This document shows, in pieces, positions 1 through 64,000 of a stretch of DNA of 64,000 nucleotides. The position numbers and the translations under genes are program-made. The notes beneath the pieces were generated by a model. That model ran no database searches and was not told the origin of the DNA. It was given only the letters and a program-made list of their open reading frames with translations. Source of the stretch: Dysgonomonadaceae bacterium zrk40 (GTDB taxonomy: Bacteria > Bacteroidota > Bacteroidia > Bacteroidales > Dysgonomonadaceae); contig CP070276.1 of the NCBI GenBank assembly GCA_016916535.1, positions 372,001-436,000 of the forward strand, written 5' to 3'. Every line of letters starts with the position of its first letter. Position 1 is the first letter of the stretch.

Positions 1-637
1 CTTTCCAAATCTTATTCTGAGACAACCCATTATCGGGACCCGAAGCAGTAAAATGCAACTCTTTCACAGAAGAAGAAGATATTTTCATCCCCGCCGTTCG
101 AAAATGCAAACAGAACTCCTCCTTGCCCGCCAACTCCATGATGGTTTGTTGTCTGCCAAGAATCGCATCTTTATCGGTCAACGGATATTGTATCATCTCG
201 GCCAGTTTTTGTTTCCCAATGGGCAACACCGTCCTGTTAATCTGCTGAAAAAATGAGTTCTCTCCAAAGATATCAAGATCATAACTGAACGGATGAGTAG
301 GATCTGTCATCTCCCCGGCACCATTAAAAACCGAAAAATCATGACGAAATGCTTTTAGTTCATTTTCAGCCAACAGAATCAGAGACTCGGCAGACTCTTT
401 CCGGTCCGATAACCTGTCATGCTTCTTGAATAAAAAAGCAAAAGAAAGAGCCATGACAATGAGAAGTGGAATAAGCAGTTGGTAATCACCCACAAGCATA
501 TAGATCGCTATCAGGGTTCCGATAAACAGGATTAACCGAAAAGTGCCCAAAAGATGCATTTGTTTTCCTAGTCGATCGCTCTTTTTCCTGTTCTCCGACA
601 CCAATGTCTCGTACGTATGTATCCTCTCTTCAATCAT
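1..637 (-). CDS. MutS-like membrane-anchored mismatch-repair-family protein, N-terminal part
   Basis: Translating the minus strand from the ATG at 637 gives an open frame that runs off the window start (212 codons visible). It begins with a charged coiled stretch (MIEERIHTYETLVSEN), then two hydrophobic segments (about residues 33-50 and 54-68), then a region with HPFSYDLDIFGENSFFQQIN. That motif is characteristic of the MutS core/lever region in Bacteroidota MutS-like proteins that carry N-terminal membrane helices. The ATPase domain would lie outside the window. These proteins lack the mismatch-recognition domain of true MutS, so a role in mismatch repair should not be assumed. The gene is divergent from the his operon. 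A GTG four codons earlier is an alternative start. Confidence 0.85.
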   Translation of the reverse strand, partial: MIEERIHTYETLVSENRKKSDRLGKQMHLLGTFRLILFIGTLIAIYMLVGDYQLLIPLLIVMALSFAFLFKKHDRLSDRKESAESLILLAENELKAFRHDFSVFNGAGEMTDPTHPFSYDLDIFGENSFFQQINRTVLPIGKQKLAEMIQYPLTDKDAILGRQQTIMELAGKEEFCLHFRTAGMKISSSSVKELHFTASGPDNGLSQNKIWK

Positions 638-665
638 CCTGTTCACGATTATTGTTCTTCGGATA

Positions 666-673
666 CAAATCTA
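666..673 (-). promoter_or_regulatory. possible -7 element of the MutS-like gene
   Basis: The minus strand reads TAGATTTG, matching the Bacteroidota -7 consensus TAnnTTTG, 29 bases before the start codon. No convincing TTTG -33 element is seen at the usual distance. Confidence 0.4.
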
Positions 674-753
674 TATAAAAACCCCCATGGAACCATACGA
701 ATGCAATATTTATAAAAAAATGCAGTTTTCGCTTTCGTTTAAAATAATTCTTA

Positions 754-761
754 TATCTTTG
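754..761 (+). promoter_or_regulatory. promoter -7 element of the his operon
   Basis: TATCTTTG matches the Bacteroidota -7 consensus TAnnTTTG. A weak TTTCG lies about 19 bases upstream as a possible -33 element. Transcription would begin near 768, giving a leader of only about 12 bases before the hisL start codon. Confidence 0.6.
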
Positions 762-779
762 CATCATCAAAACAATAAT

Positions 780-836
780 ATGAAAGCAAATTGGTTCCAT
801 CATCATCATTTTCATACTTGCAGTCAGGCGAGCTGA
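780..836 (+). CDS. hisL: histidine operon leader peptide
   Basis: An 18-codon frame, MKANWFHHHHFHTCSQAS, contains four consecutive His codons (798-809) plus a fifth at 813-815. It sits between the his promoter and an intrinsic terminator upstream of hisG. A short His-rich open frame in this position is the signature of ribosome-mediated attenuation, as in enterobacterial hisL. The sequence itself is not similar to the E. coli peptide. Stalling at the His codons when charged His-tRNA is scarce would keep 824-832 free. Completion of translation to the stop at 834-836 would cover it. The peptide itself probably has no function of its own. Confidence 0.88.
   Translation: MKANWFHHHHFHTCSQAS
824..832 (+). 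promoter_or_regulatory. antiterminator arm of the his attenuator
   Basis: TCAGGCGAG, inside the last codons of hisL, nearly duplicates the 3' arm of the downstream terminator (TCAGGCGGG). It can pair with the terminator 5' arm at 874-882 with one mismatch and one wobble. It therefore has the geometry of region 2 in a 2:3 antiterminator. A ribosome at the hisL stop codon would mask it; a ribosome stalled on the His codons would not. Confidence 0.7.
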
Positions 837-872
837 AATAGATATGTGCGAACACCAACGAGATATTTATTG

Positions 873-907
873 ACCCGTCTGAAGAGCATCAGGCGGGTTT
901 TTTATTA
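873..907 (+). terminator. intrinsic terminator (attenuator) upstream of hisG
   Basis: ACCCGTCTGA (873-882) pairs with TCAGGCGGGT (889-898) over ten positions with one wobble, loop AGAGCA, followed by a T-rich tract TTTTTTATT. It lies 40 bases before the hisG start and after hisL, so it would terminate his transcription unless the 5' arm is sequestered. Confidence 0.88.
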
Positions 908-946
908 GTAGACCACTGTTGCTTTCCGGCACATAACAAACCAACA

Positions 947-1804
947 ATGGAAAAAATCAAGATTGCAATCCAAAAAAGCGGACGGTTGAGCGAGAAATCA
1001 CTTGAGTTGCTCACCGAGTGCGGAATCAATGTCTCCAATGGAGATCGTAAGCTCAAAACCACAGCCCGCAATTTCCCCATGGAGATCCTCTTCCTTAGGG
1101 ACGATGACATCCCACAATATGTGGAGCAGGGTGTTGCCGATATTGGTATCCTGGGTGAAAATGAGGTGTGGGAGAAGGAGAAAGATGTGACGGTTGTAGA
1201 GAAACTGGGCTTCAGCAATTGCCGTCTCTCTCTTGCCATACCCAGGGAAGAGGTATATACCGGCCTCGATTATTTCAGGGGCAAGCGAATTGCTACCAGT
1301 TATCCGAAAATCCTCGGCAACTATTTCCGGGAAAAAGAGATTGAGGTAAAGATTGAAGAGCTGGGCGGCAGCGTTGAGATCGCTACCGGCATCGGTCTTG
1401 CCGATGGCATCTTCGACATCGTAAGCACCGGCAGCACCTTGATCATGAACGGTCTGAAAGAGGCGGAGACCATTCTTCGCAGTGAAGCGGTGCTCATCAG
1501 CAACAAAAAACTCACACCCGCAGTCTCCTCTCTGCTGGATCAGTTGCTCTTTCGTATCAAGTCGTACAAGGAGGGACAAGGTAAGAAGTATGTCTTGCTG
1601 AATGCCCCCAACGAGGTACTGCCCGATATTGTGCGGTTGCTGCCCGGCATGCGCTCCCCCAGTATCCTGCCCCTGGCCGATGAGGGTTGGAGCAGCGTTC
1701 ACTCGGTGATACGCGACGATGACTTCTGGGAAGTAATTGATGAGCTGAAGCGTCACGGTGCCGAAGGGATCCTGGTAATCCCTATCGAGAAAATGATCCT
1801 GTAG
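947..1804 (+). CDS. hisG: ATP phosphoribosyltransferase, long form
   Basis: This is the first enzyme of histidine synthesis. It condenses ATP with PRPP to phosphoribosyl-ATP in the cytoplasm and is normally feedback-inhibited by histidine. The 285-residue length is that of the long, self-sufficient HisG: two periplasmic-binding-protein-like catalytic lobes followed by a C-terminal ACT-like regulatory domain (about residues 205-285). The PRPP-binding loop is visible around residues 150-163 (ADGIFDIVSTGST). No hisZ is needed with this form. It is the first structural gene after the attenuator. Confidence 0.97.
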   Translation: MEKIKIAIQKSGRLSEKSLELLTECGINVSNGDRKLKTTARNFPMEILFLRDDDIPQYVEQGVADIGILGENEVWEKEKDVTVVEKLGFSNCRLSLAIPREEVYTGLDYFRGKRIATSYPKILGNYFREKEIEVKIEELGGSVEIATGIGLADGIFDIVSTGSTLIMNGLKEAETILRSEAVLISNKKLTPAVSSLLDQLLFRIKSYKEGQGKKYVLLNAPNEVLPDIVRLLPGMRSPSILPLADEGWSSVHSVIRDDDFWEVIDELKRHGAEGILVIPIEKMIL

Positions 1805-1848
1805 AAATTGTCTAATCCGTTCATCCGCTAATCAACGAATCACTCAAG

Positions 1849-3180
1849 ATGAAAACAATCAACAACCCTTCTGAAAGCAAATGGAAAAAGCTGACCGAAC
1901 GTCCGCTCATCAAACAGCGCAAGCTGATGGATACCGTGGAAAAGATGTTCTACGACATCCACCGCAAGGGAGACAAAGCAGTGCTGGCCTACAGCCGCAA
2001 GTTCGACTTCCCGGCACAGGAGACACTGGAGGTGGATCAGGAGGTCATTGCGCAGGCGGCCGAGAGGGTGCCGGAACGATTGAAACAGGCGATTGCACTG
2101 GCAAAAAAGAATATTGAAACTTTTCACCGCTCACAGCAGGAGGATGTACAAAAGATAGAGACATCACCCGGTGTGGTATGCTGGCGCGAGACGCGTCCCA
2201 TTGAACGGGTGGGCATCTACATCCCCGGTGGCACCGCTCCCCTCTTCTCCACCGTGTTGATGCTGGCGGTACCGGCAAGGATTGCCGGATGCAGTGAGAT
2301 CGTGCTCTGTACTCCTCCCAACGAAGAGGGTGAAATTCATCCGGCAATACTCTATGCGGCAGCGCAGACAGGTGTCACCCGCATTTTTGCCGTCGGCGGC
2401 ATACAGGGCATAGGAGCCATGACTTTCGGCACCGAGAGCATTCCAAAGGTTGATAAGATCTTCGGTCCGGGGAACCAGTACGTGATGGCCGCCAAACGGT
2501 CGGCACAATTCTACGGCACGGCCATCGACATGCCGGCCGGCCCCAGCGAGGTACTGATCATTGCAGACAAGGACTGCAACCCTGCTTTTGTAGCAGCTGA
2601 TCTGCTCTCACAAGCCGAGCATGGGCCCGACAGCCAGGTGATACTGCTTTCAGACAGCAAGCAGGTGATTAAGGATGTGAACAAGGAGCTCGACTTGCAG
2701 CTTGAATCACTCCCTCGGAAAGAGTTTGCCACACAGGCACTGAAAAACAGCAGGGCCATTTACTTTCGTGATCTTGAAAACTGCATCGCATTCAGCAATG
2801 CCTACGCACCGGAGCATCTGATCCTGGCGACCGAGAACCCGACACTGCTGAGTCGCACCGTAGTGAATGCCGGGTCAATCTTCCTCGGCAACTATAGTTG
2901 TGAAAGTGCAGGTGATTATGCCAGTGGCACCAACCACACGCTTCCCACCAGCGGCTATGCCAGAGCCTATAGCGGGGTATCACTCGACAGCTTCGTGAAG
3001 AAGATCACCTTCCAGCAACTCAGCCCCGAAGGGATTCTCTCCATCGGTCCCGCCATTGAGGCGATGGCGGAAGCGGAAGAGCTTTTCGCTCACAAGAATG
3101 CGGTATCACTGCGTCTGGGATCTGTGTTGGCAGAAAAAATGCAACGAAACGAAGAAAACAGCAAAGATGAAACATTTTGA
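1849..3180 (+). CDS. hisD: histidinol dehydrogenase
   Basis: This enzyme catalyses the last two steps of the pathway, oxidising L-histidinol to L-histidine with 2 NAD+ in a zinc-dependent reaction. The 443-residue length is normal. The DMPAGPSEVLIIAD segment, the AEHGPDSQ motif and the catalytic Glu-His pair in YAPEHLIL (E322-H323) are intact, as is the NHTLPTSGYARAYSG segment near the C-terminus. The gene follows hisG by 44 bases and its end overlaps the hisC start by 14 bases, which suggests translational coupling. Confidence 0.97.
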   Translation: MKTINNPSESKWKKLTERPLIKQRKLMDTVEKMFYDIHRKGDKAVLAYSRKFDFPAQETLEVDQEVIAQAAERVPERLKQAIALAKKNIETFHRSQQEDVQKIETSPGVVCWRETRPIERVGIYIPGGTAPLFSTVLMLAVPARIAGCSEIVLCTPPNEEGEIHPAILYAAAQTGVTRIFAVGGIQGIGAMTFGTESIPKVDKIFGPGNQYVMAAKRSAQFYGTAIDMPAGPSEVLIIADKDCNPAFVAADLLSQAEHGPDSQVILLSDSKQVIKDVNKELDLQLESLPRKEFATQALKNSRAIYFRDLENCIAFSNAYAPEHLILATENPTLLSRTVVNAGSIFLGNYSCESAGDYASGTNHTLPTSGYARAYSGVSLDSFVKKITFQQLSPEGILSIGPAIEAMAEAEELFAHKNAVSLRLGSVLAEKMQRNEENSKDETF

Positions 3181-4195
3181 CCTGCAGGCGCTTGTACGTC
3201 CCAACATATGGGCATTGAAACCCTACTCCAGCGCACGTGACGAGTTTAGCGGTGATGAGGGAATCTTTCTCGATGCTAACGAAAACCCGTTTGGCAGGAA
3301 GAACCGCTATCCGGATCCGCACCAGCGGAAACTGAAGCAGGCATTGTCTGCCTTTCGCGGCATCCCTGCCGATCAGATTTTTATCGGCAACGGCAGTGAT
3401 GAGGTGATCGACCTGGTCTATCGCATCTTCTGTGAACCGGGAAGAGATCGTGTGATCCTCTGCCCACCCACCTACGGAATGTATGAGGTGTCGGCACGCA
3501 TCAACAACGTGGAGGTAATTGAAGTTCCTTTGACAGATACCTTTGAACTGCAGATGGACTTGATACTGCAACAAAGTGCCAAATGCATCTTTGTCTGCTC
3601 TCCCAACAATCCTTCAGGCAACAGCCTGCAGGGTGTCGAGCAACTGCTGGATGCGTTTCAGGGAATTGTGGTGGTGGATGAAGCCTACATTGATTTCAGC
3701 AGCGGTGAAAGCTTCACCGGGTTATTGTCCCGTTACCCCAATCTGATCGTGATGCAGACTTTCAGCAAGGCCTGGGCACTGGCGAGCGCACGTGTGGGCA
3801 TCGCTTACGCTGGCAAGGATATCATCGCACTGATGGACAAGACGAAACCTCCCTATAATGTGAGCAGCTTCAACCAGCTGGAAGCACTCAAGGCCCTCTC
3901 CAAACCGGAGAAACATGCCCACAGGGTGAAGGTGATCCTCGAACAACGAGCGCTCCTTGAGACGGAATTGTCACAGATGAAAGTGGTTCAACATGTATAT
4001 CCATCCGATGCCAATTTCCTGCTGGTGGAGGTCGATGACGCCAACAGACTCTACCACAGACTGGTGGAAGAGAAGGTGATCGTGCGCAACCGCCATTCCG
4101 TCGTACGCAACTGCCTCCGCATCACTGTGGGAACACCGGCTGAGAATCGCCAGCTTCTCACTGCAATTCAAAACTACAGCAATCGGAAATTATGA
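3167..4195 (+). CDS. hisC: histidinol-phosphate aminotransferase
   Basis: This PLP-dependent fold type I aminotransferase converts imidazole-acetol phosphate and glutamate to histidinol phosphate. The ATG at 3167 ([20 protein letters not shown]) was chosen because family proteins begin this way; a longer frame from 3056 would lie entirely inside hisD. The PLP lysine is K201 in [22 protein letters not shown] and the conserved arginine near the C-terminus (RITVGT) are present. The predicted product is 342 residues. It overlaps hisD by 14 bases and hisB by 4 bases (ATGA). Confidence 0.96.
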
Positions 4196-5280
4196 AGAAG
4201 ATATTATTCATTGATCGTGATGGTACACTGATCCTGGAGCAGGAGGATGAACAGATCGACAGCCTCGGGAAGCTTGAATTCTATCCCGGGGTGTTTCAGT
4301 ATCTCTCCCGTATCGCGGCAGAACTGGAATATGAACTGGTGATGGTCACCAACCAGGATGGCCTTGGTACCGACTCCTTCCCGGAGGAGACTTTCTGGCC
4401 CGCACACAACAAGATCATCCGTGCCTTTGAAAACGAAGGAGTACGGTTCAGCGAGGTGTTGATTGACCGTTCCTTCCCGCACCAACAATTACCCACCCGT
4501 AAACCGGGTACAGCCATGCTCACCCACTATCTGAAAGGGAACTACAACCTGGCAGAATCATTTGTAATTGGGGATCGCGAAACGGACATACAACTTGCTA
4601 TAAACATGAGATGTAAATCCATTTTGTTAAGCAATGATTCACATCAGAAAGCGGATCTTACCACCTCCGACTGGGGTGAGATCTACCGCTATTTGAAAGA
4701 ACAACCACGTACCGGTAGGGTGCACCGCAAGACCTCCGAAACAGATATCCTGGTAGAGGTCAACCTTGACGAGAGTGGCGGCAGCAACATTTCAACAGGA
4801 GTGGGATTCTTCGATCACATGCTCGAACAGATTGCCCGGCATGGCGGTATCCGAATGACTGTAAAGGTAAAAGGAGACCTTCATATCGACGAGCATCACA
4901 CCATTGAGGACAGCGGCATCGCTCTGGGTGAAGCATTTCTGCAGGCACTGGGACAGAAGAAAGGGATCTCGCGCTACGGTTTCATGCTCCCGATGGACGA
5001 CTGTCTGGCGCAGGCTGCGATCGATTTCGGAGGCCGTCCCTGGCTGGTATGGGATGCCGACTTCAAACGTGAACGGGTGGGCGACATGCCCACCGAGATG
5101 TTCCTCCACTTCTTCAAATCCTTCAGCGACAGTGCAAAATGCAACTTGAACATCCATGCAGAGGGTGAGAACGAACACCACAAGATTGAGGCGATCTTCA
5201 AGGCATTTGCCCGTGCCATAAAGATGGCTGTGAAAAGGGGAGAGACAACAGGGATACCCAGCACGAAAGGAGTGATATAA
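4192..5280 (+). CDS. hisB: bifunctional histidinol-phosphatase / imidazoleglycerol-phosphate dehydratase
   Basis: This is a 362-residue two-domain enzyme. The N-terminal half is a HAD-family phosphatase with the nucleophile motif FIDRDGTL (D8, D10). The C-terminal half, from about residue 168, is imidazoleglycerol-phosphate dehydratase with the metal-binding histidine motifs [24 protein letters not shown] and [17 protein letters not shown]. It carries out steps six and eight of the pathway. The fusion is typical of enterobacteria and many Bacteroidota. It shares an ATGA overlap with hisC and has a one-base gap to hisH. Confidence 0.97.
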
Positions 5281-5281
5281 G

Positions 5282-5860
5282 ATGGTTGCAATCATTCAAT
5301 ACAACGCTGGGAACATCACCTCTGTAGAAAACGCAGTGAAACGGCTCGGTTACCAGTGCAAAGTTACAGGTAACATTGATGAGATCCGTCAAGCAGAGAA
5401 GGTAATCTTTCCCGGTGTAGGTGAAGCAGGGAGTGCCATATCCTATTTAAGAGAGAGAGGGTTGGACAAGATCATTCAATCGCTAACGCAGCCGGTGCTG
5501 GGTATCTGCCTGGGTCTGCAACTGATGTGTGAACATTCAGAGGAGGGCAACACACAATGCCTTGGTATTTTCCACACCACGGTGAAGCGGTTTCCCGCCA
5601 AAGGAATCATACCCCATATTGGATGGAACAATCTTTCATCAATGAAATCACACCTGTTTGAAGGAGCTAACAGTAATGATGACTACTATTTCGTGCACAG
5701 CTACTATGCAGGCCTGTGCGAAGAGACAATCGCAACCTGCGATTATCTCCTCCCTTTCAGTGCTGCCATGCAAAAGGATAACTTCTTCGCCACACAGTTT
5801 CACCCGGAGAAGTCGGGCAGCGTGGGAGAACAACTGCTGTACAACTTCCTGAAAATGTAA
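5282..5860 (+). CDS. hisH: imidazole glycerol phosphate synthase, glutaminase subunit
   Basis: This class I glutamine amidotransferase supplies ammonia to HisF. The catalytic triad is intact: nucleophile C76 in LGICLGLQ, and H174 with E176 in QFHPEKSG. The oxyanion-strand motif FPGVGEAGS is present. At 192 residues it has the usual length. It begins one base after the hisB stop codon. It works as a heterodimer with the hisF product encoded downstream. Confidence 0.96.
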
Positions 5861-5883
5861 CAACCAATTCAATCAGGCTTATA

Positions 5884-6609
5884 ATGAGAATCATTCCCGC
5901 CATAGACATCATCGACGGCAAGTGTGTCCGTCTCACAAAAGGCGATTACGCAACACAAAAGACCTATCGTGACAACCCGCTCGACGTGGCCCGAGAGTTT
6001 GAAGATCACGGCATTCGCTATCTTCACCTTGTAGACCTTGATGGTGCACGCTCCAAACATATTGTCAATCATGGCGTGCTAAGGCAGATCACCGAAGGCA
6101 CCTCACTGCAGGTCGATTTTGGCGGTGGCATCAAAAGTGATGATGATCTACGCATCGCCTTCGAGAGCGGCGCTGCCCAAATTACCGGCGGCAGCGTGGC
6201 ACAGCAGCAGCCGGAACTCTTCCTGCAATGGTTGGAGCACTACGGTGCGGAACGGATCATCCTCGGTGCCGACAGTCATCACAGGAAGATTGCCACACAG
6301 GGATGGCAGAAACAGTCAGAGGAGGATGTGGTGGATTTCATTGCCTTCTTTGCAACAAAAGGAGTAGCGTATGTCATCTGCACCGACATTTCCAAGGATG
6401 GCATGTTGCAAGGCCCTTCGCTTGAGCTCTACCGTGAGATTCTTTCCGGAAGCGATGTACGACTGATTGCCAGTGGTGGTATCACCTCCATGGCCGATCT
6501 GGAGAAATTACAGGCCATCGGTTGCGAGGGAGCCATCATCGGCAAGGCGATTTATGAAGGACATATCCAATTGAAAGAGCTGCAGTCGTTCATAACTCAT
6601 GGTTCTTAG
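5884..6609 (+). CDS. hisA: ProFAR isomerase
   Basis: This (beta/alpha)8-barrel isomerase opens the ribosyl ring of ProFAR to PRFAR in step four. The N-terminal catalytic aspartate is D8 ([15 protein letters not shown]) and the second-half aspartate lies in LGADSHHRK. Phosphate-binding glycines (DFGGGIKS and ASGGITS) occur in both half-barrels, as expected from the internal duplication. The 241-residue length is normal. Confidence 0.96.
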
Positions 6610-6688
6610 TTTATGTTTTGAGGTTCATTGTTCATTGTTGAAAATCGATAGCCGATTACTGTTTGCTGATAATTGATTACTAAAAAAA
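6610..6688. repeat. intergenic GTT-rich degenerate repeat between hisA and hisF
   Basis: This 79-base gap contains TTGAGGTTCATTGTTCATTGTTG followed by TTTGCTGATAATTGATTAC. Very similar strings recur at 8110-8190 (TTGAGGTTTTTGGTTT) and at 49920-50040 (TTCATGGTTCATGGTTGAGG and TTTGCTGATTAC). It is an otherwise unexplained interruption of a tightly packed operon. Confidence 0.6.
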
Positions 6689-7444
6689 ATGCTAAAAAAA
6701 AGAATCATTCCCTGCCTGGACATCAAGGAGGGACGTACGGTAAAAGGAGTCAACTTCGTAGGACTCCGTGATGCGGGCGATGCTGTAGAACTGGCCCGCC
6801 GCTATGTGGAAGAGGGTGCCGACGAGCTTGTCTTCCTCGACATCACCGCCACGGTGGAGCAGAGAAAGACACTCACCTCGCTGGTGCGACGTGTGGCGGA
6901 GGAGATCAATATCCCATTCACGGTGGGTGGCGGCATTCGCACACTTGAAGATGCACAGGCGATCATTCGTGCAGGTGCCGACAAGGTGAGCCTTAACTCA
7001 TCGGCTGTTGACCGGCCTGAATTACTCACCGAGATTGCAAATCAGTTCGGCAGCCAGTGTGTGGTGCTGGCTATTGACACGAAACAGGAGGAGAATGGTG
7101 AGTGGATGGTCTACGTACATGGGGGGAGAACCCCCACCCCGCTACAGACGGTCGACTGGGCAATTGAGGGTGTAAGGCGTGGTGCAGGTGAGATACTGCT
7201 CACCTCGATGAATCACGATGGTATGAAGCAGGGATTCGCCCTGGAGATCACAGAGGCTGTCTGTGAAGCGGTTACCGTACCGGTCATCGCTTCCGGTGGT
7301 GCCGGCAGTATGGCACATTTCGCTGAGGTATTTGCCAGGACAAAAGCAAGTGCGGCACTGGCTGCCAGCATCTTTCACTTTGGAGAGATCCCCATTCCCG
7401 AACTGAAAGCTTATTTAAGCGAGATAGATATTCCAATACGATAA
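6689..7444 (+). CDS. hisF: imidazole glycerol phosphate synthase, cyclase subunit
   Basis: This TIM-barrel cyclase uses ammonia channelled from HisH to turn PRFAR into imidazole glycerol phosphate and AICAR. Catalytic D11 ([18 protein letters not shown]) and the second aspartate in VLAIDTKQE are present. GGGIRT and ASGGAGS are the phosphate-binding loops. The 251-residue length is normal. AICAR links the pathway to purine synthesis. Confidence 0.97.
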
Positions 7445-7454
7445 TCTGTTGGTG

Positions 7455-8084
7455 ATGAAAGAAATTAAGCTGTTCAACCAACACAATGAGATAGACATTA
7501 TGATCAATTTTGACAAGTCCGGCGGACTGGTGCCGGTGATCATCCAGCATGCAGGGACCCTGCAGGTGCTAATGCTGGGCTACATGAACGCAGAGGCACT
7601 CGAGAAGACCAAAAACGAAGGGAAAGTCACCTTTTTCAGCCGCAGCAAACAGCGGTTATGGACCAAGGGCGAAAGCTCAGGCAACTACCTGACCGTTGAG
7701 GAGATTCTTACCGATTGCGACGACGACACCCTGCTGATCAAAGCCTTCCCAGAGGGACCTACATGCCATACCGGCAGTACCTCCTGCTTCCGCGAGGAGA
7801 CTGCCAAAGGGTTTGTCTACGACCTGGAAAAGGTAATTGAGCAGCGCATCACCGAGAATCCGGAAGGCTCCTATACCGCACGACTCTTCAGTCGCGGCGT
7901 CAACAAGGTGGCGCAGAAAGTGGGTGAAGAGGCTGTAGAGCTGGTGATAGAAGCAAAAGATGACAATCTTGACCTGTTCCGCAATGAAGCGGCCGACTTG
8001 CTCTACCACTACCTGATCCTGCTCAAGACCAAGAACCTGAAACTGGAGGATATCGAAGCTGTCTTGAAGGAGAGGCACAAGTAA
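7455..8084 (+). CDS. hisI: bifunctional phosphoribosyl-AMP cyclohydrolase / phosphoribosyl-ATP pyrophosphatase
   Basis: This HisIE fusion performs steps two and three. The N-terminal HisI domain shows the zinc and magnesium ligands TDCDDDTLL and GPTCHTGSTSCF. The C-terminal HisE part, from about residue 125, shows the MazG-like pyrophosphatase helices (KVGEEAVELVIEAK, FRNEAADLLYHYLILL). The ATG at 7455 is preferred over the upstream TTG/GTG codons. The ATG at 7500 (MINFDKSGG) is also possible, since many homologues start there. It is the last gene of the operon, convergent with the following methyltransferase gene. Confidence 0.95.
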   Translation: MKEIKLFNQHNEIDIMINFDKSGGLVPVIIQHAGTLQVLMLGYMNAEALEKTKNEGKVTFFSRSKQRLWTKGESSGNYLTVEEILTDCDDDTLLIKAFPEGPTCHTGSTSCFREETAKGFVYDLEKVIEQRITENPEGSYTARLFSRGVNKVAQKVGEEAVELVIEAKDDNLDLFRNEAADLLYHYLILLKTKNLKLEDIEAVLKERHK

Positions 8085-8109
8085 TTTTGAAGGAGAGACA
8101 AAAGTAATT
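8064..8109. repeat. 23-bp tandem duplication at the end of hisI
   Basis: TTGAAGGAGAGGCACAAGTAA with its following TT (8064-8086) is repeated directly as TTGAAGGAGAGACAAAAGTAA (8087-8109) with two differences. The first copy contains the last hisI codons and stop; the second lies just outside the gene. Confidence 0.75.
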
Positions 8110-8189
8110 CGGGAAGTTTAAGGATTGAGGTTTTTGGTTTAAGGTTCGATATTTATTGGTTTCTTGGTTTGTGGATTTGTGGTCTTAGC
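8110..8189. repeat. intergenic GTT-rich degenerate repeat after hisI
   Basis: This stretch has short-period runs such as GATTGAGGTTTTTGGTTTAAGG and GGTTTCTTGGTTTGTGG. They share words with the elements at 6610-6688 and 49861-50039. No hairpin terminator for the his operon is visible here. Confidence 0.55.
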
Positions 8190-9359
8190 TTATAGTTTAC
8201 TACAGCTGATCCACACCTTCTGACCATCGTACAGGGTGGTGGCAAAGAGATAATTGTCCCCACCCTCAGTGAGACCCCATCTTTTGCGTATCTCAGCCAC
8301 TGAGTGCGAGTAGTTGCGTACCGTGATATTCGTCTTCGGCACCGCGGCAACAAAACGCCTGATTTCTTTCCTGTTGGCAGGGAACCACTCTTCCACCCGA
8401 AAGATGCGACCGGGAAAGTCACCCACCAACCGGTCGCCGGTATAGAGATGGCTGTGCTTATGTAGCTTCTGTAACCTGTAGCGATGTGCCGTCACATTAA
8501 AGCCGCCCGCTTTCAGGATTGAGGCATTGGGTTCATAGAGATAACGACCGGGAACCATACTGTAGGGTGCCTCCTGCTCCTCCTCCCCTGGGGTAAAGGA
8601 GAGCAATTCCATTTCCCCTCCCTTTTTAAGGTTCACCGCATGGTAGAGCGGCTCAATCGATTCTTTCCTGAGCAGGAAGAGCAACTCCTTGCACTCATTC
8701 TCCACGGAGACCACATGCACTTCGCTCACCTGGTGCAGTGTTTTCACTGCCAGCGAGATATCGAGCATCGGTGAATATTTGATCATCACCTGCTCACCCT
8801 TCTCCAACAACCGGTCGGCAAGCAGTGAGAGATCAGGGGAACACTCTTCAATCCGGAACACTTTCCTTCCCCCCACATCCCGGCGTGCCGGATCGAGGTA
8901 GATCAGTTCGGCCAATGGCAGCTTCGACAGCAACGCTTCACCTTCCATGTGATGCACCTCCGCTTGCTTCAAGTCCAACACAGCAAAGTTATGCCTTGCC
9001 AGGCGGCATAGCTCTTCATCCTTCTCCACGTAAAGCGCCCGCCTGAAATGTGGTGCCAGGAAAGAGAAATCAACCCCCATCCCGCCGGTAAGGTCGGCAA
9101 AAAGATCTCCTCCGGTCACGAGCGAAGCCTTGTAGCGTGCTGTCAGCTCAGATGAAGCCTGCTCCAGCGAGAGCTGTTGCGGATAGAGCAGCTCCCGGTT
9201 CCGAAACCAGGAGGGAATCTTCTTCTCTGCCACTTGCCGCCCGGCAATCTGCGCAAGCAAAAAAGGCATATCCTCCCCTTTGTAGCGAAGTGCCAGTGCG
9301 TGCACATCCTCCTTCTCGTGAGCCTGAATAAATGCCAGTTGTCTGTCGGTTGGTTTCAT
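8190..9359 (-). CDS. class I SAM-dependent methyltransferase with THUMP-like domain
   Basis: This 389-residue protein has a central Rossmann-type methyltransferase core. The SAM-binding motif I is LFADLTGGMGVDFSFLAPHF (about residues 86-105), followed by an acidic strand end (YVEKDEELCRLAR). Motif IV is LIYLDPARRD. A C-terminal THUMP-like region (ASILKAGGFNVTAHRYRLQKLHKHSHLY) precedes the end. The family is widespread in Bacteroidota and related to RNA methyltransferases, but the substrate is unknown to me. The gene is convergent with the his operon. Confidence 0.85.
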   Translation of the reverse strand: MKPTDRQLAFIQAHEKEDVHALALRYKGEDMPFLLAQIAGRQVAEKKIPSWFRNRELLYPQQLSLEQASSELTARYKASLVTGGDLFADLTGGMGVDFSFLAPHFRRALYVEKDEELCRLARHNFAVLDLKQAEVHHMEGEALLSKLPLAELIYLDPARRDVGGRKVFRIEECSPDLSLLADRLLEKGEQVMIKYSPMLDISLAVKTLHQVSEVHVVSVENECKELLFLLRKESIEPLYHAVNLKKGGEMELLSFTPGEEEQEAPYSMVPGRYLYEPNASILKAGGFNVTAHRYRLQKLHKHSHLYTGDRLVGDFPGRIFRVEEWFPANRKEIRRFVAAVPKTNITVRNYSHSVAEIRKRWGLTEGGDNYLFATTLYDGQKVWISCSKL

Positions 9360-9371
9360 GCCGCAGCAAAT

Positions 9372-9404
9372 AAAAAAACAACCTGCTTCTGAAAAGCAGG
9401 TTGT
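9372..9404 (-). terminator. intrinsic terminator of rplU-rpmA
   Basis: On the minus strand, ACAACCTGCTT pairs perfectly with AAGCAGGTTGT (11 bp, 5-base loop) and is followed by seven Ts. It lies 65 bases past the rpmA stop codon. Confidence 0.88.
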
Positions 9405-9468
9405 CCTTATTCACTAATAATCACTTTATGGTTTTATCTCCCCATCCTCATGACAGGAATGTAGCGCT

Positions 9469-9738
9469 TTATGCTTCGGCCACTGCCTGTGGCAGTACCG
9501 ATACGAATGAGCGATTGTCCCTTTTCTTGCGGAACACCACCACACCGTCGGTCAGGGCAAAGAGGGTGTGATCCTTACCGATCCCCACATTCTCTCCCGG
9601 ATGATGCACAGTACCACGCTGACGCACGAGGATGTTGCCTGCTTTGGCGGACTCCCCACCGAATATCTTTACGCCCAATCGTTTACTTTCCGATTCACGG
9701 CCGTTCTTCGAACTACCTACACCTTTTTTATGTGCCAT
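9469..9738 (-). CDS. rpmA: 50S ribosomal protein L27
   Basis: This 89-residue ribosomal protein begins [22 protein letters not shown], the conserved L27 N-terminus that reaches toward the peptidyl-transferase centre. It starts directly with MAHKKG, so there is no cleavable extension of the Firmicutes kind. It follows rplU by 20 bases in the usual L21-L27 operon. Confidence 0.98.
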
Positions 9739-9758
9739 TTTCTTCTGATTTTAACTGA

Positions 9759-10070
9759 TTAAGCAACAATTGATTTTACAAGTACCTCCGTAAACTGCTG
9801 ACGGTGACCGTTCAGTTTTTGGTATCCTTTTCTTCTTTTCTTCTTGAAGACGAGAACCTTGTCTCCCTTCACATGCGAAAGAACTTCAACCACCACCTTG
9901 GCTCCTTCAACCAGGGGGGCACCTACGGTGATCGCTCCGTCGTTATCAACGAGCATCACTTTCTCAAATTCCACTTCCGCGCCCTGATCGGCGTTGATGC
10001 GGTGAACAAATAACTTCTGGTCCTGCTCTACTTTAAACTGCTGACCCTGAATGTCTACAATGACGTACAT
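9759..10070 (-). CDS. rplU: 50S ribosomal protein L21
   Basis: This is a 103-residue protein ([25 protein letters not shown]) with the conserved [16 protein letters not shown]-terminal region that binds 23S rRNA. It is the first gene of the rplU-rpmA pair and has a strong promoter about 80 bases upstream. Confidence 0.98.
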
Positions 10071-10151
10071 ATCTGTAATAACTTATCGTTACGTGCCTGA
10101 GGCGAGTCACATAGCGCGACTGCTTGTTGAGCCTATTGGCAAAATGAGGTG

Positions 10152-10183
10152 CAAAATTACAAAAAAGTTTGGGAAACTGCAAA
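10152..10183 (-). promoter_or_regulatory. promoter of rplU-rpmA
   Basis: The minus strand carries TTTG (10180-10183), a 20-base spacer, then TAATTTTG (10152-10159). This is an exact match to the Bacteroidota primary sigma-factor promoter. It sits just after the stop codon of the preceding gene and predicts a leader of about 75 bases. Confidence 0.8.
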
Positions 10184-10187
10184 TAGT

Positions 10188-11690
10188 TTATTCCTTTTTT
10201 TCAATCGATTGGTAGGCAGCCCCAATATGTGCGATGATGTCACCAGCCATGAAGCTGCGGGGATTGATCGTTTTTTGTGTCAAATCAGCAGTCAATCCGT
10301 GCAGATAGACCCCTACCCGAGCAGCATCCATGGGTTTGTATCCCTGTGCCATCAGTGAGGCAATCATCCCCGTCAGCACGTCCCCGCTACCGGCAGTCGC
10401 CAGTGCCGGCGTACCGCTGCTGTTCACATAAATATGATCGGACTCAACGATGAGTGAATAGGCTCCTTTCACCACGATCACCACTCCATATCTCTTTGCG
10501 AAGAGTCTTGTCTTTTCAATTTTCTCAAAATCGTCGCGCCAGCTACCGATCAACCGTTCCAGCTCTTTCGGATGAGGTGTCAGGATGGTCCCCGGCACCA
10601 TCAGAGAGTACCATTCCGGATGTCGTGAGAGAATGTTCAGTCCGTCGGCATCAATCACCAGCGCTCCTCTGTAGTAATACAGAAAGGCAGCAAAAGCCTG
10701 AGCTGTGTCACCATGTTGCCCCATTCCCGGCCCAATGCCCACGGCATCGGGATCAATCGGATAATTTATTTCTGTGATACGCTCAGCATCTTGGTCTTCG
10801 AGGACCATCGCCTCGGGGACGACCGACTGCATCACAGCAGTTCCACAGCGTGGCAGATAGGTGGTTACAAGGCCACAGCCGGTGCGGAGGGCTGCCTTTG
10901 CAGCCATACAGAGTGATCCGCATTTGCCGAGGCTTCCACCCACAAGAAGGGTGTGACCCTGGGCACCCTTGTGGGCAAATCGGTGCAACGGTTTCAACAG
11001 AGAGGCAATCATTTCCTGCTCGACATACTCCATCTCACTCTCTGCTTCGGCAATGGCACCGTCATCCAGCCCTATATCCACGATCTGCACCTCACCGGTG
11101 AAATCACCATTCTCAGGCAGAAAGAGTGCCAGCTTCGGAATCTGAAAGGTGACCGTCACTGTTGCCCGCACGGCAAACCTACTGTTACGGTCCGTGAAGA
11201 GACCGCTGGGCAGATCAATGCTGTAGACCGGTCGGCCACTCTTGTTGATTGCTTCAATCACTTTTGCAGCGATACCTTCCACCTCCCGCGAGAGACCTGT
11301 TCCGAAGATCCCGTCGATAAGCAGATCGAACTGCTCCATTACAGGGAGATCCTGCTCGCCGGTGATGATATTGGAGGCAATATACTCTGCCTTCACACGG
11401 CGCAGGTTGTGCGCACAATCTTCCGTGTAACGGCCACCCTGATCCACCACACAGACCTTCACCCTGTAACCCGACTGATGGAGGAGTCGCGCCACCACCA
11501 AGGCATCCCCTCCGTTGTTGCCCGTACCGGCAAGGATCAGTATTTCCTGTTTCTTCTCCGGACATCGTGTCATAAAAAAGTTCGTGAAAGCGGTTGCCGC
11601 CCGTTTCATCAAAGTCAGAGAAGAGATACCCTCCCGTTCAATAGTCGCAGCATCAATTTTCCGGATCTGTTCAGCTGTCAGGATTTTCAT
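10188..11690 (-). CDS. nnr: bifunctional NAD(P)H-hydrate epimerase / ADP-dependent dehydratase
   Basis: This enzyme repairs hydrated NADH/NADPH. The N-terminal YjeF_N epimerase domain (about residues 1-215) contains LAGTGNNGGDALVVARLL and IFGTGLSREVEG. The C-terminal ribokinase-like dehydratase domain (about 230-500) contains AHKGAQGHTLLVGGS, VIDADGLNIL and the ATAGSGDVLTGMIAS anion-hole/catalytic aspartate motif. The 500-residue length is typical of the fusion. It lies 23 bases after the upstream membrane-protein gene and is probably co-transcribed with it. Confidence 0.95.
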   Translation of the reverse strand: MKILTAEQIRKIDAATIEREGISSLTLMKRAATAFTNFFMTRCPEKKQEILILAGTGNNGGDALVVARLLHQSGYRVKVCVVDQGGRYTEDCAHNLRRVKAEYIASNIITGEQDLPVMEQFDLLIDGIFGTGLSREVEGIAAKVIEAINKSGRPVYSIDLPSGLFTDRNSRFAVRATVTVTFQIPKLALFLPENGDFTGEVQIVDIGLDDGAIAEAESEMEYVEQEMIASLLKPLHRFAHKGAQGHTLLVGGSLGKCGSLCMAAKAALRTGCGLVTTYLPRCGTAVMQSVVPEAMVLEDQDAERITEINYPIDPDAVGIGPGMGQHGDTAQAFAAFLYYYRGALVIDADGLNILSRHPEWYSLMVPGTILTPHPKELERLIGSWRDDFEKIEKTRLFAKRYGVVIVVKGAYSLIVESDHIYVNSSGTPALATAGSGDVLTGMIASLMAQGYKPMDAARVGVYLHGLTADLTQKTINPRSFMAGDIIAHIGAAYQSIEKKE

Positions 11691-11713
11691 AGTATCAAAC
11701 GAATATTTTGCAT

Positions 11714-12640
11714 TTACACATTGTCATCCGGCAATTCAATCCTGCGGTACATCTTGTAGAGCCTGAGCATCAGCGTGCCAAACAGGACGGCCATCACCAC
11801 CAGCAGATGGCTGGCAACCCCCTCCACATTGAACGATAACTTGATCAGCGTGGTGGAGACCACGAAGCCGGAGTTGCGCATCACCTTCGGGAAATCGTCG
11901 GTGATGGCAAAAGAGAAGAGCAGCACCAGCAGATCGGTCAGGATCAGCACCATGAAAAAATCGGAGAAGAATGCCTCTGTAGCCATCTTGGTATGCCGAA
12001 AGAACCCAAGCAGTGAATGATCCATGAAAAGCCATTCCACCATGTTGAACAGCACCATCACCACAAAAAGAACTGTCAAAAGCAAGGCCAACACCTTTTT
12101 GGCCGTGACGTACCGTTTCTTTTTCGTTGGCAGACCGGGAGGCAGACCGGGATAATTTTTATCCACCCGGATCGACTTCTGGTTACGGAGATAAAATAGA
12201 TAAATCAGCAGGAAGAGGATCAGGATGGTAGCCATCGAATAGAGAAAATCGGGCGTGGCGAAGAGATCCTCCAAATCGGAGGTGAGGGAGAGCTTTGAAA
12301 GCTCATCGAAGATGCCGCGGATGGTGATCAGCGCGATGATTTCGAACTGTTTCCCGATGTAGATTGTAATTGATTTGGGCAGATAGTAAATCAGACAGTA
12401 GACCTCATAAAAGAGAATGATGGAGAAGGGGGTATACAAGGCATCAATGGGACTCTCCATCCCGGCAAGAGAACCGCCGGCACCAATCCAGCCCAAATGC
12501 TGCATGCCGATTACGATGAGATGCAGAAAAAAGCCCGCCAGTGCCATTACAAACACCAGTTTTTCTATCAACCGCTTACTCTTCCCGGAGAGGACCTTCT
12601 CGTAGAGTGTTGCGACGATGCTTTTCATTTTTCTCTTCAT
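11714..12640 (-). CDS. uncharacterised multi-pass membrane protein
   Basis: I do not recognise a named family. From the ATG at 12640 (MKRKMKSIVATLYEKVLSGK) the product is 308 residues. It has an N-terminal helix after a basic stretch, about six further hydrophobic segments, a charged loop between (RNQKSIRVDKNYPGLP) and a short cytoplasmic-looking tail ending LPDDNV. The frame stays open further upstream but would run toward the tRNA-Leu gene, so the earlier ATG was rejected. The FYEVYCLIYYLPKSITIYIGKQFE segment is its most distinctive part. It probably forms a transcription unit with nnr. Confidence 0.75.
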   Translation of the reverse strand: MKRKMKSIVATLYEKVLSGKSKRLIEKLVFVMALAGFFLHLIVIGMQHLGWIGAGGSLAGMESPIDALYTPFSIILFYEVYCLIYYLPKSITIYIGKQFEIIALITIRGIFDELSKLSLTSDLEDLFATPDFLYSMATILILFLLIYLFYLRNQKSIRVDKNYPGLPPGLPTKKKRYVTAKKVLALLLTVLFVVMVLFNMVEWLFMDHSLLGFFRHTKMATEAFFSDFFMVLILTDLLVLLFSFAITDDFPKVMRNSGFVVSTTLIKLSFNVEGVASHLLVVMAVLFGTLMLRLYKMYRRIELPDDNV

Positions 12641-12758
12641 GCGCTTCTTTTTGGTAAAGATAGAACTTTTCAGAAAAAAAAAGAAATCACCCTGCCGGAA
12701 ATAGCATGATGGGAATAAAAGAAAAAAATGGGGTTGATTTGTAAAAGGAAAGAAAAAG

Positions 12759-12842
12759 TGCGCAGGATGAGACTCGAACTCACACGCCGTAACCGGCACT
12801 ACCCCCTCAAAGTAGCGTGTATACCAATTTCACCACCTGCGC
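12759..12842 (-). tRNA. tRNA-Leu (anticodon GAG)
   Basis: The minus strand folds into a class II cloverleaf. The acceptor is GCGCAGG/CCTGCGC with discriminator A, the D-loop is AATTGGTAT, and the anticodon stem CTACT/GGTAG closes loop TTGAGGG (anticodon GAG). A long variable arm and T-loop GTTCGAGTC follow. CCA is not encoded. Confidence 0.95.
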
Positions 12843-12850
12843 AGGGAAGG

Positions 12851-12934
12851 TGCCCGGAACAGGACTCGAACCTGCACGTTGTAACCAACACTAGTCCCTG
12901 AAACTAGCGCGTCTACCAATTCCGCCATCCGGGC
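12851..12934 (-). tRNA. tRNA-Leu (anticodon CAG)
   Basis: The minus strand folds with acceptor GCCCGGA/TCCGGGC (the outer six pairs are certain), anticodon stem CTAGT/ACTAG closing loop TTCAGGG (anticodon CAG), a long variable arm typical of leucine tRNAs, and T-loop GTTCGAGTC. It lies 8 bases upstream of the GAG isoacceptor, so the two are co-transcribed. Confidence 0.95.
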
Positions 12935-13026
12935 ATTCTCATAATGTATCTTAGGGTGAGGGAACAGGCCGCTGCCTGCCTGCAAAACGGTGAAGAGCCA
13001 GGGGCATTCTTTCCGAATTGCGGATG

Positions 13027-13034
13027 CAAAGATA
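13027..13034 (-). promoter_or_regulatory. promoter -7 element of the tRNA-Leu pair
   Basis: The minus strand reads TATCTTTG (TAnnTTTG consensus), with a TTG about 21 bases upstream as a possible -33 element. The start site would be near 13020, leaving a precursor leader of about 85 bases. Confidence 0.6.
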
Positions 13035-13156
13035 CATGATTTTTTGAAACAGAAACAATAATTGTCATATTATTTTCACCCATTTCAATCTATTTACCAC
13101 CTGACAACGGCTACTGAACACAACATTAACCAATTGGTTCGTCATGCCACCTACAT

Positions 13157-13182
13157 AAAAAGGCTGTCCCTTACGGACAGCC
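13157..13182 (-). terminator. intrinsic terminator after the PspC-domain gene
   Basis: On the minus strand, GGCTGTCC pairs with GGACAGCC (8 bp, short loop), followed by TTTTTAT. It lies 45 bases past the stop codon at 13227. The rest of 12935-13226 holds only the tRNA promoter region and no gene. Confidence 0.8.
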
Positions 13183-13226
13183 CCTTCAAAACACAATGAA
13201 AATATTAAAAAGTAGAGTGAATCTGC

Positions 13227-15197
13227 TCAAACAACATCACTCCCGGCTTCCGATTCCTCATCTTCAAGGTGAGGAGGCTCTGCGGTCATGAAGGTACGTG
13301 TATAGTTCCTGATGCGTCTGCGCACCACAGAAGGAGGTTCCTGGTTCCTGTAGTTGTTCAGCACGTCGCTCACCTCTACCGTCTTGCCCGCCGGCACCGA
13401 GATCTCCACCGTGATGCTTTGTTTGCGAAAACCCTGCGTTGACGGCACCATCAGAAACTCCGGCAGGTAGAGCAGCGAGTCTTGCTGCGTAATCTCAAAA
13501 CGGAACTCTTCCAGATCTGCCTTCGCTCCGCGCAGCTCGCGACAGCTGCTTGCAGCAATTGTCCGTACGTGAAATAAAGAGTCATTGCTGTTGCGGATGT
13601 GCAGATGAATGTCGCGGAAGAGTAATGAATCCTCGTTGACGTTTGTATAGGGGAGATGGTCGATATCAGAATCCATTCCCCAACCGATACTGAACTCTGA
13701 ATAATCATCTTGATAGGGTTTCATATCCACATAGAGGCTTTTCCCTTCTACGGGTATCAATTCAACACTCCTTTCCAGGGTACTCTCCTCGCGGAACTTG
13801 TCAGCCACCTGAGCTGCCAGGATACCGGCTGTCACCAGACCACCGATCCAGAGGATCGAAGAGATGAGACCAATCATCGGACGTGATTTGGCCTTCATCA
13901 CCCTCCGCACAATCCACACCAGGATTGACACAACCGGAACACCAATTAACAGGATGAGCGAGGTGTACAAGAGAGTGGTCTCCTGCCCCGGATCAATGAA
14001 CAAGGATTTCAGTGGCATCATCTGTGCCCCGGCAAAGAGAAAGGCCACAAAAGCACCCACTGTCACCAGTGCCAGGATACCCACGAAAGAGAAGAAAATA
14101 ATCTTCAACAGCAGAATAAACCCATTCAAACAACCGGAGCGCTCCGACGAAGTGGCAACGTGTACCCTGTTAGCGGAGGCCAAATGATCAGCAGGCTTCC
14201 CTGCATCTGAAGGCTGCTGCGGAGGCAGCTCATCTTTGGAGACTTTTTCAACTGAATCATCGCTCCCAGCAGCCATGTAAACGGGAGCTGCAGGCGGCAT
14301 CTCTCCCACGTCGCCGCGGCTCCTGTTACTGGCCACGTTGCTACTCACCCTTTCACGGATGGAACGGATATACTCCTCTTCACCCATCATCTCAAGCTTC
14401 TGCTTCACGCTCTTCGCCTCGGGAATGATGATCCAGAAGACAATGTAAACCACCACCATACTCATGTTGATGTTCCAGCTGAAGTCAACGTCGTCGAAAA
14501 GGAAGTTGAGCGGGAAGAAGGAGATCATCCCGATCAGGTTGAACAGCAACGGCAGCAGGAAGATCAGACGGGGGATCCAGCTGTCGATCTTGAAATAGGC
14601 GGCAATACCGCCGCAGACACCCCCCAGAAAACGATCATTCGGATTGCGGTAAAGCCTTTTTGATACATTTGTTTCCAGCTCTTTCGGTTTCAATACGATC
14701 CAAAGCACGATGTAGACCCAGAAAAGGAATCCGAAGAAAAGCACAAAGATCATCCGGAGCCAAACCGGGTCGGTCTTGAAATAGTGTGCCAGACCACTGC
14801 AGACACCTCCGAGAATGCGATCACCTGAATTGCGATAGAGCGAACGACGCACCTCTTCGTTAGAAGCGGCTGCAGAGTGCTGCTCCCGGTTATCAGAGGA
14901 TTCTGCTCCCGGTTGTGATGCAGCCTCTTCATAATCGCTGTCAAAATCTTCCGGCTGCCCGATGCTGGAGATGATTGAAGCCACATCCTCATCGGTAATA
15001 CAGTTGATTCCATGCTTCAAACGATTGCCGAAGAGCTCGGCAATGCGGCACTCAATGTCATTCACAATCTCATCTCCCCCCTCCTCACGCGCAAAGAATT
15101 GGGTCAGACGCTCGATGTACTGTTTCAGCATTTCATAGGCGGTCTCCTCAATCGCGATCACCTGCCCCTGAAAATTGATGTTGATTACTTTCTTCAT
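13227..15197 (-). CDS. PspC-domain membrane protein with two PspC modules
   Basis: This 656-residue protein has a soluble N-terminal region (about 1-90; MKKVININFQGQVIAIEE, with a helical IERLTQFFAREEGGDEIVNDIECRIAELF segment). Two PspC domains follow, each with a basic RNPNDRxLGGVCxGxAxYFK-type signature and membrane helices. Next come a Ser/Ala-rich linker, further membrane helices and a C-terminal globular domain, probably extracytoplasmic. PspC proteins act in envelope-stress sensing in E. coli; a similar role here is inference. Its start overlaps the stop of the PadR gene (ATGA). Confidence 0.88.
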   Translation of the reverse strand: MKKVININFQGQVIAIEETAYEMLKQYIERLTQFFAREEGGDEIVNDIECRIAELFGNRLKHGINCITDEDVASIISSIGQPEDFDSDYEEAASQPGAESSDNREQHSAAASNEEVRRSLYRNSGDRILGGVCSGLAHYFKTDPVWLRMIFVLFFGFLFWVYIVLWIVLKPKELETNVSKRLYRNPNDRFLGGVCGGIAAYFKIDSWIPRLIFLLPLLFNLIGMISFFPLNFLFDDVDFSWNINMSMVVVYIVFWIIIPEAKSVKQKLEMMGEEEYIRSIRERVSSNVASNRSRGDVGEMPPAAPVYMAAGSDDSVEKVSKDELPPQQPSDAGKPADHLASANRVHVATSSERSGCLNGFILLLKIIFFSFVGILALVTVGAFVAFLFAGAQMMPLKSLFIDPGQETTLLYTSLILLIGVPVVSILVWIVRRVMKAKSRPMIGLISSILWIGGLVTAGILAAQVADKFREESTLERSVELIPVEGKSLYVDMKPYQDDYSEFSIGWGMDSDIDHLPYTNVNEDSLLFRDIHLHIRNSNDSLFHVRTIAASSCRELRGAKADLEEFRFEITQQDSLLYLPEFLMVPSTQGFRKQSITVEISVPAGKTVEVSDVLNNYRNQEPPSVVRRRIRNYTRTFMTAEPPHLEDEESEAGSDVV

Positions 15198-15556
15198 ATG
15201 GTGTTGTTGTTCAATTCTGACTCTTCCTTCGGTTTACGGGTTACCAGTTCTACCCCTGTAGCCAGTTCATTCCAGGTGGTGGCCAGCAATGCCTGAAACG
15301 CCTCTCCTTTCTCGGTGAGCTGAAAATATTTCCGGGGTGGCCCCGAAGTGCTTTCCACCCACCGGTAGGTAAGGATCTCTGCGTTCTTCAAACGATTCAA
15401 CAGCGGGTAAAGGGTACCCTCCAACAACTGCAGTCCTGCATTTTTCATCTCATCGATGATATCGCCCGGATAGGCCTCCCCTCGTTTGACAATGGATAGG
15501 ATGCAGTATTCAAGCACTCCTTTCCGCATCTGACTCTGTGTATTCTCTATATTCAT
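15194..15556 (-). CDS. PadR-family transcriptional regulator
   Basis: This is a winged-helix regulator of about 120 residues. The PadR signature is clear: MRKGVLEYCILSIVKRGEAYPGDIIDEM, then GTLYPLLNRLKNAEILTYRW, then PRKYFQLTEKGEAFQALL. The ATG at 15556 (MNIENTQSQMRKG) was chosen; the ATG at 15562 is equally possible and the long upstream extension is unlike the family. It overlaps the PspC gene by 4 bases. This pairing is common in Bacteroidota, so it probably regulates its own operon in response to an envelope signal. Confidence 0.92.
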   Translation of the reverse strand: MNIENTQSQMRKGVLEYCILSIVKRGEAYPGDIIDEMKNAGLQLLEGTLYPLLNRLKNAEILTYRWVESTSGPPRKYFQLTEKGEAFQALLATTWNELATGVELVTRKPKEESELNNNTI

Positions 15557-15613
15557 AGCCATTTTTACTCTTTTCAGCCTATTGCTGAGATCTGATTTTT
15601 CATCTTCACCCCA

Positions 15614-15621
15614 CAAAATTA
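15614..15621 (-). promoter_or_regulatory. promoter -7 element of the PadR-PspC operon
   Basis: The minus strand reads TAATTTTG, matching TAnnTTTG, with TTG about 19 bases upstream (-33). It lies 58 bases before the chosen PadR start. Confidence 0.6.
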
Positions 15622-15732
15622 ATTATAACAAAGTATTATGCAATACATAGTACCAATTATTTTCATGTTTTTAGTATTTATTAACTATGCAACCGTTTTG
15701 ATGGGTAACAGCCACAACTCAAAAAAAAAGGT

Positions 15733-15740
15733 TATATTTG
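15733..15740 (+). promoter_or_regulatory. promoter -7 element of coaBC
   Basis: TATATTTG matches the Bacteroidota -7 consensus and ends 19 bases before the coaBC start codon. No good -33 TTTG is seen at the normal spacing. Confidence 0.5.
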
Positions 15741-15759
15741 TGACCACAAACCATTTTGT

Positions 15760-16959
15760 ATGTCGTTACAGGGAAAACATATTGTATTGGGAATCAGCGG
15801 CAGCATTGCTGCCTACAAATCGGCCATCCTCACCCGACTGCTGATCAGAAAGGGTGCTGAAGTACAGATCGTAATCACACCGGCCGGCAAACAGTTCATC
15901 ACGCCGGTGACGCTCTCTGCCCTCTCCGGCAGACCGGTGATCAGTGAATTCTTCGCCTCCGGTGACGGGACCTGGCACAGCCATGTGGAGCTGGGGTTAT
16001 GGGCCGACCTGATGGTGGTGGCACCCGCCACCGCTGCCACCCTGGGCAAGATGGCCCACGGCATTGCCGACAACATGCTGATCACAACCTACCTCTCCAT
16101 GAAGGCGCCGGTATTCGTGGCGCCCGCGATGGACCTTGATATGTTTCGTCATGTCACCACGCAGCGTAACCTGGAGATCCTGCAGCAGGATGGCGTCAGG
16201 ATCATCGACCCGGCTGAAGGTGAGCTGGCCAGTCACCTCGAAGGAAAAGGACGTATGGAGGAACCCGAAAAGATTGTCGCCATCCTGGAGCAAGCCTTCG
16301 CAAAAAAGGAGCTCGCAGGCAAAAAGATACTGATCACTGCCGGTCCCACCTATGAGCGGATCGATCCTGTACGCTTCATCGGCAACTTTTCCTCGGGAAA
16401 GATGGGTTTTGCCCTGGCAGAAGAGTGTGCTGGGCGCGGTGCGGAGGTGTTGCTGATTACCGGCCCCACCGCATTGTCACTCTCCCACCCCGTTGTCCGC
16501 AGAATCGACGTGGAGTCGGCAGAGGAGATGCATGACGCAGCCCTGAAGGCTTTTCCGGAAATGGATGCCGCCATCCTCTCGGCAGCAGTTGCCGACTATC
16601 GCCCGGCGCAGAGGGCTGAACGCAAGATCAAGCGGAAAGAGGGTGAAGGGCTCACACTGAACCTCACCCCCAACCCCGACATCGCGGCAGCACTGGGACG
16701 CATCAAAAGGGAAGAACAGCTGCTGGTTGGCTTTGCCCTGGAGACAGACAACGAAGAGACCAATGCCCTCGTGAAGATGGAGAAGAAGCAATTCGACCAT
16801 ATTGTGGTCAACTCCCTGCGCGACGAGGGGGCCGGCTTCGGACATGACACCAACAAGATAACGATCCTCTCCCGCAGTGGCGGTAAAAGGGCGTTCGAGT
16901 TAAAAACTAAAAAGGCAACGGCGAAGGATATCATTGATACCCTCTTTGCTGCTACATAG
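15760..16959 (+). CDS. coaBC: bifunctional phosphopantothenoylcysteine decarboxylase / phosphopantothenate-cysteine ligase
   Basis: This enzyme carries out two consecutive steps of coenzyme A synthesis. The N-terminal FMN-dependent CoaC domain (about residues 1-180) shows LGISGSIAAYKS, the substrate/FMN region VVAPATAATLGKMAHGIADNML and PAMDLDMF. The C-terminal CoaB domain shows LITAGPTYERIDPVRFIGNFSSGKMG and the nucleotide/cysteine-binding segment SAAVADYRP. The 399-residue length is normal. Confidence 0.97.
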   Translation: MSLQGKHIVLGISGSIAAYKSAILTRLLIRKGAEVQIVITPAGKQFITPVTLSALSGRPVISEFFASGDGTWHSHVELGLWADLMVVAPATAATLGKMAHGIADNMLITTYLSMKAPVFVAPAMDLDMFRHVTTQRNLEILQQDGVRIIDPAEGELASHLEGKGRMEEPEKIVAILEQAFAKKELAGKKILITAGPTYERIDPVRFIGNFSSGKMGFALAEECAGRGAEVLLITGPTALSLSHPVVRRIDVESAEEMHDAALKAFPEMDAAILSAAVADYRPAQRAERKIKRKEGEGLTLNLTPNPDIAAALGRIKREEQLLVGFALETDNEETNALVKMEKKQFDHIVVNSLRDEGAGFGHDTNKITILSRSGGKRAFELKTKKATAKDIIDTLFAAT

Positions 16960-16974
16960 ACCAAACATTGATTG

Positions 16975-18666
16975 ATGAGATTTTTTTATACATACGGATT
17001 CCCTCTTTTTCTATTGTTCGCTTTCACCTCAACGGTACTCTCCCAGACATACAGAAACCCGCTTACCATCCCGCCGGCGCTCAGCGGCAACTTCGGCGAA
17101 CTGAGGAGCAACCATTTCCACTCCGGCATCGACTTCAAGACACAGCAAGCGGTCAACAAGCCGGTCGTCGCCATTGAGGATGGATATGTCTCCCGCATCA
17201 GCGTCTCACCGGGCGGCTATGGGCTGGCTCTCTACATCGATCATCCCACCACGGGTCACACCAGCGTTTACGGCCATCTAAACAGCTTTTCCGATAAGAT
17301 TGCACAATATGTGGAAGAGAAACAGTATGAACTGGAACGTTTTCAGGTGAACCTCCACCCCGAAGAGGGGCTCCTGCCGGTGAAGCGGGGTGAACAGATT
17401 GCCCTCAGTGGCAACACTGGCAGTTCGGGAGGTCCTCACCTTCACTTTGAGATTCGCGACCGGATGAGTGAGGAACCGCTGGACGTACTGGAATATATTG
17501 CCCGCATACCCGATACACGAAAGCCGGACATGCGGGGCATCGCCCTTTACCCGGTTGAAGGCAGAGGGATGGTCAACGGCAGCAGCAACCCACTGCGGAT
17601 CACCCTTGCCAAAGACAAGGCCGGCAATCCACTGCCTCCGGGCAGTAACCTTACTGCCTGGGGCCGCATTGGCATTGGACTGAAAGCCTACGACCGGATG
17701 AACGGCCAGTCCAATATCTACGGTGTGAAACATGTCCGTCTCTACCTGGATGATGAGCAGATTTTCAGCAGCACCATCCGTCGTTTCTCGTTCGACCAGA
17801 CCCGTATGCTCAACGCCTTCATCGATTACGCCGACTGGCGCGAACGGCGTTCACTCTACATGAAATCGTTCCTCGAACCGGGCAACAAACTCCCCTTCTT
17901 TCAGACCAAAAACAGGGGTTTTGTGGAGATCAACGAGCAGAGGGAATACCGCATCCGGTATGAGCTGGAGGACCACTACGGCAACAGTCTCTCCTATCGC
18001 TTCACGGTGAGGGGCGTTCCGGGTGAAATACCACAACCCCTACCCTGCGGTCATTTCATGTCCAGTCAGTTTGAAAACAGCTACAGGGACCCTGATCTAA
18101 CGCTTACCATCCCTAACGGCAATCTCTACCAGGACCTCTGCTTTACGCATCATGTCGTGAAAAGCAGCAGCCACTATTCCGATATCCACCGGATTCATGA
18201 CACCCCGGTCCCCCTCCACCGGAGTGCGAGTCTGCGCATCCGTCTGAAGAGCGATACCTTAAAACAGAAAGGCAATTACGGGATCGTAAGCCTTGCCAAG
18301 AATGGGAAAGAGAGCTGGCTGGGGGGAGATTATGCTCATGGCGGCATCACCGCTTCCATTCGGGAGCTGGGAGGACGCTACGCTGTGGCGGCAGACAGTG
18401 TGGCACCGCTGATCACACCACTGCAGCGGGAGAACTGGAAAAGCCGGCGTACCATCCGCATCCGTCTCAGCGACGACAAAAGTGGAATCGCCTCCTTCCG
18501 TGGGGAAATCAACGGTCGTTTTGTGCTCTTCACCCACGACAGCAAATCGAGCCTCTACACCTATCGGTTCAATGAGAAAAGGGTTCCTGACGAAGACCCC
18601 CTGGAGCTGACCTTTACCGCCACCGACGGCGCAGGCAACAGCAGCGAATACAAATCAACCTTGTAA
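16975..18666 (+). CDS. secreted M23-family metallopeptidase (peptidoglycan hydrolase type)
   Basis: This 563-residue protein has an N-terminal signal peptide (MRFFYTYGFPLFLLFAFTS, cleavage near LSQ). The M23 domain is close to the N-terminus: zinc ligands H49 and D53 in HSGIDF, and H155-L-H157 in GPHLHFEIRD, all intact. The long C-terminal part (about 200-563) looks beta-rich with Ig-like segments, e.g. LTFTATDGAGNSSEYKS. It starts 15 bases after coaBC and is likely in the same transcript. The role is probably cell-wall peptide cleavage in the periplasm. Confidence 0.92.
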   Translation: MRFFYTYGFPLFLLFAFTSTVLSQTYRNPLTIPPALSGNFGELRSNHFHSGIDFKTQQAVNKPVVAIEDGYVSRISVSPGGYGLALYIDHPTTGHTSVYGHLNSFSDKIAQYVEEKQYELERFQVNLHPEEGLLPVKRGEQIALSGNTGSSGGPHLHFEIRDRMSEEPLDVLEYIARIPDTRKPDMRGIALYPVEGRGMVNGSSNPLRITLAKDKAGNPLPPGSNLTAWGRIGIGLKAYDRMNGQSNIYGVKHVRLYLDDEQIFSSTIRRFSFDQTRMLNAFIDYADWRERRSLYMKSFLEPGNKLPFFQTKNRGFVEINEQREYRIRYELEDHYGNSLSYRFTVRGVPGEIPQPLPCGHFMSSQFENSYRDPDLTLTIPNGNLYQDLCFTHHVVKSSSHYSDIHRIHDTPVPLHRSASLRIRLKSDTLKQKGNYGIVSLAKNGKESWLGGDYAHGGITASIRELGGRYAVAADSVAPLITPLQRENWKSRRTIRIRLSDDKSGIASFRGEINGRFVLFTHDSKSSLYTYRFNEKRVPDEDPLELTFTATDGAGNSSEYKSTL

Positions 18667-18707
18667 GCCCGGGAGGTTCACCCGGCTGATGATCTGCCAG
18701 ATGTTTG

Positions 18708-19880
18708 TCAGAGTCCCAGCGTCTCCTGCACCAGGCGGATCTCCCGCTCACTGCCGGTGTGCTTCCCCTCCACGTCAGATAGCTTCACGCAATCCTGCCA
18801 CTCCTCCTTGTCGGTCATCCGGCAGCGGAACAGCTTCATCACGATGTTCATCCCCTTGATGTTGTTGCCCACATCGTTGGTCAGGTTGGTGCCGATGCCG
18901 AAGGTGGCACCGATCCGGTCACCACAGTACTCCTTGATCTGAATCGCTTTCTCCACGTTCAGGCTGTCGGAGAAGACCAGGTATTTGAGCTTGGGGTTCA
19001 CCCGCAACTCCTCGTATCGTCTGATCACCTTGTCCACAAAGAGGTAGGGATCGCCGCTGTCGTGCCGCAGGCTGGTGAAGAGGGCCGCATGCTTCTTGCT
19101 GAAGTTTCTCAGAAACACATCGGTGGTGTAGGTATCGGTGAGCACAGTTCCCAGGTCTCCGTCGTAGACGTTGATCCAGTCCTCCATAGACATGTAGTTG
19201 GCCATCTTGTAGCCGTAGATGGATCCGTGAAACTGCACCCACTCATGCGGATGGGTGCCGGAGACGTTGAGACCATGCTTGTAGGCCAGGTAAACATTGC
19301 TGGTGCCGAAGAGACTCTCGCCGGCATGCTGTTTCAGGATCCCGGTGACCCGGTCCTCCACGTCGAAACTGAAGCGGCGTCGCATACCGAAGAGGGAGAA
19401 TACAATGCCATGCTCCTTCATCCGCAGCGCCTTCTCAATGGCAGCCTGTTGCATATAGGGAAGGTCGGGATACTCTCCCCTCTCCCGGAACCACAGCTCG
19501 GAGATGGTGGCCAGGATGGGGGTCTCCCAGAGCGTCACCCGGTAGAGCAGCCCACTGGCTTTGATGCGCAGCTTGCGCTGCTCCATGGTGATCTCCACCT
19601 CCGAGGGGTCGAAGCGAAACCCTTTCAGGAAATCGATGTAGGTGGGCGGCAGATAGGGCATCTGCTTCCTTACGAACAGCTCCTCCTCACGGGTGAGCGA
19701 GAGCTGTGCCATCTGATCCAGCTCCTGTCGCAGCAGCCGGTCAAATCCCTCCGGGTAGTCGCCCCCACTCCGGTCAACGAACTCAAACTCACCGCAGGCA
19801 CGGGGAAAGAGTTTCGAGTAGGCGTAGCTGGTGGTAAACTTATAGAGGTCGGTATCGAGTATGCTCCTGATGATTGCCAT
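18708..19880 (-). CDS. pncB: nicotinate phosphoribosyltransferase
   Basis: This enzyme converts nicotinate and PRPP to nicotinate mononucleotide in the NAD salvage (Preiss-Handler) pathway. The 390-residue product opens with IIRSILDTDLYKFTTSYAY, the conserved family start. It includes GTSNVYLAYKHGLNVSGTHPHEW, whose histidine is autophosphorylated in the PncB mechanism, then LRHDSGDPY, FSDSL and FGIGTNLTND. It is transcribed alone; a large inverted repeat lies upstream. Confidence 0.97.
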   Translation of the reverse strand: MAIIRSILDTDLYKFTTSYAYSKLFPRACGEFEFVDRSGGDYPEGFDRLLRQELDQMAQLSLTREEELFVRKQMPYLPPTYIDFLKGFRFDPSEVEITMEQRKLRIKASGLLYRVTLWETPILATISELWFRERGEYPDLPYMQQAAIEKALRMKEHGIVFSLFGMRRRFSFDVEDRVTGILKQHAGESLFGTSNVYLAYKHGLNVSGTHPHEWVQFHGSIYGYKMANYMSMEDWINVYDGDLGTVLTDTYTTDVFLRNFSKKHAALFTSLRHDSGDPYLFVDKVIRRYEELRVNPKLKYLVFSDSLNVEKAIQIKEYCGDRIGATFGIGTNLTNDVGNNIKGMNIVMKLFRCRMTDKEEWQDCVKLSDVEGKHTGSEREIRLVQETLGL

Positions 19881-19983
19881 ATGATCTGCTCTTAATTGTT
19901 TGGAATGTAAACGTTTTTTTTAATGATTTCGTTCACAGGAGATGGACAATGACCGGAAAACAGATTCTTCTAACATTCGTGTC

Positions 19984-20033
19984 TATCCCTTCATGATCCC
20001 CTCATACTTTTATGAGGGGATCATGAGGGGATA
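19984..20033. repeat. large inverted repeat upstream of pncB
   Basis: Two 23-base arms (19984-20006 and 20011-20033) are complementary with a single G-T wobble around the loop CTTT. The right arm is built of ATGAGGGGAT units and continues as AATGAAGG. No T-run follows on either strand, so it is not a standard terminator. The rest of 19881-20107 shows no gene and no clear promoter. Confidence 0.9.
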
Positions 20034-20107
20034 ATGAAGGCATACTAACCGATATCTTGTAAAAAGAGCAGGATGTATGTCAGGTGTACCATTGAACAGA
20101 ACCCCCC

Positions 20108-20145
20108 AAAAAAGAGGGGGCGCCACTATTACAGCGACGCCCCCT
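20108..20145 (-). terminator. intrinsic terminator of the RND efflux operon
   Basis: On the minus strand, AGGGGGCG pairs with CGCCCCCT and is followed by TCTTTTTT. It lies just past the stop codon of the last gene of the operon (20168). Confidence 0.8.
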
Positions 20146-20167
20146 GAAAATCTATCGTTTAAAAATA

Positions 20168-20461
20168 TCAGATGCCTCCTTCAATGTTCCAGACAAACGC
20201 CCGCAGGCCCAGGTTGGCCGACTCGCTGTCCAGTTCACGGAGGTAAGCCAGCAGCCCCTCCACCTTGTGGTCCTCAACCACCGTGAGGATGGCGTTGTTC
20301 ACCGAGGGCCAGGCGTGGCTCCCGTAGTGGGGGATGCCATTGCTGCTGCCTCTGCCGTACACCTCTTTCCAGGAGGTGAACCCTCGTATGTTGAGCCGGG
20401 CGAGGTTCTCCACGATGATGTCATAGTGGGCCTGGTCGAGCATAATCATTACTGCTTTCAT
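20168..20461 (-). CDS. PG0541-type, PII-like transporter-associated protein
   Basis: This 97-residue cytoplasmic protein begins MKAVMIMLDQAHYDIIVENLARLNIRGFTSW and ends with VVEDHKVEGLLAYLRELD and FVWNIEGGI. It resembles the small PII-like proteins called PG0541 family, found next to RND transporters in Bacteroidota. The beta-alpha-beta pattern and EVYGRGSSNGIPHYGSHAWPSVNN loop fit a PII-like fold. It is the last gene of the efflux operon, 18 bases after the permease. By analogy with PII proteins it may adjust transporter activity; that is inference. Confidence 0.85.
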   Translation of the reverse strand: MKAVMIMLDQAHYDIIVENLARLNIRGFTSWKEVYGRGSSNGIPHYGSHAWPSVNNAILTVVEDHKVEGLLAYLRELDSESANLGLRAFVWNIEGGI

Positions 20462-20479
20462 ATCTTATGGATTGTTTAT

Positions 20480-23400
20480 TTATACGTTCACTTCATTGTT
20501 CACCAGCACCTCACGATGCTTCCTGCGTTTTCTGCGCACGCCGTAGCCGGCCATCATCGAGTAGAGTGCCGGAATCAGCACCAGGGTGATGATGGTGGAG
20601 AAGGTCATCCCCCCGATGATGGAGATACCGAGCGACTTCCACATCTCCGATCCCTGCCCCGTACCGATTGCCAGCGGCACCATCCCCAGGATGGTGGTAA
20701 GCGTGGTCATCAGTACCGGCCGCAGACGGGAGCGTCCCCCGTGCACCACAGCGGTGATGATTGACATGCCCCTCTCCCGGTTCAGGTTGATGTAGTCGAT
20801 CAGCACGATGGCGTTCTTCACCACCATACCCACGAGCATGATCAGCCCCACGAAGCCCATGATGCCGAGCGGCTCTCCTGTGACAGCCAACAACAGGATC
20901 GAACCTGTGAAGGCGAAGGGTACCGTCAGAATGATCATGAAGGGATAGGTGAGCGACTCAAACTGAGAAGCCAGCACAATGTATACCAGCAGTGAGACAA
21001 TCATCAGCAGCAGTCCCAGCTGCCCAAACGACTCCTGTTGTTCTTCCATCGAACCGCCAATCTCAATCTGCACTCCGGCAGGAACCTCATACCCGGCAAG
21101 CAGGCTGGTCACATCCTCCACCACCTCGCTCAGTGCGCGGCCATAAATGCTACCCGTGACGGTTACAATACGCTGGCGGTCCTGACGATCCACCTGTGGC
21201 AGGGTCGATGTCTCTACCACCGTTCCCAGGTCCCTGACACGCACACCGGCACCCATCGGGTTATAGATCATGATGTTCTCGATATCCTCGATCGACTCGC
21301 GGTATTGCTCCTCGTAGCGTACCCTGATGTTGTACTCCTCACCCTCCTCGCGGTATTGCGACATGGTGAGGCCGTTGATCCTGTTGCGGATGGCATTGGC
21401 AGCTGTGCTCATGTTCAGTCCGTTCAGCGAGAGCTTATCACGGTCGAACTGAATCTGGTACTCCATGCGGTAATCTTTTCGGGAGACGGTGATGTCCCTG
21501 AGGCCATCCACCTTTTCCATTTTTTCCTGCAACTCTGCCGCTACCTTGTCGGTCACCGTCAGGTCGTAGCCATAGATTTCAAGCGCCACGTTGCTGCCGC
21601 CGGTCATACCCATGTCGCCCCCACCGGGCATCACCTGAAACCGTCTCACCTCCGGCATCGCCGCCAGGTCTTGCCGCATCTCATCAGAGACTTCATAGAT
21701 GCTCTTCTCGCGGTGCTTCGACTCGGTCAAACGGATGGTGTAGGTCATGATGTTGGAGGCGTTGTCCTGCATGGCTGCCCAGGCGTTGTCCTCGCTGGCC
21801 GATCCCACGCTGAAGGAGATGATTTCTATCTCCGGATACTTGGTCTCCATCATCTGAGCGATGCGGTGTCCCGTCTCGCGGGCCACCTCCATGCGCGTGC
21901 CGGTGGGCATCTCCACCGTAAGGCCGATGTCATTGTTATCCGAAGCGGGCATGAACTCGGTCTTCAGCGTCACGGCGCTGATCACCACACTTACCGCAAA
22001 AACAATCAGTACGGTGAAGAGGGTGAGCCTGCGACGTCGCACCACCCTGCCTACAAGGCGTGAATAACGATGATCCAGCCGGTTGAGCAGCGGCAGCACC
22101 CGCTTGCTGTACCAGCGATCGAAGCCATTCATCTTGACATCCTTGTTGCCCCGCATCATCTTGGCACTCATCATGGGGGTGAGCGTCAGTGCAATGATCA
22201 GCGAGAGGGCGATGATGATGGTCACCATCCATCCCAGCTGCTTGAACATCACACCTGCAAAGCCGCCCACCATGGTCATCGGCAGGAACACCGCGATGAT
22301 GGTGAGTGTAGAGGCGATTACCGAGAGGGAGACCTCCTCGGTACCATAGACAGCTGCCTGTCGGGGGCGACTCCCCCGCTCAATATGACTGGTGATGTTC
22401 TCCAGCACTACGATGGCATCGTCCACCACCATACCGATGGTGATGGAGAGTGCCGAGAGCGAGATGATGTTGATGGTGTTACCCGTCAGGTAGAGGTAGA
22501 TGAAAGAGCCGATCAGCGAGATAGGGATGGTCACCATCACGATGATGGTGGCACGCCACCTTCCCAGGAAGAAGAGCACGATCACACCCACTATGAGAAG
22601 TGCCAGCAAAATGGTTTCCAGCAAACTGTTGATGGAGACCTTCACATACTCGGAGGAGTCCATCACCGTCACCAGCTTGATGTCGGGCGGGAGGGTCTTC
22701 TCCAGTTCGGGCAACTGCTCCTTCACGGCATTGGCGATTGACACGGTGTTGGCTCCCGACTGTTTCTGCACCACGATGGAAGCACTGCGTGTACCATTGG
22801 TGTAGTTCTCCTGCACGCGCGACTCGAGGGTGTCGCTCACGGTAGCCACATCGCGCAGGTAGATGGGTTTGCCCTGGCTGCTGCCCACGATGATGTTGTT
22901 CAACTCACGGCTGTTTTTGAACTGCCCTTCCAGGCGCAGCATGTATGTCTGCGAACCGATGTCGAAGTTACCGGCCGGCACGTTCACGTTCTCGGTGGCG
23001 ATCACCTGGGCAATCTGCTCGAGTGACAGGTTGTAAGCCTCCAACTTCTGCGGCGTTACGTTCACCTGCACTTCCCGTTCGGGTGCCCCAGACACGGAGA
23101 CGGTACCGATTCCCGGGATGCGGTTCAGTGGGTTAGCCACCTGTTCGTCAAGGATCTTGTAGAGTGCGCCGGCACTCTCCTCGGCAGTGGCCGAAAGCAC
23201 CACTACAGGAATCATGTCGGAACTGAACTTGAGGATCATCGGATCCTCGGTCCCATCAGGCAGGAAGCCGGCGATCATATCCACCTTGTCACGGACGTCG
23301 TTCATCACCTCGTCCATGTCGGTACCAAATTCAAACTCCAGCATGATCATCGACATGCCGTCCTTCGACTGTGAGGTGATCTCCTTCAACTTCTCAGTCG

Positions 23401-23617
23401 AGTTGAGCACATCCTCCAGCGGGCGGGTGACGTTTGCTTCCACATCCTCGGCACCCGCACCCGAGTAGGAGGTCATCACAGAGACGATGTTCAGATCGAT
23501 GTTGGGATAGAGGTCGATCGGCAACTGCCGGTAAAACATCATCCCGATCAATACGACACCGATAAAGATCAATGCTGTTCCCACGGGATTTTTCACCGCG
23601 GTTTCATATGGTTTCAT
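20480..23617 (-). CDS. efflux RND transporter permease (HAE1-like)
   Basis: This 1045-residue inner-membrane proton-driven exporter has the expected 12-helix layout with two large periplasmic loops. TM1 is followed by the porter domain (DLYPNIDLNIVSVMTSYSGAGAEDVE). TM4 carries the proton-relay aspartates in GMVVDDAIVVLENI, and TM10 the matching lysine region GMVVKNAIVLIDYIN. Length and motifs match AcrB/MexB relatives. It works with the adaptor and TolC-type channel encoded just upstream to export hydrophobic or amphipathic compounds; the substrate cannot be told. Confidence 0.96.
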   Translation of the reverse strand: MKPYETAVKNPVGTALIFIGVVLIGMMFYRQLPIDLYPNIDLNIVSVMTSYSGAGAEDVEANVTRPLEDVLNSTEKLKEITSQSKDGMSMIMLEFEFGTDMDEVMNDVRDKVDMIAGFLPDGTEDPMILKFSSDMIPVVVLSATAEESAGALYKILDEQVANPLNRIPGIGTVSVSGAPEREVQVNVTPQKLEAYNLSLEQIAQVIATENVNVPAGNFDIGSQTYMLRLEGQFKNSRELNNIIVGSSQGKPIYLRDVATVSDTLESRVQENYTNGTRSASIVVQKQSGANTVSIANAVKEQLPELEKTLPPDIKLVTVMDSSEYVKVSINSLLETILLALLIVGVIVLFFLGRWRATIIVMVTIPISLIGSFIYLYLTGNTINIISLSALSITIGMVVDDAIVVLENITSHIERGSRPRQAAVYGTEEVSLSVIASTLTIIAVFLPMTMVGGFAGVMFKQLGWMVTIIIALSLIIALTLTPMMSAKMMRGNKDVKMNGFDRWYSKRVLPLLNRLDHRYSRLVGRVVRRRRLTLFTVLIVFAVSVVISAVTLKTEFMPASDNNDIGLTVEMPTGTRMEVARETGHRIAQMMETKYPEIEIISFSVGSASEDNAWAAMQDNASNIMTYTIRLTESKHREKSIYEVSDEMRQDLAAMPEVRRFQVMPGGGDMGMTGGSNVALEIYGYDLTVTDKVAAELQEKMEKVDGLRDITVSRKDYRMEYQIQFDRDKLSLNGLNMSTAANAIRNRINGLTMSQYREEGEEYNIRVRYEEQYRESIEDIENIMIYNPMGAGVRVRDLGTVVETSTLPQVDRQDRQRIVTVTGSIYGRALSEVVEDVTSLLAGYEVPAGVQIEIGGSMEEQQESFGQLGLLLMIVSLLVYIVLASQFESLTYPFMIILTVPFAFTGSILLLAVTGEPLGIMGFVGLIMLVGMVVKNAIVLIDYINLNRERGMSIITAVVHGGRSRLRPVLMTTLTTILGMVPLAIGTGQGSEMWKSLGISIIGGMTFSTIITLVLIPALYSMMAGYGVRRKRRKHREVLVNNEVNV

Positions 23618-23647
23618 CTGTTCCTTTCTATTTGACTGTTCATATCG

Positions 23648-24670
23648 TTACTCGATCACCGCTACTTCGGTACCGTCAATCAGGCCGCTGTTGCCCTCCA
23701 CGATCACCCGGTCACCCTGGTTCAGGCCCGAGAGGATCTCATACTTGTCATCAATCCTGGCACCCAGCTCCACCAGGGTGTAGTGCGCAATGCCCTCCTT
23801 TTCTACGAAGACATACCGATCGTTTGAACCCACCTGCTTCAACACGGCCCTGTCAGAGAGCAGGGGACGATCATTGGTGCCGAAGTTCATCTTCACCCTG
23901 GCGAACATGCCCGGACGGAGACGCTGTTGGCTGTTGGGGACGGTCACCTCCACAGTGAAGGTGTGTGCTACCGGGTCGAGCGTGGGATGCACCAGCGACA
24001 CCTTGCCCTGGAAGATCTCCCCCTCGAGTGCGTCGACGGTCACCTCCACCGGCATCCCCTTCACCACCTTGCTGTAAAACGACTCAGAGACGTTCACTAC
24101 CACCTTCACCGGGTTGATGCTCTCGATGGTGAGGATGGGCAGCTGCATTGCTACATCGCCCGGATCGTAGTTGCGGGCGGTCACCACCCCACTGATGGGA
24201 CTCACCAGCGTGGTGTTTTCACCCAGGTTGTTCAATGCCGTCTCAGCAACCTCAAGCTGTGTACGGGCCTGGTCGAGCTGCTGCTTGGAGATGCCGCCCA
24301 CGGCGAACAGCTCCTCATATCGTTCAAAATCCCTCCGCAGGGTGGCTACCTGTGTCTCCTGCTGGGAGAAACTGGCGGCATCCATCGCAGCAACGGCCTG
24401 GCCGCGGCGTACCGTGGAGCCCACATCCACCATGATCCGACGGATACGTCCCCCCATGGCTGGCGCTATGTTGTTCACCTGGTCGGCTTCCACCGATGCA
24501 GTGAAAGATGAGATCTGATCAACCGGCACCACCTGTACGGTCTCCACCCGCACATTCTTCTTCAGGGATGCCTCGTTTTCGGTTCCTTCCGAAGTTCCTT
24601 TTCCTCCGCAGGAGGCAAGCATTGCTAATGCCAGAAGAGATGTAAATTGCAATAAGCTGTACTTTTTCAT
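23648..24670 (-). CDS. efflux RND transporter periplasmic adaptor (membrane fusion lipoprotein)
   Basis: This 340-residue protein has a lipoprotein signal (LLALAMLASCGG, acylated C21). It then has the split biotinyl-lipoyl halves (NIAPAMGGRIRRIMVDVGSTVRRGQAVAAMD and SPISGVVTARNYDPGDVA), an alpha-hairpin between them (about 100-150) and a beta-barrel. It bridges the permease and the outer-membrane channel. It lies 30 bases before the permease gene. Confidence 0.95.
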   Translation of the reverse strand: MKKYSLLQFTSLLALAMLASCGGKGTSEGTENEASLKKNVRVETVQVVPVDQISSFTASVEADQVNNIAPAMGGRIRRIMVDVGSTVRRGQAVAAMDAASFSQQETQVATLRRDFERYEELFAVGGISKQQLDQARTQLEVAETALNNLGENTTLVSPISGVVTARNYDPGDVAMQLPILTIESINPVKVVVNVSESFYSKVVKGMPVEVTVDALEGEIFQGKVSLVHPTLDPVAHTFTVEVTVPNSQQRLRPGMFARVKMNFGTNDRPLLSDRAVLKQVGSNDRYVFVEKEGIAHYTLVELGARIDDKYEILSGLNQGDRVIVEGNSGLIDGTEVAVIE

Positions 24671-24693
24671 CTGTTTGTTTGTTATCTTATTTT

Positions 24694-26166
24694 TTATTCG
24701 TTTGTCTCTACAGGTTGTATGTCATAGCCCAATACCTTCTCCAGGTCGGCCTTCGCCGCCAGGTAATCATATATGGCATTGCGATACTGAAGTTCAGCGT
24801 TGATCACTGCCAGTGCCGCTGCATTCACATCGACAATGGTACCCATGCCGGTTTCATAACGTTTCAGGGTGATCTCATGTCCCTTGCGGGCTTGTGCCAC
24901 CGACGATTCGGTAGCCACCACCTGTTCAATGTTTTTGTGGATCAAATCGTAGTTGTTGCGGATGGAAAGCTTCAAACCACGCTCCAGCTCCTTGCGCTGC
25001 TCCTCCATCTGGTAGAGCTGCAGTTCTGCCTGCTTCACGCCATGATAACGCTGTCCCCCGTTGAAGATGGGGATCTGCAGGGTGACGCCGAGCATTGAAT
25101 AGGGATCCCAGCGGTAATCACGGAACTTGAAGTCGTTGTTCTGACTGGTGTAGGTCCAGTTGAAGCTGGTGACCAGTGAAGGTGCGAACTGCAGTTTCTG
25201 CATCTCATAGGCATTCTGTGCCTGCTCAGACTGCAGCTCAAACTGACGGATGTCGCTGTTGTTGACCAGTGAGGTGTCAGCGGGGATGATTGCATCGAAC
25301 ATGGAGGTACGGTAATCACCCAGTGCTCCCCTCACCCTCAGCGGCAGATCACCATCCATGCCCATCAGCATCTTGAGCTGCAGCTCGGCGATCTTCATCA
25401 TGTTCTCCGCCTGCAGGATACTGGGTATTAAACTCTTGAGCCTCACATCGGCAGTGATCACGTCATACTCAGCCACCACGCCCTGGTTGTAACGGTTGCG
25501 AATGTTCTCCAGGTTGAGCGAGTCGGTCTCGTAGGTCTTGCGGAACACCGAATAGCTGTCTTGTGCCAACAGGAGACTGTAGAAAGCCTTCTTCACCTGG
25601 TTCACCAGGTCGATGCGGGAGGAGCGTGCCTGCTCCATTGCCAGCCGGATGTCCACCTCGCTCATCTGGATATTCTTCCAGAGAGAAGGCATCACCAGCG
25701 GCATGCTCACGTTCATCCCGGCCGACCAGACGTTGAAGCGGCCCATCTGTATCCCCTCGCCGGATGCTTCCGGGTCGGGCATCATCACCTTGTTGAGCAC
25801 CTGCAGGATCTGCAGCTCCTCAGGGGTATACTGGGTGGGATCAACATCTCCGCCCCCCATTCCGAATCCTTGATCGAAATATACTGTCTGACGCTTGATG
25901 GCGCGCTGGTACTGACCAATCAGGTCGAACTGCGGCAGCAGTGCACCATAGGCCGATTTCTTCGCATACTCTTTCTTGGTGATCTCCATGTCGGCAACCT
26001 TCACTTTGGGATTCTCACTGAGTGCAATCTCGAGTGCCATGGGCAGATCAATGGAGAGAGTGTCATTCGACTGGGCATGGATACCTGACATAGTGGTAGC
26101 AGCAGCCAACAGCAGAACCGACAACAATCGGAATGATCTAAACTGATTCTTTATCACGCTTTTCAT
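24694..26166 (-). CDS. TolC-family outer-membrane efflux channel
   Basis: This 490-residue protein has a signal peptide (cleavage near GIHAQ) and two OEP repeats of long helical hairpins with beta-strand inserts, e.g. LDLPMALEIALSENPKVKVADMEI at the start and FNGGQRYHGVKQAELQLYQMEEQR in the second half. The pattern is characteristic of TolC/OprM relatives. It is the second gene of the efflux operon, 10 bases after the regulator. Confidence 0.93.
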   Translation of the reverse strand: MKSVIKNQFRSFRLLSVLLLAAATTMSGIHAQSNDTLSIDLPMALEIALSENPKVKVADMEITKKEYAKKSAYGALLPQFDLIGQYQRAIKRQTVYFDQGFGMGGGDVDPTQYTPEELQILQVLNKVMMPDPEASGEGIQMGRFNVWSAGMNVSMPLVMPSLWKNIQMSEVDIRLAMEQARSSRIDLVNQVKKAFYSLLLAQDSYSVFRKTYETDSLNLENIRNRYNQGVVAEYDVITADVRLKSLIPSILQAENMMKIAELQLKMLMGMDGDLPLRVRGALGDYRTSMFDAIIPADTSLVNNSDIRQFELQSEQAQNAYEMQKLQFAPSLVTSFNWTYTSQNNDFKFRDYRWDPYSMLGVTLQIPIFNGGQRYHGVKQAELQLYQMEEQRKELERGLKLSIRNNYDLIHKNIEQVVATESSVAQARKGHEITLKRYETGMGTIVDVNAAALAVINAELQYRNAIYDYLAAKADLEKVLGYDIQPVETNE

Positions 26167-26176
26167 CTTTATTTAA

Positions 26177-26794
26177 TTAGTTTTCTGTATTCTGTTCCTG
26201 ATCTGACAAGTATTGGTCAATGATCCTGATTCCCTTCTCGGTGGAGATACCCCTGATGAAGTTGATCATCATGGTGAAGAACAACTCCTGGAATGAGAAG
26301 GGAGGTTTTTCAAGATAAGAGGCACGAATGTAGGTCTGTGTCCCGTCTTCCACCAGGAATGCGGTCACCTCCACATTCAGGTTGCTCCGGATGTATCCTT
26401 GTGCAATTCCCTTGCGGAGGAATTCACACAGAAAGATGTTGTTTTTGGCCACATCCTCCTTGATCAGCTTCGCTGCCTGTGGATAATATTTCTGGATGTC
26501 CTCAAAGAATTTCACGTTGGCCAGCGGCAGGTTCTGTTGCGCTTCGATAACCCTCAGGAACACCCTGATCACGTTGTAATCACCGGTAAGATAGGTGGCA
26601 AAATGGGCATTGCGTTCGTCCCATGTCTTCTGAAGAAACGAAATGAGCAGATCCTCCTTATCCCTGAAGTTTTCGTAGATGGTTCGCTTAGAGATGCCCA
26701 ACGATGTGGCGATCTCATCCATCGAACTGTTTTTGACTCCATACTGGATAAAAAGATTTCCTGCTTTTTCTATGATTCTGTCTCGCAATTCCAT
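26177..26794 (-). CDS. TetR/AcrR-family repressor of the efflux operon
   Basis: This 205-residue regulator starts at 26794 (MELRDRIIEKAGNLFIQYGV). An upstream extension in the same frame overlaps the promoter and was rejected. The helix-turn-helix is at about residues 24-46 (SSMDEIATSLGISKRTIYENF), followed by a helical ligand-binding domain. It is first in the operon and directly precedes the channel gene, so it probably represses its own transcript until an efflux substrate binds. Confidence 0.92.
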   Translation of the reverse strand: MELRDRIIEKAGNLFIQYGVKNSSMDEIATSLGISKRTIYENFRDKEDLLISFLQKTWDERNAHFATYLTGDYNVIRVFLRVIEAQQNLPLANVKFFEDIQKYYPQAAKLIKEDVAKNNIFLCEFLRKGIAQGYIRSNLNVEVTAFLVEDGTQTYIRASYLEKPPFSFQELFFTMMINFIRGISTEKGIRIIDQYLSDQEQNTEN

Positions 26795-26817
26795 CAATAA
26801 CCTAATTTTTAAAGGCA

Positions 26818-26858
26818 CAAAAGTAACACGGAAAACCCAAAAACACAAATCAGTTTTC
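26818..26858 (-). promoter_or_regulatory. promoter and possible operator of the efflux operon
   Basis: The minus strand has TTTG (26846-26849), a 20-base spacer and TACTTTTG (26818-26825), an exact Bacteroidota promoter. An interrupted inverted repeat GAAAAC (26831-26836) / GTTTTC (26853-26858) straddles the -33 element and could be the TetR operator; this last point is weak. Confidence 0.65.
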
Positions 26859-27017
26859 ACGGTTTAACAAACTTTACACCACACCAACCGATGATGTCAC
26901 AAATTAAGCATTGTTCTATGCAACCAAATATCGATGAACGCATCTCATTTACACGATGAATGAATCTTTTTTTCCCGTCAAAAGATTCATTTTTTTCAGA
27001 GAGCCTGAAATAATCCT

Positions 27018-27025
27018 TATCTTTG
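27018..27025 (+). promoter_or_regulatory. promoter -7 element of the lipoprotein-DUF2461 pair
   Basis: TATCTTTG fits the TAnnTTTG consensus and lies 31 bases before the start codon at 27057. A T-rich stretch occupies the -33 position. Confidence 0.55.
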
Positions 27026-27056
27026 AAGGGTAAAATTATTAAAATTTGAGAAACAT

Positions 27057-27512
27057 ATGAAACAAGTGTCAGCTTTTCTTCGCATTTTCTTCATCATCTT
27101 TCCGCTACTGGTTTTCACGCAATGCAACGAGGGCAGTAAACAAAAATTAATGAATGTTGATGAACTGATGGTCAACACGCTATCGCTTACCGGAGAAACA
27201 GTGATCGTAGAGGGGCTCTGCACCCATGTCTGCAGCAAAAGCGGCATGAAACTCTTCCTGAAGGGCAACGACAACTCAGCCACCCTGCGTGCCGAATCAG
27301 ACGCCACCCTGGGCAAGTTTGACCCCCTCGCTGAGGGAAAGATGGTGAGGGTGATTGGGATTCTGGAGGAGGATCCGACTGAAATCACTGCTACGCTCCA
27401 TGAGCATGGTGCAGCGTTGAACGACAGCACGGTAAGTGGCCATTGTGAGGAGGAGGATAGTGCGGTGCCAACCTACCATATTGCCGCCACCTCTTACCAG
27501 ATATTGAATTGA
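27057..27512 (+). CDS. small lipoprotein with OB-fold-like domain
   Basis: This is a 151-residue protein of unknown function. The N-terminus is a lipoprotein signal (FIIFPLLVFTQCNEG, lipidated C22). The mature part, ETVIVEGLCTHVCSKSG followed by KLFLKGNDNSATLRAE and GKMVRVIGILEEDPTEI, has the strand pattern of OB-fold proteins. It ends HIAATSYQILN. Two cysteines in CTHVC and a GHCEE segment could bind metal or form a disulphide. Its stop codon overlaps the start of the DUF2461 gene by one base. Confidence 0.8.
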   Translation: MKQVSAFLRIFFIIFPLLVFTQCNEGSKQKLMNVDELMVNTLSLTGETVIVEGLCTHVCSKSGMKLFLKGNDNSATLRAESDATLGKFDPLAEGKMVRVIGILEEDPTEITATLHEHGAALNDSTVSGHCEEEDSAVPTYHIAATSYQILN

Positions 27513-28204
27513 TGGAACGCATCACTCCTTTCAACGGATTCACCCATGAAACCATTTCATTTTTGCGTGAACTGAAGGAGAACAACGATCGCGAATGGTT
27601 CAACGAGCGAAAGGAAATCTATCAGGAGTCCCTCCTGAAACCCTTCAGGGCTCTTGCCCTGATGCTCTCTCCGGCGATGCACAACATCGATCCCCTCTTT
27701 GAGCTGAGACCTGCGAAAATGCTCTCACGCATCTATCGCGACATTCGTTTCTCACCCAACAAGGAGCCCTACAAGAGCTCGATGTGGCTCAACTTCCAGC
27801 AAAAAGCGACCAACTGGGAAGATTATCCCGGCTTCTTCGCGGAACTGGGCACGGAAGAGTTTATTTATGGCATGGGGCTCTATGCACCGAAGCGGAAGAT
27901 CATGGATGCATTCCGGGAGGAGATTTCCTACAGTTCTGATTCTTTTCGGGAGATGGCATTGAAAGCCAATTCTGTTGGTTTCACGGTGGAAGGAGAACCC
28001 TATAAAAGAGCTCTGCCCAGTGAACTGCCCGAATTCTTCCAACCCTGGATACAGCGGAAAAGCTGCTACCTGCTCAAACGGATTTCAGTGAACGATCCAC
28101 GGATTTACAGCACAGCCATCGCCCTGCAGCTGATGGAGGATTTCACAGAGGTAGCAGATCTTTACCACTTTATGATGGATGTGACGAAGGAAGCGGAACA
28201 ATAA
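27512..28204 (+). CDS. DUF2461 domain-containing protein
   Basis: This 230-residue protein matches the DUF2461 family. Diagnostic stretches are FLRELKENNDREWFNERKEIY at the N-terminus, KMLSRIYRDIRFSPNKEPYKSSMW, and GFFAELGTEEFIYGMGLYAPKRKIM. No membrane segments are seen. The biochemical role of the family is unknown. ATG 27512 was chosen over the TTG just upstream; it overlaps the preceding stop codon. Confidence 0.92.
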   Translation: MERITPFNGFTHETISFLRELKENNDREWFNERKEIYQESLLKPFRALALMLSPAMHNIDPLFELRPAKMLSRIYRDIRFSPNKEPYKSSMWLNFQQKATNWEDYPGFFAELGTEEFIYGMGLYAPKRKIMDAFREEISYSSDSFREMALKANSVGFTVEGEPYKRALPSELPEFFQPWIQRKSCYLLKRISVNDPRIYSTAIALQLMEDFTEVADLYHFMMDVTKEAEQ

Positions 28205-28228
28205 TTATAAATTATCACAATTATTTTA

Positions 28229-28236
28229 TAATTTTG
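28229..28236 (+). promoter_or_regulatory. promoter -7 element of the malic enzyme gene
   Basis: TAATTTTG matches TAnnTTTG, 37 bases before the start codon. No clear -33 TTTG is present. Confidence 0.5.
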
Positions 28237-28273
28237 TACAGGTTATTAAACAATCTGCACAAATTCCATCAAA

Positions 28274-30577
28274 ATGACAAAAAACAAACTTAGGGACGAT
28301 GCACTTGCCTATCATGCACAGGGGCGTCCCGGTAAAATAGAAGTAGTACCTACCAAGCCCTACAGTTCGCAACGGGACCTCTCACTGGCCTACTCACCGG
28401 GTGTTGCCGAACCCTGCCTTGAAATTGAGAAGAACCCGCAGGTGGCCTACGACTACACCTCGAAGGGCAACCTGGTGGCGGTGATCTCAAACGGCACTGC
28501 CGTACTGGGGCTGGGCGACATCGGTCCACTTGCCGGTAAACCGGTGATGGAGGGCAAAGGACTCCTCTTCAAGATCTTCGCTGGCATCGATGTCTTCGAC
28601 ATCGAGGTGAACGAAAAAGATCCTGAAAAATTCATCCAGGTGGTCAAGGCCATTGCCACCACTTTTGGAGGCATCAATCTGGAAGATATCAAGGCACCGG
28701 AGTGCTTCGAGATCGAAGAGCGACTCAAAAGTGAACTCGAAATCCCCATCATGCACGACGACCAGCATGGCACCGCCATCATCTCTGCCTGTGGTCTGCT
28801 CAACGCCCTCGAGCTGAACGGAAAGAAAATAGAAGAGCTGCAGATCGTGGTCAACGGTGCCGGGGCTGCAGCCAACTCCTGCACCAGGCTCTACATGGCC
28901 CTGGGCGCCCGGAAGGAAAATATCGTGATGCTCGACTCCCGGGGGGTGATCCACACCAACCGCAGCGACCTGAACGACCGCAAGCGCCCCTTTGCCACTG
29001 ACCGAGACATCCATACTCTCGAAGAGGCGCTGAAAGGAGCTGACATGTTCCTCGGTCTCTCAGTGGCAGATGTATTGAATGAGGAGATGCTTCGTTCCAT
29101 GAACGACAACCCGATCGTCTTTGCACTGGCCAACCCCAACCCGGAGATCTCTTACGAACGGGCGATGTCGGCCCGCGAAGACATCATCTTCGCGACCGGT
29201 CGTTCCGATTATCCCAACCAGATCAACAACGTCCTGGGATTTCCCTATATCTTCCGTGGTGCACTCGATGTGCAAGCCACTTCGATCAACGAAGAGATGA
29301 AAATAGCCACGGTATATGCCCTGGCTGAGCTCACCAAGAAGGCGGTACCCGATGTGGTAAATGAAGCTTACAGCGTGAAGAAACTCAGCTTCGGCAGGGA
29401 GTACATCATTCCCAAGCCACTCGACCCGCGCCTGCTCACTACGGTGGCACCTGCCGTGGCAAAAGCAGCCATGGCCTCAGGGGTGGCACGCAAGCCCATC
29501 ACCGATTGGGAGGCTTACGACCATAAGCTGCGCGACCTGATGGGACTCGACAACAAGATGATCCGCCGGATGTTCGAGATGGGGCGGCAGCAACCAAAAC
29601 GGGTTGTCTTCTCCGAGTCGAACCACCTCAACATGCTCAAGGCAGCCGAGGCAGCCTACGCTGAGGGCATCTGCCATCCCATCCTGCTAGGTAACGAAGA
29701 GAAGATTGCCAACATGGCAAGGGAGAACCAGATCAGTCTCGAGGGAATTGAGATCGTGAACCTGCGGCACGACCGTGAGGAACAACGACGTATGCACTAT
29801 GCAACCCTGCTCACAGAAAAGAGAAACCGTCAGGGGATGACCCTCGAGGAGGCAGCCGAGAAGATGTTCGAACGCAACTACTTCGGCATGATGATGGTCG
29901 AGACCGGTGAGGCTGACGCCATGATCACCGGTGTCTTCAGCAAGTACCAGCAAACCACCGATATTGCGAAAGAGGTGATTGGCATCCGCGAGGGATTGAA
30001 TCACATCGGCGCCATGCACATCGTCAACACCAAGAGAGGGATGCTCTTTCTTGCCGACACCCTCTTCAACCGACACCCCGACAGCGAGGCGCTGATCGAC
30101 ATCGCCCGCCTGGCCAACGCCACGGTCAAGTTCTTCAACCAGGAACCGGTCATCGCCATGCTCTCCTACTCCAACTTCGGTGCCGACACGGTGGGCAGCC
30201 CTGCCAGCGTACACCAGGTGGTGGACACATTGCACGAACGCTACCCGGAGATGGTGATCGACGGTGAGATGCAGGTCAACTATGCACTGAACAAACAGCT
30301 GCGCGACAGGAAGTATCCCTTCTCCAGGCTGCACGACAGGGAGGTCAACACGCTAGTCTTCCCCAACCTCAGCTCCGCCAATGCAGCCTACAAGCTGCTC
30401 AAGGAGTGCGGTATGAACGACATCATCGGACCCATTCAGATGGGGCTCAACAAGCCGGTACATATCCTTGACGTGGAGACACCCGTGCGCGACATCGTGA
30501 ACATGGTGGCAGTGGCAGTGATTGATGCCATCGTGGAGGAGAACATTCGTACCAACCAACTCACACGCATTCAATAA
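28274..30577 (+). CDS. maeB: NADP-dependent malic enzyme with C-terminal phosphotransacetylase-like domain
   Basis: This 767-residue enzyme oxidatively decarboxylates malate to pyruvate, giving NADPH. The N-terminal malic domain has YSPGVAEPC, MEGKGLLFK and IPIMHDDQHGTAII. The Rossmann domain has VVNGAGAAANSCTRL and ALANPNPEIS. From about residue 430 a phosphate acetyl/butyryl transferase-like domain follows (GRQQPKRVVFSESNHLNMLKAAEAA, ANATVKFFNQEPVIAMLSYSNFG). It is regulatory rather than catalytic in studied MaeB enzymes. Confidence 0.97.
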   Translation: MTKNKLRDDALAYHAQGRPGKIEVVPTKPYSSQRDLSLAYSPGVAEPCLEIEKNPQVAYDYTSKGNLVAVISNGTAVLGLGDIGPLAGKPVMEGKGLLFKIFAGIDVFDIEVNEKDPEKFIQVVKAIATTFGGINLEDIKAPECFEIEERLKSELEIPIMHDDQHGTAIISACGLLNALELNGKKIEELQIVVNGAGAAANSCTRLYMALGARKENIVMLDSRGVIHTNRSDLNDRKRPFATDRDIHTLEEALKGADMFLGLSVADVLNEEMLRSMNDNPIVFALANPNPEISYERAMSAREDIIFATGRSDYPNQINNVLGFPYIFRGALDVQATSINEEMKIATVYALAELTKKAVPDVVNEAYSVKKLSFGREYIIPKPLDPRLLTTVAPAVAKAAMASGVARKPITDWEAYDHKLRDLMGLDNKMIRRMFEMGRQQPKRVVFSESNHLNMLKAAEAAYAEGICHPILLGNEEKIANMARENQISLEGIEIVNLRHDREEQRRMHYATLLTEKRNRQGMTLEEAAEKMFERNYFGMMMVETGEADAMITGVFSKYQQTTDIAKEVIGIREGLNHIGAMHIVNTKRGMLFLADTLFNRHPDSEALIDIARLANATVKFFNQEPVIAMLSYSNFGADTVGSPASVHQVVDTLHERYPEMVIDGEMQVNYALNKQLRDRKYPFSRLHDREVNTLVFPNLSSANAAYKLLKECGMNDIIGPIQMGLNKPVHILDVETPVRDIVNMVAVAVIDAIVEENIRTNQLTRIQ

Positions 30578-30605
30578 CAATAGAATAATAACCGATACTG
30601 ATAAA

Positions 30606-31961
30606 ATGATGGAAGAAAGAAAGAAATTCCTGCTCTCCGAAGCAGAGATCCCCGAGAAGTGGTACAACATCACCGCTGAAATGAAGAACAAGCCGCTGCC
30701 GATGATCAACCCGGGCACCAGAGAGCCGCTCAAGGCGGAGGATCTCTACCCCCTCTTCGCCGAGGAGCTGTCACGCCAGGAGGTGAACCAGAGCGACGCA
30801 TGGATTGATATCCCCGAAGCGGTGCGTGAGAAGTACAAGATCTACCGTCCCTCACCGCTGGTGCGTGCCATGGGACTGGAGAAGGCACTCGACACACCCG
30901 CGCACATCTACTTCAAGAACGAGAGCGTCAGCCCGGTGGGATCACACAAGCTCAATTCGGCACTTCCCCAGGCTTACTACAACAAGATAGAGGGCATCAC
31001 CAACATCACCACCGAGACCGGTGCCGGACAATGGGGTACCGCCCTGGCGCTGGCCACTAAGATGTTTGGTCTTGAGCTGGCGGTCTACATGGTGAAGATC
31101 AGCTACGAACAAAAACCCTACCGTCGCTCACTGATGCAGACATGGGGTGCCCAAGTGATCGCCTCACCCAGCATGTCCACAAAGGCAGGTCGCAAGATCA
31201 TCACAGAACACCCCAACTACCAGGGAAGCCTCGGTACCGCCATCTCCGAAGCGATTGAACTGGCGATGCAGACCCCAAACTGCAAGTATGCACTGGGCAG
31301 TGTGCTGAACCATGTTTCACTGCATCAGACCATCATCGGCCTGGAGGCGGAGAAACAGATGGCCATGGCGGGAGAGTATCCCGACGTGGTGATTGGCTGC
31401 TTCGGTGGCGGCTCCAACTTCTCTGGCATCTCTTTTCCTTTTATGCGTCACAACTTCGAGGGTAAAGCCAGCACCCGCTTCGTGGCTGCCGAGCCGGCAA
31501 GCTGCCCCAAGCTCACACGCGGCCGTTTTCAGTACGACTTCGGCGACGAGACCGGCTACACCCCCCTCATTCCGATGTACACACTGGGACATAAGTTTGC
31601 ACCTGCCAACATCCACGCCGGGGGACTGCGCTACCATGGTGCCGGCAGCATCGTGAGCCAGCTGCTCAAGGATGGCTATATCGAGGCGATCGACATCAAA
31701 CAGCTGGAGACCTTCGAGGCGGGCGTTCTCTTCGCACAAACGGAAGGGATCATCCCAGCACCGGAGTCAACCCACGCCATCGCAGCTGCCATCCGCGAAG
31801 CCAACCAGGCAAAGGAGGAAGGCAAGCAGAAGGTGATCCTCTTCAACCTCTCCGGCCACGGACTGGTCGATATGGCCGCTTACGACCAATACCTATCAGG
31901 CGACCTCACCAACCACGAGGTGTCGGATCAGGATATTACCCGGTTTCTGAAAGAAATCTGA
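30606..31961 (+). CDS. trpB2: TrpB2-type tryptophan synthase beta-like PLP enzyme
   Basis: This protein of about 450 residues belongs to the TrpB2 branch of stand-alone beta-like subunits. It contains the PLP lysine in SVSPVGSHKLNSALPQAYYN, the TTETGAGQWGTALA loop, the phosphate-binding glycines CFGGGSNFSG, and the C-terminal LFNLSGHGLVDM. The start at 30606 (MMEERKKFLLSEAE) follows the family; the frame extends further upstream into the malic enzyme gene. No trpA is nearby, and TrpB2 proteins do not need TrpA contacts. Whether it makes tryptophan from free indole here is inference. Confidence 0.93.
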   Translation: MMEERKKFLLSEAEIPEKWYNITAEMKNKPLPMINPGTREPLKAEDLYPLFAEELSRQEVNQSDAWIDIPEAVREKYKIYRPSPLVRAMGLEKALDTPAHIYFKNESVSPVGSHKLNSALPQAYYNKIEGITNITTETGAGQWGTALALATKMFGLELAVYMVKISYEQKPYRRSLMQTWGAQVIASPSMSTKAGRKIITEHPNYQGSLGTAISEAIELAMQTPNCKYALGSVLNHVSLHQTIIGLEAEKQMAMAGEYPDVVIGCFGGGSNFSGISFPFMRHNFEGKASTRFVAAEPASCPKLTRGRFQYDFGDETGYTPLIPMYTLGHKFAPANIHAGGLRYHGAGSIVSQLLKDGYIEAIDIKQLETFEAGVLFAQTEGIIPAPESTHAIAAAIREANQAKEEGKQKVILFNLSGHGLVDMAAYDQYLSGDLTNHEVSDQDITRFLKEI

Positions 31962-32036
31962 CCGGTGATCAGCAACACGGCCGCTTGTTAAAAAACGGGG
32001 AATATGTGGCAAAGAGGTGAAAAAAAGACCGGAATA

Positions 32037-32068
32037 TTTGGTTATTCCACTCCTGTTTCTTATCTTTG
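32037..32068 (+). promoter_or_regulatory. promoter of the chromate transporter pair
   Basis: TTTG (32037-32040), a 20-base spacer and TATCTTTG (32061-32068) make an exact Bacteroidota promoter. Transcription would start near 32075, leaving about 255 bases of untranslated leader before 32330. Confidence 0.75.
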
Positions 32069-32074
32069 ACCTAC

Positions 32075-32329
32075 AAGTTGAATGAGTAATTGCCGCATTG
32101 GTCGATTGGGAAACTCATCAATTACATTTTAGAAACCGAGTCACGTTTTTGGTGTCAATGGCGGGCCGCAGCCCTCGGGATTCATCTTCGGATGAACAGC
32201 GGATTACAAAGATACCGAAACACTCAAATCCTGTCACAAGGAGTTTCGTCTTATTCCACCGATGCGGCTTCTTATAGAAAGCAGATCTGCAGCAGATAAC
32301 ACTATCGTGCAGACTGCTTTTCACTTTTT
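32075..32329 (+). ncRNA. long structured leader upstream of chrA, candidate attenuator
   Basis: No credible reading frame occupies this leader. It can form GTAATTG/CAATTAC (32085-32091 with 32117-32124 region), a TTCATC-TTCG-GATGAA tetraloop hairpin (32181-32196) and CGAAAC/GTTTCG (about 32215-32247). Next to the start codon lies a terminator-like hairpin, AAAGCAG (32278-32284) with CTGCTTT (32314-32320) and inner TGCA/TGCA, followed by a T-rich run ending at 32329. No known riboswitch class was recognised. Confidence 0.4.
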
Positions 32330-32899
32330 ATGGGTCGTTCTATGCCAAACATCAGAAAATATGGGGAACTGTTTCTGGTCTTTTTCAAGATCGGCGCTTT
32401 CACCTTTGGTGGCGGCTATGCCATGATCCCACTCATCCGGAACCAGGTGGTAAAGAAAAAAAGATGGCTCAACGACGATGAATTCATGGATATGCTCGCC
32501 ATTGCCCAGTCCATCCCGGGTCCCATTGCACTTAACACCGCCCTCTTCGTGGGCAACAAGCGGCTGGGCTTTAAAGGAAGTCTTTTCAGTGCCGCCGGCA
32601 TCATCCTCCCCTCCTTCATCTTCATCCTGTTCATCGCCATCCTCTTCTCACAGTTCAGCGACAACCCCTTCGTGGAACGCATCTTCAAGGGTATTCGTCC
32701 CGCCGTGGTGGCACTCATCGCCGCCCCTTTACTGGGACTGGGACGCTCGGCAGGAGTGAGCAAAAAGAACATATGGATACCGGTGGTAGTGGCTCTTGCC
32801 GTTTGGCTGCTGAAGATCTCACCGGTATGGATCATCCTGGCGGCCATCCTGATGGGGATCACACACCTCGTTTATCTTAAAAAAGTGATGAAGAAATAA
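32330..32899 (+). CDS. chrA: chromate transporter family protein, first half-size subunit
   Basis: This 189-residue membrane protein has one CHR domain: LFLVFFKIGAFTFGGGYAMIPLI at the start, the signature MLAIAQSIPGPIALNTALFVG, and about five to six hydrophobic segments. Short-chain CHR proteins work as pairs, and the second half follows immediately. The family is linked to chromate efflux and sulfate antagonism in some bacteria; the physiological substrate here is uncertain. ATG 32342 (MPNIRKYGELF) is an alternative start. Confidence 0.92.
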   Translation: MGRSMPNIRKYGELFLVFFKIGAFTFGGGYAMIPLIRNQVVKKKRWLNDDEFMDMLAIAQSIPGPIALNTALFVGNKRLGFKGSLFSAAGIILPSFIFILFIAILFSQFSDNPFVERIFKGIRPAVVALIAAPLLGLGRSAGVSKKNIWIPVVVALAVWLLKISPVWIILAAILMGITHLVYLKKVMKK

Positions 32900-33463
32900 A
32901 TGGAATTGATTGATCTTTATATCGCCCTCTTTCTCTCCTTCTTCAAGATCGGACTCTTTGGCTTCGGTGGCGGCTATGCCATGTTGCCGCTGATTCAGCA
33001 GGAGGTGGTAGATCTGCACGGATGGATCACTGTGTCCGATTTCACCAATATCGTGGCCATCTCACAAACCACACCGGGACCCATTGCCTTCAACTCGGCC
33101 ACCTATATCGGCTACTCTGCCGTTACAGAGATGGGATTTGCGACCGGCTATGGAGTGGTGGGATCTGCAATTGCCACCCTGGCGGTAAGCCTTCCATCAC
33201 TCGTATTGATGACATTGGTTAGCACCTTCTTCTTTCGACTGAAGAACAATGCCTGGATGCAGGCATCCCTTTCGGTGCTGAAACCGGCCATCATCGGGCT
33301 GATAGCCTCAGCAGCACTGATGCTGATGAACGGCTACAATTTCATCGATTACAAGAGCTGGATCATCTTTGGTGTGGTGTTGGCAGCCTCGCTGAAGAAG
33401 GTGGACCCCATCTTACTGATTCTGCTCTCCGGTGTGGCCGGACTGCTCCTCTATTCCGCTTAG
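32900..33463 (+). CDS. chrA: chromate transporter family protein, second half-size subunit
   Basis: This 187-residue membrane protein mirrors the preceding one: LFLSFFKIGLFGFGGGYAMLPLIQQEV, then IVAISQTTPGPIAFNSATYIGY, then several hydrophobic helices. Its ATG directly follows the stop codon of the first subunit with no gap, so the two are translationally coupled and probably form a heterodimer. Its 3' end overlaps the convergent small membrane-protein gene by 51 bases. Confidence 0.92.
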   Translation: MELIDLYIALFLSFFKIGLFGFGGGYAMLPLIQQEVVDLHGWITVSDFTNIVAISQTTPGPIAFNSATYIGYSAVTEMGFATGYGVVGSAIATLAVSLPSLVLMTLVSTFFFRLKNNAWMQASLSVLKPAIIGLIASAALMLMNGYNFIDYKSWIIFGVVLAASLKKVDPILLILLSGVAGLLLYSA

Positions 33464-33682
33464 CTTCGCATCCTCTTTCTTCGTTCTCCTGCCACCACGG
33501 ATCAGCAACACCAACAGCAGCAGAAAGAAAAGAGCAACCAGGGACCAGAACCATATCTCCTGATAAAAGGGATCCCTGCTGTAGTCGATGCTGATGTCGA
33601 GGGAAGAAGCGATTCCCACCTCTGCTCCCCGCAACAGGAGCGTGCAACCGAAAAAGAACAATGTCAACAGGAGATGTCTCAT
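33413..33682 (-). CDS. small uncharacterised membrane protein
   Basis: This 89-residue product (from ATG 33682) has an N-terminal signal-like helix (MRHLLLTLFFFGCTLLLRGA), a short extracytoplasmic stretch (ASSLDISIDYSRDPFYQEIW), a second hydrophobic helix (SLVALFFLLLLVLLI) and a basic-to-polar cytoplasmic tail. The family is not recognised. The start overlaps the stop of the acetyltransferase gene (ATGA), which supports it being real. The last 51 bases overlap the convergent chrA gene. Confidence 0.65.
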   Translation of the reverse strand: MRHLLLTLFFFGCTLLLRGAEVGIASSLDISIDYSRDPFYQEIWFWSLVALFFLLLLVLLIRGGRRTKKEDAKLSGIEEQSGHTGEQNQ

Positions 33683-34179
33683 GGCAGAAGTGATTTCTGA
33701 TAGGCTAGCCGTGGGGAACCGTCGCTCACATAGATGATACCGCAATAGGTGAACCCTTGTGATGCGATGATCTGCTGCATCACCCGGTTGTCGCGATGGG
33801 TATCAACCCGAATGTTGGGGCATTGGCTGAAGCTCCATTCAAAACAGGCACGCGTGACCCCTTTCTCTTTGCCGGAAGAAGCGATGCGGTGCAACGTGCC
33901 GTAAGGCTCATCGTTGAGCCATGAACCCTCAAAGATCTGTTGATAGGTAGGATCATCACCCAAAATGAAACAGAAGGTACCGACAACCACACCCCGTTCG
34001 TTCAGGCAAACGAAACTGTGCCCGGAGGCAATCTCCTCACGGATAAACGCTTCGGAAGGATAATGATCGCCCCACTGAGTGGGATTGCCATGCTGCTGCA
34101 TGAAAGCACGCGCGGCGGCGTAAACCTCCATGACTTCGGCCAACTGTTCTACTTTTGTATGACGTATCTCAGTGATCAT
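33679..34179 (-). CDS. GNAT-family N-acetyltransferase
   Basis: This 166-residue cytoplasmic enzyme has the GNAT layout. The N-terminal strand-helix is ITEIRHTKVEQLAEVMEVYAAARAFM, the central strands are FVCLNERGVVVGTFCFILG, and an acetyl-CoA region follows around LHRIASSGKEKGVTRACFEW. The C-terminus is IRVDTHRDNRVMQQIIASQGFTYCGIIYV. The substrate is unknown. It is followed in a 4-base overlap by the small membrane-protein gene. Confidence 0.9.
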   Translation of the reverse strand: MITEIRHTKVEQLAEVMEVYAAARAFMQQHGNPTQWGDHYPSEAFIREEIASGHSFVCLNERGVVVGTFCFILGDDPTYQQIFEGSWLNDEPYGTLHRIASSGKEKGVTRACFEWSFSQCPNIRVDTHRDNRVMQQIIASQGFTYCGIIYVSDGSPRLAYQKSLLP

Positions 34180-34206
34180 CTAAAAGAGATTGCAATGCTG
34201 TTACAC

Positions 34207-36705
34207 CTATTCACCTTTTGCGCTATCGCTTTTTTTGGCAGCAGTTGCTTTGGCTGTCGTACTCTTTTTTGCAGTACTCTTCTTGGTGGTGCTCTTTTTC
34301 GCACTACTCTTTTTTGTACTGCTTTTCTTAGCGCTGCTTTTGCCGGCCGCGGCTGTCGTGGCGGCTTTCTTTGCTGAAGCACCCCTGCGCCCCCTGCCGG
34401 TGGCCTTCCCTTCCTTGTCGGCCTCCTCAATGATCGTACGGCACTCCTCGAGGGTCAGCTCCTCCGGTTTCACACCTTTCGGAATCTTGTAGTTCCCCTT
34501 CTGATAGGTGATGTAAGGACCGTACCGCCCGTTAAGCACCTGCAAATCAGGCTCCTCTTCAAAACTGAGGATGAGTTTCTCCCGGTCTTTCTGCTCTTTG
34601 GCTTCAATCAAGACGATCGCCTCTTCCAGTTCAATCTCCAACGGATCAACACCCTTGGGCAGTGAGACAAACTTATTGTTGTGGCGGATATAGGGTCCGA
34701 AACGGCCCACGCCTACAACCACATCCTTTTCCCGGAAAGCACCCAGGGTGCGCGGCAGCTCAAACAGCTTCAGTGTCTCCTCCAGGGTGATGGTCTCGAT
34801 CGATTGTGTCTTCTGCAGGGAGGCAAACTGCGGCTTCTCCTCGTCGTCGGTCGTGCCGATCTGAGCCATGGCACCGTAGCGCCCTATCTTCACCGACACC
34901 TGTTTACCTGTCTTGGGGTCTGTTCCCAGTACCCGTTCTCCCGCCTTGTGTTCCATACGCATCTGTGCCGTCTCCTCCACGATAGGGTGAAACAGCTTGT
35001 AGAAGGCAGCGATCTGTTCGTTCCACTGCACCTTTCCTTCGGCAATCTCGTCGAACTCCTTCTCCACCTTCGCGGTGAAGTTGTAGTCGATCACCGAGGG
35101 GAAGTACTCCACCAGGAAGTCGTTCACCACCATCCCGATGTCGGTGGGCACCAGCTTGTTCTTGTCGGCACCGGTAATCTCCTTTTTCACCGTGTCCTTA
35201 ATGGCCCCCTTTTTGAGGGTGAGCACATTGTAGCTTCGCTCCTGCCCCTCCACGCTCCCTTTCTCCACATACTCGCGGTTGACGATGGTGGAGATGGTAG
35301 GGGCATAGGTAGAGGGACGACCGATGCCCAGCTCCTCCATCTTGCGTACCAGGGCAGCCTCGGTATAGCGCGGCGGTCGTTGTGTGAAACGCTCCGTGGC
35401 GGTGGTCTCCGTCATCTCAAGCTGTTCACCCTGATGCATCGGGGGCAGGATACCCTCCTCCTTCTCGCCGTTCTCATCGTCGGTACCCTCGAGGTAAACA
35501 CGCAGGAAACCATCGAACTTGATCACCTCACCGTTGGCCGTGAAACGTCCCTCTGCATTGGAGATGCCGATGTTTACCGTGGTGCGCTCCAGCTCGGCAT
35601 CTGCCATCTGAGAGGCGATGGTACGCTTCCAGATCAGCTCATAGAGCTTTTTCTCCTGGGAGGTACCCGACACCTCATGCTCACTCAGGTAAGTGGGTCG
35701 AATTGCCTCGTGCGCCTCCTGGGCACCCTTCGACTTGGTCGTATATTGACGTACCTTGTGGTACTTTTCACCGTAAAGATCATGAATCTCGGTCTTGGCT
35801 GTACCGATGGCAAGCCCTGAAAGGTTGACACTGTCGGTACGCATGTAGGTGATCTTACCCGCTTCATAGAGCCGCTGGGCCACCATCATGGTCTGTCCCA
35901 CCGAGAAGCCCAGTTTGCGCGATGCCTCCTGTTGCAGGGTGGAGGTGGTGAAGGGCGCTGCGGGCGTTTTCTTCGCCGGCTTCGTCACCACCTCATCGAT
36001 GGTGAAGGTTGATGCTTTCAACTGCTCTAGCAGGGCCAGTGCCTCCTCCTTGCTCTTGAGACGCTTGTTGTACTCAGCTCGGATCTGGTACTGCTGCCCC
36101 TCCTCCTCCTTGGTGAAGAGGGCTACGACACGATAGGCAGCTTCAGAGGTGAACTGCTGTATCTCACGCTCCCGCTCCACGATGAGCCGCACCGCGACCG
36201 ACTGCACGCGACCGGCCGAAAGGGCTGGCTTGATCTTGCGCCAGAGCACCGGAGAGAGTTCAAAGCCTACGATGCGGTCCAGCACACGTCGTGCCTGCTG
36301 TGCATCCACCAGGTGCTGGTCAATCTTCCTTGGATGCTGAATCGCTTCCTGGATGGCATTTTTGGTGATCTCATGAAAAACAATCCGTTTGGTCTGCTCC
36401 TCCTTCAGCTCCAGGGCATCGAAGAGATGCCATGAGATGGCCTCCCCCTCGCGGTCCTCATCGGAGGCGAGCCATACCGTCTCGGCCTTCTTAGCCGCGG
36501 CCTTGAGCTCTGTTACCACCTTCTTTTTGTCGGCAGGAATCTCATACACGGGTATGAAGCCGTTCTCGATGTCGATGCTGAAATCCTTTTTCTTCAGATC
36601 ACGGATGTGTCCGTAGCTCGACATCACATGAAAATCCTTTCCGAGAAACTTTTCGATTGTTTTTGCTTTGGCGGGTGACTCTACTATGACCAGGTTTTTT
36701 TCCAT
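34207..36705 (-). CDS. topA: DNA topoisomerase I with lysine/serine-rich tail
   Basis: This 832-residue type IA topoisomerase relaxes negative supercoils. The Toprim domain starts at the N-terminus (MEKNLVIVESPAKAKTIEKFLG; SDEDREGEAISWHL). The nucleophile is Y287 in ITYMRTDSVNLS. Instead of Cys4 zinc fingers the C-terminus has repeated TOPRIM_C-type modules (GVGRFGPYIRHNNKFVSLPKG, NGRYGPYITYQKGNYKIPKG). It then ends in a tail of about 55 residues made of AKKSSTKKS-like units resembling histone H1, which probably binds DNA. Confidence 0.97.
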   Translation of the reverse strand: MEKNLVIVESPAKAKTIEKFLGKDFHVMSSYGHIRDLKKKDFSIDIENGFIPVYEIPADKKKVVTELKAAAKKAETVWLASDEDREGEAISWHLFDALELKEEQTKRIVFHEITKNAIQEAIQHPRKIDQHLVDAQQARRVLDRIVGFELSPVLWRKIKPALSAGRVQSVAVRLIVEREREIQQFTSEAAYRVVALFTKEEEGQQYQIRAEYNKRLKSKEEALALLEQLKASTFTIDEVVTKPAKKTPAAPFTTSTLQQEASRKLGFSVGQTMMVAQRLYEAGKITYMRTDSVNLSGLAIGTAKTEIHDLYGEKYHKVRQYTTKSKGAQEAHEAIRPTYLSEHEVSGTSQEKKLYELIWKRTIASQMADAELERTTVNIGISNAEGRFTANGEVIKFDGFLRVYLEGTDDENGEKEEGILPPMHQGEQLEMTETTATERFTQRPPRYTEAALVRKMEELGIGRPSTYAPTISTIVNREYVEKGSVEGQERSYNVLTLKKGAIKDTVKKEITGADKNKLVPTDIGMVVNDFLVEYFPSVIDYNFTAKVEKEFDEIAEGKVQWNEQIAAFYKLFHPIVEETAQMRMEHKAGERVLGTDPKTGKQVSVKIGRYGAMAQIGTTDDEEKPQFASLQKTQSIETITLEETLKLFELPRTLGAFREKDVVVGVGRFGPYIRHNNKFVSLPKGVDPLEIELEEAIVLIEAKEQKDREKLILSFEEEPDLQVLNGRYGPYITYQKGNYKIPKGVKPEELTLEECRTIIEEADKEGKATGRGRRGASAKKAATTAAAGKSSAKKSSTKKSSAKKSTTKKSTAKKSTTAKATAAKKSDSAKGE

Positions 36706-36757
36706 TCAGATGCTGTTTCTTTCAATATCAATGTGCAATGGTTGCTCATTTCGGGTG

Positions 36758-36765
36758 CAAAAGTA
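36758..36765 (-). promoter_or_regulatory. promoter -7 element of topA
   Basis: The minus strand reads TACTTTTG (TAnnTTTG), with GTTG about 18 bases upstream. It lies 52 bases before the topA start codon. Confidence 0.55.
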
Positions 36766-36870
36766 GTAATTTTGCCACAGGAACAACACTTTTTTTTATA
36801 ATTTCCTTGTTTATTAAGGCTTTTTGATGGATCAGACCACACCTATATTGCTGTTGTTCCACAGTTTGTT

Positions 36871-37479
36871 CTATCCCTGCTCAGGTGATGAAACCTCCAC
36901 CCCGTGCAGTAGGGAGAGTTGTTCCCGCAAACGGGCGGAGAGTGACAGGCGAATGGAAAGATCCATACGGCAGCTCTCCCTGAAATCCTGTGTCCATCGG
37001 ACCGAGTCAAACTGTTTCAACACACGCATCACATCATTCAGCAACGGATATTCAAATGAGAGTGTTATAAGATCATCCACTGTTTTCTCCACGATCACTG
37101 CATTGGCTATTGCATCAGTTGCCGCCTCCTTGTATGCCCTAATCAATCCACCGGTGCCCAGCAGCGTACCACCAAAATAACGCACCACCAGGATCAGCAC
37201 ATCGGTCAGTTCTGCCGAATTGATCTGCCCCAGAATCGGCTTACCGGCCGTACCTGACGGCTCGCCGTCGTCGTTAGCACGAAACTCATCCCGCTCCCAC
37301 CCCAGCATGTAAGCCCAGCAGACATGGCGTGCATCGTAATATTTCTTGCGATGCTCCTCAACGATCTCCTTCACCTCCTCAGCGCTCTTCACCGGAACAA
37401 TGTGCGAGATAAACTTGCTCTTCTTCTCGGTGAGATACCCCTCTGCCGGATATTCAATGGTTTTGTAACTATCCTCCAT
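36871..37479 (-). CDS. YigZ/IMPACT-family protein
   Basis: This 202-residue protein has the UPF0029 (Impact) N-terminal domain: KSKFISHIVPVKSAEEVKEIVEEHRKKYYDARHVCWAY, DDGEPSGTAGKPILGQI and LVVRYFGGTLLGTGGLIRAY are diagnostic. A ferredoxin-like C-terminal domain (DUF1949) follows. The precise function is unknown; relatives are linked to translation control or proline peptide handling. A TAATTTTG box on the minus strand (37484-37491) ends only 5 bases before the start codon, so the message may be almost leaderless. Confidence 0.93.
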   Translation of the reverse strand: MEDSYKTIEYPAEGYLTEKKSKFISHIVPVKSAEEVKEIVEEHRKKYYDARHVCWAYMLGWERDEFRANDDGEPSGTAGKPILGQINSAELTDVLILVVRYFGGTLLGTGGLIRAYKEAATDAIANAVIVEKTVDDLITLSFEYPLLNDVMRVLKQFDSVRWTQDFRESCRMDLSIRLSLSARLREQLSLLHGVEVSSPEQG

Positions 37480-37491
37480 ACCCCAAAATTA

Positions 37492-38386
37492 GTAAAAAGG
37501 GTTGGAAAGGTTCTGAGATCTTCACAAAAAACTGATACAACAACCCTTCATTCGGTAAAACATTTGGTATAATCATTTTATCGCCTAATTTTTGTATGTG
37601 ATGAAATAAACAAAACGGACACAATAATTACATATTTAAGACATATATTCAATATTTAATCTTTATTATTATTTATTATATTAATATTGATATGATATAC
37701 CGTTCTGTTTAATATGTTTGTAGAATACTTTCAATTTTTTTTTATTCTATTCTTATACTTTTAATTTCAAAGCAATGGACTACACATCACGAGGCATTGT
37801 TAGAAAACCTCCAAAAAAAGATTGGATTTGCCTCCTAACTTTTAAAAAAACATATACCCCTCTCCTTCATCTAATATCTCAATGCTCAATTCCATGGAAA
37901 GGGAGAATGGCGCAATACTTCGTAAATTTTGCAGCAAGTCTATTTCAAAGTGCTCTTTATCGCGTTTGATCAAATGTATCACTCAAAATATTTGTGATAT
38001 TTTGAGCAAGAACTAATCATGAAGGATATGATTAACGGTAAGTTTTATCAATGAAAAAAAGTAACAAGAAAAAGCGGACTCAGAACCCGCCAACTAAATG
38101 CTTGAAATCCAAAAAGATTGACAGCTAAAAAAAGCCTTCCCTCGCCAGGAAAGCGAAAACTACCAAAATGAAAGCAAGCTCACAGGAAGTATCACTAAAC
38201 TAACAAAGAAAGGCGCTGCAAAGATAACAAAAACACGGTAAATTCAAACACCCACGGGTTTGGGTATAGTTAATTTTCCGGATGCCTCCGAAAGTGAAGA
38301 ATAGTAACAATTATGGTGGTGCAGTTTTAACTGTATTAAAATAGAATATTATTCCATCATTTATAAAGTATAATATCATATAATGT
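37492..38386. other. AT-rich intergenic stretch, about 900 bases
   Basis: No reading frame here is convincing. It holds a plus-strand TATGTTTG promoter-like box (37713-37720), a perfect inverted repeat CTCAAAATAT/ATATTTTGAG with a 5-base loop (37982-38006), and a minus-strand promoter plus terminator that delimit a candidate small RNA (see separate entry). Base composition is far richer in A and T than in the flanking genes and continues so through the following three genes. Confidence 0.7.
38127..38213 (-). ncRNA. candidate small RNA upstream of the peptide/GLPGLI locus
   Basis: On the minus strand a promoter TTTG (38245-38248), 18-base spacer, TATCTTTG (38219-38226) is followed about 75 bases later by an intrinsic terminator: GCTTTCC (38148-38154) pairs with GGAAGGC (38134-38140) and is followed by seven Ts (38127-38133). 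Together they delimit a transcript of about 87 bases without a start codon and sizeable frame. No known RNA family was recognised. Confidence 0.5.
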
Positions 38387-38563
38387 ATGAAAAAGTTTAA
38401 TATAAAGAAAACGATTCTGATTGCAGCATTATCATTAATTGCTTTTGCTGCAAATGCATTTTATGTTACAACTTCATGTGGTGCAACCTATAACGTAATA
38501 GGATGTGAAACTATGGAAGATGTAATAGAGACGGTAGATGCATTGGAAAGTCTTTGCCCATAA
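38387..38563 (+). CDS. small secreted cysteine-containing peptide precursor
   Basis: This 58-codon gene encodes a basic N-terminus and hydrophobic core (KKFNIKKTILIAALSLIAF) ending in a signal-peptidase site near ANA. A mature part of about 34 residues follows, FYVTTSCGATYNVIGC and then an acidic helix-like stretch ETMEDVIETVDALESLCP. Three cysteines are present (C31, C40, C57). It precedes a GLPGLI-family gene and an outer-membrane barrel gene in the same direction. I recognise no characterised family. The acidic, cysteine-bearing mature peptide looks like an exported substrate or signal, but that is inference. It is too short for most automated gene calls. Confidence 0.75.
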   Translation: MKKFNIKKTILIAALSLIAFAANAFYVTTSCGATYNVIGCETMEDVIETVDALESLCP

Positions 38564-38574
38564 GTTTATAAGAA

Positions 38575-38612
38575 AGAAGGATAAGATCCGTATATCTGGA
38601 TCTTGTCCTTCT
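38575..38612 (+). terminator. intercistronic hairpin between peptide and GLPGLI genes
   Basis: AGAAGGATAAGATCC (38575-38589) pairs with GGATCTTGTCCTTCT (38598-38612) over 15 positions with one wobble, loop of 8 bases. The following sequence GCTTTAAG is only weakly T-rich. It could be a leaky terminator or an mRNA-protecting hairpin that gives higher peptide expression than downstream gene expression. Confidence 0.65.
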
Positions 38613-38650
38613 GCTTTAAGTTAAATTGTAAAATTAAAATTTATCTTGTT

Positions 38651-39490
38651 ATGCATGAAAAAAAATTTTATCTTGTTATTGCTGTATTGGTTGTGACAAA
38701 TCTGATGTCTCAAAGAGTTTTCTCTCAAACGGTAATTGATAAAGCGGTATACCGATGCCAATACAAAAATACAACATTGAAAGATACGCTTGATGCGAAT
38801 TATTTCACTACAGACTTCATGAATTTGGATATAGGTGAAAACTCGGTTGTTTTTTACAGTTCGCGGAAAAAAGAAAAGGATGCATATAAAAGAAAAATGC
38901 AGGAAAGCGGGACTTTCGATATGAACAAGATTAAAGAATCTCCCAAAGGAGTGAATAACTACAAAGTGTATACGAATTATCCAAATGGAAAGATAACGTA
39001 CCAGGATGAACTGGTTGGACGAAGAAACAACTATTATTACGAAGAAGATTTATTGCCCATCCAATGGACTATCACATCTGAAAAGAAATTGATCTTGAAA
39101 TATAATTGCCAGAAAGCCACCTGTACTTACATGGGTCGAAATTACGAAGCTTGGTTTACAACTGAAATCCCAATTAAGTATGGACCCTATAAATTTAGAG
39201 GTTTACCAGGCCTAATCCTGAAGTTACACGATACAAATAATCATTATGTTTTTGAAGCTACAGGATTTGAAAAACTATTGACTCCTGAAGATATCATATA
39301 CGACGTTAAAGGGTTCCACAAAATATCGAAAAAAGATTTTCTTAAAATTCAATATTCCTTCGTAACAGATCCTCTCAATTTTATAGCCCAAAGTCTTGGC
39401 GTTAAAATTGAAGGCATTTCTACGCCGGGGGAGAGAAGCAAGGAAGGTATTCGATCAGATGCCTATCTACCAATAGAGTTAAGTAAATAA
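38651..39490 (+). CDS. GLPGLI family protein
   Basis: This 279-residue secreted or periplasmic protein has a signal peptide (KFYLVIAVLVVTNLMSQRVFS; cleavage near FSQ). The family-naming motif is present as GPYKFRGLPGLILKLHD. Around it are the usual TCTYMGRNYEAWFTTEIPIKYGPYKF segment and a C-terminal half of alternating strands. The family is known only from Bacteroidota and has no established function. The ATG at 38651 is preferred; a TTG further upstream lies inside the intercistronic hairpin. The next gene starts 10 bases after its stop. Confidence 0.92.
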   Translation: MHEKKFYLVIAVLVVTNLMSQRVFSQTVIDKAVYRCQYKNTTLKDTLDANYFTTDFMNLDIGENSVVFYSSRKKEKDAYKRKMQESGTFDMNKIKESPKGVNNYKVYTNYPNGKITYQDELVGRRNNYYYEEDLLPIQWTITSEKKLILKYNCQKATCTYMGRNYEAWFTTEIPIKYGPYKFRGLPGLILKLHDTNNHYVFEATGFEKLLTPEDIIYDVKGFHKISKKDFLKIQYSFVTDPLNFIAQSLGVKIEGISTPGERSKEGIRSDAYLPIELSK

Positions 39491-39500
39491 TATTTTATCT

Positions 39501-42125
39501 ATGCCTAAATATTGGGTGCTACTCCTCCTTTTCTGTTTATCCTTTCTGAATGTATGTTTGTCCCAAACAGTTAATATTGAAGGACGGATTATTGATTCTA
39601 ACACTAAAATAGGGATTAGCGGGGCATCCGTCTATATTCTTGACTTAAACGATGCAATAATAGATTATGTTTATTCTGATGAAAATGGGACTTTTAGCAT
39701 TGAATTGAATAAGAAAAGCATTGTGGATGGGCATAGCATCGTATTCTCTTATCTTGGCTACATGGAGCAAAAGAACCTGTTACGTATCTTTAAATCAAAT
39801 ACCATTATTGAATTAACACCCACGGAAATACCATTGCCGGAAGTAGAAATAATATCGCACCCCATAAAGGAGCAGGGAGATACGCTAATCTATAACGTGG
39901 CCCGGTTTAAAATGGCTCAAGATAGGAGTATCGCCGATGTTTTACGCAACATGCCGGGTATCCGGGTCACAGATGAAGGTACTATTTATTATCAGGGAGA
40001 GCCCATCAACAAATTTTATATTGAAGGTGTAGACTTGCTTGATGAAAAATATAAACTCGCCTCCAATAATTTAAAAGCTGATTACGTGGAATATGTGCAG
40101 GTATTGCAACAGCATGAACCGGTAAAGAGCCTGAGGGGTAAAACATTTGGTGAACAGGCGGCGATAAATTTGGTGCTTAATGAAGGGGCAAAACAGCGAT
40201 GGCTATTCTCGGTTGATTTTGGTGTTGGGCTGCCACTTACCCTTTGGGACAATAGGCTCATGGCTATGTCTTTTGGGAAAAGTGCTCAAAATCTAAGCAT
40301 GTATAAAAACAACAGCACCGGAGAGGATATAGCATCCGAGCTATCTTCTCCGGCAACTATTTCCGAGATTATCATAGATGCACGAATGCCAAAAGTGGAG
40401 AGAGGACTGTTTCAACCGAGCATGATATCCTCTCTCCCTATGGATAAGAAAAAATATCAATTGAATGCCTCGCACCTTATCACATCCAACCAGATCTGGA
40501 AGCTTTCTGAAGACAAAAATTTAAGATATCAAATCAGTTACTTGAAAAACAAAGAAAGGCAACAGTTGGATTCGGAAGTGTCGGCTGTTCTGGATGTTGA
40601 TTCTACATTGATTATTCAGGAATTAAAAAAGAGTAATAGTTACCAAAACAAGCTGGAGGGTGAGCTTTCTTACACCCACAATGCTGACAACTTTTATTTG
40701 AGTAATAAATTGTCTTCCAATATCATTTGGGCTGAACAACACAATCGAATTGTTACACATCAATATGACATTGAAGAAAAATATAATCTACCTCAACAAT
40801 TGTTGCGAAACGATTTTAGGATAGTTATTCCTCGAAAAAAAGGACGTCTGGAAGCGACCTCACTTACTCAGCTCGCTACTTTATCACACTTTGCATCGTT
40901 TCAGATAGGAGATGCATCTAAAACGCATCCTTATACACAAGAATATGCATTAAAAAATATGACTACTTCCAATCAGGTATCATATACCTTTCAACTTAAC
41001 AAATATCAGATAAAAAATAATATAGGAGTTGATTTTACCTCCCAGAGGTTAAACTCTCTCTCACATCCACCGGCATTAATAGATATCCTGGATCATGAAA
41101 ACGATGCGGCTTTCAAAAATATCACTTCATATGTTGAGACGCAAATGGGATACAAATCCGATAAGTTGGATTATTACTTCAATTTATTACTAAAACATTC
41201 ATCTGTAACGATACAAAATAAGGATTCGTTGCAAAACGGGTACACTTTCGTTCATTTTCTTCCTTCTGCCGGGTTAAAATATTATCCCTCTAATTGGTTG
41301 ACGCTATCCTTAAAGGGACAAGTGACGGATAATATTGCAGACATTCGAACATTATATCCTCAAACAATATTTATCAATTATAGGATCCTGAACTCTTTCA
41401 CCGGAAAACCAACACAAAGTCTTTCTCATAAATATGTATTATCTTTGATATACAGAAACCCTGTAAAAGGTTTTTTCATGGAAGGGTCAGCAGGGTATTC
41501 CATCATGAAACGTCATTTAATAAATAAAACATTCTTTATAGATGACCTTTTCCAACAAAACGAGTCACTGTTCACGAAAAATAATATTTATTCTCCCATA
41601 CTGGGAATAAGTGGATCTAAAATGTTTGGCTGGTGGAACACGAAACTCTTTTTGAATGGGTTTTATAAAGAAAGTGAGTATACATATATAGTACAAAACC
41701 GGCAAACTGATTTTTCCAGTAAATCCTATTCGATAAATTTAGGTGTGACAATACAACCCCGAAAATGGTTCAATAATGAATATGAACTGAGATATATCAA
41801 TAATATGCTTGCAGGGAACGATACAGGAAATAATAATTTTTCAACATCCTATTTTCAACACTCGCTATCCACTTACTTTTTTCCTTGCACCAATATACAA
41901 GTTGGTATAAAACAGGACCTTTTTCGCACGAAAAAGGTAAATTACTATTTCGCTAATTTTAATGTTTTATATAGATTTAAAAAGATGGATATCAGCTTGG
42001 AAATAAGAAATTTAACAAACCAGACGCATTATGTTTTTGAGAATGTCGTAGATTTCTATAAATCGCGCATTACACGTACCATGAGACCCCGGGAGATTAT
42101 GATAAAAATGAATTTAAACTTCTAA
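39501..42125 (+). CDS. outer-membrane beta-barrel protein with carboxypeptidase-regulatory-like and plug domains
   Basis: This 874-residue protein has a signal peptide (MPKYWVLLLLFCLSFLNVCLS). A CarboxypepD_reg-like Ig domain covers about residues 24-110 (VNIEGRIIDSNTKIGISGASVYIL). A TonB-plug-like region follows (DRSIADVLRNMPGIRVTDEGTIYYQGEPINKFYIEGVDLL). The rest is aromatic-rich barrel strands ending in MNLNF, a typical outer-membrane C-terminus with terminal Phe. It resembles the receptor-like proteins found beside GLPGLI genes. No TonB box is evident. With the upstream small peptide it may form an export or uptake unit for that peptide. Confidence 0.9.
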   Translation: MPKYWVLLLLFCLSFLNVCLSQTVNIEGRIIDSNTKIGISGASVYILDLNDAIIDYVYSDENGTFSIELNKKSIVDGHSIVFSYLGYMEQKNLLRIFKSNTIIELTPTEIPLPEVEIISHPIKEQGDTLIYNVARFKMAQDRSIADVLRNMPGIRVTDEGTIYYQGEPINKFYIEGVDLLDEKYKLASNNLKADYVEYVQVLQQHEPVKSLRGKTFGEQAAINLVLNEGAKQRWLFSVDFGVGLPLTLWDNRLMAMSFGKSAQNLSMYKNNSTGEDIASELSSPATISEIIIDARMPKVERGLFQPSMISSLPMDKKKYQLNASHLITSNQIWKLSEDKNLRYQISYLKNKERQQLDSEVSAVLDVDSTLIIQELKKSNSYQNKLEGELSYTHNADNFYLSNKLSSNIIWAEQHNRIVTHQYDIEEKYNLPQQLLRNDFRIVIPRKKGRLEATSLTQLATLSHFASFQIGDASKTHPYTQEYALKNMTTSNQVSYTFQLNKYQIKNNIGVDFTSQRLNSLSHPPALIDILDHENDAAFKNITSYVETQMGYKSDKLDYYFNLLLKHSSVTIQNKDSLQNGYTFVHFLPSAGLKYYPSNWLTLSLKGQVTDNIADIRTLYPQTIFINYRILNSFTGKPTQSLSHKYVLSLIYRNPVKGFFMEGSAGYSIMKRHLINKTFFIDDLFQQNESLFTKNNIYSPILGISGSKMFGWWNTKLFLNGFYKESEYTYIVQNRQTDFSSKSYSINLGVTIQPRKWFNNEYELRYINNMLAGNDTGNNNFSTSYFQHSLSTYFFPCTNIQVGIKQDLFRTKKVNYYFANFNVLYRFKKMDISLEIRNLTNQTHYVFENVVDFYKSRITRTMRPREIMIKMNLNF

Positions 42126-42471
42126 GTTCTTTATCGGTAATAGTTTCACACCTGTTTCGATTGTAGGGAACGCCGGTCCATGGAAATTTTCAGGGCTCCC
42201 CGGATTGATAATGAGCATCCAAGACACCAAAGGGCATTACACTTTTGAAATAAGCGGCCTGGAAAATACCAGAGAACCCATAGAATATATTGAATACGGC
42301 GCCCGAAAATATACCCGTACCGACCGGATAACCTTTTTGCGCACCAACGCCAAAGCATCCAATATTGGCTGGGTTCGATATTTGGAGGCAAATTCACCCA
42401 AAAAAAATGAATCGGACTTTATACCGGCGAGCGGTGGTGCGAGATATAATTTCTTGGAAAGAGATTTTTAA
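42118..42471 (+). pseudogene. 3' fragment of a second GLPGLI family gene
   Basis: From 42118 an open frame without a proper start encodes FTPVSIVGNAGPWKFSGLPG and the rest of a GLPGLI C-terminal half (LIMSIQDTKGHYTFEISGLEN onward). The signal peptide and N-terminal half are missing. It begins inside the last codons of the intact barrel gene, so a deletion probably joined the two copies. The spacing to the next, also broken, barrel gene (11 bases) copies the arrangement of the intact pair. Confidence 0.85.
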
Positions 42472-42482
42472 ACAAGTTGGTT

Positions 42483-42981
42483 ATGAGACGTATTACCGAC
42501 CTCTTTTTGTTTTTTTATGCTGTTATCTACTTCTTTAAAATCGCAAACTATGGATATAAAAGGATAGGTTAGGGATGATGCGGGCAATTTGTCGAGCGTG
42601 GTAATCACAATCACCTCTGAAGATGAAAGTGATGTGATTACCTATGCCATAACAGATAATTCAGGTAATTTCTTCCTGAAAAACGTGGATATGGCAAATG
42701 CACACTTTATTCGTGCCCGCTTGATGGGATACGCAACGCAAACAATACTGCTGGACGAGAATAAAACCGATTATTCTTTTCTTTTGGTTGAGGAGTCAAT
42801 CCAATTGAATGAAGTGTTGATAAAATCAGCCAGGATATCGGGTGTGGGAGATACTACACGCTATCTTGCATCCTCATTTGCTAAAGAAAACGACATCACA
42901 CTTGGCGACATCATTAAACGTATGCCCGGGTTCCACGTTCTTCGAAATGGAGTTTTCGCCTATCAGCGCAAAATCTATTGA
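42483..42981 (+). pseudogene. broken 5' part of a second regulatory-domain/barrel gene
   Basis: The ATG at 42483 opens a signal-peptide-like frame that loses phase at a run of seven Ts (42510-42516). In the shifted frame the sequence continues MLLSTSLKSQTMDIKG, then an in-frame TAG (42565-42567), then VRDDAGNLSSVVITI, a regulatory-like domain and the start of a plug (GDIIKRMPGFHVLRNG). It stops at 42981 where the intact copy continues with the barrel. It thus has a frameshift, a nonsense codon and a large 3' deletion. Confidence 0.85.
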
Positions 42982-43151
42982 ATAAAAAAAGTTTTGTTTT
43001 CTTTCTTATACAGACATGATGTCGATAGAGCGGAGATATCAAATTCGACCATTTTCACTGTTATTTTCTGGGATAACATCATTTTAAGTGTGTCCTGATG
43101 AGGGTGCTGGCGGTGTAGCGTATCACCGAGAAAAGAAGACAGTGGTGAACC

Positions 43152-43183
43152 AAAAAGGGGGTTTCGATCGACACCCCCTTTTT
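43152..43183. terminator. bidirectional intrinsic terminator
   Basis: AAAAAGGGGGT (43152-43162) pairs perfectly with ACCCCCTTTTT (43173-43183) around a 10-base loop. It has A-runs on one side and T-runs on the other, so it can end transcription from both strands. It separates the AT-rich island from nrdJ, 72 bases beyond the nrdJ stop codon. The remainder of 42982-43254 shows no gene. Confidence 0.85.
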
Positions 43184-43254
43184 GAATTATCGGTTTCCTC
43201 TTTTAAGGAACAGAATTGATCTTTTCACCGCTCTATAAGTGAATCATGAAGATT

Positions 43255-45810
43255 TTACCCGCACTTGGAAGCACCGCAGTTGCGGCATTTCAGACACCCC
43301 TCCTCGTAGACCAGCGACTCGTGCCCGCAAACGGGGCACTTCTGTCCCTTGGCTTCGGTTTCGTTGGGCAGATATTTTTTCAGTGCCCGCTCCACACCGT
43401 TCTTCCAGGTGTTGATGGTCTCGCTGTCCAGCTCAAGACCCGACACCAGCTTGATCACCTGGTCGATGGGCATGCCGTAGCGCAACACTCCTGAGATCAG
43501 TTTGGCATAATTCCAGAACTCCGGGTTGAACTTTCCGTCCAGCCCCTCGATGGTCACCTTGTAGCCCCGCCGGTTCTGGAACTGGAAGTCGTAATGCTTC
43601 CTTCCGTCGTTGTCGTAAGCCTTGATGATCTTGCCGGTGGTGACATTCTTAGGGATCATGATGCCATCATCCTCGTCGTTGATACCGGTAAAGATCTCAT
43701 AGGGACGGCCGTTGAGCAATCCGATGAAGGCGATCCACTTCTCCTTGTTATTCTGGAACTTGATCACATCGGCCTCAAGTTCGATGGGTCGCGAGGTGAC
43801 GATCTGGGGCATCTCGTAACAGTCGTCATCCTTCTCCTTGCCCTTCTCCTCTTTCTCCTCCTTGTCGTTCGCGATCAGCACCCCGGCGCGAGAGCCGTCA
43901 CGGTATACGGTACATCCCTTGCAGCCGCTCTTCCAGGCTTCCATGTAGAGCTCGCCCACCAGCTCTTCCGTCACATCGGCAGGCAGGTTGATGGTGACGC
44001 TGATGGAGTGGTCCACCCACTTCTGCACCCGTCCCTGCATCTGCACCTTCTGCAGCCAGTCCACATCGTTCGAGGTGGCCTTGTAGTAGGGCGACTTCTC
44101 CACCATCTCCTCCACCTCCTGCTTGCTGTAGCGCCTGGTGGTGGAGTAACCGTTTGCTTCCATCCAGGTGACAAACTTGTGGTGGAACACGGTGTACTCC
44201 TCCCAGGAGTCGCCGTTCACATCCACGAAATCTATCTTCACATCCTTGTCGCTGGGGTTCACCTTGCGACGGCGCGTGTAGACCGGCAGGAAGACCGGCT
44301 CGATGCCGGAGGTGGTCTGCGACATCAGGCTGGTGGTGCCGGTGGGGGCGATGGTGAGACAGGCGATGTTGCGTCTGCCATACTTCATCATGTCTTCATA
44401 CAGCTGATTGTCTGCCTCTTTCAGGCGAAGTATGAAAGGATTGTTTTTCTCCCTTTCAGCATCGAAGATCTCGAAGGCCCCCCTTTCGCGGGCCATCTCC
44501 ACCGACGAACGGTAGGCGTTGAGCGCCACGGCGCGATGCACCTGCTCCGAGAAATCGTTCCCCTCGTCGCTGCCGTAACGAATGCCCAGTGCAGCCAGCA
44601 TATCCCCCTCGGCAGTGATGCCCACGCCGGTACGGCGTCCTTGCAGGGTCTTTTTCCTTATCTTCAGCCAGAGGTTGCGTTCTGATGTTTTTACCTCTTC
44701 CGACTCGGGATCGGAATCGATCTTGTTCAGGATCAGTTCAATCTTCTCCGACTCCAGGTCGATGATGTCATCCATGATGCGCTGTGCCAGCTGCACATGC
44801 TTGCCAAAAAGCTCGAAATCGAACCGGGCATCTTCACGGAAGGGATTCACCACGTAGGAGTAGAGGTTGATTGCAAGCAGGCGGCAGCTGTCGTAGGGAC
44901 AGAGCGGAATCTCACCGCAGGGGTTGGTAGAGACGGTCTTGAAGCCCAGGTCGGCATAACAGTCGGGCACCGATTCACGGATGATTGTATCCCAGAAGAG
45001 TACCCCCGGCTCGGCAGATCGCCAGGCGTTGTGGATGATCTTGTCCCACAATCCCTTCGCGTCAATGGTCTTCTCGTATTTCGGCTTGTCGGCATCGATG
45101 GGGTACTTCTGCAAATAAGGCTTGCCTGTGGCAGCCGCCTCCATGAAGTCATCATCGATCTTCACCGAGATGTTGGCACCGGTCACCTTCCCCTGCTCCA
45201 GCTTGGCATCGATAAAGTTCTCCGAGTCGGGGTGCTTGATCGAGACGCTGAGCATCAGTGCCCCGCGGCGACCATCCTGTGCAACCTCACGTGTGGAGTT
45301 GGAGTAACGCTCCATGAAGGGTACCAGCCCCGTGGAGGTGAGGGCCGAGTTCTTCACAGGCGATCCCTTGGGGCGGATGTGCGAGAGGTCATGCCCCACC
45401 CCGCCGCGGCGCTTCATGAGCTGCACCTGCTCCTCATCCACACGGATGATCGCTCCGTAGGAGTCGGCATTGCCATCCATCCCAATCACGAAGCAGTTGG
45501 AGAGTGATGCCACCTGGAAGTCGTTACCGATGCCGGTCATGGGGCTCCCCTGCGGAATGATATATTGGAAACGGTCGAACAGGTCGAACAGCTCCTGCTC
45601 ACTCAGTGGATTGGCGTATTTCTGTTCGATGCGTGCCACCTCACTCGCCAGGCGGTGGTGCATATCAGCAGGGGTCTTCTCGTAGATCTCCCCCTGGCTG
45701 TCTTTCAGCGCGTACTTGCTCACCCATACCTTGGCGGCTAGCTCATCGCCCTTAAAATATTCCAACGAGGCCTGGTAAGCTTCGTCGAAAGTGTATCTCT
45801 TTTTTTTCAT
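43255..45810 (-). CDS. nrdJ: adenosylcobalamin-dependent ribonucleotide reductase (class II)
   Basis: This 851-residue oxygen-independent enzyme reduces ribonucleotides to deoxyribonucleotides. It has an N-terminal region (RYTFDEAYQASLEYFKGDELAAKVW), the catalytic core with ASLSNCFVIG, NPCGEIPLCPYDSCRL (active-site cysteine and glutamate), and a PTGTTSLMSQTTSGIEPVF loop. A TSCPVC-type redox/zinc ribbon tail (CPVCGHESLVYEEGCLKCRNCG) ends it. No intein is evident. No B12 riboswitch was recognised upstream. It gives dNTP synthesis under anaerobic conditions. Confidence 0.96.
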   Translation of the reverse strand: MKKKRYTFDEAYQASLEYFKGDELAAKVWVSKYALKDSQGEIYEKTPADMHHRLASEVARIEQKYANPLSEQELFDLFDRFQYIIPQGSPMTGIGNDFQVASLSNCFVIGMDGNADSYGAIIRVDEEQVQLMKRRGGVGHDLSHIRPKGSPVKNSALTSTGLVPFMERYSNSTREVAQDGRRGALMLSVSIKHPDSENFIDAKLEQGKVTGANISVKIDDDFMEAAATGKPYLQKYPIDADKPKYEKTIDAKGLWDKIIHNAWRSAEPGVLFWDTIIRESVPDCYADLGFKTVSTNPCGEIPLCPYDSCRLLAINLYSYVVNPFREDARFDFELFGKHVQLAQRIMDDIIDLESEKIELILNKIDSDPESEEVKTSERNLWLKIRKKTLQGRRTGVGITAEGDMLAALGIRYGSDEGNDFSEQVHRAVALNAYRSSVEMARERGAFEIFDAEREKNNPFILRLKEADNQLYEDMMKYGRRNIACLTIAPTGTTSLMSQTTSGIEPVFLPVYTRRRKVNPSDKDVKIDFVDVNGDSWEEYTVFHHKFVTWMEANGYSTTRRYSKQEVEEMVEKSPYYKATSNDVDWLQKVQMQGRVQKWVDHSISVTINLPADVTEELVGELYMEAWKSGCKGCTVYRDGSRAGVLIANDKEEKEEKGKEKDDDCYEMPQIVTSRPIELEADVIKFQNNKEKWIAFIGLLNGRPYEIFTGINDEDDGIMIPKNVTTGKIIKAYDNDGRKHYDFQFQNRRGYKVTIEGLDGKFNPEFWNYAKLISGVLRYGMPIDQVIKLVSGLELDSETINTWKNGVERALKKYLPNETEAKGQKCPVCGHESLVYEEGCLKCRNCGASKCG

Positions 45811-46125
45811 CAGCTGGTTGATTTTTGAATGTATACTGTAATATGATGATGTTTATGCTTTCCCAATTTCACAACAGATTCGGACAAAATTGTCAACGGC
45901 ATCAGTTTGGTTATGCAAGTTTACAGAAACATTACAACTTTGCAAAATTATTCCACGTTTATTTATCAACAATTCAAAAAGTTTTCCACTTTATTTTTTA
46001 TCTATTTGATTTTCTGTGTTTTAATTTTCTATATACGACAAAAAGTTTTCCACTTTGTCAAACTCTACTGTTTTTCAATTAGATAAACCGGCTCATTCCA
46101 TCACAGTTATTGCAAGACAAATAAC
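45811..46125 (-). promoter_or_regulatory. AT-rich control region of nrdJ with 18-bp direct repeats
   Basis: CAAAAAGTTTTCCACTTT occurs exactly at 45975-45992 and 46039-46056, 64 bases apart (about six helical turns). Further words TTCCACG (45951) and TTATCAACA (45963-45971) resemble DnaA boxes. A minus-strand promoter TAATTTTG (45943-45950) with TTG about 18-19 bases upstream sits next to the first repeat, so the repeats are well placed to be operators. The second copy lies within an imperfect palindrome (46037-46059). Confidence 0.6.
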
Positions 46126-46162
46126 ACAGTACCCGCCGGTCGTGACGACCGGCGGGTACTGT
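46126..46162. repeat. 17-bp perfect hairpin, GC-rich
   Basis: ACAGTACCCGCCGGTCG (46126-46142) is perfectly complementary to 46146-46162 across the loop TGA. Neither side has a strong T-run, so it may be a weak terminator or a structural element. It lies between the nrdJ control region and the 54-bp palindrome. Confidence 0.85.
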
Positions 46163-46248
46163 ATTGTCCCGATTTTTGTCGCCTTTTTGTGCAACTCCAT
46201 GACATGACATGGCAGGGTAATGGGAGCCTCTAGCCTTATTGTACCCTT

Positions 46249-46302
46249 ATTGCACCCTTATACCCACTCCAATAATTATTGGAGTGGGTATAAGGGTGCA
46301 AT
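46249..46302. repeat. perfect 54-bp palindrome
   Basis: Two 27-base arms meet without a loop at 46275/46276 (centre AATAATTATT). Arms contain TGCACCCTTATACCCACTCC. The left flank repeats similar words, CCTTATTG and TACCCTTATTG, so the arm looks built from 10-11-base units. Region 46163-46457 has no supported gene. It also holds three tandem GAAATGTAG copies (46396-46422). Confidence 0.92.
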
Positions 46303-46395
46303 TAACTTAGAATACAGGATGAGCTTCCCAAAACAGGCGAAAAACCAGCAAAGAGTTATTGCTTTATCCCACTCAACTGCATGAACGAGATGAAT

Positions 46396-46422
46396 GAAAT
46401 GTAGGAAATGTAGGAAATGTAG
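46396..46422. repeat. tandem 9-mer, three copies
   Basis: GAAATGTAG is repeated three times exactly, just before the 3' end of the serpin gene. Confidence 0.85.
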
Positions 46423-46457
46423 GAGTTTTACGAAAAAAAATGGATGAACAAGAACCC

Positions 46458-47726
46458 TCAATCAAAATTTTTGACCGCGCCCATAAAGAGGATGGCACCG
46501 GTGGAGTGTTCCCGGATCAGGTAGATGAAGGGACGATTGGCATGAAAGGTAACTTCCCGTGATGGCCCGACAGAGGTCAATTCTACCCCTACAACCGTGA
46601 CGGCTGCCGCCTCAGTGCCCTCCTCGTCGGTGCTGATGTAGGTGAACTGATCGACGAATGAGATGAAAGCCTCCAGATCCGACATGCGGGAAAAATCTGC
46701 CTGACCGGGTGCGAAGGCAACCCCCATACCCATATCGGTCAGCAGGTCGTTCAGACGGATGTTGTATTCGGTCTTGAAGCGTGGCAGGTGCAGGTTCACC
46801 GTTGCCCTTCTCAGGCCACTGTTCAGGGTGCTCCAGGCGGAACCCTCGCGCAGCATGTGATTGATGTCAGTCAGTTTCTTTCCGGCTTTGGGCAGCAGCA
46901 CCAGCATGCTGAAGGCCTGGTTGCCGTAGGGCAGCTCCACCATCTGCATCGTCTCATTTTCGGAATAATTGAACTCTGCCTTCTGCTGCATCATGTCCAC
47001 CTGCTTCACACGTCCTTCCTCATAGGTGAAGGATGCTTTTTGGGTCTGCTTCTTGTCGAACTGAGAAGTCCAGATCCCCTTGAAGTAGATGGCATTCAGC
47101 AGGTACATCAGAGCCATAGGGTCGGTTTCATCCAGCACGTGGTCAATAAGTTGCTGCGTGTTGTCGGCAGCCCATTGGTTGATGCGCCCCACCGTGGCGG
47201 GATCGGCGAAGTCGACAGCCTCCACCGTGGAATGGAAGTAATCACGGTTGGCGGCGACAAAGGCCGGCTTGATCACGATATGTTTGTTGGTCCAGATGGA
47301 GTTGGCGATGGAGAGTTTGGTGGAGGGATCGGTCGCCAGCAACGCTTCACGCAGCTTGCTGTAGTAACTGTTGATCGCCTCTTCATCGTTAAAGGGTGTC
47401 AGTTTCAGTGTCTCCGTCATGGCAGCCTCCGTCTCGCCTTCAGCACCGTTGCGGGTCATGGCAAGCGCCATGCTCAGGCTAAGGGGAGAGATCATGAAGT
47501 TACGGTCCTGACCTATCTTCTCCGCGTCATAAACACGGGTAAAAAAATCGAATGTAAACTGCTGGTCCGCCTCCAACATTTCCACCTCTTCGCCGCGGAG
47601 CGATATCTCAATGGGATCGGGGAGCTCTCCGTTGTCGGGCAACTTTTCATTCTTATCGCACGAAGAGGAAGCAAAAAGCAGAATGGTCAACAGCGCAGAT
47701 AGCAGTAAAGTGATATTTCGATTCAT
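46458..47726 (-). CDS. serpin-family proteinase inhibitor lipoprotein
   Basis: This 422-residue protein has a lipoprotein signal (LLTILLFASSSC, acylated C23) and a full serpin fold from about residue 55. Diagnostic segments are NFMISPLSLSMALAMTRNGA, LSIANSIWTN, INQWAADNTQQLIDHVL, LLNAIYFKGIW, and the C-terminal FHANRPFIYLIREHSTGAILFMG. The reactive-loop hinge TDEEGTEAAAVT has small residues as in inhibitory serpins. By counting, the scissile bond should fall near ELTSVG. It probably protects the envelope from host, neighbour or own serine or cysteine proteases. Confidence 0.95.
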   Translation of the reverse strand: MNRNITLLLSALLTILLFASSSCDKNEKLPDNGELPDPIEISLRGEEVEMLEADQQFTFDFFTRVYDAEKIGQDRNFMISPLSLSMALAMTRNGAEGETEAAMTETLKLTPFNDEEAINSYYSKLREALLATDPSTKLSIANSIWTNKHIVIKPAFVAANRDYFHSTVEAVDFADPATVGRINQWAADNTQQLIDHVLDETDPMALMYLLNAIYFKGIWTSQFDKKQTQKASFTYEEGRVKQVDMMQQKAEFNYSENETMQMVELPYGNQAFSMLVLLPKAGKKLTDINHMLREGSAWSTLNSGLRRATVNLHLPRFKTEYNIRLNDLLTDMGMGVAFAPGQADFSRMSDLEAFISFVDQFTYISTDEEGTEAAAVTVVGVELTSVGPSREVTFHANRPFIYLIREHSTGAILFMGAVKNFD

Positions 47727-47911
47727 AAATACTAATATTTAGTCATGTTTCTTCATTGGAACGGTAGTCCACACATCTGATAAGATGATGCAGGGTGTAT
47801 AAAAGTTGCACCGCTCTCATTAAAAAAAGTTATAATCTCCCATTTTCTTCAGAAAAAGTACAATTCCGGCTCATTTTCATCTCCACCTTCTCACATGAGC
47901 AAATTAATGTT

Positions 47912-47919
47912 TATTTTTG
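47912..47919 (+). promoter_or_regulatory. promoter -7 element of speA
   Basis: TATTTTTG fits TAnnTTTG, 40 bases before the start codon; no clear -33 element is visible. Confidence 0.5.
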
Positions 47920-47959
47920 TAGGTTCAAGAGTTATCCATCAAAAAAAAGGTTTGCCGAA

Positions 47960-49858
47960 ATGAGAAAATGGCGTATTGAAGATTCAGAAGAGTTGTACAA
48001 CATCAACGGTTGGGGAAACGGTTACTTCTCCATCAACGACAAGGGACATGTACAGGTGACACCTCACAAGAAAGAGGGGGGCAGCGTGGACATCAGTGAG
48101 CTGATGCGCGAGCTTTACCTGCGTGATGTATCGTCGCCCGTGCTGCTGCGCTTCCCACAGATCCTGGACAACCGGATTGAGAAGATCTCCAACAGCTTTG
48201 CCATCGCCTCAAAAGAGTATGAATATGCCGCACAGCATTACATCGTCTATCCCATCAAGGTGAATCAGATGCGCCAGGTGGTTGAGGAGATCGTCTCCAG
48301 CGGCAAGCGCTTCAACATAGGCCTGGAGGCCGGCTCCAAGCCTGAGCTGCACGCCGTGCTCGCCATCAACACCGAAACAAACTCCTTCATCATCTGCAAC
48401 GGATACAAGGATGAGAGCTACATCGAGCTAGCGCTGCTGGCACAGAAGATGGGCAAGCAGGTCTTCATCGTGGTGGAGAAGCTCAACGAGCTGGAGCTGA
48501 CCATCAAAATCGCCAAGCGGCTCAAGGTAAAGCCCAACATCGGCATCCGCGTGAAGCTGGCCAGCAGTGGCAGCGGCAAGTGGGAGGAGTCGGGCGGCGA
48601 CGGCAGCAAGTTCGGTCTCAACTCGAGCGAGCTGCTGGAAGCGCTGGAAGTGCTCAAGGCAAACAACCTCAGCGAATGCTTCCGACTGATTCACTTCCAC
48701 ATCGGCAGCCAGATCACCAAGATACGCCGCATCAAGACCGCCCTGCGGGAGGCGGCGCAGTTCTACGTGCAGCTGCACGCCATGGGCTTCAAGATTGAGT
48801 TCGTGGACATCGGCGGCGGACTGGGGGTCGACTATGACGGCACCCGTTCCTCCTTCACCGAGAACAGCATCAACTACTCCATCCAGGAGTATGTGAACGA
48901 CTCGGTCTTTACCTTCGTCGACGCGGCCAACAAGAACGAGATTCCCCACCCCAACATCATCACCGAGTCGGGTCGCGCCCTCACGGCGCACCACTCCATA
49001 CTGGTGTTCGAGGTGCTGGAGACCGCCACCCTCCCCGAGTGGGCCGAGGAGCTGGACATCCAGGAGGATGACCATGAGCTGGTGAAGGAGCTCTACAACA
49101 TCTGGGAGTCGCTCACCCAGGCGCGCATGCTGGAGGCATGGCACGATGCACAGCAGATCCGGGAGGAATCGCTCGACCTCTTTAGCCTCGGCATGCTCGA
49201 CCTGAAGACACGGGCACAGGTGGAACAGCTCTATTTCTCCATCGCCCGTGAGATTAACAGCACCAGCAACCGGGCCAAGCATGCCCCTGAGGAGCTGCGC
49301 CAGCTGGCTACCCTCCTCCCCGACAAATATTTCTGTAACTTCTCGCTCTTCCAGTCACTTCCCGACTCGTGGGCCATCGACCAGGTCTTCCCGATCATCC
49401 CCATCCACCGGCTGGATGAACGACCCGCCAAGACTGCCACGCTGCAGGACATCACCTGCGACTCCGACGGTAAGATTGCCAACTTCGCCTCGCAGGATGG
49501 TTTCCGCAACACCTATCTGCCGGTGCACCCCCTCAAGAAGGATGAACCCTATTACATCGGTGTCTTCCTGGTGGGTGCCTACCAGGAGATCCTGGGCGAT
49601 CTGCACAACCTGTTCGGAGACACCAACGTGGTGCATGTCTCCACCAGTGAAGCGGGATATAAGATTGACCAAGTGATCGACGGCGAGTCGGTCGCCGAGG
49701 TGCTGGAGTATGCCCAATACAACGCCAAGAAGTTGGTACGAACTGTGGAAACCTGGGTGATGAGCTCGGTGAAGCAGGGCAGGATCTCAGTGGAGGAAGG
49801 AAAAGAATTTCTCTCCAACTACCGCTCCGGACTCTACGGTTACACCTACCTCGAATAA
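47960..49858 (+). CDS. speA: biosynthetic arginine decarboxylase
   Basis: This 632-residue PLP enzyme converts arginine to agmatine, the first step of one putrescine/spermidine route. It starts MRKWRIEDSEELYNINGWGNGYFSIN; the frame is open further upstream but unlike the family. The PLP lysine is K100 in YPIKVNQMRQVVEEI. LNIG-type glycine loops appear as HFHIGSQITKIRRIK and FVDIGGGLGVDYDGT, and ITESGRALTAHHS is present. The C-terminal part DLHNLFGDTNVVHV is typical of SpeA. It stands alone. Confidence 0.97.
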   Translation: MRKWRIEDSEELYNINGWGNGYFSINDKGHVQVTPHKKEGGSVDISELMRELYLRDVSSPVLLRFPQILDNRIEKISNSFAIASKEYEYAAQHYIVYPIKVNQMRQVVEEIVSSGKRFNIGLEAGSKPELHAVLAINTETNSFIICNGYKDESYIELALLAQKMGKQVFIVVEKLNELELTIKIAKRLKVKPNIGIRVKLASSGSGKWEESGGDGSKFGLNSSELLEALEVLKANNLSECFRLIHFHIGSQITKIRRIKTALREAAQFYVQLHAMGFKIEFVDIGGGLGVDYDGTRSSFTENSINYSIQEYVNDSVFTFVDAANKNEIPHPNIITESGRALTAHHSILVFEVLETATLPEWAEELDIQEDDHELVKELYNIWESLTQARMLEAWHDAQQIREESLDLFSLGMLDLKTRAQVEQLYFSIAREINSTSNRAKHAPEELRQLATLLPDKYFCNFSLFQSLPDSWAIDQVFPIIPIHRLDERPAKTATLQDITCDSDGKIANFASQDGFRNTYLPVHPLKKDEPYYIGVFLVGAYQEILGDLHNLFGDTNVVHVSTSEAGYKIDQVIDGESVAEVLEYAQYNAKKLVRTVETWVMSSVKQGRISVEEGKEFLSNYRSGLYGYTYLE

Positions 49859-49860
49859 AA

Positions 49861-50039
49861 CGTTAATAGGTTGGTATGTTCGTAAGTTGACAGGTTGGTA
49901 GATTGGCAGGTTAGTAGGTTGGGAAGTTCTTTGTTCATGGTTCATGGTTGAGGTTCTTGGTTTGGGGTTAGATGCCCAAAAGCGTTTGCTGATTACGAGC
50001 GAATATTTATCCGCTCAACTGAAAACTGAAAACTGACAA
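49861..50039. repeat. long GTT-rich degenerate intergenic repeat
   Basis: About 180 bases between convergent genes consist of short-period degenerate units: AGGTTGGTA, AGTTGACAGGTTGGTAGATTGG, TTCATGGTTCATGGTTGAGG, then ACTGAAAACTGAAAACTGAC. Words are shared with 6610-6688 and 8110-8189. No gene or hairpin terminator was found in it. Confidence 0.7.
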
Positions 50040-50918
50040 CTAAACCTGACAACCCCCCGGCTCCTCAAAGAGCTCCAGTTCGATGGTGGCATGCTGTACC
50101 CCCATCTGATTGAGCGTGCCGCGTATGCGCTGCTTCAACTGCTGTTGCTCCTTCATCGTCATCTCCCCATTGACCACCACGTGGAGGGTGAGCACGTTGT
50201 ACTCACCGTCGACTGACCAGGCGTGCAGGTGTTCCGCCCGGCGGACACCCTCCAGTGCGGCAACGGCTTGGGCTGCCGCTGCCAAGTCGAGTTTCTCGGG
50301 ACTCCCCTGCAGGATGATGCGGAAGCTCTGCCGCATGTTGCGATAGACATTGAACAGGATGAAAAGCGTGATCGCCACCGAAAGCAGCGGATCAATCACC
50401 GGGAGATCCACGAAATGCATCACCAGGGCTCCGATGAGCACAGCCACCCATCCCAGCACATCCTCCAGCAGGTGCAGCGAGACCACACGCTCATTGAGGG
50501 AGTGCCCGCGACGCAGGCGCAACACCGCCAGACCATTGATGATCACCCCCAGCACTGCCAGCAGGATCATCCCCCCCGTATCAGGCTGCTCCGGATGCAA
50601 CAGCCGCGGCACGGCGTTGAACAGGATCACCACACTGCCCACCAGCAGGATCAGGGAGTTGACGATCGCCCCCAGCAGCGAGAAACGCTTGTATCCGTAG
50701 GTATAGGCTTTGTCACCCGGCTTCTTCGAAAGCTTCTGAAAGTACCATGAGAGACCCAGCGTGACGCTGTCACCCAGGTCATGTACCGCATCGGAGAGGA
50801 TTGCCATGCTGTTTGTCAGCATCCCCCCTACAAACTCGATGATGGTGAAGAGGAGGTTCAGGAAAAAAGCCACCTTGATGTTCTTCACATCGTTGTGCCG
50901 GTGATGGTGTTTGTGCAT
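50040..50918 (-). CDS. cation diffusion facilitator (zinc/cobalt-type exporter)
   Basis: This 292-residue CDF transporter has a His-rich cytoplasmic N-terminus (MHKHHHRHND) and six transmembrane helices. The metal site in TM2 is SDAVHDLGD (D43, H46/D47, D50) and that in TM5 is LHLLEDVLGW. The C-terminal ferredoxin-like cytoplasmic domain includes HLHAWSVDGEYNVLTLHVVV. It resembles CzcD/ZitB and should extrude divalent metal in exchange for protons. It is divergent from the oligopeptidase gene. Confidence 0.95.
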   Translation of the reverse strand: MHKHHHRHNDVKNIKVAFFLNLLFTIIEFVGGMLTNSMAILSDAVHDLGDSVTLGLSWYFQKLSKKPGDKAYTYGYKRFSLLGAIVNSLILLVGSVVILFNAVPRLLHPEQPDTGGMILLAVLGVIINGLAVLRLRRGHSLNERVVSLHLLEDVLGWVAVLIGALVMHFVDLPVIDPLLSVAITLFILFNVYRNMRQSFRIILQGSPEKLDLAAAAQAVAALEGVRRAEHLHAWSVDGEYNVLTLHVVVNGEMTMKEQQQLKQRIRGTLNQMGVQHATIELELFEEPGGCQV

Positions 50919-50991
50919 AAGTCCATTGCTGTTTAGTTATAAACAGAGGCAGAAAAAGATTGTTCATTGCAACCGATTCGACTGAAATGTC

Positions 50992-50999
50992 TATATTTG
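50992..50999 (+). promoter_or_regulatory. promoter -7 element of the oligopeptidase-to-receptor operon
   Basis: TATATTTG matches TAnnTTTG, with ATTG 22 bases upstream. It lies 30 bases before the start at 51030. Confidence 0.6.
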
Positions 51000-51029
51000 T
51001 ACTCTTTGGAAACTTTAAAAGCCGGTCAT

Positions 51030-53174
51030 ATGAAACAGCTGAACTGGTGGCTGCCGCTGGCAGCCTTACTGATTACATTCACCTCGTGCCACGACACGAA
51101 CAAACCGATCAAGACATTGAAACAATCTGACTTCCCCGCACCTCCCATGGCAGAGGTGAGGCCCGACACGTTCGTCCGGTTCGGACAGACGCGCATCGAC
51201 AACTATTTCTGGTTGAAAGACAAGAACGATCCCGCGGTCATCGACTACCTCCGGGCGGAGAACAGCTACACCGACACGGTGATGGCCTCCACAAAGGAGC
51301 TCCAGGAGACCCTTTACAACGAGATCCTGGGCCGCATCAAGGAGGATGACGAGAGCTACCCCTCCTTCAGCGATGGCTACTACTATTACAGCCGCACCGA
51401 GAAGGGGAAACAGTATCGTACCTACTGTCGCCGCAAGGGGTCGATGGAAGCTCCGGAAGAGGTGATGTTCGACCTCAACGCGATGGCCGAAGGGAAGACA
51501 GCCTTCATCTTCGGCGGCTACTCGGTGAGTCCCGACAACAGCAAGGTGGCCTACCTCTTCAACGAGACCGGCTCCTATGCCGAGTATGTGATGAAGATCA
51601 GGGATCTGGCAAGCGGAGAGGAGATCGGCTTCACCGTGATCGGTGCCGCCTCGGTGGCCTGGGCCAACGACAACAACACCCTCTTCTACAGCACCATCGA
51701 CGAAACGCTGCGTTCCAACCGCATCTACCGCCGTGCACTCGACGAGCGGGAAGCCACACCAGTCTACGAGGAGAGCGACACCCGCTTCTCCACCTATGTT
51801 TCCGGCAGCAAGACGAAGGAGTATATCTTTATCGGCAGCGCCAGCTCCACCACCTCCGAGGAGCGTTTCATACGTGCCGACAGGCCGCTGGATCCCTTCA
51901 CCCTCTTCCTGCCCCGTGAGCAAGGCGTAGAGTACTCGGTTCACGCCCACAAGGATCAATTCTACGTACGATACAAGGACAAGGAGAAGCTAAACGGCAT
52001 GATCTATGCGGTACCCCTTGAGGCGCATGCCGACAAAGTAGCGTGGAAAGAGGTGATGCCCCATCGCGACGATGCCCGCATCGAAGGAATCGATGTGCTG
52101 AAAGAACACCTTCTGGTGGAACGGCGCATCAACGGGCTGAGCGAGATCAGCATCACCCCCCTCACCGGTGGGGAGGCTACCACCATCTCCTTCCCCGAGC
52201 CGGTCTACACCGCCTCATTGAGCGGGAACCCGGAGTATGATGCCACCACCTTCCGTTACTCCTACACCTCCCTGAACAGACCCACCACCCTCTACGAATA
52301 CAACATCACGAGCGGTGAGACGGTGAAGCTCAAGGAGCAGGAGATCCCCTCCGGCTTCAACCCTGACGACTATGTGGTGGAACGTCTCTGGGCTGAGGCT
52401 CCCGACGGTGTGAAGGTGCCGATGGCCATCGTCTACCGCAAGGGCCTGAAAAGGGATGGCAGCAACCCGGCACTGCTTTACTCCTACGGCAGCTATGGGC
52501 ACAGCTCCGACGTCTACTTCAGCGCCGCCTTCTACAGCCTCATTGACCGCGGCTTCGTCTTCGGCATCGCTCAGATCCGCGGCGGCAGCGACCTGGGTGA
52601 ACAGTGGTACGAAGATGGCAAGCTGATGAAGAAGAAAAACAGCTTCACCGACTTCATCGCCTGCAGCGAGAAGCTGATCAACGACGGCTACACCTCTTCC
52701 GACAGGCTTGCAGCCATGGGCGGCAGCGCCGGGGGACTGCTGATGGGAGCCGTGGTCAACATGCGGCCCGACCTCTACCAGACCATCGTGGCACAGGTGC
52801 CCTTCGTGGATGTGGTGACCACCATGCTCGACGAGACGCTGCCCCTCACCACGGGTGAGTATGAGGAGTGGGGCAACCCCAACGAGGAGGAGTCATTCAA
52901 CTACATGCTCTCCTACTCGCCCTACGACAACGTGGAGGCGAAGGAGTACCCCAACATGCTGATTACCGGGGGCATCAACGACTCGCAGGTGCTTTTTCAC
53001 GAGCCGTCCAAGTGGACCGCCAAGCTGCGTTCCCTGAAAACCGACCACAACATCCTGCTGCTGCACATGAACATGGACTCTGGGCACGGCGGTGCCACAG
53101 GTCGTTACGACGGAATCAAGGACACTGCCTTCGAGTTCGCCTTCATCCTGGATAGGGTTGGCATCAACGAGTAA
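51030..53174 (+). CDS. ptrB: S9 prolyl oligopeptidase family lipoprotein (oligopeptidase B-like)
   Basis: This 714-residue serine peptidase has a lipoprotein signal (LLITFTSC, C20) followed by a beta-propeller and a C-terminal alpha/beta hydrolase domain. The catalytic triad is visible: S566 in MGGSAGG, D651 in INDSQV and H686 in GHGG. AQIRGGSDLGEQWYEDGKL and the YMLSYSPYDNV segment are typical of oligopeptidase B, which cuts short peptides after basic residues. The ATG at 51030 is chosen because it begins the signal peptide. It is the first of four closely spaced genes. Confidence 0.94.
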   Translation: MKQLNWWLPLAALLITFTSCHDTNKPIKTLKQSDFPAPPMAEVRPDTFVRFGQTRIDNYFWLKDKNDPAVIDYLRAENSYTDTVMASTKELQETLYNEILGRIKEDDESYPSFSDGYYYYSRTEKGKQYRTYCRRKGSMEAPEEVMFDLNAMAEGKTAFIFGGYSVSPDNSKVAYLFNETGSYAEYVMKIRDLASGEEIGFTVIGAASVAWANDNNTLFYSTIDETLRSNRIYRRALDEREATPVYEESDTRFSTYVSGSKTKEYIFIGSASSTTSEERFIRADRPLDPFTLFLPREQGVEYSVHAHKDQFYVRYKDKEKLNGMIYAVPLEAHADKVAWKEVMPHRDDARIEGIDVLKEHLLVERRINGLSEISITPLTGGEATTISFPEPVYTASLSGNPEYDATTFRYSYTSLNRPTTLYEYNITSGETVKLKEQEIPSGFNPDDYVVERLWAEAPDGVKVPMAIVYRKGLKRDGSNPALLYSYGSYGHSSDVYFSAAFYSLIDRGFVFGIAQIRGGSDLGEQWYEDGKLMKKKNSFTDFIACSEKLINDGYTSSDRLAAMGGSAGGLLMGAVVNMRPDLYQTIVAQVPFVDVVTTMLDETLPLTTGEYEEWGNPNEEESFNYMLSYSPYDNVEAKEYPNMLITGGINDSQVLFHEPSKWTAKLRSLKTDHNILLLHMNMDSGHGGATGRYDGIKDTAFEFAFILDRVGINE

Positions 53175-53184
53175 ACAACCACCC

Positions 53185-54462
53185 ATGAAGAGACTCCCCC
53201 TGCACTGGCAGATCATCATCGGCATGGCAACAGGCATCCTTTTCGGGCTGCTGATGACCAACTTTGCATGGGGAGCGACCTTTGTGGGCGACTGGATCGC
53301 ACCCTTTGGCACCATCTTCATCCGCCTGCTGAAGCTGATCGCCATCCCCCTCATCTTCACCTCGCTGGTGAAGGGGATCGCCGACCTGAAGGATATCACA
53401 AGCTTCCGGCACATCGGCGTGCGCACCATCCTGATCTACATGGGTACCACCGTGGCAGCCATCACCATCGGCCTGCTGCTGGTCAACACGATCCGTCCCG
53501 GCAGTGGCGTGTCGCCCGAGACCATCGAGGAGCTTACAAGCACCTACGCGCAGGATGCCTCCCTCACCTCGAACATACAAACGGCGACCCAGCAACAGCA
53601 GGGACCCCTCTCCTTCCTGGTGGAGATGGTGCCCGAGAACATCTTCGCCGCCCTTGGCAACAACGGGCTGATGCTGCAGGTGATTGTCTTCTCCATTCTC
53701 TTCGGCATCTGCATGCTGCTGATTGAACCGAAGAAAGCCAAGCCGGTGAGTCGGTTGATCGACGGGCTCAATGAGATTGTCCTCAAGATGGTGGACCTGA
53801 TCATGTTCATCGCCCCCTACGCCGTTTTTGCCCTGCTGGCGCAGATCATCGTCAGCTCAGGAAACGTGGAGATCCTGCAGAAGCTGCTGATGTACGGCCT
53901 CACCGTGGTGACTGGTCTGACAGTGATGATTGCGCTCTACCTGCTCATCATCTATCTCACCTCCGGCCGCTCTCCCCGCTGGTTCCTGGGCGGCATTGCC
54001 CCGGCACAACTGCTCGCCTTCTCCACCAGCTCCAGCGCTGCCACCCTGCCGGTCACCATGGAACGGGTAACCGACCACCTGGGGGTCGACAATGAGGTCT
54101 CCAGCTTCGTACTGCCGGTGGGGGCCACCATCAACATGGACGGCACCAGCCTCTATCAGGCGGTGGCAGCGGTCTTCATCGCCCAGGCGCTCCACTTCCC
54201 CCTGGAGTTCACCGACCAGCTCACCATCATCCTCACCGCCCTGCTGGCCTCCATCGGCTCTGCCGCGGTGCCCGGTGCCGGCATGGTGATGCTGGTGATT
54301 GTCCTCGAGTCGATCGGCTTCCCGGCCGACAAGCTGGCCATCGGGCTGGCACTCATCTTCGCCATCGACCGGCCGCTTGACATGCTGCGCACCGTGGTGA
54401 ACGTCACCGGCGACTCGATGGTGTCGGTGGTGGTGGCCAAGTCGATGGGCAAGCTCAAATAA
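53185..54462 (+). CDS. dicarboxylate/amino acid:cation symporter (DAACS)
   Basis: This 425-residue sodium- or proton-coupled carrier is of the GltP/GltPh fold, with eight helices and two re-entrant hairpins. HP1 shows the serine-rich LLAFSTSSSAATLPVTME. TM7 shows VGATINMDGTSLYQAVAAVFIAQ, including the NMDGT metal-binding signature. HP2 shows SIGSAAVPGAGMVML, and TM8 shows the substrate-binding aspartate/arginine region AIDRPLDMLRTVVNVTGD. The likely substrate is glutamate, aspartate or a C4-dicarboxylate. It begins 10 bases after the peptidase gene. Confidence 0.95.
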   Translation: MKRLPLHWQIIIGMATGILFGLLMTNFAWGATFVGDWIAPFGTIFIRLLKLIAIPLIFTSLVKGIADLKDITSFRHIGVRTILIYMGTTVAAITIGLLLVNTIRPGSGVSPETIEELTSTYAQDASLTSNIQTATQQQQGPLSFLVEMVPENIFAALGNNGLMLQVIVFSILFGICMLLIEPKKAKPVSRLIDGLNEIVLKMVDLIMFIAPYAVFALLAQIIVSSGNVEILQKLLMYGLTVVTGLTVMIALYLLIIYLTSGRSPRWFLGGIAPAQLLAFSTSSSAATLPVTMERVTDHLGVDNEVSSFVLPVGATINMDGTSLYQAVAAVFIAQALHFPLEFTDQLTIILTALLASIGSAAVPGAGMVMLVIVLESIGFPADKLAIGLALIFAIDRPLDMLRTVVNVTGDSMVSVVVAKSMGKLK

Positions 54463-54502
54463 CCGACATTGATATGTACCAACCACCTAACATCAGAATC
54501 CT

Positions 54503-55933
54503 ATGAAAACAACAGGCACGAAGATCACCATGATGCTGTTGCTGACACTGCTCCTCGCCAGCGGCATCTATTCCTGCAAAAACAAAAGCCTCTCCAAAAC
54601 AGGTCAGGATAGAACAGCCTCCGAAAACTACCTCAACTTCTGTGCCGGATGCCACGGCGACAACCTCGAGAAATTTGCCGCAGGCAAATGGATGGAAGAG
54701 AAAGGTACCACTTCCATTGAGAAAAGCATCAAGGAGGGGATCACCGCCATGGGTATGCCTGCCTTTGCCAACACCTTCAACAATGATGAGCTGAAGGCGC
54801 TGGCGCGCTATGTGAAGAACGGCATCCCGGCCGACCGCACGCAGTTGAAACCGGCACTGACAGCCGATGGCATCGTGACCTCCGAGCTGCACGACTTCGT
54901 GATCGACACGGTGGTCACCGGCCTCGAGGTGCCCTGGGGACTTGCTTTCCTTCCCGACGGACGCCTGCTTATATCCGAACGAAGTGGAACACTCCACACC
55001 TTCGCCAACGGCGTGCTCTCGGCACCCATCGGGGGGCTGCCCCCCATCATGGCAGGGGGACAGGGTGGACTGCTCGACCTGGCTCTCCATCCCGATTACA
55101 ACGACAACAAATGGATCTACTTCTCCTACTCGGCACTGGACACCACCAGCAGCGAGCGGGTCGGCGCCACCGGCATCATGCGTGCACGCCTGCAGGGTGA
55201 TCGTCTCACCGACCAGCAACTGCTCTTCACCGGCAGCCCTGCCACCAACAGGAGTCACCACTGGGGCTGCAAGCTGGCCTTCGATGGCAAGGGACATCTC
55301 TTCTTTGGCGTGGGTGAACGGGGGCAACACTTCGATTTTCCGCAAGCACTGGATAACACCAACGGCAAGATTCACCGTATCAACGACGACGGCACCATCC
55401 CTGCCGACAACCCCTTTGTTGAGATTCCCGCCGCCATCGCCTCCATCTACAGCTACGGGCACCGCAACCCGCAGGGGAACGTGGTGCACCCCGTTACGGG
55501 TGAGCTGTGGGAGAGCGAACACGGTCCCATGGGGGGCGATGAGATCAACCTGATACGCCCGGGCTTGAATTATGGCTGGCCTGAGGTATCCTACGGCATC
55601 AACTACGACGGTACCATCCTTACCGAGGACAGCGTACGGGAAGGGATGGAGCAGCCCAAATATCAGTGGACACCCTCCATGGCACCCTGCGGCATGGCCT
55701 TCGTCACCGGAGACCGCTTTGAGCGTTGGCGCAACAACCTGCTGGTCGGCTCGCTCCGCTTCGACTATGTGGAACGGGTGGTGCTGGAAGGCGAGCGTGT
55801 GGTACACACCGAAAAGCTGGCAGAGGGTATCGGCAGGGTGAGGAATGTGGTGATGGGGCCCGACGGCTTGGTCTACATCGGACTTGAAGAACCGGGCATG
55901 ATTGTACGCTTGGTGCCGGTGGAACAGAAATAG
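54503..55933 (+). CDS. cytochrome c - PQQ-dependent sugar dehydrogenase fusion lipoprotein
   Basis: This 476-residue protein starts with a lipoprotein signal (C25). A mono-haem cytochrome c domain follows at about residues 40-110 (CAGCH, C47/C50/H51; axial Met probably in AMGMPAF). A six-bladed propeller of the soluble aldose dehydrogenase (GSDH/YliI) family comes after it: VPWGLAFLPDGRLLISERSG, GGQGGLLDLALHPDYNDNKW, SHHWGCKLAFDGKGHLFFGVGE, and HGPMGGDEINLIRPGLNYGWP. It should oxidise sugars in the periplasm and pass electrons via the haem. PQQ must be acquired; no pqq synthesis genes are in the window. Confidence 0.92.
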   Translation: MKTTGTKITMMLLLTLLLASGIYSCKNKSLSKTGQDRTASENYLNFCAGCHGDNLEKFAAGKWMEEKGTTSIEKSIKEGITAMGMPAFANTFNNDELKALARYVKNGIPADRTQLKPALTADGIVTSELHDFVIDTVVTGLEVPWGLAFLPDGRLLISERSGTLHTFANGVLSAPIGGLPPIMAGGQGGLLDLALHPDYNDNKWIYFSYSALDTTSSERVGATGIMRARLQGDRLTDQQLLFTGSPATNRSHHWGCKLAFDGKGHLFFGVGERGQHFDFPQALDNTNGKIHRINDDGTIPADNPFVEIPAAIASIYSYGHRNPQGNVVHPVTGELWESEHGPMGGDEINLIRPGLNYGWPEVSYGINYDGTILTEDSVREGMEQPKYQWTPSMAPCGMAFVTGDRFERWRNNLLVGSLRFDYVERVVLEGERVVHTEKLAEGIGRVRNVVMGPDGLVYIGLEEPGMIVRLVPVEQK

Positions 55934-55937
55934 AACG

Positions 55938-57971
55938 ATGAGGAGAGAAGGTTCCCTGCTGCTGATATCTCTTGTTGTTGCGATGAATACCCTGTCGCAG
56001 GAACGCAGGTACCAGGAAACAGACTCAACCATCCGGCTCAACGAGGTGATCGTCAACGCCTACCAACTCAATACGCGGCACCATCAGCTCCCCGGCAGCA
56101 TTTCCCTCCTCACCACTGAGGAGATGGAGCGGGGCGACGGCAACAGCTTTGCCCATACCCTTCATGCCATGCCGGGCATCTACATGCACAGCGGCACCTA
56201 TGCCACCAGTCGCATCGTCATCAGGGGCGTGGGCAGCCGCACACCCTACAACACCAACCGCATCAAAGCCTATCTGAACGATATCCCCATCACCTCCTCC
56301 GATGGCATCTCCACGCCCGAGGATATCGACCTGACGGGAATCGCACGCATGGAGGTGATCAAAGGTCCCGCCTCCGCCCTCTACGGTTCGGGGCTGGGAG
56401 GGAACATCAACCTCTACACCCCGCAGGGCGGAGGAGAGGGCGGCAGCGCCCTGCTCCAATATGGCAGCTTCAACACGATGAAAGCCGCTGCAGGAGGAAA
56501 TATGCATCGCAACAACCTGCAGATAGGCGGTCAGGTGAGCCACCTCCGCTCCGACGGTCACCGCGAGCACAACCGCCTGCGCCGCACCACGCTCCTCTCA
56601 TCCGGCAGCTGGCGGCAGCCCTCCTGGTCGCTCGGCTACACACTGTTGTTGATCGACATGAACGCACAGATACCCAGCTCGATAGGCAAGACGCTTTACG
56701 AGACAAGCCCCGAATCGGCCGCAGCCAACTGGAAAGCGATAGAGGGTTACAAGGAGTACCGGCGTGCAATTGCCGGCATCACCCTCACAAACCGGCTGGC
56801 AGAGAACTGGAGCAACCGCCTCACCCTTTTCGGCAACCATACCGACAGCTACGAACGACGCCCTTTCAACAACCTGGAGGATGGCACCCGCGGCGGTGGC
56901 ATCCGCAACCGTCTCTCCTACCATGCCGAGCGCTTCGATGCCCTGCTGGGTATGGAGTGGATCAGCGACAGCTACCGCTGGCAGCTCGACCTGGAGGGGG
57001 AGCAGATCAACCGCAACCGGGAGCGACGCAGCCACCTCAACCTCTTCGCGATGACCTACTGGCGCCCGGCACCGGCATGGAACATCTCACTGGGAGGTGC
57101 GGTGAACAGCATCCGTTACAGGCTCACCGATCTCTTCCCGGAGAATGGCGACCAGAGCGGTAACCGCTACTTCCCGGCGATCTTCTCCCCGCGACTGGGC
57201 ATTAACTACGCCCCCTCCCCGCGACTGGCCCTCTTCGCCTCGGCAGGCCACGGTTTCTCGATGCCCTCCCCCGAGGAGACACTGCTCCCGGAGGGAGAGA
57301 TCAACCGTGACATCCAACCCGAACAGGGGATGCAGTATGAAACGGGAATAAGACTCAACCTCTTTAAGGGAATCACACGACTGGAGGCCACACTCTACCG
57401 GATCGACCTGCGCAACCTGCTGGTCACCAAACGCATCACGGAGGATATCTTCACCGGCATCAACGCCGGCAAGACCCGCCACAGCGGGTTGGAGCTGATG
57501 CTTCAACAGCAACTCTTCCGACTGCGATCCTTTCCGGGCAGCCTGCAGCTCAATGCCAGCTACACCCTTTCGGAGAACCGTTTCGTAGATTTTGAAGAGG
57601 AGGGGATCAACTACAACGACAAACAGCTTCCCGGCATACCGGCAGCGATGGCACAAGTCACACTGCTGTGGCAACCCACAAAGTCATGGATGTTAGAACT
57701 GCAAATGCAGCAAGTGGGAAAACAGTTTATAGACGATGCCAACAGCGTGGTGAACGACGCCTACATGCTCACGGGGATAAAAGCCACGCGGCACCTTGAC
57801 CTCCGCACGACCGGCAGTGTTGCGCTCTACGCGGGGATCAACAACCTCACCAACAGCCGTTACGCACCCATGCTCACGGTCAACGCGGTGGCCTTCGGCA
57901 ACAATGAGCCCCGCTATTACTACCCCGGCATGCCCCGCCACCTCTACGCCGGCATCCGCTGGTCGTTCTAA
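55938..57971 (+). CDS. TonB-dependent receptor, YncD/PqqU-like
   Basis: This 677-residue outer-membrane receptor has a signal peptide and a plug domain (IRLNEVIVNAYQLNTRHHQL). The plug contains IRGVGSRTPYNTNRIKAYLN, IPITSSDGISTPEDIDLTGI and EVIKGPASALYGSGLGGNIN, which line up by eye with the E. coli receptor YncD (IRGFGSR, IPATMPDG, GPFSALYG). The barrel follows and ends in WSF (terminal aromatic). It starts 4 bases after the PQQ sugar dehydrogenase gene. YncD is reported to take up PQQ, so this receptor may supply the cofactor of the neighbouring enzyme; that is inference. Confidence 0.9.
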   Translation: MRREGSLLLISLVVAMNTLSQERRYQETDSTIRLNEVIVNAYQLNTRHHQLPGSISLLTTEEMERGDGNSFAHTLHAMPGIYMHSGTYATSRIVIRGVGSRTPYNTNRIKAYLNDIPITSSDGISTPEDIDLTGIARMEVIKGPASALYGSGLGGNINLYTPQGGGEGGSALLQYGSFNTMKAAAGGNMHRNNLQIGGQVSHLRSDGHREHNRLRRTTLLSSGSWRQPSWSLGYTLLLIDMNAQIPSSIGKTLYETSPESAAANWKAIEGYKEYRRAIAGITLTNRLAENWSNRLTLFGNHTDSYERRPFNNLEDGTRGGGIRNRLSYHAERFDALLGMEWISDSYRWQLDLEGEQINRNRERRSHLNLFAMTYWRPAPAWNISLGGAVNSIRYRLTDLFPENGDQSGNRYFPAIFSPRLGINYAPSPRLALFASAGHGFSMPSPEETLLPEGEINRDIQPEQGMQYETGIRLNLFKGITRLEATLYRIDLRNLLVTKRITEDIFTGINAGKTRHSGLELMLQQQLFRLRSFPGSLQLNASYTLSENRFVDFEEEGINYNDKQLPGIPAAMAQVTLLWQPTKSWMLELQMQQVGKQFIDDANSVVNDAYMLTGIKATRHLDLRTTGSVALYAGINNLTNSRYAPMLTVNAVAFGNNEPRYYYPGMPRHLYAGIRWSF

Positions 57972-59773
57972 CCAGCCAGGGTGTCAAGCATCTTCTCCAG
58001 GTTGAGGCTGCGGGCAGAGGCGTCGAAGATCTTACGGTACTCACCCTGCTTCGCATAGAGCGATGCATGTGTGCCCCACTCCACCATCCTGCCCTCCTTC
58101 ATCACGTAGATGGTATCTGCATCCACGATCTGGGAGAGCGAGTGCGAGATGATCACCACCGTGCGATCCCTCTTGATGGCATCAAGACTCATCTTGATGT
58201 GTTCGGTGGCGATGGCATCGAGGCTGGCGGTAGGCTCATCCAAGAAGATCACCGGTGGGTTCTTCAGAAAGAGACGTGCGATGGCGATGCGCTGCTGCTG
58301 ACCGCCGCTCAGCTGCTGGGCATCAGTATCATAACCCTCCGGCAGCTGTTCCACCTGCTCATGCAGCAACGCACTGCGGGCGGCGGCTACCACCTCTTCC
58401 CGTGTGGCTTCGGTATTGCCATAGAGGATGTTGTTGTAAATGCTTCCCTTGAAGATATGGTTCTTCTGCAGCACCAGTCCGATCTGGTCGCGCATTGATC
58501 CGTTCTCATAGGCCTCCAGGTCGATCCCGTCGAGGGTGATCTGTCCGCTGTCCGGTTGGTAGAACTTGGAGAGCAGGTTGATCAGCGTACTCTTGCCTGC
58601 GCCACTCAGTCCCACGATCGCGGTGGTCTTGCCCGGTTTCAGCGTCAGGCTCACCTCATGGAGCGCCTTCGTACCGTTGGGATAGGTGAAGTCCACCCCC
58701 TCCACGCGAAACGCACCCCTCACCTTCTCCGCCTTCACGCTGCCGCCGCTTTCCACTGCTTCCTCGTCCTGCAACACCCCGAAGAAGCCGTCGGCATAGA
58801 TCAGCGCGTCGTTCACCTCGTCGTAGATGCGATGCAGCTGGGCGATGGGCGTGGAGACATTGCGGAAGAGCATGATGTGCATCATGATGGCACCGATGCC
58901 CATCTGCCCATCCAGCACCAGGAAGACGGTGAGGATGATGATCAGCACCACCCCTATCTGCTGGATGAATGCTTTCAGGCTCTCGTAAACATAACTGGTC
59001 TGTCGTGTCTGCAGCTGGTTGTTCAGCATATCCATCTGTACCGTGTACTGCTTCTCACCCTCCAGCTGCTCCCTCACGAAACTCTTGATCACCGTGATGG
59101 AGTCGATGATGTTGATCAGCCCGTGGTTCTTCCGCTCCCGCTGACCGCGTAGTTCGGTGCGCCACCCCTTCAGCTTCGACGCCTGCCGCTGACTCACATA
59201 GAAGTAGGCCGGCACGATCACCGTGGCCAGCAGTCCCACATAGAGATTCGCGTTGAACATCACCACCAGTGCGATGATGGCAGTGGAGAAGAGAGGCAGG
59301 ATATCAAGAAAGAAGTTCTGCACCAGCCTGATCAGGCTCTCCACCCCACGGTTGATACGTGTGTGGAGCAGACCCGTCTGGTTCTCTGGGTCGGCGTAAA
59401 ACGACATCCGGTAGCGCAGGATGCGCTCCACAGCCGCCTGGGAGAGATCGCTCCCCACGCGGATGCGGATCTTCTCGCCAAAGTACTTCTGCCCGAAGCG
59501 GATGGCGATGTTGAGCAGCTCATTTGCCAGCATGATCAGCGAGATCACCAGCAGCAGCCGCAGCCCATTCTCAAACGGGTTGGGCTGTCGCAGCAGGCTC
59601 TCCACACGGGTGACCGTTTCGTTCACGATCAACGGGTTCACCTGGGCGGCAAAAGAGCCCACGAGGGTGAGCAGCAACGTACCCAGAATCATCCCTTTGT
59701 AGGGTTTCACATAGGGCAGCAGGTTGCGGAAAAGGGTCTTGAAAGAGTGGTTTTCGGTTTTGCGTTGTTTCAT
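57968..59773 (-). CDS. ABC exporter, fused permease and ATPase (MsbA-like)
   Basis: This 601-residue half-transporter has six transmembrane helices (about 25-325). The nucleotide-binding domain has Walker A VGLSGAGKSTL, Q-loop GLVLQKNHIFKG, signature LSGGQQQRIAIARLFL and Walker B PVIFLDEPTASLD, then the H-loop IISHSLSQ. It would act as a homodimer to export a lipid or drug-like substrate. It is convergent with the receptor gene and overlaps it by 4 bases. Confidence 0.95.
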   Translation of the reverse strand: MKQRKTENHSFKTLFRNLLPYVKPYKGMILGTLLLTLVGSFAAQVNPLIVNETVTRVESLLRQPNPFENGLRLLLVISLIMLANELLNIAIRFGQKYFGEKIRIRVGSDLSQAAVERILRYRMSFYADPENQTGLLHTRINRGVESLIRLVQNFFLDILPLFSTAIIALVVMFNANLYVGLLATVIVPAYFYVSQRQASKLKGWRTELRGQRERKNHGLINIIDSITVIKSFVREQLEGEKQYTVQMDMLNNQLQTRQTSYVYESLKAFIQQIGVVLIIILTVFLVLDGQMGIGAIMMHIMLFRNVSTPIAQLHRIYDEVNDALIYADGFFGVLQDEEAVESGGSVKAEKVRGAFRVEGVDFTYPNGTKALHEVSLTLKPGKTTAIVGLSGAGKSTLINLLSKFYQPDSGQITLDGIDLEAYENGSMRDQIGLVLQKNHIFKGSIYNNILYGNTEATREEVVAAARSALLHEQVEQLPEGYDTDAQQLSGGQQQRIAIARLFLKNPPVIFLDEPTASLDAIATEHIKMSLDAIKRDRTVVIISHSLSQIVDADTIYVMKEGRMVEWGTHASLYAKQGEYRKIFDASARSLNLEKMLDTLAG

Positions 59774-59825
59774 TGGCAGTTGGACATTTCTAAATGAAGA
59801 ACGTTTAATATTTCCGGCAGCATCT

Positions 59826-59857
59826 TTTGTCTTTTTTGTCTCAAAAAAGTATCTTTG
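59826..59857 (+). promoter_or_regulatory. promoter of the second M23 peptidase gene
   Basis: TTTG (59826-59829), a 20-base spacer and TATCTTTG (59850-59857) make an exact Bacteroidota promoter. The coding start is 4 bases downstream of the box, so the message may be leaderless or the true start may be slightly later. Confidence 0.65.
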
Positions 59858-59861
59858 ACAG

Positions 59862-61142
59862 ATGTTAGCACGAAAACAGATTCTACGGACAGTTACTTAT
59901 CTGCTGGTGACATTTACTACTCTCTCCTGCGCACTGCAACAGGAATCATCCCAGAATGAAAATACAGAGATTCCTGAACCCTGTCAGTTAACCCAGTACG
60001 GCATCTGTGTAGACACGCTCGACGTGGCTTTTCACCAGATTGAGAAAGGCAATCATCTATCCCTAATATTGGGACAGCTGGGTTTCACAGGTACCGAAGC
60101 AGAACAGATCACCCGTGCGGTGACACCCCACTATCCACCCTCGAAGCTGCAGATCGGCGACCGATATGCGGTGATGAGTCAACGCGACACAACGGCTGCG
60201 ATAGACTACCTGGTCTTCGAACCTTCCATCACCGACTACGTGGTGGTAGACCTGCGTGGCGACAGACTCTCCGCGTGGGCCTCCTCAAAGCCGGTCACCC
60301 TGCACCGCAGGTACAGTGAAGCCACCATCACCTCCTCACTATGGAACGCCATCATCGCATCGGGTGCCACCCCCATGCTGGCACTCAAGCTCTCCGACAT
60401 CTACGCCTGGCAGGTCGATTTCTTCGATGTGAAGGAGGGCGATGCGTTCAGAATGATGTACGACGAGGCATGGGTCGATGATACCACCTTCGTGGAGATC
60501 ACCTCCATTGAGGGTGCCACTTTCACACACCGTGGCAGGGAGTACCGGGCCATTCCCTTTGAACAGGATTCCGTGAGAGAGTACTTCGACGAGGAGGGTA
60601 ACAGCCTCAGGAAGGCTTTCCTGAAGGCTCCCCTCGACTTCTTCCGCATCAGCTCCCGCTTCTCGAACGCCCGCTTTCACCCGGTGCTGAAACGCTACCG
60701 CCCCCATCACGGGGTGGACTATGCCGCACCCACCGGCACACCGGTAAAAACCATCGGCGACGGCGTGGTGATTGAGAAAGCCTATCAGCGGGGTGGCGCC
60801 GGCAACTACCTCAAGATCCGCCACAACAGCACCTACACCACCACCTACATGCACCTAAGCCGCTTTGCAAAGGGAATTCAGAAAGGGACAAGCGTCAAGC
60901 AGGGAGATGTGATCGCCTACGTGGGCTCCACAGGCCTCTCCACCGGTCCCCATCTCGACTTCCGTGTGCACAAAAACAACCAGCCCATCAACCCGCTCAC
61001 CATGGAGGCTCCCCCCTCCCTGCCGGTGAAACCGGAGCTGCTGGACAGCTTCCACATGGTGCATGACCGGGTATTGCAGGAGATGGACAGCCTGCGGCTT
61101 TCCGAATCCTTTTTGGCAGAAAAAAGAGCTATGAACGAATAA
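59862..61142 (+). CDS. M23-family peptidoglycan DD-metallopeptidase-type lipoprotein
   Basis: This 426-residue protein has a lipoprotein signal (VTFTTLSC, C23). It then has a LysM/OapA-like N-terminal half (about 40-250) and a C-terminal M23 domain. Zinc ligands H282 and D286 are in HHGVDYAAPTGTPV. The usual HxH motif is H364-L-D366 (GPHLDFRVHKNNQP), so the expected zinc-ligand histidine is an aspartate. This HLD form recurs in Bacteroidota proteins as I remember them, so activity may be retained. The likely role is septal or sidewall peptidoglycan cleavage, or activation of another hydrolase. Confidence 0.92.
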   Translation: MLARKQILRTVTYLLVTFTTLSCALQQESSQNENTEIPEPCQLTQYGICVDTLDVAFHQIEKGNHLSLILGQLGFTGTEAEQITRAVTPHYPPSKLQIGDRYAVMSQRDTTAAIDYLVFEPSITDYVVVDLRGDRLSAWASSKPVTLHRRYSEATITSSLWNAIIASGATPMLALKLSDIYAWQVDFFDVKEGDAFRMMYDEAWVDDTTFVEITSIEGATFTHRGREYRAIPFEQDSVREYFDEEGNSLRKAFLKAPLDFFRISSRFSNARFHPVLKRYRPHHGVDYAAPTGTPVKTIGDGVVIEKAYQRGGAGNYLKIRHNSTYTTTYMHLSRFAKGIQKGTSVKQGDVIAYVGSTGLSTGPHLDFRVHKNNQPINPLTMEAPPSLPVKPELLDSFHMVHDRVLQEMDSLRLSESFLAEKRAMNE

Positions 61143-61147
61143 TTTGT

Positions 61148-61155
61148 TACCTTTG
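61148..61155 (+). promoter_or_regulatory. possible promoter -7 element of the pro operon
   Basis: TACCTTTG matches TAnnTTTG, 33 bases before the proA start; no TTTG at the normal -33 spacing. Confidence 0.45.
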
Positions 61156-61188
61156 GGGCCTGATTCATTACTTTTTTTAAACAGACTG

Positions 61189-62376
61189 ATGAAGAGCTCC
61201 CAAAAAAATAATGTGCTGAAAACCCTGGCCGAACTGCTCAAAAGGCAGGAGGATGAGATCATGCGTGCCAATGGTGCCGACATGGATGCTTTTCCCGACA
61301 TGGATGCATCGATGCGCGACCGGCTGAAAGTGGACGGACCCAAGATCGAAGGAATGATCCGCTCCCTGGAGAAAGTGGCTACCCAGGCCGACCCGGAAGG
61401 CAAAGTTTTATACCAACACACCCGTGAAGATAGGCTGCAGATCGAAAACCGCACCGTTCCCTTCGGCACCATCCTGATCATCTACGAATCCCGTCCCGAC
61501 GTCACCATCGAGGCAGCAGCAACCGCCTTCAAGGCGGGCAACCGCATCTTGCTCAAAGGGGGCAAGGAGGCTTTTCATACCAACACGCTGCTCACCCGAC
61601 TCTGGCAGGAAGCCCTCACCGTCAACGGTGAAGAGATCCACTGGGTGGAGTACCTCAACCTCAACCGCGAGGAAACACAACAACTGATCCGAGAGAACAG
61701 CCGGAGGGTCGACCTTATCATCCCGCGCGGCGGGGAGGGGTTGATTCACTTCGTGCAGGAGCATGCCTCGGTGCCGGTGATCGTGAGCGGTCGCGGCAAC
61801 AACTTCCTTTACATCGATGAGGATGTCGATTTTGAGATGGCCATCCGCCTGGTTGTCAACGGTAAAAAGCGAATCAGCGTCTGCAACGCCATCGACAAGG
61901 TGTTGATCCACAAGGATCTGCCACAGCTGAAAGAGAAAGTGAACCTGCTGGTCGAACGGCTTGAGGAGAAAGGGATCAGCGTGTGGGGAAACAGTACGAT
62001 AGCTGCACTCTCTCCTGCAATCAGGCCGGAGAACAATGCCAACACCCTCTGTGAAGAGTACCTCGCACCCAAGCTATACCTGGCACTGGTAGAGGGGATG
62101 AGCGAAGCCATCGGGATGACCAACCGCTACTCCGGAGGCCATACCGCCGTGATTGTCACCATCAACCGGGAGAGAGCCGATCTGTTCATGCAGGAGGCGG
62201 ACTGTGCAGCGGTCTACCACAATGCCTCCTCCCGTTTCACCGACGGCGGTCAGTTTGGCGTGGGCGGTGAGATAGCCATCAGCACGCAAAAGCTCCACTT
62301 CCGCGGTCCCCTGGGGGCACAGGAGCTGGTCACCAACAAATGGTTCATCTACGGGGAGGGCCAGACAAGAGAATAA
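61189..62376 (+). CDS. proA: glutamate-5-semialdehyde dehydrogenase (gamma-glutamyl phosphate reductase)
   Basis: This 395-residue NADPH-dependent enzyme takes the second step of proline synthesis. It contains PFGTILIIYESRPDVTIEAAA, the nucleotide-binding LKGGKEAFHTN, the catalytic cysteine in KRISVCNAIDKVLIHKDL, and SRFTDGGQFGVGGEIAIST. The ATG at 61189 (MKSSQKNNVLKTLAELLK) is chosen over the longer frame beginning at the promoter. It is the first gene of the proA-proB-proC run. Confidence 0.96.
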   Translation: MKSSQKNNVLKTLAELLKRQEDEIMRANGADMDAFPDMDASMRDRLKVDGPKIEGMIRSLEKVATQADPEGKVLYQHTREDRLQIENRTVPFGTILIIYESRPDVTIEAAATAFKAGNRILLKGGKEAFHTNTLLTRLWQEALTVNGEEIHWVEYLNLNREETQQLIRENSRRVDLIIPRGGEGLIHFVQEHASVPVIVSGRGNNFLYIDEDVDFEMAIRLVVNGKKRISVCNAIDKVLIHKDLPQLKEKVNLLVERLEEKGISVWGNSTIAALSPAIRPENNANTLCEEYLAPKLYLALVEGMSEAIGMTNRYSGGHTAVIVTINRERADLFMQEADCAAVYHNASSRFTDGGQFGVGGEIAISTQKLHFRGPLGAQELVTNKWFIYGEGQTRE

Positions 62377-62420
62377 CAGAAACAACAGAAACCATACAGA
62401 TTTAACGGGTTATCAAACAG

Positions 62421-63197
62421 ATGAAAAAGAAACTGATCATCAAGATTGGCACATCCACCCTGACAGCCGGCACCAACCGCATCTCCTTCGCGGTGATCGA
62501 AAGCCTGGCAAGGCAGATATTGGTACTCAGGGAAAGCTACGAGGTGGTGATAGTCTCCTCGGGTGCCATCGCCACCGCCCGCCAGTTCGTGGAGATCAAC
62601 GGCTACCAGCGGAACGTCGATTCGAAGCAGGCGATGGCCGCCATCGGACAGACCAAACTGATGGAACTATACGACACCATCTTCTCCACCTTCGGCCTCA
62701 ACATCGCACAGATCCTGCTCACCTACCGTGACTTCGAAAACCCGGTGGCCAATGAGAACACCCGCAACACCATCAAACGGCTCTGGCAGGCAGGCTACAT
62801 TCCCATCGTGAACGAGAACGACACCGTCTCCATCGAGGAGATCCTGCTGGGGGACAACGACAAACTCTCGGCACTGGTGGCAGTGATTACGGGTGCCGAC
62901 CTGCTGCTGCTGGTCTCCGACATTGACGGCATCTTCGACCGCAACCCTCACCTGCATGCCGATGCACGGCTCATCAGCGAGGTGACGGATCTGGAGAGCA
63001 TCCGCAGCTATATCGAAGAGAAAGAGTCCACCCTCGGCACTGGGGGTATGTCCTCCAAAGTGCATGCCGCAGAGATCTGCATGGAAAAGGGAGTGGAGAT
63101 GTGGATCGTGAACGGACAGCGGGCCAACTACATCATCAGGGCCATGAATGGAGAGATACCTTGCACGCGATTCAGGAGAGAAGCTGGGAAGAGCTGA
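62421..63197 (+). CDS. proB: glutamate 5-kinase, short form
   Basis: This 258-residue amino-acid-kinase enzyme phosphorylates glutamate for proline synthesis. KLIIKIGTSTLT (lysine-glycine phosphate loop), VSSGAIATARQFV, IVNENDTVSIEEILLGDNDKLSALVA and GTGGMSSKVHAAEIC are present. The C-terminal PUA domain of the enterobacterial enzyme is absent, as in many Bacteroidota. ProB and ProA are thought to channel the unstable gamma-glutamyl phosphate between them. It lies 44 bases after proA. Confidence 0.96.
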   Translation: MKKKLIIKIGTSTLTAGTNRISFAVIESLARQILVLRESYEVVIVSSGAIATARQFVEINGYQRNVDSKQAMAAIGQTKLMELYDTIFSTFGLNIAQILLTYRDFENPVANENTRNTIKRLWQAGYIPIVNENDTVSIEEILLGDNDKLSALVAVITGADLLLLVSDIDGIFDRNPHLHADARLISEVTDLESIRSYIEEKESTLGTGGMSSKVHAAEICMEKGVEMWIVNGQRANYIIRAMNGEIPCTRFRREAGKS

Positions 63198-63236
63198 CCG
63201 GCAACAGAGCTGTCGCAACATCAAAAAAGATCAACG

Positions 63237-64000
63237 ATGAAACATGGATTTATCGGCTTCGGCAACCTTGCTCGGGCCATTTACGAAGGATTGAAAGAGG
63301 AGGAGGGGATGACATTCGCCTATTTTGCACGCAGCGACAAAGAGATGTCCATTCCTTTCCATGAGAAGCTGGAACAACTGGTTGATCGTTCAGATGTGCT
63401 TTGGCTGGCAGTAAAGCCGCAGGACCTGGCGGGAATCCTTCAGCAACTGAAGGAGTGTGACCTCACAGGCAAGACCATCGTTTCACCGGTGGCAGGCAAA
63501 AGCATTGCCTGGATTGAACGGCACCTGGGAGGGGAACAGCTCATCGTGCGCATCATGCCCAACCTGGCCATGGCCTACCGCATGTCGGTGACCGCCTTCT
63601 GCACCAACAGGCCCGACGATGAGAAAGCAACCGTTATCTTCACCCTGCTGGGCAAGCTGGGCAAGGCGGTGGAACTGGAGGAGGTGGGCTTCGACCTCTT
63701 CACCTCCGTCTTCGGCAGCGGGCCCGCTTTTATTCTCTCGTTCATTCAAATCTTTAAGCAGAAGATGCAGGAGCTCAGCCTGCCGGGAGCGTTGCTCGAC
63801 GAGCTGTTGCTCGAACTCACACGGGGTACCACACGCTATTTCACCGAGAACCAGAAGGCACATAGCATTGAGGAGCTGATCCGCAACATCACCAGCAAGG
63901 GGGGCACCACTCAGGCAGGACTGGAATACTTCAAGACCCATGAAATCGGGAAACATTTTGAAGGAGTGCTCGATGCCGCCCGGAATCGGTCGGTAGAGAT
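63237..64000 (+). CDS. proC: pyrroline-5-carboxylate reductase (3' end beyond window)
   Basis: The frame from ATG 63237 stays open to the window end (254 codons). It begins with a Rossmann motif (MKHGFIGFGNLARAIYEGL). It contains the conserved WLAVKPQDL, IVRIMPNLAMAYRMSVTAFC, FGSGPAFILSF and TSKGGTTQAGLEYF segments. It catalyses the NAD(P)H-dependent last step of proline synthesis. It completes the proABC operon. Confidence 0.95.
   Translation, partial: MKHGFIGFGNLARAIYEGLKEEEGMTFAYFARSDKEMSIPFHEKLEQLVDRSDVLWLAVKPQDLAGILQQLKECDLTGKTIVSPVAGKSIAWIERHLGGEQLIVRIMPNLAMAYRMSVTAFCTNRPDDEKATVIFTLLGKLGKAVELEEVGFDLFTSVFGSGPAFILSFIQIFKQKMQELSLPGALLDELLLELTRGTTRYFTENQKAHSIEELIRNITSKGGTTQAGLEYFKTHEIGKHFEGVLDAARNRSVE

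Follow-up and report, generated by a model that had tools for sequence, protein, structure and literature searches.

A gene of 58 codons in Dysgonomonadaceae bacterium zrk40 is a real gene and a member of a family of small peptides of the Bacteroidota that is missing from both Pfam and NCBIfam. It lies in the window, a stretch of 64,000 nucleotides of contig CP070276.1 (positions 372,001 to 436,000), where it is followed on the same strand by genes for a GLPGLI family protein and an outer-membrane barrel (Table 1). A GLPGLI gene was present downstream and on the same strand at all 37 sites matched by a profile of the mature peptide in 117 genomes of two genera (33 scripted sites, together with L160 and L325–L327). 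The peptide gives GLPGLI, a widespread family without a function, its first concrete and testable candidate partner. The reading that we favour, with somewhat less than even confidence, is antagonism: the secreted peptide would resemble a microcin, its cognate GLPGLI would be the binding or immunity partner in the periplasm, and the barrel would be an outer-membrane port. An export carrier and a role in uptake or sensing are close rivals.

Table 1. Features of the cassette and its surroundings (positions in the window).
Feature	Position	Strand	Basis
Secreted small Cys peptide precursor	38387..38563	+	Open frame, 58 aa
RNA hairpin in the peptide/GLPGLI gap	38575..38612	+	16-bp stem, 6-nt loop
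GLPGLI family protein (TIGR01200)	38651..39490	+	TIGR01200 E 1.3e-58; Sec-type signal by eye
TonB-dependent-transporter-type outer-membrane barrel	39501..42125	+	874 aa; Pfam and profile of 37 relatives
Divergent second GLPGLI remnant, C-terminal part	42163..42471	+	TIGR01200 E 3.6e-4, model 178-226
Second barrel remnant, N-terminal domain and plug-like start	42589..42981	+	CarbopepD_reg_2, barrel profile
Recently exchanged segment with whole cassette	36969..43314	.	Comparison with sister species G530

The peptide family and its GLPGLI neighbour

The three open reading frames are present where the sequence-only reading had placed them. Read from the sequence, the precursor has a signal of about residues 1–24, followed by a 34-residue mature part (FYVTTSCG...ESLCP) with three cysteines, Cys31, Cys40 and Cys57. 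The modelled peptide consists of a hairpin (residues 24–28 and 34–38) and a helix (43–55), with a pLDDT of about 75–86 over the mature part; the model gave no fold match at E ≤ 0.001. The core of the family is [TS]xCG, the hairpin, the helix and a Cys. Neither the window peptide nor ten relatives matched any Pfam or NCBIfam family above cut-off. A second peptide of the same build is encoded in the same genome, ahead of another GLPGLI gene (L005:10504-10698), and the only near copy of the window pair was found in G530, where both peptide and GLPGLI are identical.

Homologous short frames ahead of other GLPGLI genes were searched for and found in other genera. In the named genomes, the script placed GLPGLI downstream at 10 of 11 peptide sites; the eleventh is the Sinomicrobium site already known, which lies at the end of a contig and has GLPGLI 168 bp away. 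In a later set with 9,072 small ORFs, a profile built from seven peptides of other loci ranked four GLPGLI-adjacent peptides first; one weak match, L220 (E 0.065), had no GLPGLI behind it. With the first peptide profile, 11 of 395 genomes of the phylum gave matches, at E up to 0.05. Four of these matches stand ahead of GLPGLI (G000, G356, G270 and G072); the other seven (G100, G121, G136, G229, G265, G320 and G335) had no GLPGLI in the fetched stretch and were taken as chance matches because of frame length, stops or partial match. The peptide is rare: the mature profile matched 4 of 395 genomes of the class (G000, G072, G250 and G333), all of which had supplied peptides to the profile, so that the class search added none.

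GLPGLI itself is widespread, being found in 129 of the 395 sampled genomes of the phylum, often in several copies. No peptide candidate was seen at 193 of 227 operon-first GLPGLI genes, and in GLPGLI family f30 a peptide was seen by eye at 4 of 52 genes. Among 30 close GLPGLI relatives, eight are intact without a peptide, in genomes without any peptide match; seven of the eight are probably one lineage. Plasmid records contained GLPGLI in 15 of 72,556 cases and a G483-type peptide in none. A search of mainly open-access literature returned nothing joining GLPGLI with a peptide, and the published passages retrieved that mention GLPGLI make no tie to peptides.

An RNA hairpin occupies the gap between the peptide and GLPGLI genes. 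The region 38561-38650 has a minimum free energy of -28.6 kcal/mol (z -7.8), and none of 200 shuffles was as stable. Hairpins were also found at the equivalent place in other peptide-GLPGLI loci, compared against a control; the window hairpin matched no known Rfam family. It suggests unequal amounts of peptide and GLPGLI, with the peptide probably in excess.

Leaders and export genes

The mature domain occurs behind two types of leader, a Sec signal and a double-glycine leader of the bacteriocin type, and on the GLPGLI tree the leader has switched at least twice. A pair with a Sec-type leader is also present in Chryseobacterium gambrini DSM 18014. The leader of the window peptide is a Sec-type signal by eye and matched no NCBIfam double-glycine leader, whereas the leaders of L158 and L160 score above the cut-off of NF047798 (leader_Chryseo, "bacteriocin-like protein" in NCBIfam). 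The double-glycine precursors described by NF047798 and TIGR04149 thus have their leader in common with part of the peptide family but not with the window peptide, and the mature domain is not included in these models. Double-glycine peptides unmatched by the mature profile stand ahead of GLPGLI in L051, L058, L085 and L116, that of L085 falling under the TIGR04149 cut-off. It is unusual for one mature peptide to be found with both Sec and double-glycine leaders, which suggests that the decisive events take place after the inner membrane.

In L116, GLPGLI lies inside a cluster of the graspetide/radical-SAM RiPP kind known from Bacteroidota, beside a radical SAM maturase, a double-glycine precursor (by eye), a C39 ABC exporter and an HlyD-like protein; L237 appears, from the look of its genes, to hold GLPGLI in a cluster of this type. 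Among 215 loci, a full-length peptidase-ABC exporter was found near GLPGLI in 3 and an L116-type radical SAM gene in 2. The window differs from such clusters: the scanned forward-strand frames of its island comprise only the peptide, GLPGLI and barrel genes and the remnants, with no exporter gene and, unlike the TIGR04149/TIGR04148 RiPP system, no radical SAM maturase beside the peptide. We know of no GLPGLI partner for the bacteroidetocins. These too are small secreted peptides of Bacteroidales; the bacteroidetocins are mentioned in PMC10352776.

The GLPGLI protein

Searches with positions 38654-39487, which leave out the start Met, gave 198.5 bits against TIGR01200 (cut-off 50), and PF09697 (Porph_ging) and PF22252 were both above their cut-offs. 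The window protein is thus a member of the GLPGLI family, which Pfam labels "protein of unknown function". Invariant in 69 GLPGLI sequences are W138, A155, G161, R162, G177, K180 and L184-P185-G186. The AlphaFold2 model has a pLDDT of 90.5, and its best fold match in Foldseek was PNGF-II (E 2.8e-10); LolA-type folds matched at E 7.6e-5 (LolA3) to 8.1e-4, LolA itself at 3.5e-4. Because TM-scores against LolA-type structures were 0.23-0.38 by model length and VioE scored nearly as high, any relation to LolA would be a distant one. GLPGLI is predicted to have the bowl fold of the N-terminal domain of PNGase F-II and to be distantly LolA-like.

This N-terminal bowl-like (NBL) domain (PF22252; PDB 4r4x, 4r4z and 7zgn) matches GLPGLI in both sequence and fold; in PNGase F-II it is fused to a deglycosylase, unlike the window protein. 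LolA and LolB are periplasmic carriers with a hydrophobic bowl. Their likeness to the model in fold is distant, and no LolA family appeared when the window GLPGLI was compared with Pfam and NCBIfam. PMC9522356 describes the NBL domain as structurally unique and of unknown function. The GLPGLI family is linked in this way to the "unknown" bowl domain of PNGase F-II and, more distantly, to the fold of LolA, three things that had stood apart. That GLPGLI handles the peptide we infer from gene order, pairing and fold.

The outer-membrane barrel

The barrel begins with a carboxypeptidase-regulatory-like domain (CarbopepD_reg_2, 33.0 bits against a cut-off of 32.2). The profile of its 37 relatives matched the SusC N-terminal domain (1.1e-7) and, over the C-terminal strands, FpvA (E 2.8e-4), so a sequence relation to solved TonB-dependent receptors is present. 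The plug domain PF07715 scored 15.6 bits, below its cut-off of 23.9; the plug-like region contains residues conserved in the 37 relatives. A barrel is near 18 of 19 named loci with a recognised peptide. Of the 80 named GLPGLI loci, 51 have a barrel that begins no more than 5 kb away, one of them with it solely on the opposite strand, and it is common for a GLPGLI-barrel pair to have no recognised peptide. All 15 Chryseobacterium-like loci fetched around peptide matches have no such barrel within about 5 kb, which rules it out as an obligatory third member there. The earlier proposal was that the GLPGLI-barrel pair handles the peptide; the constant neighbour is GLPGLI, and the pair as a unit is not supported, given these 15 loci.

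The AT-rich island

The sequence-only reading had placed the cassette in an AT-rich island that is gained and lost, and comparison with relatives agrees. The GC fraction is 0.29-0.42 in 500-base windows from 37.5 to 43.0 kb and mostly 0.5-0.6 outside. The exchanged segment has a UPF0029 (YigZ-type) gene on one side and a gene for ribonucleotide reductase on the other (Pfam). It differs from that of G530 by one mismatch, at 37722, whereas the flanks are about 80% identical (about 69-86% per 250 bp); nine relatives have a near-empty site, and the distribution of the cassette is patchy. The broken GLPGLI and barrel pieces behind the cassette are indeed there, as had been noted, but they come from a divergent paralogue and not from a duplicate of the last two genes: the GLPGLI remnant has 40% identity to the intact protein over residues 173-230, which rules out a recent duplication. 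The barrel remnant matched CarbopepD_reg_2 at E 6.2e-7 (29.8 bits, below cut-off) and also the barrel profile.

Possible roles of the cassette

The cassette would make a small secreted peptide together with an envelope protein that recognises it. Sec would carry the precursor over the inner membrane in this genome, a peptidase-ABC exporter in other species, and the mature peptide would fold into a beta-hairpin and helix with a Cys31-Cys57 disulfide. Once in the periplasm, it would be bound in the bowl of its cognate GLPGLI, and the barrel, if present, would be the outer-membrane port. Under antagonism, the peptide would be a microcin-like toxin and GLPGLI the sequestering immunity protein of the producer, which would constitute a new kind of antagonism cassette in the Bacteroidota.

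This reading was counted likelier because of the adjacency of peptide and GLPGLI, the bacteriocin-like leader, and the switching of leaders with the mature domain kept. Further points are L070 and L058, each with one barrel and three peptides that each have their own GLPGLI, as well as the place of GLPGLI in the maturase/exporter cluster of L116, the patchy, recently transferred cassette, and the eight intact peptide-less GLPGLI genes, as expected of orphan immunity genes. Against it, immunity does not explain the barrel, the orphans are mostly one lineage, export machinery is near few loci and the LolA likeness is distant. Toxin-immunity pairs often diversify together; in 14 double-glycine pairs, the peptides change hardly faster than GLPGLI (mean identity 68% for the mature peptide and 71% for GLPGLI) and the two distances are uncorrelated (r 0.06). 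Peptide-less GLPGLI genes are the majority, so that peptide immunity is not the only role of the family. It is possible, though doubtful, that GLPGLI proteins throughout the phylum recognise peptides in the periplasm by means of a LolA-like bowl, with a separate class of secreted mini-peptide for each protein, barrels shared and the route over the inner membrane irrelevant. Such a layer of peptide trafficking or immunity would have escaped notice, since the peptides are too small for gene callers and many of their partners have already been lost or lie at other places in the genome.

Less likely than antagonism, GLPGLI could be a LolA-like secretion carrier that takes the mature peptide, a possible toxin, signal or surface component, in the periplasm and passes it to the barrel or another port for release. 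The distant LolA likeness, the adjacent genes and the frequency of the barrel at named loci favour this, as does the need of an outer-membrane exit for Sec-type precursors, which end in the periplasm. Also in favour, PMC8939145 lists a related barrel family and predicts that such barrels are exporters of graspetides. TonB-dependent-type barrels with plugs are, however, known as importers, the eight intact GLPGLI relatives are kept in genomes where no peptide was detected, and the Chryseobacterium-like pairs lack the barrel.

Uptake or sensing ranks slightly below the carrier. The peptide, serving as a pheromone or to carry a metal or another ligand, would return through the barrel to GLPGLI as a periplasmic binding protein, and cells that encode GLPGLI and the barrel without a peptide would use the peptides of others; signals or ligand carriers of this sort would mean a new uptake route. 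The barrel is related to siderophore receptors, the peptide-less GLPGLI-barrel pairs fit, and two GLPGLI genes of P. gingivalis (PMC8757827) and five of Riemerella (PMC9603813) are tabulated among the effects or targets of response regulators. One kind of kinase gene (15) and of regulator gene (16) occurs in the 80 named GLPGLI loci. The 15 loci with the kinase and the 19 named loci with a peptide do not overlap, however (probability by chance 0.011), which ties the sensor to the peptide-free loci. The barrel is, moreover, often absent by the peptide-GLPGLI pair, and the peptide has no metal-ligand pattern beyond its Cys.

It is improbable that the peptide stays unreleased as a structural or chaperone subunit of a periplasmic GLPGLI or GLPGLI-barrel complex, perhaps held through the Cys common to many GLPGLI proteins. 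Strict adjacency agrees with this, and Cys152 is at least 90% conserved in a 14-sequence alignment (A1), but it does not figure among the nearly invariant positions when 69 sequences are aligned (A4). Many members carry a double-glycine leader, which is a secretion leader, most GLPGLI proteins have no such neighbour gene, and the hairpin suggests unequal amounts. That the peptide is a chance open frame beside an unrelated gene can be dismissed, since, small as the frame is and although no close relative of the window copy is informative, the mature part and the place of the gene are kept across families of the phylum.

Cassette Genes and Peptide Family

The sequence-only reading had proposed that a 58-codon Cys peptide, a GLPGLI protein and an outer-membrane barrel form a candidate system. 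Its three frames are borne out, and all are open over the positions listed in the table. The mature part of the peptide contains Cys31, Cys40, and Cys57. The GLPGLI protein also scored above the cut-offs for Porph_ging and the PNGase F-II N-terminal domain, and a barrel profile of 37 relatives hit a SusC N-terminal domain at 1.1e-7 and FpvA, the receptor for pyoverdine, at 2.8e-4.

Positions and characteristics of the three cassette genes in the window
Feature	Position	Characteristics
Peptide precursor	38387-38563	Sec-type signal, about 24 residues long as judged from the sequence; 34-residue mature part
GLPGLI	38651-39490	TIGR01200, 198.5 bits (cut-off 50)
Barrel	39501-42125	Carboxypeptidase-regulatory-like domain

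The peptide belongs to a family whose members lie directly before GLPGLI genes. The genome of the window encodes another peptide built in this way (locus L005:10504-10698), 65 bases ahead of a GLPGLI gene. A transposase-like gene, identified by eye and split into two frames (L005:8009-9106), is just upstream of this second GLPGLI cluster. Among 80 named GLPGLI loci picked by GLPGLI similarity alone, some peptide was recognized in 19, with further upstream peptides in Sinomicrobium, Hymenobacter, Raineya, Prevotella conceptionensis, and several Bacteroidales. Candidates were defined as a signal with at least two Cys, or a double-Gly leader with at least one Cys, ending within 400 bases upstream. 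They preceded 22/91 operon-first GLPGLI genes vs 5/456 other genes from those loci, in a set whose first peptide loci had shaped these criteria, and 8/130 vs 8/743 in a later set (L161-L278; odds ratio 6, p 9e-4). The totals, to which the window and a few more loci contribute, were 34/227 vs 13/1264; the loose criteria let in false candidates and miss some leaders, and the candidates of L046, L054, L112, and L197 look like chance. In the later set, 9,072 small ORFs were ranked by a profile made from seven peptides found before. The top four (E ≤0.0036) all stood before GLPGLI; rank five (L220, 0.065) had no GLPGLI behind it and rank six (L267, 0.093) did. An earlier genome search had already turned up three of these five GLPGLI-adjacent ORFs (L214, L258, L267).

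Two peptides before GLPGLI at L053:5319-5846 have no Cys in the mature part and carry TSDG in place of TSCG, which suggests that the disulfide may be dispensable. Upstream of GLPGLI in two genomes (L162, L164) are mutually similar secreted proteins of 116 and 123 residues, perhaps another class of GLPGLI partner.

Searches from the Peptide Side

The A7 profile, made from the mature part alone (14 sequences), matched at E ≤0.01 in 28 of 78 genomes of the genus of genome G270 (33 places) and in 3 of 39 genomes of the window's genus (four places). GLPGLI was downstream on the same strand at all 37 places (33 newly fetched loci, read by script, L160, and three fetched later, L325-L327), five of which are in A7 itself (two in G000, and one each in G006, G270, and G072), while that of the sister species G530 is identical to a member; A7 was built from GLPGLI-adjacent peptides and so may miss peptides of other contexts. 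The peptide frame was re-found from a start codon in 30 of the 33 loci, and in these the gap between the two genes was 16–166 bases. In addition, 25 named genomes reached via earlier loci were searched with A7. Eleven matched, four of them known before, and GLPGLI adjoins in all seven new matches (six Chryseobacterium and one Epilithonimonas hominis). From the named matches and the name of the leader family, we infer that the genus of G270 (g32) is Chryseobacterium.

Leaders and Co-variation

The family carries two types of leader. A mature-part profile of 12 Sec-type peptides, applied to 281 loci with 19,561 small ORFs, found only two peptides beyond its seeds (E 5.7e-7 and 3.4e-6; next 1.8). 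Both have a double-Gly-type leader and no signal, and scored 31.6 and 26.0 with the NCBIfam family leader_Chryseo, "bacteriocin-like protein" (cut-off 23.5). In the genus of G270 a nearly identical core stands behind either leader, e.g., at L282 and L289. For 37 pairs, of which 14 have a double-Gly leader, 22 a Sec signal, and one is undecided (six labels by eye), the GLPGLI tree requires at least two leader changes, as forced by the starred branches. This tree was built quickly and has long branches, and the switch rests on 98–99% nodes around L309, L298, L289, and L304. Peptide and GLPGLI distances were correlated overall (Mantel r 0.91, 0 of 5000 permutations), for which co-inheritance alone would suffice, and r was 0.06 within the 14 double-Gly pairs. 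The mature profile gave no match to the double-Gly peptides before GLPGLI in L051, L058, L085, and L116, which may be further families.

Intercistronic Hairpin

Between the peptide and GLPGLI genes of the window is a hairpin of 16 base pairs (z -7.8, with none of 200 shuffles equally stable). When 113 bases from the peptide stop onward were folded across loci, z ≤-2 was obtained in 27 of 37 (mean -3.1) and z ≤-3 in 22, many of these 37 loci being close kin; z ≤-2 was reached by 60/185 similarly spaced same-strand junctions used as controls (mean -1.3) and by 12/35 other junctions ahead of GLPGLI. When 12 lineages, picked by eye, are each represented by a single row, 9/12 reach -3 vs 37/185 (p 1.3e-4). 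Such hairpins can act as partial terminators or mRNA stabilizers, and through either role the peptide could be made in excess.

GLPGLI Genes without a Peptide

No peptide was recognized at 193 of 227 operon-first GLPGLI genes, and none was seen by eye at 48 of 52 GLPGLI genes of family f30. Of 395 class genomes, four had the mature peptide, and each of these was already represented in the profile. Among the listed matches to one peptide-linked GLPGLI, 30 of 54 had a locus (52–100% identity). The peptide was upstream in 18 of these 30 (17 at E ≤1e-3, L388 at 0.0044); in L372 and L374 its frame was found by the A7 search, with the start codon not recognized; and in L361 and L368 it is missing and the GLPGLI frame is broken. 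In the remaining eight it is missing beside an unbroken GLPGLI frame, with no peptide match in any of the eight genomes; seven of these orphans share an upstream gene and are thus probably one lineage. In L056, L075, L080, and L084 several GLPGLI genes stand in an array that has no barrel; these look like arrays of orphan partner genes, and that of L056 lies beside aspartyl-protease and PDZ-like proteins.

Mobility

The cassette is mobile. Positions 36969-43314 of the window differ from the sister species G530 by one base (37722), vs about 20% in the flanks; the near-identical island of G530, a draft genome of about 240 contigs, may come from a chimeric contig. The end of a 93% identical barrel is in the same place in G028, at a contig edge. 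In 9 of 29 relatives (G021, G016, G009, G006, G024, G018, G023, G013, and G010) the cassette is missing and about 7–232 bases separate the two flanking genes; elsewhere the first flanking gene is further off or beyond the fetched flank. The gap between the UPF0029 and ribonucleotide reductase genes (window 37479-43255 and L331-L359) varies among relatives, and may therefore be an insertion hot spot.

Predicted Folds and Possible Function

GLPGLI is predicted to adopt a bowl fold (69 sequences, mean pLDDT 90.5). Its top fold matches were PNGase F-II-type enzyme chains (2.8e-10), followed by Porphyromonas gingivalis LolA3 (7.6e-5), LolA (3.5e-4), and VioE (1e-3), and its sequence profile also matches PNGF-II (2.8e-4). 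PMC9522356 describes the bowl domain of PNGase F-II as unique in structure and of unknown function, and the enzyme as unaffected by its removal. The peptide model is modest (mean 70, about 75–86 in the mature part), with a hairpin and a helix, and no fold match was found for it.

GLPGLI would bind the mature peptide in the periplasm, and the barrel would be the port. The purpose may be antagonism with GLPGLI as immunity, a reading that we prefer tentatively because of the gene order, the leader type, the one-to-one pairs, the orphans and the mobility; the large number of GLPGLI genes that lack a peptide, the presence of the barrel, and the slow rate at which the peptide changes argue against it. 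No link between GLPGLI and a peptide was found in the available parts of the open-access literature, including PMC8757827, PMC5771137, PMC9603813, PMC4573289, and PMC10352776.

Neighboring Genes

Of the 80 named loci, 51 have the start of a window-type barrel within 5 kb, as do 18 of the 19 peptide loci. In L070 a single barrel accompanies three pairs of a peptide and the GLPGLI gene behind it, and three more GLPGLI genes without a peptide. In L058 a single barrel accompanies three double-Gly peptide and GLPGLI pairs, with a GLPGLI fragment at the contig end. No barrel of the window's type was found in any of the 15 loci L315-L329, of which L324 did not yield its peptide frame again.

A close rival of antagonism, in our judgment rather unlikely, is that GLPGLI is an export carrier. 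The nearest prior art, PMC8939145, notes that a barrel family related to that of the window accompanies graspetide loci and possibly exports their product.

At L116:2790-12836 GLPGLI is inside a RiPP cluster whose other genes, in one row, encode a barrel, a double-Gly precursor (by eye), a radical SAM maturase (TIGR04148), a TIGR04150 protein, an ABC exporter of the C39 type, and an HlyD-like protein. Such machinery is uncommon: of 215 loci, 3 had the full-length exporter and 2 the maturase, weaker ABC matches being uncounted.

Other arrangements were also observed. L237:1779-8640 (minus strand) has GLPGLI with a double-Gly peptide, an ATP-grasp-like frame (by eye), and ABC exporter and HlyD-like matches, and looks like a graspetide-type cluster. 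L279:1-6004 (minus strand) has a Sec-type peptide, GLPGLI and an 878-residue barrel-like frame; the frame after these resembles the L116 radical SAM peptide maturase (E 2e-53). At L051:10276-11505 a C39-peptidase-domain protein (410 residues) is right behind a cluster of double-Gly peptide, GLPGLI, and barrel.

Uptake or sensing, likewise a close rival of antagonism, appears slightly less probable than export. A kinase of one kind was found in 15 of the 80 named loci and a regulator of one kind in 16, and neither gene in any of the 19 named peptide loci (chance 0.011). At L057:3676-9359 and 14 further named loci, a HisKA histidine kinase (about 485 residues) and an OmpR-type regulator (227 residues) are near GLPGLI-barrel pairs.
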